The position numbers were made by a program, and so were the translations under genes. A stretch of DNA of 33,160 nt from a bacterium (GTDB taxonomy: Bacteria > Myxococcota_A > UBA9160 > UBA6930), in the NCBI GenBank assembly GCA_024228115.1, contig JAAETT010000425.1:1-33160 (forward strand). Reading direction: 5' to 3'. The notes beneath the pieces are model-generated. The model was not told the DNA's origin, did not search any database, and worked only from the letters and a program-made list of their open reading frames with translations. Positions within the stretch are counted from its first letter, which is position 1. Every line of letters starts with the position of its first letter. Shown here piece by piece: positions 1 to 33,160 of the stretch.

Positions 1-57
1 CGGAGCTGGCGATCCCGAGAGAAGGCCACCTTGAAAAACACACCCACAAAGGGCTAA
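1..57 (+). CDS. C-terminal tail of a transposition helper ATPase (IstB-like), partial
   Basis: Frame 1 is open from the window edge to TAA at 55-57. It encodes 18 residues beginning RSWRSREK and ending NTPTKG. IstB proteins often end with a G-x-S-[WY]-R stretch and a short variable tail, which fits. Its position just inside the direct-repeat terminus also fits istB as the last gene of an IS21 element. Too little is present for a firm call. Confidence 0.35.
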   Translation, partial: RSWRSREKATLKNTPTKG

Positions 58-86
58 TCACACCACACCTGTCTTGGGCGGCTCCC

Positions 87-135
87 TATGGCCGCTTTTC
101 AGACGTTCACGTATGGCCGGTTTTGAGGTGTTCAC
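87..135. repeat. Tandem 24-nt imperfect terminal repeats of the IS end
   Basis: Copy one (87-110) and copy two (112-135) both start TATGGCCG and end GTTCAC, and differ at four positions. The 25-nt period and position after the ORF tail suggest transposase-binding sites at an IS terminus. Copy two overlaps the end of the lipoprotein gene at 107-688. Confidence 0.55.
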
Positions 136-688
136 CGAGGGGTGAAGTAGTGAAGACACCCTGGGTGACGCTCAGGACCTCATCGCTATAGACTCGATCA
201 CTGCTCACTTCGATCAAGACGACTCGCACCGAGACACGATCAGATCGAAAGCCCCATTGGCTTGCGCGATCCTCCCAGTTCAGAATCTCTGGCCATACCA
301 AGTACCGGTGCCCGTGTTCATTGGCTGTCCATCGAGCCTCGTCCACAGTTGCTTTTTCGATAGCTGCTTCCGCTTCTGACGCGAACGTTGATAGATGTCG
401 AGTCAGAGCCAGGGTCATTGTTGTACCCGACCCTGCGTACTTGCGATTGCCATGGAACCCGTCCTCGGCCAATGCGACGTAGAACGACCCGCTCCGCGGA
501 AAACCTTGAGGCCCCGCTGCGACGTTGCTCCTGAACTCGTAGCGGTGGGTAAGCGGTATGCAAGCAGCGAGAGAGGAGACCACAACCAGCATGGGTAGTG
601 CTCCGGAGAGGGTGGCTACGTTGGAATGAAGAAACGAGCTGAAGAAAGCGGCCGATTCGTCCCGGAGACTGAGGATTGCACCCTTCAC
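107..688 (-). CDS. DUF4823-family lipoprotein, 3' end replaced by IS sequence
   Basis: This is a predicted envelope lipoprotein of 193 residues with a hydrophobic segment and lipobox ending at Cys43 (SSLAAC). The rest matches my memory of DUF4823 proteins: a YVAL-x-EDG block, an AGSGTTMT block, RYLVWPEILNWEDRASQW around residues 128-145, and a beta-rich end. Function is unknown. The start is GTG with GAGG 8 nt upstream. DUF4823 proteins normally continue for about 25 residues after the last beta strand. Here the final eight codons and the TGA are read from the IS-like terminal repeat, so the gene is probably truncated. The signal region is longer than usual, so a downstream start is possible. 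Confidence 0.6.
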   Translation of the reverse strand: MKGAILSLRDESAAFFSSFLHSNVATLSGALPMLVVVSSLAACIPLTHRYEFRSNVAAGPQGFPRSGSFYVALAEDGFHGNRKYAGSGTTMTLALTRHLSTFASEAEAAIEKATVDEARWTANEHGHRYLVWPEILNWEDRASQWGFRSDRVSVRVVLIEVSSDRVYSDEVLSVTQGVFTTSPLGEHLKTGHT

Positions 689-776
689 GGCTTTGCCTCT
701 CCATCAGCAATGAACTGCCAACATAGAGACCATACTCCGTAGACCGTCAGTGTCGCCTTCCTAGCGTCACGGGTGC

Positions 777-1010
777 GTGGCGCGAGAATCCGAATTCCTT
801 GAACGCAGCTTTGGCCTTGCTGTCCCGGCGAGGCGGGAAGCACTCGGACTGTCGCAGGAGCGACTCGCCGAAGAAGCGGGCATTCACCGCACCTATGTGA
901 GCCAGATCGAGCGCGGTGACGCGAACCCCACTCTGACCGTCATGGCGGCGCTGGCGAGCGCGGTCAACGTGCGGCTGAGCCGCCTGATCGGCGAGATGGA
1001 GTCAGGCTGA
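777..1010 (+). CDS. Small XRE-family HTH regulator
   Basis: A 77-aa protein that is almost only a Cro/C1-type helix-turn-helix. Residues 16-70 read as the five-helix fold, with the usual LGLSQERLAEEAGIHRTYVS recognition region and the IERGDANPTL turn that follows it. It starts at GTG. Single-domain proteins of this kind are dimeric DNA-binding repressors in mobile elements, toxin-antitoxin units, or as controllers of restriction-modification genes. No restriction or toxin gene is adjacent. Two dyad sequences at 1054-1094, just after its stop, could be binding sites for it or for another HTH protein. Target unknown. Confidence 0.8.
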   Translation: MARESEFLERSFGLAVPARREALGLSQERLAEEAGIHRTYVSQIERGDANPTLTVMAALASAVNVRLSRLIGEMESG

Positions 1011-1053
1011 AATCCTGAGGGGTGGCCCTTCAGTTGCTTCCATACCTCTCGCC

Positions 1054-1094
1054 GTGCAAACGTTTGCACGCTGCCTCTAGTGCAATCAATTGCA
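1054..1094. promoter_or_regulatory. Pair of operator-like dyads
   Basis: GTGCAAACGTTTGCAC at 1054-1069 is a perfect 16-bp palindrome. TGCAATCAATTGCA at 1081-1094 is a second dyad (6-bp arms, 2-bp spacer) sharing the TGCAA half-site. Their centres are 26 bp apart. The first resembles LacI/PurR-family operators (GCAAACGTTTGC core), but no such regulator is in view. They lie between the converging 3' ends of the XRE gene and the HTH gene at 1113-1571. A terminator is less likely because the dyad has no loop and no T-run. Confidence 0.5.
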
Positions 1095-1112
1095 GGCCAC
1101 CTGCCCCGGGGC

Positions 1113-1571
1113 CTATTCGACGAGACGATTTGCCTGGCATTCCGCACGACTAGCGGGCGGGCGCGTCGAAACCTTCGAGAAGGCGGGGAGACTGTCCCTC
1201 CGGCCTGCGGACCATGCTTCTAGCCGCTCCGCGGCCGACCCCGCGGCGTCCAAGAAGTACGATGCGACCCGAACCCTTACGGGAAGCGGCGTATCGTCGC
1301 TCTCAAGAGCTGCCTCCAATACTTCCAGCCCAAGCCGCGCCGCCTGGACCTGCCTACGGCGAAGATCAATCAGTCCGTCGATCTCTGCGTCCGCGGCCCG
1401 CTCCCGCGACTCCTCTAGCTGGTCGCAGAACTCCTCGTCCTTCAGCCACCTGTAGATCGTTGACCGCGAGCATCCCACCGCCCTCGCAGCTCCCGTCACC
1501 GTCCCGTGTTGGACCAGCGCCCTGACTACCCTCGCTCTCGCCGGGCTTTTTCTCGTCTCATTCCGTGCCAT
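1113..1571 (-). CDS. Helix-turn-helix protein of phage or mobile-element type
   Basis: A 152-aa protein. Residues about 10-45 form a resolvase/terminase-small-subunit-like HTH (VTGAARAVGCSRSTIYRWLK, then DEEF), followed by an acidic alpha-helical region (EESRERAADAEIDGLIDLRRR). The C-terminal 60 residues are not recognised. Such proteins occur in phages and islands, where some are terminase small subunits and many are unassigned. No terminase large subunit is nearby, so DNA binding is as far as I go. I chose ATG at 1571, which has a GGGGGA tract about 5 nt upstream; GTG at 1583 in frame lacks a good site. It diverges from the RT unit across about 40 bp. Confidence 0.6.
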   Translation of the reverse strand: MARNETRKSPARARVVRALVQHGTVTGAARAVGCSRSTIYRWLKDEEFCDQLEESRERAADAEIDGLIDLRRRQVQAARLGLEVLEAALESDDTPLPVRVRVASYFLDAAGSAAERLEAWSAGRRDSLPAFSKVSTRPPASRAECQANRLVE

Positions 1572-1612
1572 AGTGTCCCCCACCCTGAACTATCGGTTGC
1601 TGTCCCCACCGA
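1572..1612. promoter_or_regulatory. Short divergent gap with a repeated TGTCCCC-ACC motif
   Basis: The 41 bp between the HTH gene and the 224-aa gene hold two direct copies of one motif: TGTCCCCCACC at 1574-1584 and TGTCCCCACC at 1601-1610, 27 bp apart. The minus-strand copy next to the HTH start doubles as its ribosome-binding region. The spacing is close to helical phase, which suits a regulator binding here. I see no clear -35/-10 pair. Confidence 0.3.
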
Positions 1613-2287
1613 TTGGAGGAGGCGGACGAACTGGCTCAGAATAGAGACAGACGGACGAGAGGGGCGGCGGCCTGGGCGGCACTCCTCGCCGAACCAGACT
1701 CCCACTCCGCTCGACTCCGTGACCTCGCCGCGAAGATTCGAGCGAACCTCGACGAAGGCGACGCCGACCAACGCGATCTGACCGTCGAGGAGTTCGAGAT
1801 CATTGCTTGGGCAATACTCGACGCGGCACGGGTTCCGGCGATGGAGAATGCTCTCGACGATCTTCGCGATGAAGATCGAAGGGCTCACAAGGCGTTCCGG
1901 AAGGGCACTGGCAAACCAAAAAAGAAGTTCTACGAGGCCGCGAGGATCAAGGGCTGGGTAGCGCCCAAAGGTGAGCAAACCTCATCAGTCTATCCGGAGG
2001 AGCTTGAATTCATGTACTCGGTCCTGGTCGGGCCCAACGGAACTGTTGACATCGGGGACCGATTCGCGCTTGGCCAGGACGACGAAGGCCATCACCTTTT
2101 CGATACTCCGATGAGTCCCGAGAATGCAATCGAGGCGCTGGCACTCATCTTCGGTGCGAAATCGCCCGACGCTTGTCGGGCTGAACTCCACCGCAGAAGG
2201 GAATTCTGGAAGGGATCGGAATGGGCCGAGTTCGGCCCGGACCTAAGCTCGCTGCCCCACCGGTACGAGACCTTCAAGAAACCGTAG
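1613..2287 (+). CDS. Unknown 224-aa protein, first gene of the RT unit
   Basis: I do not recognise the family. The sequence is soluble, acidic in the first third, and predicted mostly helical (LRDLAAKIRANL, then FEIIAWAILDAAR). It has a basic patch (GTGKPKKKFYEAARIKGW, around residues 107-124) and a C-terminal helical section. There are no membrane segments or metal motifs. The start is uncertain. TTG at 1613 has no ribosome site, while a strong AGGAGG at 1617-1622 lies 8 nt before an in-frame CTG at 1631; no in-frame ATG occurs until about codon 78. It ends 71 nt before the RT gene on the same strand, so it is probably co-transcribed and may be the RT's partner or effector. Confidence 0.55.
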   Translation: MEEADELAQNRDRRTRGAAAWAALLAEPDSHSARLRDLAAKIRANLDEGDADQRDLTVEEFEIIAWAILDAARVPAMENALDDLRDEDRRAHKAFRKGTGKPKKKFYEAARIKGWVAPKGEQTSSVYPEELEFMYSVLVGPNGTVDIGDRFALGQDDEGHHLFDTPMSPENAIEALALIFGAKSPDACRAELHRRREFWKGSEWAEFGPDLSSLPHRYETFKKP

Positions 2288-2294
2288 TTCGGCG

Positions 2295-2343
2295 TCACAT
2301 TTCGGGACCCAGTTTGTGATAGGCGATCCGGAGCCGAGTCCCG
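2295..2343 (+). other. Competing hairpins in the RT upstream gap (possible ncRNA or attenuator)
   Basis: In the 71-nt gap before the RT gene, CGGGAC (2303-2308) can pair with GTCCCG (2338-2343), enclosing GGC/GCC at 2322-2324 and 2333-2335. An alternative stem pairs TCACA (2295-2299) with TGTGA (2315-2319) and excludes the first. Retron RTs usually have an msr-msd RNA just upstream, but this gap is short for one and I found no long a1/a2 flanking repeat. This could be part of such an RNA overlapping the preceding gene, or only a small regulatory structure. Confidence 0.3.
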
Positions 2344-2358
2344 CAGAGTCATCTCACG

Positions 2359-3507
2359 ATGACGAAAGCCAACCGACACGCCACTGAAGCTCCGGAGCCC
2401 CGCGCCGTTGAATCCACTGTCGCGACACCGCGACGGACTGACGATTCAGTAACTACTGAACCGCCTTCACGCCCGGTAAACACAACTGTTTATCGTAAGA
2501 ACGGTGATGGGGTTCCGGACGCTCTTGGATTCGGTCTTTCCCCTCAGACTGTCGAGGAAGTCGCGAGCATGCTTGGTGTTCGGGAGCCCGATCTTCGCTG
2601 TGTATTCCAGCACTCCGCGGATGATCTCTACACGCCCTGGTTCGCCCGAAAACGGGGCGGTGGGCGAAGGCCGATCCGGGAACCTGCGCGTGAACTCATG
2701 AAGATCCAGAGTGCAATCTGCGATCTGCTCTCGGAGAGCTTCATTCCCGGCCCCGCCGTATGCGGATACGCTCGCGGTCGGGGCATCATCCATGCCGCCC
2801 GTCCGCATGTAGGCGCTCGCTTGCTCCTTGGTTTCGACTACGACGACTTCTTCGAGTCGATCCGGCCCGACAATGTCGCTGGTGCCTTGGGTCGGTACCT
2901 GCCTTCTCACACTCTGAACGCGAAGCTCGCTCTCATTCGGCTCTGCTTTTTTGAAGACCGACTTCCGCAGGGGTCACCTTGCTCGGGGATCCTCTCGAAC
3001 CTCGCTTGCATCCGGGTCGACAAGCGGCTCGCACATCTCGCGATCGAGTACGAATGCGAGTTCACGCGCTATGGAGACGATCATTTCTTCTCCACCACAA
3101 GGCCGCGATTCCCTGCCGAAATCGTACACCTACTCCCCTCCGGAACCTGCGCGTTGGGAACGGCAGTAACCGAGGCCATTCGAGCTTCCGACTTCGCTGT
3201 CAATGGCAGAAAAACCAGATTGCTCGGACAACACCAGCAGATGCGGCTGCTGGGCATGGTAGTGAACACGCGCCTCAATCTGCCAAGGACCTACACGAAC
3301 TCCCTTGGCAGGGCCATCTTCACCATCGAAAGATTCGGTCCGTGCGTCGCGCATCAACGGCTTCGAATCAGCCCCAAGAAGAGCATTGAGAACGTCGTCA
3401 AGGGCCGACTCGCACATTTCGGGCACGTAGTAGGAAAGACCGACCCCAGATATCTTCGCTTCAAAGATCGGCTCGACCGCGCTCTGGACTCAAGTGATGC
3501 GTCATGA
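2359..3507 (+). CDS. Retron-like reverse transcriptase
   Basis: A 382-aa protein with the ordered RT blocks. RPIREPARELMKIQSAI is at 104-120 (RT1) and AVCGYARGRGIIHA starts at 133 (RT2). FDYDDFFESI at 159-168 holds the first catalytic Asp160, and LPQGSPCSGILSNL at 202-215 is RT4. RYGDDHFFS at 237-245 holds Asp240 and Asp241. VNGRKTRLL (RT6) and RLLGMVVNTRLNLPRTY (RT7) follow. The C-terminal GRLAHFGHVVGKTDPRYLRF thumb resembles retron RTs. RT7 has LLG where retrons usually have VTG, and the catalytic box is YGDD instead of YADD. The first 50 residues are Pro/Thr-rich and probably disordered. It starts at ATG without a strong ribosome site. I infer a defence RT, either a retron relative or an unassigned group. 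It sits in an integrated island between two unknown genes and overlaps the next by ATGA. Confidence 0.9.
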   Translation: MTKANRHATEAPEPRAVESTVATPRRTDDSVTTEPPSRPVNTTVYRKNGDGVPDALGFGLSPQTVEEVASMLGVREPDLRCVFQHSADDLYTPWFARKRGGGRRPIREPARELMKIQSAICDLLSESFIPGPAVCGYARGRGIIHAARPHVGARLLLGFDYDDFFESIRPDNVAGALGRYLPSHTLNAKLALIRLCFFEDRLPQGSPCSGILSNLACIRVDKRLAHLAIEYECEFTRYGDDHFFSTTRPRFPAEIVHLLPSGTCALGTAVTEAIRASDFAVNGRKTRLLGQHQQMRLLGMVVNTRLNLPRTYTNSLGRAIFTIERFGPCVAHQRLRISPKKSIENVVKGRLAHFGHVVGKTDPRYLRFKDRLDRALDSSDAS

Positions 3508-3890
3508 AGCGGCTGGACTTCGAACTTGCCGAGGCGGAATTCGATCTCATCGAGCGGGCGCACCGCGCAGAAGAAGCGAGCAGATCCAGAAAGCTGCCCC
3601 GAGGTCTCTTCTTTGACATCTTGGCCCGTCGGCTCCTGGCGGCGACTGAACCTTCCGTTGTGCGCCCCGTCGGCGGTCCCGCTCAGGGGCAACGCAGAAT
3701 CCTCTATTGGGTGCGCGTGCAGCCGCAACAAGAACGGCGAATCAACCAGGCACTGCGGTGCATTGCGGATGCGACGGGCCAGCACCGGCGCGCTCAACAG
3801 CTCGCGATCCTTTGCACGTTGCACCCTGCCGACGGAACCAGACTCGGGACCCAAACAAAGCCGCAGCACCCCGACAGGGCAAGCAACTGA
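3504..3890 (+). CDS. Unknown 128-aa protein overlapping the RT gene
   Basis: I recognise no family. The ATG at 3504 overlaps the RT stop in an ATGA, which indicates translational coupling and a joint role. Residues 1-48 are amphipathic helix with alternating acidic and basic patches (ELAEAEFDLIERAH, then GLFFDILARRLLA). A WVRVQPQQERRINQALRCIADATG stretch around residues 68-91 follows, then a polar, Pro-rich tail. There is no signal peptide or catalytic motif. In retron and DRT systems the adjacent small gene is often the toxin or effector; that role here is inference only. Confidence 0.6.
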   Translation: MKRLDFELAEAEFDLIERAHRAEEASRSRKLPRGLFFDILARRLLAATEPSVVRPVGGPAQGQRRILYWVRVQPQQERRINQALRCIADATGQHRRAQQLAILCTLHPADGTRLGTQTKPQHPDRASN

Positions 3891-3893
3891 GAG

Positions 3894-5108
3894 ATGGCTG
3901 TATCGCCCCCGGCAACTTGGCCTTCCCATCCGGGCATAAGACGTGGTACGTCTTGGGTCGCGGTGAAGAATTGGGGCAAGGTATTCGAGCGACCAGGCAA
4001 GGGGGGAACGCGTCGCCATTGGCTCGACTTCGGACGGCACGGAAAGCTCTACTCCCACAAGGGGGTGCCGTTCGAGGGTCGTGAGCAGGCAGAGGCGTTG
4101 CTCAGAACCGTGAGGATTCTCGCACAAGAGGTGGGCAAGAACGGGGCCATCGACCGATTTGCGCCGGTGGCGTCGCCCAAGCGGCGAGTGGGCGTCTGGC
4201 TGAAGTCTTGGCTCTTGGACTTCGAGGAAATGGTCAAATCGGGCGACCGAGCGCCTCGGACGCTACGAGAATACAGCCGCTGGGCGAAGCCGGGCGGTCA
4301 CTTCGACTTCTGGCGGAACCGCTCGATCCTGCTCATCGGGCCAATGGCGTCAAAGGAGTTTCTGCGCTGGCTCCGCCTGCGTGGAGTGCAGGGCAAGACC
4401 GCATGGAACGTCGTTGCTGGCTTTCATGCGTTTTTGGCGTGGCTCGTCGAAATCGAGGAACTCGAACGCGTCCCCAAGCTCATGTGGCCCAAGAAGCACA
4501 GTCCCAAGACATCAGTGATCGGTATCGAGACGCAGCAGGCCATTCTCGATGCGATTCCTGAAGACGCACGTGGGGTCTACTTGGCTATGGCTCGCCTTTG
4601 TGTTCGGCCGAGCGAGGCCGTGGTGATGAACGCACGCCAGCTCTGTGCCGACGGCTGGGTCAATGTGGATGTGAGCCGTGCTGATCGCACAATCGGCTCC
4701 GGGGAGAAGTCCATCAAGAACGATGAGGCGAAGAGGCTGCCGCTACCCGATGACCTCGCTGAGTGGATCAATCGATGGGTGCCCGCGGAAGACCGTCTTC
4801 GCCGCAAGGTTCTGTTCAACAACCCGAGAACGGGCGGACCCTGGAGCGAGGCGGCCCTTCGTCGCCAGTGGTATCGAGCCTGTGACGAGGTCGGCGTGAA
4901 AATCAGCCTCTACCAGGGCACGAAGCACTCCACGGCCACGGAACTTCGTCGCCGAGGCATCGCGCTCGATGTGATTCAGCAGCTTTGCGGGCACAGAGAC
5001 CAGAGAAGCACCGAGGTCTATGCAAAGCTGGGCGAGGAGGCGCTGGTCGAGGCCATCAGCCTCCCGAGGATTGGCTCAGCGCGCCGATCGAACCGACAAG
5101 ACACCTAG
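3894..5108 (+). CDS. Tyrosine recombinase (island integrase)
   Basis: A 404-aa site-specific recombinase. The N-terminal arm-binding segment (RHWLDFGRHGKLYSHKG, about 41-57) and a core-binding SAM-like region (about 100-190) precede the catalytic domain. There CVRPSEA gives Arg238, the KNDEAKRLPLP strand gives the beta-hairpin Lys (275 or 280), CGHRDQRST gives His367, and Tyr376 is the nucleophile. The usual HxxR box reads QGTKHS, so Lys344 replaces the second Arg and Gln341 the first His; I have seen Lys at that place in island integrases, so activity is plausible. It begins 4 nt after the 128-aa gene and ends 72 nt from the tmRNA 3' end, the usual arrangement of an integrase beside its attachment site. 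Confidence 0.93.
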   Translation: MAVSPPATWPSHPGIRRGTSWVAVKNWGKVFERPGKGGTRRHWLDFGRHGKLYSHKGVPFEGREQAEALLRTVRILAQEVGKNGAIDRFAPVASPKRRVGVWLKSWLLDFEEMVKSGDRAPRTLREYSRWAKPGGHFDFWRNRSILLIGPMASKEFLRWLRLRGVQGKTAWNVVAGFHAFLAWLVEIEELERVPKLMWPKKHSPKTSVIGIETQQAILDAIPEDARGVYLAMARLCVRPSEAVVMNARQLCADGWVNVDVSRADRTIGSGEKSIKNDEAKRLPLPDDLAEWINRWVPAEDRLRRKVLFNNPRTGGPWSEAALRRQWYRACDEVGVKISLYQGTKHSTATELRRRGIALDVIQQLCGHRDQRSTEVYAKLGEEALVEAISLPRIGSARRSNRQDT

Positions 5109-5118
5109 AGCCCCGATT

Positions 5119-5142
5119 GCCTCCAGTGTTCCTCCTGGAGGC
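5119..5142. terminator. Hairpin between integrase and ssrA (possible bidirectional terminator)
   Basis: GCCTCCAG (5119-5126) and CTGGAGGC (5135-5142) form a perfect 8-bp stem with an 8-nt loop, 10 nt after the integrase stop and 37 nt beyond the tmRNA 3' end. It lies between convergent transcripts, which fits termination. Neither side has a clear T-run, so the call is tentative. Confidence 0.4.
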
Positions 5143-5179
5143 CAACGCGCTCGCAAGTAGTTGATCTTGCTAGGTGATT

Positions 5180-5212
5180 TGGTGGAGGCGGCGGGAATCG
5201 AACCCGCGTCCG
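5180..5212. other. Candidate attachment site: tmRNA 3' end
   Basis: The last ~33 nt of ssrA (T-arm, acceptor strand, CCA) border the integrase side of the accessory region. Tyrosine recombinases often use tRNA and tmRNA 3' ends and restore them on integration. The exact crossover core cannot be set without the other junction. I found no second copy in 1-5179, so it should lie left of the window. Confidence 0.5.
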
Positions 5213-5547
5213 CGTAATGTCCAGCGGCCGCGTCTACGTGCGTAGTCCTCGCTCGATCTCGGGGAGCCCAGTCGCGAGGACGAGAGAAGGGCTTCCCTTG
5301 GCAGACATCAATCTCGCCGTTCGGTAGCGGCTTGCCAGCGGCCGACGGCCAGCCTTCTGATGACGCCCGCGATCCCCTAGAAGGCGTCGAGGACGGACGT
5401 CGCTACGCCAGTGTCAACTAGGCAGCGAGAGCGTAGTTATCGTCGGCAGATATAAAGCTACCAACAGTGCCACGGGATTAACGAGGATCGTAGCCTCCTC
5501 GGCACGCAGCGAACGCCTTCAACCACCCGTCGAAGCCGATCGCCCCC
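5180..5547 (-). ncRNA. ssrA: tmRNA (transfer-messenger RNA)
   Basis: This RNA rescues stalled ribosomes with SmpB. The 5' end GGGGGCG (minus strand from 5547) followed by a GGCTTCGACGG stretch, and the 3' end with a T-arm (GGTTCGATTCC) and CCA at 5182-5180, are the tRNA-like ends. The seven acceptor pairs form, with a G3-U wobble that is the alanine identity element. The tag frame runs from 5447 to 5418: GCC GAC GAT AAC TAC GCT CTC GCT GCC TAG, giving ADDNYALAA, close to the known proteobacterial tag. Length is 368 nt. CCA is encoded. The partner gene smpB is at 12143-12622. An island integrase faces the 3' end. Confidence 0.96.
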
Positions 5548-5865
5548 ACGCCGGAGCCCCTTCCGAAGAAGGCACATCCGGAGTCCCCAAAGCCTAGGAA
5601 CGGCGCCAAGGGTTGGCAAATCCGCCTGATGAGCCCCGGAAAGGCGTGTCCGCGATCACCAATGCTCCGTCGAGCTTGGAATTCTCGTATGTCACACGCA
5701 GCTCGGCGGAGCTTCACTCGCATTTCTTGCGCAAAGCGTTTGTTGCCGGTCGTCTTCCGTGAGAGCGCTCACGCAGGCGGGGGTCTCCAACTCCGAAAGC
5801 ATGGCCTCAGCGATTGGGTCGATCGACCCATCGCATCACGATCTTTTCGCACGAGGCCCGAACCC
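5548..5865. other. 318-bp intergenic region between ssrA and the repeat-protein gene
   Basis: It separates divergent transcripts, so it should hold the ssrA promoter (minus) and the promoter and leader of the gene at 5866 (plus). I see no convincing -35/-10 pair. Present are an inverted repeat GTGAG-AGCG-CTCAC (5759-5772) and a perfect palindrome at 5815-5830. An in-frame open stretch back to 5629 exists but lacks a coding look, and the signal peptide begins at 5866. Confidence 0.5.
5815..5830. promoter_or_regulatory. 16-bp perfect palindrome in the leader
   Basis: TGGGTCGATCGACCCA is fully self-complementary and lies 35 nt before the ATG at 5866. Its position suits an operator or, in RNA, a small structure near the ribosome site. 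No regulator can be named. Confidence 0.4.
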
Positions 5866-8800
5866 ATGCGTTTCCGTTTCTTCTCTCCCCGTCACCTGCT
5901 GCTGTCGGCATTCTTCGCCCTTCTGCCGCTCCTGGCGCCGGGCTCGGCATCGGCGAAGAATTCTTTCGGTGTTGCGGTGGATGCCTTCTGCGCACCTGCC
6001 ACTCCTTATGCGGACTTGAACGACGGCATGTTGGGTGAGTGCACGATGTGCCATAACAGCACCTTTCCCACCAACCTTCCCGACGGCGGAAACGTCGATT
6101 CGACGGCCGGGAACGAGTGGGACAACGGCAACCTCGCCTTCTTCTGCGGCGCAGCCGCCAACACCGCACCGACGCTTGCCGCGATCGGCGCAAAGATGAC
6201 GACCGAGGGCCAGCGGCTCACCTTCAACGTTACGGCGACGGATCCGGACGCGGGAGACACGCTGACGCTCAGTGCAGCGCCCCTTCCCAACGGAGCCACG
6301 TTCAACGACAACGGAGACGGAACAGGGACGTTCGATTGGACGCCCCAGGCCGGGCAGGCCAACGTCTACAACGTCACCTTTACCGTGGCCGACAATGCCG
6401 CCACGCCTGGCACGGCCATGGAGACGGTGGCGATCACCGTCTTCAATGCGAATCAATCACCGGTTCTCGCTGCCATCGGCAACCAGACGGTCAACGAAGG
6501 CGCGGCCCTCACGGTGAATGTGAGCGCTACGGATGCGGACGCAGATGCCCTGGCCCTCGGCGCCTCGAATCTCCCCACCGGTGCCACCTTCAACGATGCC
6601 GGAAACGGCACCGGAAGCCTCAACTGGACCCCGGGCTTCGCCCAGGCCGGGAACTTCTCGGTCTCGGTGACGGCCACGGACAACGGTAGCCCGATGCTCT
6701 CGGATTCCGAGACCTTCATGATCACGGTCGGCGACGTGAACCGGCCGCCGGTCCTCGGAGCGATCGGTGATCAGGTCGTGAACGAGGGAGAGACCCTCGA
6801 CCTCATGCTCTCCGCCAGCGACCCGGACGGCGACGGTCTCACGATCTCCGCCTCCAGTGCGCCTGCGAGCTCGACATTCCAGGACAACGGCGATGGCACG
6901 GCCAGCTTCAGTTGGACGCCCGCCTTCGGCTCGACTGGAAACTACGCGGTCTCCTTCAGTGTCGTGGACAATGGCTCTCCGCCTGCCAACGACAGCGAAT
7001 CGATCAACATCGCCGTCGGCGATGTTGATCGTGCCCCGGTGCTGACGCCGATCGGCAACCGCACGGTCGACGAGAACGTCCAGCTAGCCTTCAACGTCAC
7101 CGCCACGGATCCGGATGGCGACGCCATCGCGCTCTCCCTGGCGGGCCTGCCGACGGGCGCCACCTGGACGGACAACGGCGACGGCACGGGTGCCTTCGCC
7201 TGGACCCCGGCCTTCGACCAGGCTGGCAACCACGCGCTGAGCTTCACGGCCACGGACAACGGCAACCCGGTCCAGGCCACGACCGAGAACCTGACGATCA
7301 CCGTGGGCGACGTGAACCGACCGCCTGTGCTGACACCGATCGGCAACCAGACGGCGGACGAGGGCGTGCTCCTGCAGCTCGCACTTCAGGCCACCGACCC
7401 GGATGCCAACGGGCTGACGCTCGCGCTGGCCGGCGCTCCCCAAGGCATGGCGTTGCAAGACAACGGCGATGGCACGGGCACGCTGGCCTGGACACCGGGC
7501 TTCGGCGATGCGGGGAACCACACGGTCACCGTGTCGGTGACGGACGACGGCACACCCGTCGCCATGGACCAGGAAGCGGTGATGATCACGGTGGGCGATG
7601 TGAACCGGCCGCCGGTGGTCGCCCCGGTCGGGAACAAGGCCGGAAGCACCAACCAGCAGTTGAGCTTCACGGTCACGGCCAGCGATCCGGATGGTGACGC
7701 CCTCACCCTCTCCGCCGTGGGCGTACCGAACGGTGCCACCTTCACGGACAACGGCGACGGAACGGCCAGCTTCGACTGGACCCCGGCCGCAGGCGACGCG
7801 GGCAGCTACCAGGCGACCTGCACCGCTTCGGACGCCGCGCTCAGTACCAGCGAGGTGATCACGATCGCGATCGGGCTGGTGAACAACCCGCCGACCCTCA
7901 CGCCGATTGGCGACCGCACGGTGATGCCTGGCCAGACCCTCGCCTTCACGGTGATGGCGGCCGACCCGGACGGGAATACGCTCGCACTCGCGGCGACCGG
8001 CCTGCCGAACGGTGCGACGCTCACGGACAACGGAGACGGAACCGCCAGCTTCAGCTGGACACCGGCCGCCAACCAGACCGGAGCCACCAACGCCACCTTC
8101 AGCGTTACGGATGACGGCGTGCCTCCGATGTCCGATCAGGAGGTCGTGAACCTGGCGATCCAGGGCATGGGCGGTGCGTTCGCCATTACGGAAGCAGCTT
8201 GGTGGGATACCTGGGGCGGCCATGTCGTCGTCCACGGTGTCGGCGCCCCGGCCGGCGGGGACGTGGAGGTATTGGATGCGGATAGCGGAAACGTGCTGAC
8301 CGCCCTCACCGCGAACCAGGGCGGAGCCTTCCGAACAGGCGAGTGCAAACGGGTCCGCGATCGCCGGCGACGCGGCCGCAAGAAGACGGTTCTCGCCTGT
8401 CTCACTCCGGCTCAGGCCCCGTGCAGCGTCCAGGTACGCAGCGGCGCCATGCTGAGTGTGCGGACACCGGTGATGAATCCTCCCGCCCAGTGCGGACCGG
8501 CCAGCCCGACGCTGCTGACGGCGAATGGTTCATTGCACGTCATCCGAAAGGGAAGGCGTCTTCGCCGAATCCTATCGGTCAGCGGGCAGAATGCAGCCGT
8601 CGGCGAGACGCTCGAGATTCGCAACGCGGTGACGGACACCATCCTGGGCACGGCCCTCGCGGACGGCCGCGGCCGCTTCGAGTGGCGGATGAAGAACGCG
8701 TCCGCCTGTCAGGTTCGAGTGGTCGGTCAGGCCGCCACATCCGCGACGGACGACGTCAGGCTCCGCCGCGGCCGCGGAATTGGCATGCGCAAGATGCGCC

Positions 8801-8880
8801 GCCTCCTGCGGCGTTGGAAGAGGCGCTGCGCCGATCCGGGCGACCTGCCCACGCCCGCAGCCTTTGGCGCCGCAAACTGA
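5866..8880 (+). CDS. Secreted protein with a CxxCH motif, seven Ig/cadherin-like repeats and an Arg-rich C-terminus
   Basis: The 1004-aa protein starts at ATG 5866, with GAGG 9 nt upstream and a clear signal peptide (MRFRFFSPRHLLLSAFFALL, cleaved near the ASA at about 30). Residues 31-97 form a Cys-containing head with CTMCH at 59-63, a single c-type haem-binding pattern. Seven repeats of about 95 aa follow (98-764). Each has PVL-x-x-IGNQTV-x-EG, a TDPDGD block, a DNGDGTG-x-W/F-x-WTP block and a final TDNG-x-P strand, as in He_PIG or dystroglycan-type cadherin repeats that can bind calcium. Residues 765-1004 are an unrecognised domain with paired Cys and very basic runs (RRRRGRKK, LLRRWKRRC). 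It is probably cell-surface or secreted, with an adhesive or structural role; haem attachment is not proven. Confidence 0.8.
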   Translation: MRFRFFSPRHLLLSAFFALLPLLAPGSASAKNSFGVAVDAFCAPATPYADLNDGMLGECTMCHNSTFPTNLPDGGNVDSTAGNEWDNGNLAFFCGAAANTAPTLAAIGAKMTTEGQRLTFNVTATDPDAGDTLTLSAAPLPNGATFNDNGDGTGTFDWTPQAGQANVYNVTFTVADNAATPGTAMETVAITVFNANQSPVLAAIGNQTVNEGAALTVNVSATDADADALALGASNLPTGATFNDAGNGTGSLNWTPGFAQAGNFSVSVTATDNGSPMLSDSETFMITVGDVNRPPVLGAIGDQVVNEGETLDLMLSASDPDGDGLTISASSAPASSTFQDNGDGTASFSWTPAFGSTGNYAVSFSVVDNGSPPANDSESINIAVGDVDRAPVLTPIGNRTVDENVQLAFNVTATDPDGDAIALSLAGLPTGATWTDNGDGTGAFAWTPAFDQAGNHALSFTATDNGNPVQATTENLTITVGDVNRPPVLTPIGNQTADEGVLLQLALQATDPDANGLTLALAGAPQGMALQDNGDGTGTLAWTPGFGDAGNHTVTVSVTDDGTPVAMDQEAVMITVGDVNRPPVVAPVGNKAGSTNQQLSFTVTASDPDGDALTLSAVGVPNGATFTDNGDGTASFDWTPAAGDAGSYQATCTASDAALSTSEVITIAIGLVNNPPTLTPIGDRTVMPGQTLAFTVMAADPDGNTLALAATGLPNGATLTDNGDGTASFSWTPAANQTGATNATFSVTDDGVPPMSDQEVVNLAIQGMGGAFAITEAAWWDTWGGHVVVHGVGAPAGGDVEVLDADSGNVLTALTANQGGAFRTGECKRVRDRRRRGRKKTVLACLTPAQAPCSVQVRSGAMLSVRTPVMNPPAQCGPASPTLLTANGSLHVIRKGRRLRRILSVSGQNAAVGETLEIRNAVTDTILGTALADGRGRFEWRMKNASACQVRVVGQAATSATDDVRLRRGRGIGMRKMRRLLRRWKRRCADPGDLPTPAAFGAAN
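6157..8160 (+). repeat. Seven tandem ~288-bp coding repeats
   Basis: In-frame repeats encode the Ig/cadherin-like domains. Recurrent DNA blocks include GACAACGGCGAYGG (from GACAACGG) and GGCGAYGTGAACCG (near the inter-repeat joints at about 6730, 7308 and 7595). The repeats have diverged, with repeats 3-5 most alike, so they are old duplications rather than a recent expansion. They could still recombine and change copy number. Confidence 0.85.
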
Positions 8881-8927
8881 GGGATGCAGGCGACGCTCCA
8901 TCGGCGACGCGTTACGCTCGCGTCGCG

Positions 8928-9518
8928 ATGGAGCTCGTCTTGATTCGACACGGCCTACCGATCCGGCAGGAAAACCCGGAGGGTGCGCCGGCCGACCCGC
9001 CTCTCTCTGAGGAAGGGAAGGCCCAGGCGGAGGCTGCGGCCCAGTGGCTGGCACTCGAGCGTTTCGACGCCCTGTACGCGAGCCCGCTGCTTCGGGCGCG
9101 AGAGACCGCCGCGCCGCTGGCGCGCCTGCAGGGCCTCGCGATCGAGATCGAACCCGGCGTGATCGAGCTCGACCATGAATCGGAACGCTACGTGCCGCTG
9201 GAAGAGCTGAAAGCGGAAGATCCGGAAGCCTGGAAGGCCATGCTGACCGCGGAGGGATACGGCGGTGTCGACTTGCCGGCGTTCCGTGTGCGGGTCGTTG
9301 CCGCGCTCGAAACCATGATCGATCGGCATCCCGGCGGCCGGGTGGCCGTCGCCTGCCACGGGGGCGTGGTCAACGCCTGGGCTTCCCACCTCCTCCAACT
9401 GGAAGAGCCGCTCTTCTTCGAACCCGCGTACACCAGTGTCAGCCGGTTCATCGCGGCGTCAACCGGCGAACGCAGCATCCGCTCGCTCAACGAAACGGGC
9501 CACCTGCGGGGCGCTTGA
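8928..9518 (+). CDS. Histidine phosphatase family protein (phosphoglycerate mutase-like)
   Basis: A 196-aa protein with the catalytic RHG motif at residues 7-9 (LVLIRHGLP), the LSEEGKAQA helix, SPLLRARETA with the phosphate-binding Arg, and the second catalytic His in VACHGGVVNA. These define the branch-1 histidine phosphatase fold. Substrate cannot be read from sequence; members dephosphorylate sugar phosphates, cobalamin intermediates or proteins. The start ATG at 8928 places RHG near the N-terminus as usual. It begins 47 nt after the repeat-protein gene and ends 42 nt before the P450, so the three may share a transcript. Confidence 0.88.
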   Translation: MELVLIRHGLPIRQENPEGAPADPPLSEEGKAQAEAAAQWLALERFDALYASPLLRARETAAPLARLQGLAIEIEPGVIELDHESERYVPLEELKAEDPEAWKAMLTAEGYGGVDLPAFRVRVVAALETMIDRHPGGRVAVACHGGVVNAWASHLLQLEEPLFFEPAYTSVSRFIAASTGERSIRSLNETGHLRGA

Positions 9519-9560
9519 AACCCGACAGCGAGGTATCTTCCAGCCCAGCTGGAGGGCTGC

Positions 9561-10814
9561 ATGGATTCGCCGCTGCGTCTGGACGAGATCGAGATCATCC
9601 ACCCCGACCACTACGTGAAGCATGGCTACCCCCATGCCGAGTGGTCGCTGTTGCGGCGCGAGGCTCCGGTCTACTGGTTCGATCGAACCGAGGGTGAGCC
9701 CTTCTGGGCCATCACGAAGCATGAGGACATCGTCTTCATCGGCAAGCGGCCCGACCAGTTCCTCAACAACCCCCAGCTGGTCATCCCTTTCGAAGCGCCA
9801 CCGGAAGGGGAGCCCGCCTTTCGACCGCCGGACACGCTGATCAGCATGGACAACCCACTCCATCGCAAGAACCGGAAGCTGATCAGCGGGCGCTTCGCGC
9901 CGGGAGCACTGAAGAAGATCCACGGTGACATCGAGAACATCGCCAAGGAGATCATCGACAGCCTGCTCGACGAAGGCGATGAGGGCGAATGTGATTTCGT
10001 CGAGAAAGTGGCCGCGCCGCTCCCGATCGCCGTGATCGCCTGGCTGCTCGGCGTGCCTCGCTCGGACTGGCGGCTGCTCTTCGATTGGACCAACCAGACG
10101 ATCGGAGCCGGCGACCCGGAGTATCAGCAAGAGGGCATGGACGCCCAAGCCACGGCCCAGGCCGCCATGGTCTCTCTCTTCCAATACTTCACGGAGCTCG
10201 TCGAAGAGAAGAAGAAGCATCCGGCGGACGATCTGGTGACGCACTTCCTGAACTCGGAAATCGATGGCAAGAAGCTCGAGCTGATGGATGTGTTGACCTG
10301 GTGCTTCATCGTTGTGATCGCCGGGAACGAGACGACCCGCAATGGCACCAGCGGCGGGATGCTCGCGCTGATCGAGCATCAGGATCAAATGCGCAAGATC
10401 CAGGCGGACATGTCGCTGCTGAAACCCGGAATCGAGGAGATCGTGCGCTGGACGAGCCCGATCATCCACTTCGCCCGCACCGCCGCCGAGGATTGCGAGA
10501 TCCGCGGGCAGCAGATCAAGAAAGGCGATCGCCTCGCCCTCTTCTACCCTTCCGCGAACCGCGACGAGGATGTCTTCGACGACCCCTTCTCGTTCAGGGT
10601 CGATCGACGCCCGAACCGCCACCTCGGCTTCGGGATTGGCGAGCATGTCTGCGTGGGTTCTCACGTGGCGCGGCTCGAGCTGGAAATGGCGTACAAGTAC
10701 CTGCTGCCCCGCATCGAGGAGATCGAGCTGACGGGCCCTCCCGCGCGCTTGCGAAGCCAGCTCGTCGGCGGCGTGAAGCATCTACCGATCCGCTACAAGC
10801 TCAGGCCCGCCTGA
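9561..10814 (+). CDS. Cytochrome P450
   Basis: A 417-aa soluble bacterial P450. It has the I-helix oxygen-activation motif AGNETTR (254-260), K-helix E-x-x-R at 293-296 (EIVR), and the haem loop FGIGEHVCVG with Cys364 as thiolate ligand. ATG at 9561 has GGAGGG about 5 nt upstream. The general look (HxxNR near residue 101-105, a TSPIIHFARTA stretch after the ExxR) is like the CYP125/CYP142 and CYP124-related bacterial families that hydroxylate steroid side chains or fatty acids, but substrate is a guess. No ferredoxin or reductase is next to it. It converges on the lipoprotein gene, leaving 15 bp. Confidence 0.95.
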   Translation: MDSPLRLDEIEIIHPDHYVKHGYPHAEWSLLRREAPVYWFDRTEGEPFWAITKHEDIVFIGKRPDQFLNNPQLVIPFEAPPEGEPAFRPPDTLISMDNPLHRKNRKLISGRFAPGALKKIHGDIENIAKEIIDSLLDEGDEGECDFVEKVAAPLPIAVIAWLLGVPRSDWRLLFDWTNQTIGAGDPEYQQEGMDAQATAQAAMVSLFQYFTELVEEKKKHPADDLVTHFLNSEIDGKKLELMDVLTWCFIVVIAGNETTRNGTSGGMLALIEHQDQMRKIQADMSLLKPGIEEIVRWTSPIIHFARTAAEDCEIRGQQIKKGDRLALFYPSANRDEDVFDDPFSFRVDRRPNRHLGFGIGEHVCVGSHVARLELEMAYKYLLPRIEEIELTGPPARLRSQLVGGVKHLPIRYKLRPA

Positions 10815-10829
10815 GCAGCAGCGCCCGGC

Positions 10830-12146
10830 CTACTCCGGGGCGTAACTCCGAGACGGAGCCGATCGCCCCTCCTCGCGAAGCTCCAGACTGAGGAGCGCCT
10901 TGTCGAACCAGGCATGGTAGGTGTCGAACTCGGCGGCGGGGGCTTCGCCGATGGCCACCAGGACCCGGCCGTCTCCGGTTTCCAGGAACGTGAACTCTTC
11001 GCGACTTCCGCGGGGAGTGTGCAGCACGTACCGGAGCGCCTTGCGGCCCGCCACGATCAGCTCACTCTCCTCCACCAGCGCCGACTGGCCCAGGTGGGCC
11101 CGGCCGAAGCGCGCCAGATAGGCATCGACCGTGTCGAAGCGAACCACGTTCAACTGAAACGAGGCCCGGTAGTCCCAGGCCACTCCGTCGACCGCCACCA
11201 GGCCGTAGCGCGTCGGCATGCTCATCCAACCGTCGGGTGTCTGGAGTTCGAAGCCGAGGCGCGAATCGACGTGAGGCGCCAGACCCAACTGGGGCTCACC
11301 GCGCGGCGGGCCGAGCTGGCTGGCGCGCTTTCCGGATTCGAGATCGGCGTAGACCGTTCCGCTCGGCATGGTGTAGAGGGCCTGGAACGAATTCAGGTCG
11401 GCAAGGCCGAGCCCGTCCCGGGCGATGCGGTCCCGGGCAACCTCGTACATCAGGTCGGACGGAATCGGGCTATGGCCCCGCATCCCCAGGGCATGGCCCA
11501 GCTCGTGCAGCGCAACCTTCTCCACCTGACTCGGGAGCAGGAGGCCATGCCGGTCTGCAACGTAGAGCCGTAGCTCGGGGATCGAGAAACGCACATCGAC
11601 CCGGCCCGTCGCCGGATCACCGCCCTCGAAATGGCAGGCACCGCCCGGGCTGCGGGCCAGGCCGAGCACCTGAACATCCTCCTCGGGAGCCGGGGCCTCC
11701 TCTCCGACCAAGCGGATCGTCAGGCGCGCATCCCCGGGCTCCCCCACTTCCCGAAAGGAGATCTGGTCACCAAGGTCCGCTTGCCAGAGAGCCATGGCCC
11801 GGCGTACGGCTTCTACGTATTCGATCGGCTCTCGGGGCCGGAACTCGTCACCCAGCGATGGATCGATCCGCGGCTCCTCGATGTACACGGCCAGCGGAAA
11901 CTCGTCCGGATCCCAGTGGCATAACACCAGGCGCTCTCGCCCGTCGCCGACGCGAATCCGATGGGCCATGAAGGGCACGAAATTCGGATCCCGCACACTT
12001 GCGTGAGAGGCCCGGAAGACCGCGTAGTCCGGCAGGTTGTGCTCATACGAAACCCCCGGATGCGCCTCGCTCTCGGGCGGGAGGGGGCCGGTGGTGCAAC
12101 CGCAGAGCCCGTGCAAGAGCCCGAGAAACAGGGCCGCCGTTCTCAA
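10830..12146 (-). CDS. Matrixin-type zinc metalloprotease lipoprotein
   Basis: A 438-aa protein with a short signal peptide and lipobox (LHGLCGC, Cys17), so probably membrane-anchored outside the cytoplasm. The protease core has HELGHALGMRGHS at 214-226 with zinc ligands His214, His218 and His225, Glu215 as base, and a Met-turn at SDLMY (about 230-234). The HExxHxxGxxGHS spacing, one residue longer than the classic matrixin HExxHxxGxxH, resembles the GHS variant in some bacterial and archaeal matrixins. The region after about 290 is an unrecognised beta-rich domain. It overlaps smpB by 4 nt (12143-12146), an ATGA junction, so it is translated from the same message. Substrate unknown. Confidence 0.85.
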   Translation of the reverse strand: MRTAALFLGLLHGLCGCTTGPLPPESEAHPGVSYEHNLPDYAVFRASHASVRDPNFVPFMAHRIRVGDGRERLVLCHWDPDEFPLAVYIEEPRIDPSLGDEFRPREPIEYVEAVRRAMALWQADLGDQISFREVGEPGDARLTIRLVGEEAPAPEEDVQVLGLARSPGGACHFEGGDPATGRVDVRFSIPELRLYVADRHGLLLPSQVEKVALHELGHALGMRGHSPIPSDLMYEVARDRIARDGLGLADLNSFQALYTMPSGTVYADLESGKRASQLGPPRGEPQLGLAPHVDSRLGFELQTPDGWMSMPTRYGLVAVDGVAWDYRASFQLNVVRFDTVDAYLARFGRAHLGQSALVEESELIVAGRKALRYVLHTPRGSREEFTFLETGDGRVLVAIGEAPAAEFDTYHAWFDKALLSLELREEGRSAPSRSYAPE

Positions 12147-12622
12147 CGCCTTCCGCGTCCTCGTACGGCGCGGCGCATCTCCCGATCTTCCTCACGGCGG
12201 CGGATCGTCTGCCGCTTGTCCGTCTGTCGCTTACCCCGAACCAGGGCGAGCTCGACCTTTGCGCGGCCGTCCTTCCAATACAGGGAGAGAGGCACGAGGG
12301 TATGCCCCCGCTCGGTCACCTTCGTAGCGAGCCGCCGCAGCTCATGGCGGTGAAGGAGCAGTTTGCGTTCGCGGAGCGGGTCCGCGTTCTCGGGCCCGGC
12401 CTGCTCGTAGGGAGCGATATGCATGCCGCGCAGCCAAGCCTCACCTCGCCGCAACATGGCGTAGGCCTCTGCCAGGCTCGCGTTGCCCGCACGCAGGCTC
12501 TTCACCTCGGGCCCGAGCAGCGCGATCCCGGCCTCCACGGTGTCGAGGATCTCGTAGTCGAAGCGCGCTCGCCGATTGGTCGCGATGCGCCCTTCCCCGG
12601 CGCTGTCATTCTTCTTTGCCAC
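12143..12622 (-). CDS. smpB: SsrA-binding protein SmpB
   Basis: This 159-aa RNA-binding protein delivers tmRNA to stalled ribosomes. Typical blocks are present: NRRARFDYEILDTVEAGI near 16-33, LLGPEVKSLRAGNASLAEA, the YEQAG block (about 72-76), and a basic tail (DKRQTIRRREEDREMRRA) that enters the mRNA channel. Start is GTG at 12622. It follows panD after 57 nt and overlaps the metalloprotease gene. The RNA partner ssrA is in the same window at 5180-5547. Confidence 0.97.
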   Translation of the reverse strand: MAKKNDSAGEGRIATNRRARFDYEILDTVEAGIALLGPEVKSLRAGNASLAEAYAMLRRGEAWLRGMHIAPYEQAGPENADPLRERKLLLHRHELRRLATKVTERGHTLVPLSLYWKDGRAKVELALVRGKRQTDKRQTIRRREEDREMRRAVRGRGRR

Positions 12623-12657
12623 ACACCGAGCGTAGCAACACGACCCGTGAGCCTCTC

Positions 12658-12674
12658 TCTCCCGGCCGGGGAGA
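12658..12674 (-). terminator. Small hairpin after panD
   Basis: TCTCCC (12658-12663) pairs with GGGAGA (12669-12674) around GGCCG; the centre CCCGGCCGGG is itself palindromic. It sits 5 nt past the panD stop and 36 nt before smpB. There is no U-run on the minus strand, so it may only attenuate or stabilise the message. Confidence 0.25.
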
Positions 12675-12679
12675 CACCC

Positions 12680-13033
12680 TCAGACGACGATGCGGTTCCG
12701 TTCATCCACGAACACGCGCCTCGCATCCCAGTCCGGCCCGCACTCGCGATCGTCCACCTGCACGAAGCTGGCGATGATCACCTTGTCCATGGGCTTCACC
12801 AGGTGGGCCGCCGCACCGTTGATGCAGATCTCGCCGGAGCCGGCCTCCCCGGGAATCACGTAGGTGGAGATCCGGCTGCCATTCGTGCAATCCCAGATGT
12901 CCACGCGCTCGTAGGGGAAGAGGTCGGCCGCTGCCATCAAATCGGTGTCGATAGTGATGCTGCCTTCGTACTCGATGTTGGCCTCGGTCACCGTGGCGCG
13001 GTGGATTTTCGACTTGAGCATGGTGCGGATCAT
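12680..13033 (-). CDS. panD: Aspartate 1-decarboxylase
   Basis: A pyruvoyl-dependent enzyme making beta-alanine from L-aspartate for pantothenate. The 117-aa length is normal. The self-cleavage site YEGSITID places Gly24-Ser25 as the processed bond that yields the pyruvoyl group. Further family blocks are [17 protein letters not shown] and [20 protein letters not shown] at 13033 overlaps the panC stop (13030) in ATGA, so it is the third gene of panBCD. Confidence 0.97.
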
Positions 13034-13923
13034 GTCCGTTCCTCCTGGGGTAGCGGCTTGGGCAGCACGCGATTGTCGATCAGTCGTACAGTCTCGCCCG
13101 CACCGGATGCACGGGGAAAGAAGACAGCGAGGGCGAGCAGGGAATGGCCGCCCAACGTCCCGCGAAGCCTGCGGAGATTCCCGGGATCGCGAAGCTCCGC
13201 GTAGTCGATCTCCGCGAGCGGCGCCTTGCCGATCTCGTCGCGGGCAATCTCCTCGAGGGCCTCGGGCCGGGCCTCACCGGCCAGAACGGCGGCCTCAGCA
13301 GCGTCGAGGGCCCGCACCAGGGCCGTGGCCTGGCTGCGCGCCTCGCCCGCCAGGTGCACGTTGCGGCTCGAAAGCGCCAGCCCGTCGGCCTCTCGCACCG
13401 TCGGAACGCCGACGATCTCGACCCCGAAGCCCAGATCCCGCGTCATGCGACGGATCACGGCGAGCTGCTGGTAGTCCTTCTCACCGAAGAGTGCGAGATG
13501 GGGTTTGGCCGCGAGCAGGAGTTTGCTGACCACGGTGGCCACGCCGCGAAAATGTCCTGGACGCGCCGCCCCGCAGAGCGGTTCCGAAAGCTCCGAGACG
13601 TCGACCCAGGTCTGGTAGCCCTCGGGATAGAACGCGTCGGGTTCCGGGGCGAAGACCCAATCGACACCAGCCTCGCGGCAAGCCGAAAGGTCGGCCTCCC
13701 AGGTGCGCGGATAGGCCGCGAGATCGGCCGCCGCATTGAACTGGCTCGGGTTCACGAAGATCGAGACACAGACGCGTTCGGCCAGGGCGCGCCCAGCGGA
13801 CGCCAGCGCCAGGTGGCCGGCATGGAGTGCCCCCATCGTCGGCACGAGGGCAATGCGCTCACCCACGGCGCGAGCCTTGTCGGCTCGCGCCTGGAGCGCC
13901 TCGGTTTCGTGAACGATCTCCAC
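13030..13923 (-). CDS. panC: Pantothenate synthetase
   Basis: It joins pantoate and beta-alanine with ATP. A 297-aa protein in the nucleotidyltransferase fold: [14 protein letters not shown] (28-41) holds the HIGH-like ATP site, and [24 protein letters not shown] and SSRNVHL (KMSKS-like) follow in order. I chose GTG at 13923, 7 nt after the panB stop, giving the usual [11 protein letters not shown]-terminus; TTG at 13926 is an alternative. Open frame further upstream runs inside panB and is not used. It overlaps panD. Confidence 0.96.
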
Positions 13924-13930
13924 CAATGAC

Positions 13931-14758
13931 CTAACGGTACGAGTGCTCGTCGGCCGGGAACTTGTGATGCGCCACTTCGTCGGCAAATTGACGAGCAGCC
14001 TGGGAGGCCGCGGCCCCCAGGTTCGCGAATTGCTTGGCGAAGCTAGGCGTCCAGTCCGAAAGGCCGAGCAGATCGTGCAGCACCAGCACCTGGGCATCAC
14101 AATGCACCCCGGCGCCGATTCCGATCGTGGGGATGCCGATCGTCCCGGTGATCTCCTGGGCCAGATCGGCGGGCACACCTTCCAGCACGAGTGCGAAGGC
14201 GCCGGCGGCCTCGACGGCCAGGGCGTCCTGGATCACACGATCGCGACCGCACTCTCCCCTGCCCTGCACCCGGTAGCCGCCCATGGCGTGCACGGATTGG
14301 GGCGTGAGACCGACATGGCCCATCACCGGAATGTCGGCATCGACGATGCGAGCCAACGTATCCTTGACTCGACGCCCACCTTCGAGCTTCACGGCGTGGG
14401 CACCGCCTTCCTTCATGAGACGGATCGCACTGCGCACGCCGTCCTCGGCCGAAACCTGGTAGGAGCCGAAGGGCATGTCACCCACCACCAGCGCCCGGGA
14501 AACGCCGCGGACGACCATCCGCGTGTGGTAGATCATCTCGTCGAGGGTCACGGGCAAGGTGTTCTCGTGGCCCTGGGTCGTGTTGCCGACGGAATCTCCG
14601 ACCAGCAGGACATCGATGCCCGCCTGGTCGAAGATGCGGGCAAAGGTCACGTCGTAGGCGGTCAACATCGAGAACGGCTCGCCCCTGCGCTTGCGGCGCT
14701 GGAGAGAGCGGGTCGTCACGCGGTGTTCGCGTTGGCTCGCTGCGGTCACGGTCGACAT
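13931..14758 (-). CDS. panB: 3-methyl-2-oxobutanoate hydroxymethyltransferase
   Basis: First pantothenate step: it transfers a hydroxymethyl group from methylenetetrahydrofolate to ketoisovalerate. A 275-aa TIM-barrel enzyme with MLTAYD at 31-36, VGDSVGN (Mg-binding Asp55), VKLEGG, GHVGLTPQ and the IPTIGIGAG loop. The start ATG at 14758 has a GGGGCGGGGGA tract upstream and gives the normal N-terminus; a longer in-frame extension to 14887 is not family-like. Leads panB-panC-panD, then smpB and a lipoprotein gene, all minus. Preceded by a long leader region. Confidence 0.96.
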   Translation of the reverse strand: MSTVTAASQREHRVTTRSLQRRKRRGEPFSMLTAYDVTFARIFDQAGIDVLLVGDSVGNTTQGHENTLPVTLDEMIYHTRMVVRGVSRALVVGDMPFGSYQVSAEDGVRSAIRLMKEGGAHAVKLEGGRRVKDTLARIVDADIPVMGHVGLTPQSVHAMGGYRVQGRGECGRDRVIQDALAVEAAGAFALVLEGVPADLAQEITGTIGIPTIGIGAGVHCDAQVLVLHDLLGLSDWTPSFAKQFANLGAAASQAARQFADEVAHHKFPADEHSYR

Positions 14759-15171
14759 CGGCGATCCCCCGCCCCGGGTGATCTCCTCGCCGAAAAACAA
14801 AACGCGCCTGCCAGAGACGGAAATCTCCGGAGGCGCGGCCATCTCGAGATGGGGACAGATCCCTGGAGGAGCGATACGCCCTTCCATTCGTTCTGAGTTC
14901 CCGTTTCCCGAGACTTACGTCGAGATTGACGTGGCCTTGTGCCGCCCCCGTCTCGCTCCACCAATGGCGGATACGAGCGAATGCTTGGGCAGAGTCTGGC
15001 GTCGTCCTTGCTTTCCGAGCTTGGAGGCTCGGGGCTATGTCTGAGTTTTCGATGAGGATCGCGACTTGCGATTCCTCTCGGCTCGACAGGAAACGTAATA
15101 TGCACCTGAGAGGGCTGTCAACGAGAAACACCGCCGAGCGTGGCTCCAGATGACCCCGCGGGGCCTGCGCA
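14759..15171. other. 413-bp intergenic region upstream of panB
   Basis: No convincing gene is seen. It holds a 14-bp perfect palindrome CCATCTCGAGATGG (14839-14852), directly followed by an inverted repeat GGGA-CAGA-TCCC (14852-14863), and a CGTC-6-GACG stem (about 14920-14933). A candidate minus-strand promoter lies at its far end. If used, the panB message would have an approximately 330-nt leader in which these structures could act. Confidence 0.4.
15095..15121 (-). promoter_or_regulatory. Candidate promoter for panB operon
   Basis: On the minus strand a perfect TTGACA (15121-15116) is followed after 15 nt by TATTAC (15100-15095). The -35 is consensus, but the -10 is poor and the spacer short; TACGTT at 18-nt spacing is an alternative -10. 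Orientation and place, in the only large gap upstream of panB, support it weakly. Confidence 0.3.
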
Positions 15172-15450
15172 TCAGATGCGATCCAGCCTCTCACGGACGG
15201 CGGGAGGTAGGAACCGGCGCTCGGCCTCTTCGGCGGCGAAGGATCGAACGGCCCGTGCTGCCGCGCTGATCCGATCCTCGAACGACTCTCCAGGGGCCAG
15301 GATCAGCCAGGGCTCCCCGCGAATCCGGCACACATTGCTCTCCGGCTGGGCCTCGCCTTCTCTGGCAGCGCCACGGGGAAGGACGCGTACGGTCACACCG
15401 GCCTCCTGGGCGATCTCGACCAGGGCGTCGAGGATTTCGTCCGGCTCCAT
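15172..15450 (-). CDS. Small conserved protein of unknown function, downstream of pilZ
   Basis: A 92-aa cytoplasmic protein: an N-terminal helix (MEPDEILDALVEIAQEAGV), beta strands (TVRVLPRG, then CRIRGEPWLILAPG), and a C-terminal helical part ending FLPPAVRERLDRI. Proteins with the same layout (short helix, a C-R-[LI]-R-G strand, LPPAVRE end) occur in Myxococcota-type genomes; I know no function. ATG 15450 was chosen because upstream sequence overlaps the PilZ gene. Last gene of the tol-to-pilZ run, 40 nt after pilZ. Confidence 0.6.
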   Translation of the reverse strand: MEPDEILDALVEIAQEAGVTVRVLPRGAAREGEAQPESNVCRIRGEPWLILAPGESFEDRISAAARAVRSFAAEEAERRFLPPAVRERLDRI

Positions 15451-15490
15451 CAGGAGAGCCGCGCTGCCAAAGCCGTCTCCGCCGGGCTCG

Positions 15491-15832
15491 TCACCGGCGC
15501 CGGTCGGTTGGCTGACTTGCCCATTCCTGAAGAATGGCCCAGGTCGAATCGTCCACATCCAGGCGCAACCCGGTCTCCCAGAAACGGTCTTCACCATCAT
15601 CGCGACGGTCGGTCCAGATCACACTCCCGCGCGTCTCGATCAGCGGGCCGGACGGCGGAAGCTCGAAACGCAGGCGGACATTCTCCCCGATCGCCAGGAC
15701 TTCCCGGGTGTGGATACACAGGCCACGCGGCGAAAGATTGGTCGCGAACTCGCGGGAATCGGTTCCGTTCGCGCGGCGCACATCGACCCGGATCGGCACC
15801 GAGAAATCGCGTCGCGGCTCGACAGAGGTCAT
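15491..15832 (-). CDS. PilZ domain protein (putative c-di-GMP receptor)
   Basis: A 113-aa single PilZ domain. The N-terminal RRDFSVPIRV carries an RxxxR-like basic start and NLSPRGLCIHT the [DN]-x-S-x-x-G motif, the two parts that bind cyclic di-GMP. A beta-barrel follows (GENVRLRFELP, then SVIWTDRR) and a WETGLRL end. One Arg spacing in the first motif differs from the usual RxxxR because only R7-R8 and R15 are near, so binding may be weak or absent. The start ATG overlaps the rsmA stop (ATGA). A longer frame to 16159 lies inside rsmA and is not used. Confidence 0.8.
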   Translation of the reverse strand: MTSVEPRRDFSVPIRVDVRRANGTDSREFATNLSPRGLCIHTREVLAIGENVRLRFELPPSGPLIETRGSVIWTDRRDDGEDRFWETGLRLDVDDSTWAILQEWASQPTDRRR

Positions 15833-16674
15833 TCGATCGCCCCGCCATGGAACGCACGCGCCAGGGCCAGCCAACTCGGCGGCCGCACCGTTTGCGCCCG
15901 GGCCCTGGGATCGATGCCCGCTTCGGCACATGCCGCCTCGATACGGCTGACGTCCACGCTGCCGGAGCGGCGCAGGGAATTCGCGAGGGTCTTGCGGCGA
16001 TGGCCGAAGCCGGCCCTCACCACACCCTCGACCGCGTCCAACTCGGCCGCCGAAGGGCGGTCGAACCGCGGCGCCATGCAGACGAATCTCGAGACCACGC
16101 GGGGCACAGGGTAGAAGCATCGTCCATGGAGATCGAGTGCGCCCGTCTGACGCGCGCATAGTTGGTGAAGCACCGAAAAGGAGCCGTAGTCACGCTCCCC
16201 CACATCGGCACTGACGCGAGCCGCGAGCTCGCGCTGCACCATCACTCCCCAGCCAGCGAGCCGGCTGCCTTCATCGAGCAGGCGCCGCAGGATCGGTGTG
16301 GCCGCGGAATACGGCAGGTTCGCGACCACCCGCCATGGCCCCGGGCTCCCGCCAAGCCAGGGTTCCCAGTCGAGGCCGACCGCGTCCGCATGGACGAGTT
16401 CCACACCCTCCGGCAGCAACGCATCGGCTTCGAGCCCGCGAATCAAGCCGCTGTCGATCTCGATCGTCACGACCCTTCGGGCATGCCTGGCCAGTGCCCG
16501 GGTGAGGATCCCCAACCCGGTTCCGATTTCGAGAACCGCGTCCTCGGGCCCCACCCCAGCCAGGCGCGCAAGCTTGTCGGCCAACTCGTCGTCGTGCAGG
16601 AAGTTCTGCCCACGCCCGCGATGGGCCGCCAGCCCGTGTCGCTCGAGAAACTCCCGGATCTCGGCGGGACTCAC
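15829..16674 (-). CDS. rsmA: 16S rRNA (adenine1518-N6/adenine1519-N6)-dimethyltransferase
   Basis: The KsgA enzyme dimethylates two adenines near the 3' end of 16S rRNA using SAM. The 281-aa protein has GRGQNFLHD (QNFL at 23-26), SAM motif I EIGTGLG at 49-55, NLPY at 119-122 (catalytic motif), VQRELAARV, RDYGSFSVL and FYPVPRVVS. The start is GTG at 16674 with GAGG upstream, 8 nt after the tsaD stop; upstream frame overlaps tsaD and is not family-like. It overlaps pilZ by 4 nt. Confidence 0.95.
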   Translation of the reverse strand: MSPAEIREFLERHGLAAHRGRGQNFLHDDELADKLARLAGVGPEDAVLEIGTGLGILTRALARHARRVVTIEIDSGLIRGLEADALLPEGVELVHADAVGLDWEPWLGGSPGPWRVVANLPYSAATPILRRLLDEGSRLAGWGVMVQRELAARVSADVGERDYGSFSVLHQLCARQTGALDLHGRCFYPVPRVVSRFVCMAPRFDRPSAAELDAVEGVVRAGFGHRRKTLANSLRRSGSVDVSRIEAACAEAGIDPRARAQTVRPPSWLALARAFHGGAIE

Positions 16675-16682
16675 CTCCGCCT

Positions 16683-17717
16683 CTAGGACCAGGGGCGCTG
16701 AGAGAGTGGGACCCGACTGAAGGCACTGAGCTCGAGACCGTGGCGTTCGCCCTGGGCCAGGAGCCTGGCGCCGGCCGCGGCAATCATCGCGGCGTTGTCC
16801 GTGCAAAGCTCCGGCGACGGAAAGACAGCGTGGAAGCCGTCCTCCTCCCCTGCCTGGTTCATCACCCATCGCAAGCGACGGTTGGCTGCCACGCCGCCGA
16901 CCACGGCAAGATGCGAAACACCCTGCTCGGCCACGGCGCGACGCGCCTTGGTCACCAGCACATCGGTCGCAGCCGCCTCGAACGACGCGGCCAGATCCGA
17001 TCGGTCTGCGTCACTGAGCGGCTCGCGTTCCTGCACGGCAAGAGAGACCGCCGTCTTGAGCCCACTGTACGAGAAGTCGAGATTGGAATCGTGTTGCATC
17101 GGGCGCGGTAGCGGGATGGCCGCCGCATTTCCCGTCTCGGCGGCCTGGGCGACCGCCGGGCCGCCGGGGTACTCGAGGCCCAGCAGCTTGGCGACCTTGT
17201 CGAAGGCTTCGCCCACGGCGTCATCCCGCGTCTCGCCCAGAATCCCGGGAGCTCCCTCGGCCACGACCCGGTAGAGCGCCGTATGCCCACCGGAAACCAC
17301 CAGGCCCACGTAGGGAGACCGAAGGTCTGGCTCGCACAATTCCGCGGCGGCCAGGTGCCCGGCGAGATGGTGTACGCCCACACAAGGCAGGTCATGGCGA
17401 TAGGCCAACGCCTTGCCAAAGGAGAGCCCGACCAGCAGCGAGCCGAGCAGGCCGGGCCCCGCGGTCACCGCCACCCCGTCGAGATCCGCCACCTGGATGC
17501 CTGCATTGCGAAGCGCCGCGTCCGCCACGGAGGAAACGCTGCGCAAGTGATCGCGACTGGCCAGCTCGGGAACGACCCCGCCGTAGGGCCGATGAACCTG
17601 GGCCTGGCCCTCGACGACACTGGCCAGCACTTCGGTCTTGCCAGCGGAAGCCCGCACCACCGCGGCGGCCATCTCATCGCAAGAACTCTCGACGCCGAGA
17701 ACCAGACCGCCGGTCAT
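16683..17717 (-). CDS. tsaD: tRNA N6-adenosine threonylcarbamoyltransferase
   Basis: Transfers threonylcarbamoyl to A37 of ANN-decoding tRNAs. The 344-aa protein is an ASKHA-fold member: VLGVESSCDEM near 6-16, TAGPGLLGSLLVGL (85-98), the metal pair His117/His121 in HHLAGH, VSGGHTALY, GEAFDKVAKLLGL and CTDNAAMIAAAG. The usual SCDET reads SCDEM, which I take as natural variation. It lies between dksA (45 nt away) and rsmA. Confidence 0.96.
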   Translation of the reverse strand: MTGGLVLGVESSCDEMAAAVVRASAGKTEVLASVVEGQAQVHRPYGGVVPELASRDHLRSVSSVADAALRNAGIQVADLDGVAVTAGPGLLGSLLVGLSFGKALAYRHDLPCVGVHHLAGHLAAAELCEPDLRSPYVGLVVSGGHTALYRVVAEGAPGILGETRDDAVGEAFDKVAKLLGLEYPGGPAVAQAAETGNAAAIPLPRPMQHDSNLDFSYSGLKTAVSLAVQEREPLSDADRSDLAASFEAAATDVLVTKARRAVAEQGVSHLAVVGGVAANRRLRWVMNQAGEEDGFHAVFPSPELCTDNAAMIAAAGARLLAQGERHGLELSAFSRVPLSQRPWS

Positions 17718-17762
17718 GGATTCCCCCCGCCTCGTGCGATTGCCGCGCGTTCCCCGCCCAGC

Positions 17763-18125
17763 TCAGCCGAGGTTGCGCTCGAGCTTCTCTTGCTCGGACT
17801 TGCAGTCGATGCAGAGCTCGGCCACGGGCCGCGCCTGAAGGCGCTTGAGCCCGACGTCCTCACCGCAGCTCTCGCACTCGCCGAAGACGCCGTCCTGGAT
17901 CTTCTCGAGGGCGTGATCGATCTTGCTCAACAAGCCACGCTCCCGCTCCCGGAGGCGCCCCATGAAGGCCAGATTCATTTCGGACGAAGCCGTATCGATC
18001 TCGTCCGGGAAGTCATCCGGGTCGAGGTGGATGTCTCCGGAGACCGCACGCTTCGCGTTGCCAGCCAGTTGCTGGCGTTGCTCCGTCAGGAGCTTTAGAA
18101 ACTTGTCGAGATCCCTCTTCCTCAC
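17763..18125 (-). CDS. dksA: DksA/TraR-family RNA polymerase regulator
   Basis: A 120-aa protein that enters the RNA polymerase secondary channel and works with ppGpp in the stringent response. Long N-terminal coiled coil, acidic tip with the DxxDxA pattern (Asp41, Asp44, Ala46 in DEIDTASSE), and a C-terminal zinc finger with Cys84, Cys87, Cys105 and Cys108. Shorter than the E. coli protein but usual for the family in this group. It sits between cpoB and tsaD on the same strand. Confidence 0.9.
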   Translation of the reverse strand: MRKRDLDKFLKLLTEQRQQLAGNAKRAVSGDIHLDPDDFPDEIDTASSEMNLAFMGRLRERERGLLSKIDHALEKIQDGVFGECESCGEDVGLKRLQARPVAELCIDCKSEQEKLERNLG

Positions 18126-18176
18126 CTCTCACCCTCGTGCCTGCTGTGCCGGTGTTGCCGGCGGGCGTGACGGATC

Positions 18177-19052
18177 CTAGCTAGCGCTCAGTGAGCGGAG
18201 CTGCCGCTCGGCCTCCTGCGCCAGTTTCGAATCCGGGTACTCGTTGATCACCCTTTCGAACGCCTTCTCCGCTGCTTGCCCATAACGCGGTCCGAGTCGG
18301 AGAAGAGCCTCCCCTTGTCGGTAGAGCGCCTCCGCAGCCTTATCGCTGGTCGGGTAACGACTCGCCACGTCATCGAAGCGCAATATTGCAGTCTGGTAGT
18401 CCCCTTGCTTGAAGTAGCAATCGGCCATCCAATAGGCTGCGTCGTCGGAATACGCAGAAGACGGATAAGTTTGCAGGAAAGCCCGGAACCGGTCAACACA
18501 GACGGTGGCATCGTCCGTTCGCCAGGCGTCGTAGCCACTCCGGTAGGCCTGGAGTTCCTCCCGGGCCGCCTTGCCCACGGCCGGTGCAGCGCCTCCCTGC
18601 GGCGGCGGAGCGCCCGTCCCCGGTGCAGCGGCAGCACCGTCAGGACCCGCCGGAGCCGTTCCCGACGGAACCGCAGCGTCCCCAGGCGGGGCGTACGGAG
18701 CGGCCCCCCCGGGCGCGTAGGCGGCCGGGCCAGCGGGCTGTACCCCGGAGGCGTCCCGGCGAGCGGCTTGAGCCTCCTCGAGCGCCCGCCTGGCATCATG
18801 CTCGCCCACCTCGACGCGACCCTCGAGCTGAGAGAGTTGGCTGCGCAAGGTATCGATCTCGGCGGACAGATCCGCCACCCGGGCCCGATCTCCCACCGGC
18901 CCCTCCTGGGTCTTCAGCCGGTTCACCTCGTACTCGAGCTTGCGGAACTCGGCCACGGTCACACAACCGCCCAGGCCCGGGAGCAGCAGAGCCAACAGCC
19001 CCGCACTCGCCCAGCGCCGGGCCGACGTCCTCAGTTCCATCACGAATGTCAT
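18177..19052 (-). CDS. cpoB: Tol-Pal system lipoprotein CpoB/YbgF
   Basis: Periplasmic partner of the Tol machine that helps coordinate cell-wall synthesis and constriction. I chose the second of two close ATGs (19052), 6 nt after a GGGGGG tract; 19058 is the alternative. The signal ends in a lipobox LPGLGGC with Cys30 (the E. coli protein is not lipidated). An N-terminal coiled coil (32-100), a long Pro/Ala/Gly linker (about 100-165) and C-terminal TPR-like repeats (AYRSGYDAWRTDD, then AAYWMADCYFKQGDYQTAI, then ALLRLG) follow. It comes directly after tolB with 28 nt between; pal, usually in that place, is missing. Confidence 0.88.
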   Translation of the reverse strand: MTFVMELRTSARRWASAGLLALLLPGLGGCVTVAEFRKLEYEVNRLKTQEGPVGDRARVADLSAEIDTLRSQLSQLEGRVEVGEHDARRALEEAQAARRDASGVQPAGPAAYAPGGAAPYAPPGDAAVPSGTAPAGPDGAAAAPGTGAPPPQGGAAPAVGKAAREELQAYRSGYDAWRTDDATVCVDRFRAFLQTYPSSAYSDDAAYWMADCYFKQGDYQTAILRFDDVASRYPTSDKAAEALYRQGEALLRLGPRYGQAAEKAFERVINEYPDSKLAQEAERQLRSLSAS

Positions 19053-19080
19053 CAGCATCCCCCCATCACCACACGAGAAC

Positions 19081-20403
19081 CTAGCGGCGGTACGGCCCCC
19101 AGTCCGGGTTCGTATTCTCGCCGCCGTTGGTGATGCGTCGCAGGTTGTCTCCGTTCACATCGACCACGTAGATATCCGCTCTGCCCCGCCGGGTGGAGGA
19201 GAAAGCGAGCTTTCGACCATCCGGTGCCCAGCTCGGATGCTCATCACTGCGTCCGTGGCTGATCAGAGGCACGTTCGACTGGCCTTCAGGATCGATCAAC
19301 CAGATGTCGAATTGCCCACCGATCCGGCTCTCGTAGGCGATCCACTGGCCGTCCGGCGACCAGGCCGGCGCCGTGTTGTAGCTGCCGTTGTACGTGATGC
19401 GCCGGGCCCCGCTCCCATCCGATCCCATCACGTAGACCTGGGGCGAGCCTGTGCGATCCGAAACGAAGGCCATGCGGCGGCCATCCGGTGCCCAGGCCGG
19501 CGAGATATCGATCGCCCGATGCCGGGTGAGGTTGCGCAAGCCCGCCCCACCCTTGCCCACCGTGAAGATGTCCGTGGCCCCGCGGTGGCTCATCACCAGG
19601 GCCAGGCGATTGCCATCCGGACTGAACGTGCCGCGGTAGATCGGGCCCGTGGCCTTCATGTTGCGCAGGATCCGCCCCGGCGAGCGACGTCCGCGGGTCA
19701 GCAGGAACAGCGCGGGCCGATTGCGATGGCGGTAGCTCGTGTAGGCGATCGACGAACCATCCGGGGACCAATCCGGGAAGGAGTTGATCGAGCGATTGCG
19801 GGTGGCCGCCCGCAGCTTGTGGCCGTCGGCATCCATGACGTGGATCTCTTTGGTGCCACCGCGATTGGACGCAAACGTGATCTCCGTATCCGAAACGCCC
19901 GGGCGCCCGGTGAACGCCGCCACGACATCGTCCGCGACGGCCTTGCCGATCCGTCCTGCCTGGTTCGGCTTGGCGTCGAATTGATTGCGTTTCAGGCTCT
20001 TGCAGCCGCGCGCCACATCCAGCACCCGAAAGCGCACACGCACGGCGTCCGCACTGGCCTGCACCTCCCCCTGCACCAGGGCATCGGCGCCGATCTGCCG
20101 CCAGCGATCACAGGAGACAGGCCGGCGATCGTCGAGGCGCGGGCTCGCCACCGGCCCCAGAAACGCCTGTTCGCGAATCTCCGTGAACATCCCCGAAAAA
20201 TCGAGCCCCGCACGAAGGCCAGCCGCCAGCTCCTGGCTCACACGCTCAGCCCCGCGAGAGGTCTGAGCGAACCGCTGCACCGCCACCTTCAGTGTGCGGT
20301 CGCGGGGATTGACGATCTCGATCGGCGCGCGCCCCTGGGCCCAGGCGCCGCCAATGGAAGTGAGAAACGCGATCAGGAGCACAGCCGCGAACCCCCGCAT
20401 CAT
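19081..20403 (-). CDS. tolB: Tol-Pal system beta-propeller protein TolB
   Basis: A periplasmic protein that links TolA and Pal during outer-membrane constriction. The 440 residues comprise a signal peptide ending near GGAWA (about 22), an alpha/beta domain (about 30-165) and six WD40-like propeller blades with WSPDG or WAPDG (SFPDWSPDGSSIAYTS, then AWAPDGRRMAFVSDR, AWSPDGQWIAYES, SWAPDGRKLAFSS). Overlaps the tolA-like gene stop by ATGA (20400-20403), fourth gene of tolQRAB. Confidence 0.95.
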   Translation of the reverse strand: MMRGFAAVLLIAFLTSIGGAWAQGRAPIEIVNPRDRTLKVAVQRFAQTSRGAERVSQELAAGLRAGLDFSGMFTEIREQAFLGPVASPRLDDRRPVSCDRWRQIGADALVQGEVQASADAVRVRFRVLDVARGCKSLKRNQFDAKPNQAGRIGKAVADDVVAAFTGRPGVSDTEITFASNRGGTKEIHVMDADGHKLRAATRNRSINSFPDWSPDGSSIAYTSYRHRNRPALFLLTRGRRSPGRILRNMKATGPIYRGTFSPDGNRLALVMSHRGATDIFTVGKGGAGLRNLTRHRAIDISPAWAPDGRRMAFVSDRTGSPQVYVMGSDGSGARRITYNGSYNTAPAWSPDGQWIAYESRIGGQFDIWLIDPEGQSNVPLISHGRSDEHPSWAPDGRKLAFSSTRRGRADIYVVDVNGDNLRRITNGGENTNPDWGPYRR

Positions 20404-21164
20404 CGGAGATCCGTCGGGCTGAAGCGGAATTGCCAGCTACCCGATTCGGGAGGGGCCGGGAGCGGCGCCGCCTTCTGGATGGCTCGCTCGACGCTCTCGT
20501 CGTACCAGGGATTTCCCGAGCGCTGCACGACCCGCGTGTTCACGACGTCGCCGCTGCTCGAGAGGCGGACATCGACGGTCGTGACGAGAGCCTGGCTGCG
20601 AAAGCCCGGGGCCAGCACCCAGCCTCGCAGCACGTAGGCTCGTACCCGCTCGCGCCAGGCGGCCTCTTCAGCGGAGATCAGACGGCCCGGCCCACCCGCC
20701 GGCCCGACCCGGGCAGCCGGTGAGGCCAGCTGCGGGGCCGCCTCCGGGAAATCCTCTTTCGCGTCCTTGCGTAGCTGAGCCATCACGTCGTCGTACTCCA
20801 TCGCTTCTTCTGCAGGTGCGGGCGGGGGCGGCTTCGGGGCGGGCTTGGCGACCGGATCTTTCGGCAGCACTTTCTTGTCTACGACGGGGGGTTTGGGGAC
20901 GGGCTTCACTTTCGGCTTTGGCTTTGGCACCGCTTTGGGCTTGGGCACCGCTTTGGGCTTTGGGGCCGGGCGGCGAACCGCCGCAGGGGGCGCCACCGCC
21001 ACCAGATCGATCCGCACGACACCCGGCAAGCGCTCGGCGCTGCGCCAGTTCGGGCTGGCGAGGAAGAACAGCGCGGCGATCAGGTGAACCCCGGCCGAGA
21101 ATCCGACGAAGCGACGATATTGCCGCTGGCGCTGGTCCTCCCATGTTTCCAGGATCCCATCCAC
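20400..21164 (-). CDS. tolA: TolA-like/TonB-family periplasm-spanning protein
   Basis: A 254-aa protein with one N-terminal membrane helix (FVGFSAGVHLIAALFFLAS, about 19-37), a Pro/Lys-rich spacer (KPKAVPKPK repeats, about 67-120) that can cross the periplasm, and a C-terminal TonB/TolA-like domain (about 165-254) with LSSSGDVVNTRVVQRSG and WYDESVERAIQKAAPLPAPP. Position between tolR and tolB fits TolA. The Pro/Lys spacer is short and TonB-like, so a TonB-type name is possible, but the neighbours favour TolA. Confidence 0.85.
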   Translation of the reverse strand: MDGILETWEDQRQRQYRRFVGFSAGVHLIAALFFLASPNWRSAERLPGVVRIDLVAVAPPAAVRRPAPKPKAVPKPKAVPKPKPKVKPVPKPPVVDKKVLPKDPVAKPAPKPPPPAPAEEAMEYDDVMAQLRKDAKEDFPEAAPQLASPAARVGPAGGPGRLISAEEAAWRERVRAYVLRGWVLAPGFRSQALVTTVDVRLSSSGDVVNTRVVQRSGNPWYDESVERAIQKAAPLPAPPESGSWQFRFSPTDLR

Positions 21165-21272
21165 GTCTCGCGGCTCGCCTCCATCGTTTTCTGGGAAATG
21201 GAATCCAGTGGGCTCTCCCAGGAAGGAACCCGCAAGGATGAGTCGCCCGCGGCCCCTGCCGGGTTCCCTTCC

Positions 21273-21680
<408 letters not shown>

Positions 21681-21683
21681 GGG

Positions 21684-22424
21684 TCAGCCCTCGTCCGGGC
21701 GCGCCACGGGCGCAGCCCCTGGGCGGCGCAGATCGCCCATCAACTCGTCGCTGAACAACTCGATGGCGCGGTGCAGCTCCCGCAAGCGTGCCACGAACAT
21801 GTTGTAGAAGACCGTGGCCGGGATCGCGGCGAAGAGCCCGATCGCTGTCGCGATCAATGCCTCCGCAATGCCCGGCGCGACGACGGCCAGGCTGGCGCTG
21901 CCCGCAGAACCGATCCCCGTAAAGGCATTGATGATGCCGATCACCGTGCCGAACAATCCGACGAAGGGCGACGCGCTACCGACCGTTGCGAGGAAGGAGA
22001 GCCGCGCTTCGAGCCGGAGTTCTTCCTGGGCGGCGGCCCAGGCGATCTGTCGCGACAGCGTATGCAGCTGTGCATCATCGAGCGGCTCATCCGGGGCGCG
22101 CCCCGAGTAGCGACCGATCTTCTGGAGCTCGCCGTAGGCCGTGAGAAAGATCGCGGACAGCGGTGAGCGCTCCATCGCCTTCGCCGCGTCGTACCCGCGC
22201 TCGAGGCCCGCCTCCTGGTAGGTCTCGAGAAACGTCTCGCTATCCTGCTCGGCGCCGTTCAGCTCGCGCCATTTGAAAACGATCGCAGCCCACGAAAGAA
22301 TCGAAGCGGCTATCAAGAGGAGAATGACGAGCTGGACAACCCATGACGCCTGCCATACCAGGTCGAAGAGGTCCAGGCTCGCGAGACGTCCCCCCATGGC
22401 CGTCCCAGCGAGTATGAGGCTCAT
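21684..22424 (-). CDS. tolQ: Tol-Pal system protein TolQ (ExbB/MotA family)
   Basis: A 246-aa inner-membrane component of the proton-driven Tol motor. First helix about 28-48 (VVQLVILLLIAASILSWAAI), a cytoplasmic section, and two further helices (VGSASPFVGLFGTVIGIIN and GLFAAIPATVFYNMF) with the family's GLFGTV and AIPA blocks. Starts the tolQRAB-cpoB run and diverges from pepA across 159 bp that should hold both promoters. Confidence 0.94.
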   Translation of the reverse strand: MSLILAGTAMGGRLASLDLFDLVWQASWVVQLVILLLIAASILSWAAIVFKWRELNGAEQDSETFLETYQEAGLERGYDAAKAMERSPLSAIFLTAYGELQKIGRYSGRAPDEPLDDAQLHTLSRQIAWAAAQEELRLEARLSFLATVGSASPFVGLFGTVIGIINAFTGIGSAGSASLAVVAPGIAEALIATAIGLFAAIPATVFYNMFVARLRELHRAIELFSDELMGDLRRPGAAPVARPDEG

Positions 22425-22583
22425 ACACCTTCCATCGGTTTCGATGACCTTCGGCCACCGAGGTCTTCTGCCGAAACGACGACAGAGACGAGACGAGGCA
22501 GTCTAGGAAAGCGACCTGAGAGCATCAACGTGCGGGTACGTCCCGCCGAGACAACCTTCGCACCCAATGAACGAGGAGTAGTG

Positions 22584-24134
22584 ATGGAGATCACCGCATC
22601 CACCCGGAATCCCCTGGAACCCGAGCCGGAGTTGCTTGCCATCCCGCTGACGGAGCTCGATCCGGCCCGTTGGCGCCTTCCGGCCCGCGTGGCTGCGCTG
22701 GACAAGCGGCTGGGCGGAGCGTTGAGTGCGGCCCTGGCTCGAGGCGATTTCCGGGGAAAGCGAAGCGAGACGCTCCTGCTCTATCCCCACGATGGAGGCG
22801 CCAACCGGGTGCTGCTGATCGGGCTGGGCGCCGAATCGGACCTGGATGGACGGGCCCTGCGCGAGGCCGCCGGCCAGGCGATCCACGCAGCCCGGCGAGC
22901 CCGTGTCTCAGCTCCCTCCCTGCTGGCGCCGAGCGGCCGCCGCATGCGGGCGCCAGCGCTCTGCCAAAGCCTTGCCGAGGGAGCCGTGCTCGGCGTCTAC
23001 CGCTTCGATCGCTACCAGAACGTCAGCGACGAAAATGGCAACGGCGCGGTCGAGCGGCTTCAGATCCATCTGGAGAAATCCGGTGATCTGCGCGCCGCGC
23101 GGGCGGGCATCCAGCGCGGCGTCATCCTGGCCGATTCCCAGAACCTGGCGCGGGATCTCTCCAACGAGCCGCCCAACGTCATGACACCTGCCAAGCTCGC
23201 CCAGACGGCCGGGAAGATGGCGAAACAGGTCGGGCTGAAGGCACGGATCCTCGAGCCGACCGCGTTGAAGAAGCACAAGCTGGGTGCCCTTCTCGCGGTC
23301 GCCCAGGGCAGCCACAACAAGCCGCGGCTGATCGTGCTCGAGCACAACGCCCCGAAGGCGACCCGCGGCAAGAAGAAAGCGACGCGTGGGCGGCCCACGG
23401 TCTGCCTGGTGGGCAAGGGCGTGTGCTTCGATTCGGGCGGACTCTCGCTCAAGCCCGCCGCGAGCATGGTGAAGATGAAGCACGACATGTCCGGAGGCGC
23501 GGCTGTGATCGGTGCCATGCAGGCCATCGCCTTGCTCAAGATTCCCTTGCACGTGGTAGGAATCGTCGGGGCGGTGGAGAACATGCCCAGTGGCCACGCC
23601 TACCGGGTCGACGACATCCTGACCAGCGCCTCGGGCAAGACCATCGAGGTGACGAATACCGATGCGGAGGGCCGTCTCGTGCTAGCCGATTGCCTGCACT
23701 TCGCCCAGAACGAATTCACGCCCCAGGCCATCATCGATCTGGCCACGCTCACCGGCGCGGCCTCGGTCGCGCTCGGGCCGTGGGCCGCGGCCGTCGTCGC
23801 GAACCACGACCGGCTCGCGGAAGCCATCGTCGGAGCCGGCGAGACGAGCGGGGAGCGCTTCTGGCAACTCCCTCTCTGGGAGGCCCATCGGAACCACATG
23901 AAGAGCAAGATCGCTGATGTGCGTCAGACCGGAGGTCGCGACGCCGGCACGATCACGGCAGGAGCCTTCCTCTCGCACTTCGTGGCAGAAGGTCAGCCCT
24001 GGGCGCATCTCGATATCGCCGCGGTCGCGGACACGGCGCTGACGAGCCCCACCCAGGGAAGGGGTGCTACGGGCTTCGGCGTTCGTGCCCTGCTCGAGCT
24101 GCTCGGCGGATGGAAGGGCGTGAAGCTCGACTAG
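22584..24134 (+). CDS. pepA: Leucyl aminopeptidase (M17 family)
   Basis: A 516-aa two-metal aminopeptidase. The catalytic half has VGKGVCFDSGGLSLKP (Lys278 and the first metal Asp), KHDMSGGAAV, and the M17 signature NTDAEGRL at 358-365. The start ATG 22584 has GAGGAG 6 nt upstream; frame before it (to 22530) has no family match. An unusual Lys/Arg-rich insert (KATRGKKKATRGR, 258-270) precedes the catalytic domain. Divergent from tolQ. Confidence 0.95.
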   Translation: MEITASTRNPLEPEPELLAIPLTELDPARWRLPARVAALDKRLGGALSAALARGDFRGKRSETLLLYPHDGGANRVLLIGLGAESDLDGRALREAAGQAIHAARRARVSAPSLLAPSGRRMRAPALCQSLAEGAVLGVYRFDRYQNVSDENGNGAVERLQIHLEKSGDLRAARAGIQRGVILADSQNLARDLSNEPPNVMTPAKLAQTAGKMAKQVGLKARILEPTALKKHKLGALLAVAQGSHNKPRLIVLEHNAPKATRGKKKATRGRPTVCLVGKGVCFDSGGLSLKPAASMVKMKHDMSGGAAVIGAMQAIALLKIPLHVVGIVGAVENMPSGHAYRVDDILTSASGKTIEVTNTDAEGRLVLADCLHFAQNEFTPQAIIDLATLTGAASVALGPWAAAVVANHDRLAEAIVGAGETSGERFWQLPLWEAHRNHMKSKIADVRQTGGRDAGTITAGAFLSHFVAEGQPWAHLDIAAVADTALTSPTQGRGATGFGVRALLELLGGWKGVKLD

Positions 24135-24287
24135 GCCACGGAGCCTCCAGCTCAGCGGAAGGCGGAATCTGGACGGGTTTGAATACCACGCCTAGAGTTT
24201 GCGTCCAATCGAACCTGCGTCGCATCCGGTTCGCATTCCTTCGCAGCCTGCCTGCACCCTGTTTCTCGAGACAACAACGGAGATGAC

Positions 24288-24656
24288 ATGACCCGTATCC
24301 TGCTTGCTCTGCTCGCCAGCTCGTTCGTTTTCCTGGCAGCGCCCATCGGGGCCGCCGACGCCGAAGCCGGCAAGGCCAGCTACAACACCTTTTGCACCAC
24401 CTGCCACGGCACCACCGGCAAGGGCGATGGACCGGCCGGGGCCGCGTTGACCCCGCCGCCCCGGGATTTCTCGATCGGCGAGTTCAAATACGATGCGGAC
24501 AAGAACGGTACGGCTGGCGAAGACGCCGACCTCACGCTGGTCATCAAGAACGGAGCTGCGGCCTATGGCGGCAACCCGGTGATGGCGCCCTGGGGACACC
24601 TGGACGATGCGGCTCTGGCCAACCTCGTTGCCTTTATCCGCACCTTGAAGGAATAG
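24288..24656 (+). CDS. Small secreted c-type cytochrome
   Basis: A 122-aa monohaem cytochrome c. Signal peptide ends near GAADA (about 23); CTTCH at 36-40 binds haem and Met99 in NPVMAPWG is the likely second axial ligand. The fold is the class I type with a CHGTTGKGDGPAG loop, often seen in electron carriers of oxidases or reductases. ATG has GGAG about 9 nt upstream. No oxidoreductase gene is adjacent, so the partner is unknown. A strong terminator follows. Confidence 0.9.
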   Translation: MTRILLALLASSFVFLAAPIGAADAEAGKASYNTFCTTCHGTTGKGDGPAGAALTPPPRDFSIGEFKYDADKNGTAGEDADLTLVIKNGAAAYGGNPVMAPWGHLDDAALANLVAFIRTLKE

Positions 24657-24676
24657 CTCCAAGAGGTTGTTTTTGA

Positions 24677-24714
24677 AGGGCGGGTGCCACTCTGTGGCCC
24701 CGCCCTCTTCGTTT
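24677..24714 (+). terminator. Rho-independent terminator after the cytochrome gene
   Basis: AGGGCGGG (24677-24684) pairs with CCCGCCCT (24699-24706); an inner stem GCCAC (24686-24690) with GTGGC (24694-24698) continues it around a TCT loop with one bulged T. The tail CTTCGTTT is T-rich. It begins 21 nt after the stop. Confidence 0.85.
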
Positions 24715-24752
24715 CGGGCCGCCTCCCGCCTCCCGAGCTAGTGTGGCTGCAC

Positions 24753-25706
24753 ATGCCCCCCGCGGACGATCGCGATACCAGGCTTCCGGTTCCGACCGAG
24801 CCCTCGGCCGAGAGCCTCCCGGCTGCGCCCCCGAGCCAGCTCGATCCGACCGACCCGCTTACCCGCTACATGGCGGAGCTACGCCAGCACGCGCCGATCT
24901 CCCGAGAGGAGGAGCACGAACTGGCGGTGCGTTGGCGGGAAAAGGGTGATGCGGAGGCAGGCCGGCAGCTGGTCCTGGCCAATCTCCGGCTGGTGGTGAA
25001 GATCGCGATGGAATACCGCCGCGCCTGGACCCAGACGCTCGACCTCATCCAGGAGGGCAACGTGGGGCTGGTTCAGGCGGTCGAGCGCTTCGACCCGATG
25101 GCGGGCACGAAGCTCTCGACCTACGCCGCGTATTGGATCCGCGCCTTCATCCTCAAATACCTGATCGACAACATCCGGCTGGTGCGGGTGGGCTCGAGTC
25201 GGGCCCAGCGGAAGCTCTTCTTCCGGCTGGGAAAGGAGAAGCGCGAGCTGGAACGTCAGGGCTTCGAGGTGGCGCCGAAGCTCCTGGCCGAGCGACTGGA
25301 TGTGACCGAGCAGGACGTCATCGAGATGGAGCAGAGGCTTTCGGGCAGCGATCTCTCGCTCGATGCTCCGGTCGCCGGGGAGGACGAGGAGGGGGCGCGC
25401 TTCGGCGACTTCCTGGCCGCCAACCCGGGGCAGGATGCGGAGGCCACCGTCGTCGATCAGGACCTGCGCCGCACGTTCCTGGAACACGTCCAGAAGTTCT
25501 CGGAAGAGCTCGACGAGCGGGAGCAGCGCATCATGAGCGAGCGCGTGCTCGCCCAGGATCCCCGCACCCTGCAGGAGATCGGCGACGAGCTGGGGCTGAC
25601 CCGCGAACGCATCCGGCAGCTGGAGAAGGGGCTGGTGGATCGCCTGCGCGAATACCTGAACGAGAACGTCGTCGATTTCGAGTACTACGCCCCAGGCGAG
25701 GAGTGA
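24753..25706 (+). CDS. rpoH: RNA polymerase sigma factor RpoH (sigma-32 type)
   Basis: A 317-aa heat-shock-type sigma factor. Sigma 1.2/2 regions: DPLTRYMAELRQHAPISREEE, ANLRLVVKIAMEYRR, DLIQEGNVGLVQAVERFDP, and YAAYWIRAFI (-10 recognition). The block AQRKLFFRLGKEK matches the RpoH box. Region 4 has LQEIGDELGLTRERIRQLEKG (HTH for -35). I chose ATG 24753; an upstream GTG at 24684 lies within the terminator hairpin and gives no family match. It is convergent with a small gene that overlaps its end by 22 nt. Confidence 0.9.
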   Translation: MPPADDRDTRLPVPTEPSAESLPAAPPSQLDPTDPLTRYMAELRQHAPISREEEHELAVRWREKGDAEAGRQLVLANLRLVVKIAMEYRRAWTQTLDLIQEGNVGLVQAVERFDPMAGTKLSTYAAYWIRAFILKYLIDNIRLVRVGSSRAQRKLFFRLGKEKRELERQGFEVAPKLLAERLDVTEQDVIEMEQRLSGSDLSLDAPVAGEDEEGARFGDFLAANPGQDAEATVVDQDLRRTFLEHVQKFSEELDEREQRIMSERVLAQDPRTLQEIGDELGLTRERIRQLEKGLVDRLREYLNENVVDFEYYAPGEE

Positions 25707-26047
25707 TCGACGTCTGAGGAGGCCGGATCCGGCGCACTCGCCTCGATCATCGCCCGAACGACCCCGAGCTTCCGCCCCTCCAACCAGGCCGCCCGCTCCG
25801 CTTTGGGGAGACGAGAGAAGCTGCCCTTGGGCCCTCGTGTGAGTGCCGGGCACCACTCGAGACGCATCAGCTGGAACCACGCCCGTCGAGCCGCGCCGAC
25901 GCCACGATGGCGAAGCCAGGTCTCGGCGGCTGGCGCCAGAGCCGCCAATCGCCCTGGATCCTCGATCCCCAGGGCGTCCGCCACGTTGGTCAGCGTTCGC
26001 GCGCTCCGCTGCGAGAGGATGGATGGAGTTTTTCGTTCAAATTCCAT
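25685..26047 (-). CDS. Small protein of gluconate-2-dehydrogenase-subunit-3 or GMC-associated look
   Basis: A 120-aa helical protein. An LTNVADALGIEDPG start and the FSRLPKAERAAWLEGRKLGVVRAMIEAS block resemble the small helical accessory domain found at the N-terminus of GMC oxidoreductases in deltaproteobacteria or as subunit 3 of gluconate 2-dehydrogenase. No GMC enzyme is next to it, so role is unknown and the gene may be an isolated paralogue. Its last 22 nt overlap the end of rpoH on the opposite strand. Confidence 0.55.
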   Translation of the reverse strand: MEFERKTPSILSQRSARTLTNVADALGIEDPGRLAALAPAAETWLRHRGVGAARRAWFQLMRLEWCPALTRGPKGSFSRLPKAERAAWLEGRKLGVVRAMIEASAPDPASSDVDHSSPGA

Positions 26048-26141
26048 GCGTTGAATCCGGTCTAGAGAATGTACGTGAGCTTCATGAGGAACCCGGGGCG
26101 CGCTTCCGCCCAGGGCATCGGTGGGTCATTCTAGAGCCCCC

Positions 26142-26420
26142 ATGGCCGAGACCCAGCAAAGAAGAAGACTCCACGTGCGCGGCCGCGTTCAGGGCGTGGC
26201 GTTCCGCGCAGCCACCCGCGAGACCGCGGCCCGGATCGGCGCCAACGGCTGGGTGCGCAACCGGAACGATGGCAGCGTGGAGGCCGTGATCGAGGGAAGC
26301 GCAAACCAGGTGGAGGCCATGCTGGCCTTCTGTCGAGAGGGGCCCCGGTTCGCACGGGTCGACGAACTCGACGTCCTGACAGAACCACCTGAAGGCCTCC
26401 AGGGGTTCGAGATCCGATGA
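26142..26420 (+). CDS. acyP: Acylphosphatase
   Basis: A 92-aa enzyme that hydrolyses acyl phosphates. GRVQGVAFR (14-22) gives the phosphate-binding loop and catalytic Arg22; GWVRNRNDGSVE (36-47) gives the catalytic Asn40. Length and order are normal. ATG 26142 was preferred over 26121 because the domain starts right after it. Overlaps the DUF192 gene by ATGA. Confidence 0.93.
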   Translation: MAETQQRRRLHVRGRVQGVAFRAATRETAARIGANGWVRNRNDGSVEAVIEGSANQVEAMLAFCREGPRFARVDELDVLTEPPEGLQGFEIR

Positions 26421-26899
26421 GCAGGCCTCTCCTCATGGCCCTCCTCCTGCTGTTCCTCCCCATCGCGTGCGAGACGAAGGAAGAGGCGGCCGATGGGCCC
26501 GAACCCCGCCAGGCGGCGGTCGAGATCGGCATCCACCGGGTCGATGTCGACCTGGCCGATACGCCGATGCGCCGCCAACGCGGGCTCTCCGGGCGGCCTT
26601 CCCTGGCCGCCGGGCGCGGCATGCTCTTCCCCTATGACCCGCCGGGTCGCCCCGCCTTCTGGATGCCCGACATGCATTTCGACATCGACATCGTCTGGAT
26701 CCACGCGGGAAGGATCCTCGCAGTGGAGGCCGACATCCCCCACCGGGTATCGCCCCCGCTCCCGCGCTACAGCCCTCCGGGCCCCATCGACCTCGTCCTC
26801 GAAGTCCCGGCCGGCACGGCTGAACGCAATGGCTGGCAAGCGGGGGACGCCGTGCGAGTCGATCCGAAACCAAGCTATCGGCCCAGCGCAGCCGACTAG
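26417..26899 (+). CDS. DUF192 lipoprotein
   Basis: A 160-aa protein of unknown function with a lipoprotein-type signal (LLLFLPIAC, Cys18) followed by a DUF192 domain (about 33-150). Family blocks are VDLADTPMRRQRGLSGR, GMLFPYDPPGRPAFWMPDMHFDIDIVW and VLEVPAGTAERNGWQAGDAV. The fold is known from structures, but function is not. Translationally coupled to acyP. Confidence 0.9.
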   Translation: MSRPLLMALLLLFLPIACETKEEAADGPEPRQAAVEIGIHRVDVDLADTPMRRQRGLSGRPSLAAGRGMLFPYDPPGRPAFWMPDMHFDIDIVWIHAGRILAVEADIPHRVSPPLPRYSPPGPIDLVLEVPAGTAERNGWQAGDAVRVDPKPSYRPSAAD

Positions 26900-26930
26900 C
26901 GCGGGGTTCTTCGATCCCTGGCGGTGAAGC

Positions 26931-28211
26931 CTAGGGCTGGGCCGCGGGCTGAGCCGCGCCATGCCCTTCGCGAGCGCCGCGCAACTCCGCCTGAAGCGAG
27001 CGCTCCAGACCCGCGGTATCGAGGCCGATGGCCTCGCGCAACGCCTTGTCGGCAGGCCAACCCTCACCGATGCGTTGGAGCAATTGGGCCCTCCCGGCCG
27101 CCGTGCTGTGGCGCTCGATCCAGTCGGCAGCGGAAGTGGAAATCGCGTAGGCGAGCCGCGCTTCCTTGTTGTCGAGCCCCGCAAAGCTGGGCGCCAGGCG
27201 ATGCAGATCGATCCAGCGGCCTCGCTCGAGGGCGTTTCGCAGGCGGGTCTGTTCGCCCCGGGAGAGGGGTGCGCGACGCTGGGAGGCGCGCTCGTAGATC
27301 TCGGCCAGGCCCTCGTTCAGCCAGAAGGGACGATCGCCGCCAGTCTGCTCGCGGAAGAGCGCATGGGTGTACTCGTGGACGAGAAGCGTACGAAGCTCTC
27401 CGGCAGGGTGGGCCTTCGAGACCACGTGGATACGGCCATCGAAGAAGCCCACGGTCTGGAAGCTGAAGCGATGGGCGTGGGCCTTCACGTAGGCTGCCTT
27501 GCCATACAGCACCACAGCCGTGGGCTCGGCCGGATAGGCACCGACCCGCGTCCCGACCAGCGAGCGAGCGTCATCCAGGTAGCGAGCGACCGTGCGGGCG
27601 AAGGAGACCTCGCCCGTCTTCAGCAACTCCGCATCCGCCTGGATATGAAATGCCTGGTGCTCGAGATCCACCAGCCGCAGAGGTCTGGCGGCCGGCCGTT
27701 CCATCAGATGGCGCTCGTCATCGAGGCGGGCCAGGCGCATCTCAGCCGAGGCGCGCCATGGATCGAAGCGATCTCCGGCAACGGAGAGGAAGGTCCGGAG
27801 GTGGTCCTCGGCCTTTCCGAGATGGCCACGCCGCCCCTCGATCAAGGCCAGGTAGAAATGAGGCTCCGGCCGGTCCGGGTCGGTTCGAAGCAGTGCCCGG
27901 AGGGCTGAGCCCGCCCTGCCCCCCTCGCCCTTGCCGAGGTCGGCCACGGCATCCCGCAGCACGCGGATTGCCCGATCCTCCTCGCGTCCGCTCCAGCCGG
28001 GCGGCGTCCAGAGCGGCTCTCCGCGGCTGTCGCCATTCCAGAGCCCGCGGACGGCTTCCACGTTCCCGTCCGCGACAGCGCCATCCGGAGGCTTGGAGGC
28101 CCCGTCCGTGATGTGGGTCTGACCCTGCTCATCCACCCAGACGTGCAGATCCGCCGAGAGGAGCAGGCTGGCCAGCGGAAGCAGGAGGAAGAGCCGGAGA
28201 CGGGGAGCCAT
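26931..28211 (-). CDS. Secreted DUF4124/gluzincin peptidase-like protein
   Basis: A 426-aa protein. Signal peptide (MAPRLRLFLLLPLASLLLSA), a DUF4124-like strand pair (HVWVDEQGQTHITDG, about 23-37), a TPR-like helical region (about 80-165), and a peptidase MA-like part with HEYTH at 279-283 (His279, Glu280, His283) and a downstream Glu300 in WLNEGLAE, the gluzincin third ligand. It is probably a periplasmic metalloprotease or a relative; substrate unknown. ATG 28211 gives the signal peptide. The long hairpin at 28236-28342 lies 24 bp upstream. Confidence 0.8.
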   Translation of the reverse strand: MAPRLRLFLLLPLASLLLSADLHVWVDEQGQTHITDGASKPPDGAVADGNVEAVRGLWNGDSRGEPLWTPPGWSGREEDRAIRVLRDAVADLGKGEGGRAGSALRALLRTDPDRPEPHFYLALIEGRRGHLGKAEDHLRTFLSVAGDRFDPWRASAEMRLARLDDERHLMERPAARPLRLVDLEHQAFHIQADAELLKTGEVSFARTVARYLDDARSLVGTRVGAYPAEPTAVVLYGKAAYVKAHAHRFSFQTVGFFDGRIHVVSKAHPAGELRTLLVHEYTHALFREQTGGDRPFWLNEGLAEIYERASQRRAPLSRGEQTRLRNALERGRWIDLHRLAPSFAGLDNKEARLAYAISTSAADWIERHSTAAGRAQLLQRIGEGWPADKALREAIGLDTAGLERSLQAELRGAREGHGAAQPAAQP

Positions 28212-28235
28212 GAAGACCCCATCGGCCATCCCCCC

Positions 28236-28342
28236 AACAACTCAACCAGCGGGGACGGGGTTTACAATTGACCTTATGGAAGGGGGCTTTGCCCGCTTCC
28301 ATAAAGTCAATTGTAAACCCCGTCCCCGCTGGTTGAGTTGTT
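28236..28342. repeat. 107-nt near-perfect hairpin (REP/MITE-like)
   Basis: Two 47-nt arms (28236-28282 and 28296-28342) are reverse complements with one mismatch. The 13-nt middle closes further as GGGC-TTT-GCCC, so the whole element is one long stem with two mismatches. It starts 1 nt after the stop of the FAD-oxidase gene and ends 24 bp before the start of the next gene, both minus. The arms contain CAATTG and a GGGGACGGGG tract. It could act as a terminator and looks like a small palindromic mobile repeat. Confidence 0.9.
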
Positions 28343-28343
28343 T

Positions 28344-29948
28344 TCAGGGGTCGATCAAGACGCCTGGGTTGAGCATGGAGCCTGGGTCGAGTTCTCGTTT
28401 GGCGGCGCGGAGGGCGCGGGCGAAGAGTTCGGGCCGCTGGCGGTCGTAGCCGTCCCGGTGCATGCGGCCCACGGAGTGATGGTGGGTGCTCGTACCGCCG
28501 GCGCGGATCACGGCATCGGTGGCTGCGGCCTTGATCTCCGCCCACTGCTCCAGCTCGGCACCGGGTCGTCCGCGGGTCGAGAAGGTGTAGTAGGGAGCCG
28601 GGCCATCCGGATACACGTGGGTGAAGCGGCAGGAGAGCGCCCCGCCGCCGGCGACCTCGGCCATGGCCTTTTCCACGCTGGCCCGGACCTCCCGGTCGAA
28701 CTCGGGCCAACGATCCCAGGTGATGGATGTCTCGAAGGTGTCGGCGATCAAGCCCAGACCCGTGATCAGGTTCAGGCCCTTTCCCACGCCGATGAACGCG
28801 CTCCGCCAGGCGCCCGCCGCACCGTCCCGGCCCGTGGTCTTCTCGCTGGAATCGGAGATGCGAATCTCCTCGTCCCGGATCTGCCCGCCGCACTCCCGGG
28901 CGATGGCGACCGCCTGGGTGATGTTGTGGTCCTGGGGCAATTCTGCCGATTCGAAACCCAGGATCAGCAGCGCCTGGCTGCCATCGAGCCCGGCGTTCTT
29001 CGCCTCCCTCGGGTCGAGCAGTCGAAGGTTGGCCGGCCAGAGCTTGGCCTGGGCGATGTGCCGGGCGGCTTCGGCCCCCGGTTCCCATTCGTCGAAGCGC
29101 AGGCTCGCCGTGGCACGGAAACGCGGGCGACGCTGGATGCGCATCCAGGCCTCGGTGATCACGCCCAGGATGCCTTCCGAGCCGATCGCCAGGCGATCGG
29201 GGCTCGGCCCGGCCCCACTGCCCGGAAGCCGCCGGGATTCCCACCATCCCGAGGGCGTCAACATGCGCACGGACTCGACGAAATCGTCGATATGCGTGTG
29301 ATTCGTCGCGTAGTGGCCGCCGGAGCGGGTCGCGATCCAGCCACCCAGGGTCGACCACTCGAAGCTCTGGGGAAAGTGGCGCAGGGTGTGGCCGCTTGGC
29401 CGGAGCTGGTCCTCGAGCGCTGGCCCGAAGACGCCGGCTTGGATGCGCGCCGCGCGGGAAGTCTCGTCCAGCTCGAGCACCTGATCGAAACGATCGAGAT
29501 CGATGGTCACACAGGGCGTCTCGTCCTCGGGAATGCAGACGCCGTAGACCACCGACGAACCGCCGCCCCAGGGCACGGCCCGGCAGGAGCGATCTGCACA
29601 GAACGCCATGACCTGTTCGAGTTCGTCTTCGTTGCGCGGATGCGCAACGAAATCCGGCGGGTGGGAGAACTCGCCGCGGAAGGCGCGCAGGCGTTCCGGG
29701 AAGCTGGCGCCATAGGTATGCAGTGCACGCTCGTAGTCATCCGCCGCGCAGAACAGGCGGAGCGCCTGGCTGGGTTCGATACGAGGCCGGCGAAGATCCA
29801 CCGCCGCGAGGGGCACGGCTTCCGGAACCGGCAGGTCGCGTCCCCACTCCGCCGACAGGCTTTTCGCAAACCCGACGCGCTCCTCCTGGCTGGGCTCGTC
29901 GGATTCGAGACCCCACGCCCAGATACTGCGCCGCGAGCCCTCCGTCAT
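28344..29948 (-). CDS. FAD-linked oxidase, alkyl-DHAP synthase-like
   Basis: A 534-aa flavoprotein. FAD-binding domain: VPWGGGSSVVYG (about 127-138) for the pyrophosphate loop, and TLGGWIATRSGGHYATNHTHIDDFV (around 205-230). The C-terminal cap has YYTFSTRGRPG and GTSTHHHSVGRMHRDG, like the HHH site of alkyldihydroxyacetonephosphate synthase, which makes ether-lipid precursors. Other members oxidise lactate or glycolate, so the substrate is inferred. Also seen in Myxococcota, which make ether lipids. Starts with ATG 29948; ends 1 nt before the long hairpin. Confidence 0.85.
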   Translation of the reverse strand: MTEGSRRSIWAWGLESDEPSQEERVGFAKSLSAEWGRDLPVPEAVPLAAVDLRRPRIEPSQALRLFCAADDYERALHTYGASFPERLRAFRGEFSHPPDFVAHPRNEDELEQVMAFCADRSCRAVPWGGGSSVVYGVCIPEDETPCVTIDLDRFDQVLELDETSRAARIQAGVFGPALEDQLRPSGHTLRHFPQSFEWSTLGGWIATRSGGHYATNHTHIDDFVESVRMLTPSGWWESRRLPGSGAGPSPDRLAIGSEGILGVITEAWMRIQRRPRFRATASLRFDEWEPGAEAARHIAQAKLWPANLRLLDPREAKNAGLDGSQALLILGFESAELPQDHNITQAVAIARECGGQIRDEEIRISDSSEKTTGRDGAAGAWRSAFIGVGKGLNLITGLGLIADTFETSITWDRWPEFDREVRASVEKAMAEVAGGGALSCRFTHVYPDGPAPYYTFSTRGRPGAELEQWAEIKAAATDAVIRAGGTSTHHHSVGRMHRDGYDRQRPELFARALRAAKRELDPGSMLNPGVLIDP

Positions 29949-29990
29949 GACTTCATCCTCCGCAGGCGTGCACGTTCTCGTCGCCGGGCC

Positions 29991-30557
29991 TCAACCCGGA
30001 TACGCGGATACGCCGGAGATCCAGGGATGCGCCCACTGCACGATGAAGAACACGACCAGGCCAACCACCAACGGCTGTAGATCTGCGCTGAAGGGCAACG
30101 GCTCGGGCTTCTCCCAATCTCCATCCCGGCGGTTGATCAGGACGATCTGGAGCACGGCCCACAAACCCAGGCCGCCGAACAACACCAGGGAGCGGGAGTC
30201 GCCGTTCGAGAGGAGATGCGCAGCGCCCCAGGCGGCCACACCCGTCAGCTGCGGGTGACGAAGAAAGCGCTTCAGGTTGGTCGGCACGCCGGAGGCAATG
30301 AACAGCAGCAGGCCAACGAGCATCAGCCCGTTGGCGGCCCAGCGGCCCCAGGCCGGCGGGGCGTAGAGCAGGCTGGGCAGGCTGCTGCGCCAACCGAAGA
30401 TCATCAGCCCGATGGCGATGACGAGCGCCAGGGAGAACAGGCCTTTGTAGGGCCCCTCCCCGCGCTGTTCGATGAAGTTTGCGCGGGCGGAGGCCCCGAG
30501 GCTCGGAATCGTGTGAACGCCCGCAAACAGGAGGACACCAAGGATCAGCCAGATCAC
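29991..30557 (-). CDS. NnrU-family membrane protein
   Basis: A 188-aa inner-membrane protein with about five or six hydrophobic segments. The first is MIWLILGVLLFAGVHTIPSL; the SARANFIEQRGEGPYKGLFSL loop and the second helix (ALVIAIGLMIFGW), NLKRFLRHPQL with paired HPQL, and a HLLSNGD block match NnrU, named from nitrite/NO-reduction clusters and of unclear function. GTG start with AAAGG upstream. The haemoglobin gene is divergent from it, which hints weakly at NO-related roles. Confidence 0.8.
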   Translation of the reverse strand: MIWLILGVLLFAGVHTIPSLGASARANFIEQRGEGPYKGLFSLALVIAIGLMIFGWRSSLPSLLYAPPAWGRWAANGLMLVGLLLFIASGVPTNLKRFLRHPQLTGVAAWGAAHLLSNGDSRSLVLFGGLGLWAVLQIVLINRRDGDWEKPEPLPFSADLQPLVVGLVVFFIVQWAHPWISGVSAYPG

Positions 30558-30765
30558 ATTCTTGCCTTTCTTGCGAACGCTTCGTTCCGGCGAGAAGGAT
30601 ACAGCAGGCGCCGGCCGAGAGGTCCTCCCGCAAGATCATGGCGTTCTCCCCTGGCCCCAGAGGAGCCGGGCCGCGCGACAGCAACCGAACTTTCGATTTC
30701 GATAGCTAGTATTCGCACATGCGGCGGCGACGATCTCGAGCAGTCGAAGCCTCCGAGCGCCTGCT

Positions 30766-31188
30766 ATGTCGAACGGAGCATCTCGCGGCAGCGGTCCCGG
30801 CGGCGACTCCATGACCGAACCGGAGATCGATCCCTACTCGGAACTGGGCGGCGCGGACGGCGTGCGTCTTCTGGTCGATCACTTCTACGCAGCCATGGAT
30901 CGTCTGCCCGAGGCCCAGGGCATCCGGGCGATGCACGCGCCGGACCTGGGCCCGATGCGGGAGCTCCTCTTCGACTTCCTGTCCGGTTGGCTCGGTGGGC
31001 CTCCCCTCTACCTCGAGCGAACGGATCGCAAGTGCATGCGGTCAGCCCACGAACCCTTCACGATCGGCCCGGCCGAACGGGACGCATGGCTCGCCTGCAT
31101 GGATGTCGCGATGGAGGAGGTCGAAGTGGATGCAGAACTCCAGCTGATCCTGCACCAGGCATTCCGCCGGGTGACCGACTCCCTCTAG
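30766..31188 (+). CDS. Group II truncated haemoglobin
   Basis: A 140-aa globin-like protein. DPYSELGGADGVRLLVDHFYAAM opens the trHb2 fold; GWLGGPPLYLERT and AHEPFTIGPAERDAWLACM match group II, with the proximal His in SAHEPF. These bind O2 or NO. A start at 30811 (residue 16) would give the usual length; neither start has a clear ribosome site. Convergent with moaB, sharing a 4-nt CTAG overlap of stop codons (31185-31188). Confidence 0.85.
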   Translation: MSNGASRGSGPGGDSMTEPEIDPYSELGGADGVRLLVDHFYAAMDRLPEAQGIRAMHAPDLGPMRELLFDFLSGWLGGPPLYLERTDRKCMRSAHEPFTIGPAERDAWLACMDVAMEEVEVDAELQLILHQAFRRVTDSL

Positions 31189-31706
31189 GCTTTCCGGCCC
31201 TCGCCGACGAGGTGGCCAAGCTCCGGCAGGATCAGCTTTTCGAGGGCGGTTCGGATCGCGCCCCGAGAGCCAGGCAGGGCGAACAGGACGCGACCTCGGC
31301 TCAGCCCGGCGGTCGCTCTCGAGAGCAGCGCCGCCGCGCCAATTTCCTCGTAGGACAGCAACCGGAAGAGTTCGCCGAAGCCCGGCAACTCACGATCGAG
31401 GAGCGGCGCGATGGCTTCGGGGGTGACATCGCGGGGCGCCACACCCGTGCCACCGGTGAGGATCACCGCCTGGAGTTCCGGGGACGCGAGCAGTTCTTCG
31501 ACCGCCGCGCGGATCTCTTCCGCGTCATCCTTGACGATTCTCCGGCCGACTACCTGGTGGCCGGCGCCTTCCAACAGCTTGCTGACCAACGCGCCGCCGG
31601 TGTCATCCTCCAGCGTACGGGTATCGCTGACGGTCAGGACGCCAACGACGAGATTCTCCGGCGCCGTGCGGTGGTGGCGATGGACGCTTGCGGTTTCGTC
31701 GCTCAC
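31185..31706 (-). CDS. moaB: Molybdenum cofactor biosynthesis protein MoaB/MogA
   Basis: A 173-aa molybdopterin-binding protein (adenylyltransferase or its paralogue). VLTVSDTR near the start, VILTGGTGVAPRDVTPEAI (molybdopterin site) and ALPGSRGAIRTALEKLILPELGHLV at the end are the family blocks. GTG 31706 overlaps the stop of the fused moaD-moaE gene (GTGA); the frame upstream lies antisense or out of frame and is not used. MogA-type and MoaB-type members are not separable by eye. Confidence 0.85.
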   Translation of the reverse strand: MSDETASVHRHHRTAPENLVVGVLTVSDTRTLEDDTGGALVSKLLEGAGHQVVGRRIVKDDAEEIRAAVEELLASPELQAVILTGGTGVAPRDVTPEAIAPLLDRELPGFGELFRLLSYEEIGAAALLSRATAGLSRGRVLFALPGSRGAIRTALEKLILPELGHLVGEGRKA

Positions 31707-32374
31707 GCGTGCTCGTCCACCCAGTAGGCGCCATCGGTCGCGATCTCCTTCTTCCAGATCGGAACCCGTTCCTTGAGTGTGTCGATCGTGAAGCGGCAGG
31801 CCTCGAAGGCTTCCCCCCGATGGGGCGAGGCCGCGACGACGACGACCGCGATGTCGCCGATCTCGAGTTGCCCGGTGCGGTGGTCCACGGCCACCCGTGT
31901 GCCCGGCCAGCGCGCACCCGCCTCCTCGGCAATCCGGTCGAGTTCCTGCTCCGCCATTTCGGGATAGGCCTCGTACTCCAGGTGGCGGATGTCCTTGCCT
32001 CGGGAGGCATTGCGCACCGTCCCGACAAACGTGACGATGCCGCCGCAATCCGGCCCGGAGACCCGTTCGACGACGGCTCCCACGTCGAGGGGCGAAGCCG
32101 AGAGCCGGCACAGGCCGGCCGGTCTCCCCTGCCCACCCGCCACTGGCGGCAGGAAGGCAACCTCGTCGCCCTCCGCCAGCGCAGGCGCGCCCTTCACGAA
32201 TTCCATGTTCACCGAGACCCGGAGACGCTCCCCCATCTTCTCGACGGCCGGGAGCCCCTCTGCGAGCAGCGCTCGCAGATCGGCCACCGTGGCCCCAGGA
32301 GAGAGCTCGACGACCCGCTCGCCCTCTCCGGCAGCCTCGCGGATCGATCCGAAGAGCTTCACCCTGACCTGCAT
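31703..32374 (-). CDS. Fused molybdopterin synthase MoaD-MoaE
   Basis: A 223-aa protein: the first ~81 residues are MoaD (ubiquitin-like sulfur carrier) ending in VAGG (Gly80-Gly81); about 85-223 are MoaE, with GIVTFVGTVRN, EYEAYPEMAEQEL, HRTGQLEIGDIAV, SPHRGEAF and VPIWKKE (catalytic Lys). Together they sulfurate cyclic pyranopterin monophosphate. MoaD needs a free C-terminal Gly-Gly; here it is internal, as in mycobacterial MoaX, where cleavage after the glycines has been reported. Coupled to moaB by GTGA. Confidence 0.92.
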   Translation of the reverse strand: MQVRVKLFGSIREAAGEGERVVELSPGATVADLRALLAEGLPAVEKMGERLRVSVNMEFVKGAPALAEGDEVAFLPPVAGGQGRPAGLCRLSASPLDVGAVVERVSGPDCGGIVTFVGTVRNASRGKDIRHLEYEAYPEMAEQELDRIAEEAGARWPGTRVAVDHRTGQLEIGDIAVVVVAASPHRGEAFEACRFTIDTLKERVPIWKKEIATDGAYWVDEHA

Positions 32375-32430
32375 CCGGCCGACCTTAGCCCCGGTTCAGG
32401 CCCGAGGCTCCTGTTGCCGATACACCCTGC

Positions 32431-32700
32431 ATGACCGGAATCTCAGCCGACGTCCGTCGCAAGCTCGAGCAGGCGCTCGATCGGATCCGTCCCGGCCTGC
32501 TGCGGGACGGAGGCAATGTCGAACTCCTGGCCGTGGCCACCGACGGCACGGTCCAGCTGGAGCTTCAAGGCGCCTGCGCCAGCTGCCCGGCCCAGAGCGC
32601 GACCGTGCGATTCGCCTTGGAGCCAGCGCTGCGCGAAGCGGCGCCCGAGGTCAGCTGCGTCGTACCGGTGCCGGGCGATCCGACACCGCCGAGGCGCTGA
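32431..32700 (+). CDS. NifU C-terminal-domain (Nfu-type) iron-sulfur protein
   Basis: An 89-aa single NifU-like domain. IRPGLLRDGGNVELLAV, then GACASCPAQSATVR with Cys49 and Cys52 that carry a transient [Fe-S] cluster for transfer to target proteins. Stand-alone Nfu proteins of this size are usual. It diverges from moaDE by about 56 bp and is followed by a small Cys-rich gene 6 nt later. Confidence 0.9.
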   Translation: MTGISADVRRKLEQALDRIRPGLLRDGGNVELLAVATDGTVQLELQGACASCPAQSATVRFALEPALREAAPEVSCVVPVPGDPTPPRR

Positions 32701-32706
32701 ACCGGG

Positions 32707-33027
32707 TTGGGGAGCCCGCTCCCGGATCTACGCCCCTTGCCCTGCCCTGGCTGTGGCCAGCGCCAGGATCTCGCGGTCTGGCTCGATCAGCCGGGCCGAG
32801 CCTGGCTTGGCGAACGCCGGGTGCGAGCTACTTGCTGCGGCTGCGCCACCGACGTCCTGCTGGAGCTTCACGAAGGAACGATGGCGATCGGTCCTCTGCG
32901 AATCACACAGCCCGGTCTCACTCTCGAGGCCAGCCCGTCGGGGCTGGTCGTTCGACTGGGTGAACGAAGCTGGTTCCTGGCTCGTCTTCGAGAAGACGCG
33001 CTGGCGAAGCAGGCCTCTCGGCCCTAG
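32707..33027 (+). CDS. Small Cys-rich protein of unknown function
   Basis: A 106-aa protein starting at TTG (no better start). Two Cys clusters, CPGC at 13-16 and CCGC at 43-46, could form one zinc ribbon. The rest is a beta-rich stretch (MAIGPLRITQPGLTLEAS, then VVRLGERSWFLARLR). No family is recognised. It follows the Nfu gene by 6 nt, so iron-sulfur related work is possible but unproven. Its stop lies 7 nt from a transposase stop, so its end may have been altered by an insertion. Confidence 0.5.
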   Translation: MGSPLPDLRPLPCPGCGQRQDLAVWLDQPGRAWLGERRVRATCCGCATDVLLELHEGTMAIGPLRITQPGLTLEASPSGLVVRLGERSWFLARLREDALAKQASRP

Positions 33028-33034
33028 TCCCTTG

Positions 33035-33160
33035 TCACACCAAAAGCTGGGGGTAGAGTCGTCGCAGTTTCACGCGGGCTTGTTGGGTCGTGAATTGCCA
33101 GTCGACGCCCTTCGTCGTTCGGTTGCGATCGTCTTGCCAGGCTTGGACTTGGCGCGTGAG
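33035..33160 (-). CDS. IS630-family transposase, C-terminal end (partial)
   Basis: The minus strand reads 41 codons and a TGA (33037-33035), beginning LTRQVQAWQDDRNR and ending KLRRLYPQLLV, with VDWQFTTQQAR in between. The end fits IS630-type transposases, which commonly close with W-x-x-x-R-N, VDWQFTT-x-x-AR and L-x-R-LYP. The rest lies beyond the window. The next gene stops 7 nt from it, so an inverted repeat, if present, would be within or very near that stop. Confidence 0.85.
   Translation of the reverse strand, partial: LTRQVQAWQDDRNRTTKGVDWQFTTQQARVKLRRLYPQLLV

Follow-up and report, generated by a model that had tools for sequence, protein, structure and literature searches.

What is a near-perfect hairpin of more than 100 nt doing directly behind the stop codon of a bacterial gene, and does it belong to that gene or to something that moves? 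The sequence in question lies near the end of the window, by which we mean the entire 33,160-nt stretch of DNA that was analysed, and is flanked by two genes of the minus strand. The stop codon of the first, for an FAD-linked oxidase, falls 1 nt from the hairpin (gene end 28344); the second starts 24 nt past it, at 28211, or at 28229 if the longest open reading frame is taken. An initial annotation had pointed out both the near-perfect 107-nt hairpin behind the stop codon and this spacing, and both are borne out. It had counted arms of 47 nt with one difference and a GGGC-TTT-GCCC tip. The object is the same, but an inverted-repeat search gives arms of 52 nt (28236–28287 and 28291–28342), 96% complementary with two mismatches, around a 3-nt loop: 47 outer pairs including one C/T difference, which in RNA is a G-U pair, then one G-G mismatch, then four pairs. 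As RNA, the hairpin has a minimum free energy of −98.8 kcal/mol (z −16.8 against dinucleotide shuffles, with 0 of 200 shuffles equally stable), and as DNA a fold energy of −62 (z −16.4). In the rest of the window, searched for arms up to 200 nt apart, all inverted repeats are 19 nt or shorter. An Rfam search of the hairpin returned sub-threshold chance matches only; mir-935, for example (27.7 bits; cut-off 73), we dismiss as a long-hairpin artefact. The parts of the element, described below, are listed in Table 1.

Table 1. The hairpin element and its neighbouring genes (positions in the window)
Feature	Position	Strand	Basis or remark
Complete palindromic element, REPIN-like inverted arm pair	28236..28342		inverted-repeat, genome-copy, alignment and fold evidence
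Outer zone, left arm	28236..28248		family consensus AAGTCAAC plus 1-2 variable bases; here AACAACTCAACCA
Conserved core, left arm, GCGGGGACGGGGTTTACAATTGAC	28249..28272	+	copy alignment
Copy-specific inner stem, left side	28273..28287		copy alignment
3-nt loop TTT	28288..28290
Copy-specific inner stem, right side	28291..28305		2 differences from perfect complement
Conserved core, right arm	28306..28329	-	copy alignment
Outer zone, right arm	28330..28342		copy alignment
Upstream gene: FAD-linked oxidase (PF01565 + PF02913)	28344..29948	-	stop 1 nt from hairpin
Downstream gene: DUF4124 / peptidase MA-like protein	26931..28211	-	start 28211 or 28229

The hairpin is one of many. The genome from which the window comes, here G000, is a draft of 6.41 Mb in 700 contigs, and a BLAST search of it with the hairpin gave 80 strand-wise matches at no fewer than 40 places. 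This is a lower bound, as scoring covered 40 of the 69 candidates and at least seven copies are located at the end of a contig. The initial annotation had proposed such a search, with a single copy to count against mobility; the copy number found also rules out a terminator confined to one locus. An assembly artefact is ruled out as well, as two separate MAGs contain the family, at orthologous sites and between unique flanks. The complete copies number 33, and each divides into an outer zone (consensus AAGTCAAC), then a core (GCGGGGACGGGGTTTACAATTGAC) and, innermost, a stem of 5–16 nt. Cores diverge by 3.8% between copies. Inner stems are distinct in 32 of the 33; they mismatch at 31% of positions between copies and at 2.1% between the arms of one copy. 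In the consensus arm the outer AAGTCAA can pair with the inner TTGACTT, so that the arm is itself a REP-like palindrome; some copies deviate from this, and single arms in a related genome (G003, below) retain the stem. The GTAG tetranucleotide is absent from the conserved zones of the aligned copies. All copies analysed are intergenic or at gene ends; ten of them extend into the 3' end of a gene, whose tail and stop they provide.

Among 118 related genomes searched, the family or its kin occurs in three: G000 and two congeners, G003 (JAFDCZ, Deltaproteobacteria bacterium Meg19_02_Bin_150), which carries the same family, and G004, which carries a sister family. The other 115 gave no match, so that the family is restricted to the genus among the relatives searched and is not conserved in distant ones, the comparison for which the initial annotation had called. 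Seven sites that carry a hairpin in G000 do so in G003 as well, at the orthologous position. Other sites differ in state. In G003, those of L016 and L078 are empty, L059, L072 and L063a are reduced to a single arm, L071 lacks its centre, and L005 is a decayed remnant; in G004, the sites of L059 and L078 are empty. At L059 the empty G004 junction has the two converging stop codons directly next to each other (TTGATCAG); the G000 hairpin lies precisely in between. No target-site duplications were seen at the empty orthologous sites. Single-arm states would fit deletion between short direct repeats within the arms (TTGACTT, GTAAA). Behind the FAD-linked oxidase, a hairpin of G004's own sister family occupies the corresponding position; unrelated hairpins, rich in GC, can form there in G002 and G008, and in G001 there is nothing notable.

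Because orthologous sites are variously empty, single-armed, centre-deleted or decayed, we infer mobility of the element over evolutionary time. The initial annotation had suggested recent mobility of the MITE or REP kind. Mobility is supported by the multiple copies, the restriction to the genus, a matching transposase and the empty sites; 'recent' needs care, as several G000 sites are shared with a species about 12–15% diverged in DNA. A contig labelled Alphaproteobacteria (OFTM70; L041, JAJFHD010000067.1) was considered as a case of horizontal transfer. Its 1.46 kb are 92% identical to a G003 locus, and it is more likely mis-binned or from a congener. Certain sites have peculiarities of their own. 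The left arm of L078 (contig C313) has GAGTAAG at its outermost end, a mirror of the CTTACTC of the right flank. That flank sequence exists already in the empty G004 site, as though a flank had been copied across on insertion. L069 (contig C133) and its G003 counterpart L121 are a rearranged copy: in G000 part of the outer arm recurs in the right flank, and in G003 the left outer arm is replaced. And at three gene ends with a hairpin in both G000 and G004 (L001/L131, L016/L133 and L077/L134) DNA similarity spans one flank only; either the hairpins may indicate where rearrangements took place, or the flanks may be situated at the ends of contigs.

What might move such an element? The initial annotation had proposed looking for a REP-associated transposase, and G000 does contain a REP-type Y1 gene flanked by the same repeat. 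A profile search with Pfam Y1_Tnp found three strong loci in this genome. One, on contig C203 (L055:3250-4161, minus strand), encodes P0001, a RAYT/TIRYT-like Y1 transposase that exceeds the Pfam threshold (PF01797) and in which an HVH motif and a YVCRNP motif can be read. A full hairpin adjoins the 5' end of the gene, at the point where contig C203 breaks off; at the 3' end, the gene is overlapped by a degenerate arm. Against the NCBIfam model for REP-associated transposases (REP_Tyr_transpos, NF047646) P0001 scores 51.5 bits, and three RAYT-like proteins range over 47–64 bits, all below the curated cut-off of 80. C-terminal HTH matches occur in two of the three, all below gathering cut-offs. 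A second RAYT of G000, on contig C653 (L093, L056), is 43% identical to P0001 and has a different repeat, with hairpins of its own at about 25 places (including L181-L204). This 'family 2' comprises 22 complete copies of the same build, with the core GCGGGGACGTTCTTTCCGCTGTTTCC; its inner stems differ by 3.6% within copies and by 36% between them. In G004 the orthologous RAYT locus encodes a protein 70% identical to P0001, and its 48-nt terminal repeats are those of the sister family, whose core, GCGGGGCCGGAGTTAAGAATTCAC, recurs at dozens of places. The only RAYT found in G003 (assembly 90% complete) is 45% identical; a G003 contig ends at a hairpin beside the expected locus, so its cognate RAYT may be unassembled. 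Related RAYTs examined in the genus, family and order have long terminal inverted repeats (TIRs) of 29–60 nt, most with a GGGG-type motif.

The C203 RAYT is most likely the cognate enzyme of the window's hairpin family, and the two transposase–family pairs of G000, with the diverged pair of G004, form the strongest evidence that enzymes and hairpins belong together. Other Y1-related genes also occur in G000. A separate 154-aa IS200-type transposase ORF is present on contig C273 (L057:3174-3638), and was ruled out as mobiliser, no family repeat being found on C273. Nine further ORFs (L030-L038; 174–435 aa) match only the middle of Y1_Tnp (approximately positions 21–86), and are possibly another HuH-related family.

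How do the two arms of a copy remain so alike? At four sites orthologous between G000 and G003 there are seven symmetric changes, affecting both arms, and six that affect one arm, the latter mostly unresolved mismatches; L069, one outer arm of which is replaced in G003, is left out of this count. Further symmetric differences can be seen by eye at L074/L130. Among residual arm mismatches, 19 of 28 are transversions, and there is no G-U bias. The numbers are small, and they lean towards correction by template switching. Template-switch mutations create and maintain RNA hairpins (PMC8794818), and in that system too, multi-base symmetric changes keep stems perfect; it was described for RNA genes, whereas we propose it for dispersed mobile palindromes. 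Folding-dependent transposition or selection on RNA pairing could also give symmetric changes. We put at somewhat less than even the prospect that selection on RNA or single-stranded DNA pairing, and not template switching, keeps the arms perfect, the transposase moving, for instance, only perfect hairpins. Newly inserted copies would then all be perfect, and compensatory changes reported in the spacers of Pseudomonas REPINs were indeed read as a folding requirement (PMC3116915). The residual mismatches, with their transversions and lack of G-U bias, argue the other way, as does the near-equality of symmetric and single-arm changes, small numbers though these are: a two-step path should leave more intermediates.

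The position of the copies relative to genes is strict. Gene calls came from a codon-usage model for which these loci served as the training set, and individual starts are approximate. The 31 copies with two neighbours lie between convergent genes in 16 cases, tandem genes in 14 and divergent genes in one; convergent pairs are in excess of controls (10 of 85; p 2e-5) and divergent pairs in deficit (16 of 85; p 0.04). Nearly all facing stops (44/46) fall within −39 to +18 nt of the hairpin, and facing starts are mostly farther away than stops (MWU p 1e-6). In family 2, stops fall within −3 to +17 nt in 27 of 30 cases, and neighbours are convergent at 11 copies, tandem at eight and divergent at one; its starts are few, and the stop-versus-start test does not reach significance (p 0.20). 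Promoter avoidance explains why divergent sites are lacking; the flush position it does not explain by itself. Ten genes (L003, L005, L006, L011, L017, L064, L067, L069, L072 and L073) end at a TGA inside the core, in the same frame, and because the core supplies their last codons and stop, the ten predicted proteins carry near-identical tails (consensus KSTSGDGVYN). Hairpin edges are rich in TAA stops, with 13 among 46, whereas the remaining 98 stops include 2. T makes up 38% of the first 12 nt beyond the stem, compared with 15% following stops in general and 17% overall. Such T-rich exits, like the stop-flush position and the bias towards convergent genes, would fit a strong terminator, the other possibility raised in the initial annotation, and bidirectional termination is plausible. 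A translational effect is possible by analogy with E. coli, for which PMC12306157, citing earlier work, reports ribosome stalling at REPs within 15 nt of a stop codon.

Among described repeats, this family has much in common with the REPINs of Pseudomonas fluorescens (PMC3116915), which likewise are inverted doublets of about 100 nt with conserved ends, fold into hairpins, have variable spacers of characteristic length classes with compensatory changes, leave single-arm remnants (singlets were already read as doublet remnants there) and have a cognate RAYT flanked by the same repeat. The features that define REPINs are found here: an inverted REP-like pair forming a hairpin, a palindrome in each arm, a compensatory spacer, a RAYT gene that the repeat borders within one genome and a predominantly extragenic location. 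Unlike those of P. fluorescens, however, the present arms are complementary over their whole length; they have neither the Pseudomonas 16-mer nor, in the aligned copies, the GTAG tag of REPs; their ends overlap stop codons; and copies number about 40, not hundreds. There is a second affinity, with the TIRYT/TIRtron families (PMC3733652), which PMC6006769 equates with TnpA-REP subclass 2.1 and RAYT group 1. These combine a Y1 transposase with long TIRs bearing a GGGG-type motif, and their self-complementary TIR repeats are moderately abundant and occur also as dimers; a Y1 HuH transposase with long TIRs is what we find, together with the weak C-terminal HTH matches. The fit to the TIRYT motif given there, GGGGWSAS, is loose, at 6–7 of 8 positions (GGGGACGG, GGGGACGT and GGGGCCGG). 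The present Deltaproteobacteria-labelled genus is not among the TIRYT hosts named in the portions of PMC3733652 and PMC6006769 drawn on here. E. coli REP/BIME hairpins, as summarised in PMC12306157, also lie within about 15 nt of stops and are thought to affect translation or mRNA ends, whereas here nearly all copies are flush and many supply the stop codon themselves. We file the family with the REPIN/TIRYT kind and not with GTAG REPs. It is more than a routine member in two respects: its strict stop-flush placement and supply of stops, and inner stems that are copy-specific yet self-complementary.

We consider it highly probable, judging from these comparisons of sequence, that the hairpin is a non-autonomous REPIN-type miniature element, most likely mobilised by the RAYT/TIRYT-like HuH-Y1 transposase of C203. 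Two inverted arms would fold into one long hairpin, and the transposase would excise and insert it, folded and single-stranded, as IS200/IS605 enzymes do. Copies would be retained at gene ends, where they may be harmless, supply a stop and give both neighbours a terminator-like 3' end. The arms would stay perfect chiefly through template switching, one arm being copied from the other, with selection for folding as an aid. It is improbable, in our estimation, that the hairpin is instead a resident bidirectional terminator (or a ribosome-stalling or mRNA-3'-end hairpin) with its pairing kept by selection, its spread old and its mobility now irrelevant. The stop-flush position, the excess at convergent pairs, the T-rich exits, the unrelated hairpins that may form behind the same oxidase stop in G002 and G008, and the stalling reported in E. 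coli would all suit such a role, but the conserved core exceeds what a terminator needs, and matching RAYTs with the same ends occur in two species and for two hairpin families, with empty sites in congeners. This role is compatible with the REPIN-type explanation, and not exclusive of it. A conventional IS-derived MITE moved by a DDE transposase, which the inverted-repeat structure and multiple copies might bring to mind, can hardly be the answer: the palindrome runs the full length rather than being confined to short terminal repeats, comparison with empty sites reveals no target duplication, and there is a Y1 transposase to match.

It is an even chance that the sites common to G000 and G004 (the window, L016, L077 and L005) arose by separate insertion of two families into hot spots at gene ends, and were not inherited. 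The core letters follow the genome's own RAYT and not the site, and the L016 site is empty in G003, the closer relative; then again, G000 and G004 seem to share more sites than chance placement would produce, and it is just as possible that the current family replaced old copies in concert. A bolder reading, speculative and on the whole unlikely, makes the element a portable gene-end cassette. It would insert at or over stops and replace the native stop with its own, either the TAA at its edge or the TGA in its core, with the KSTSGDGVYN tail added to several unrelated proteins; it would serve as terminator for both of two converging genes; one-step template-switch copying would keep its arms perfect; and the family of the resident transposase would keep overwriting old sites.

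These observations place REPIN/TIRYT-type elements in an uncultured Deltaproteobacteria-labelled genus. Two transposase–hairpin pairs in one genome, with a diverged pair in a sister species, provide a natural set for studying the co-evolution of transposase and hairpin, and the orthologous sites offer direct snapshots of insertion, arm loss, decay and symmetric two-arm change. The strict placement at gene ends, finally, makes an old question testable: whether such elements are tolerated passengers or working gene ends.
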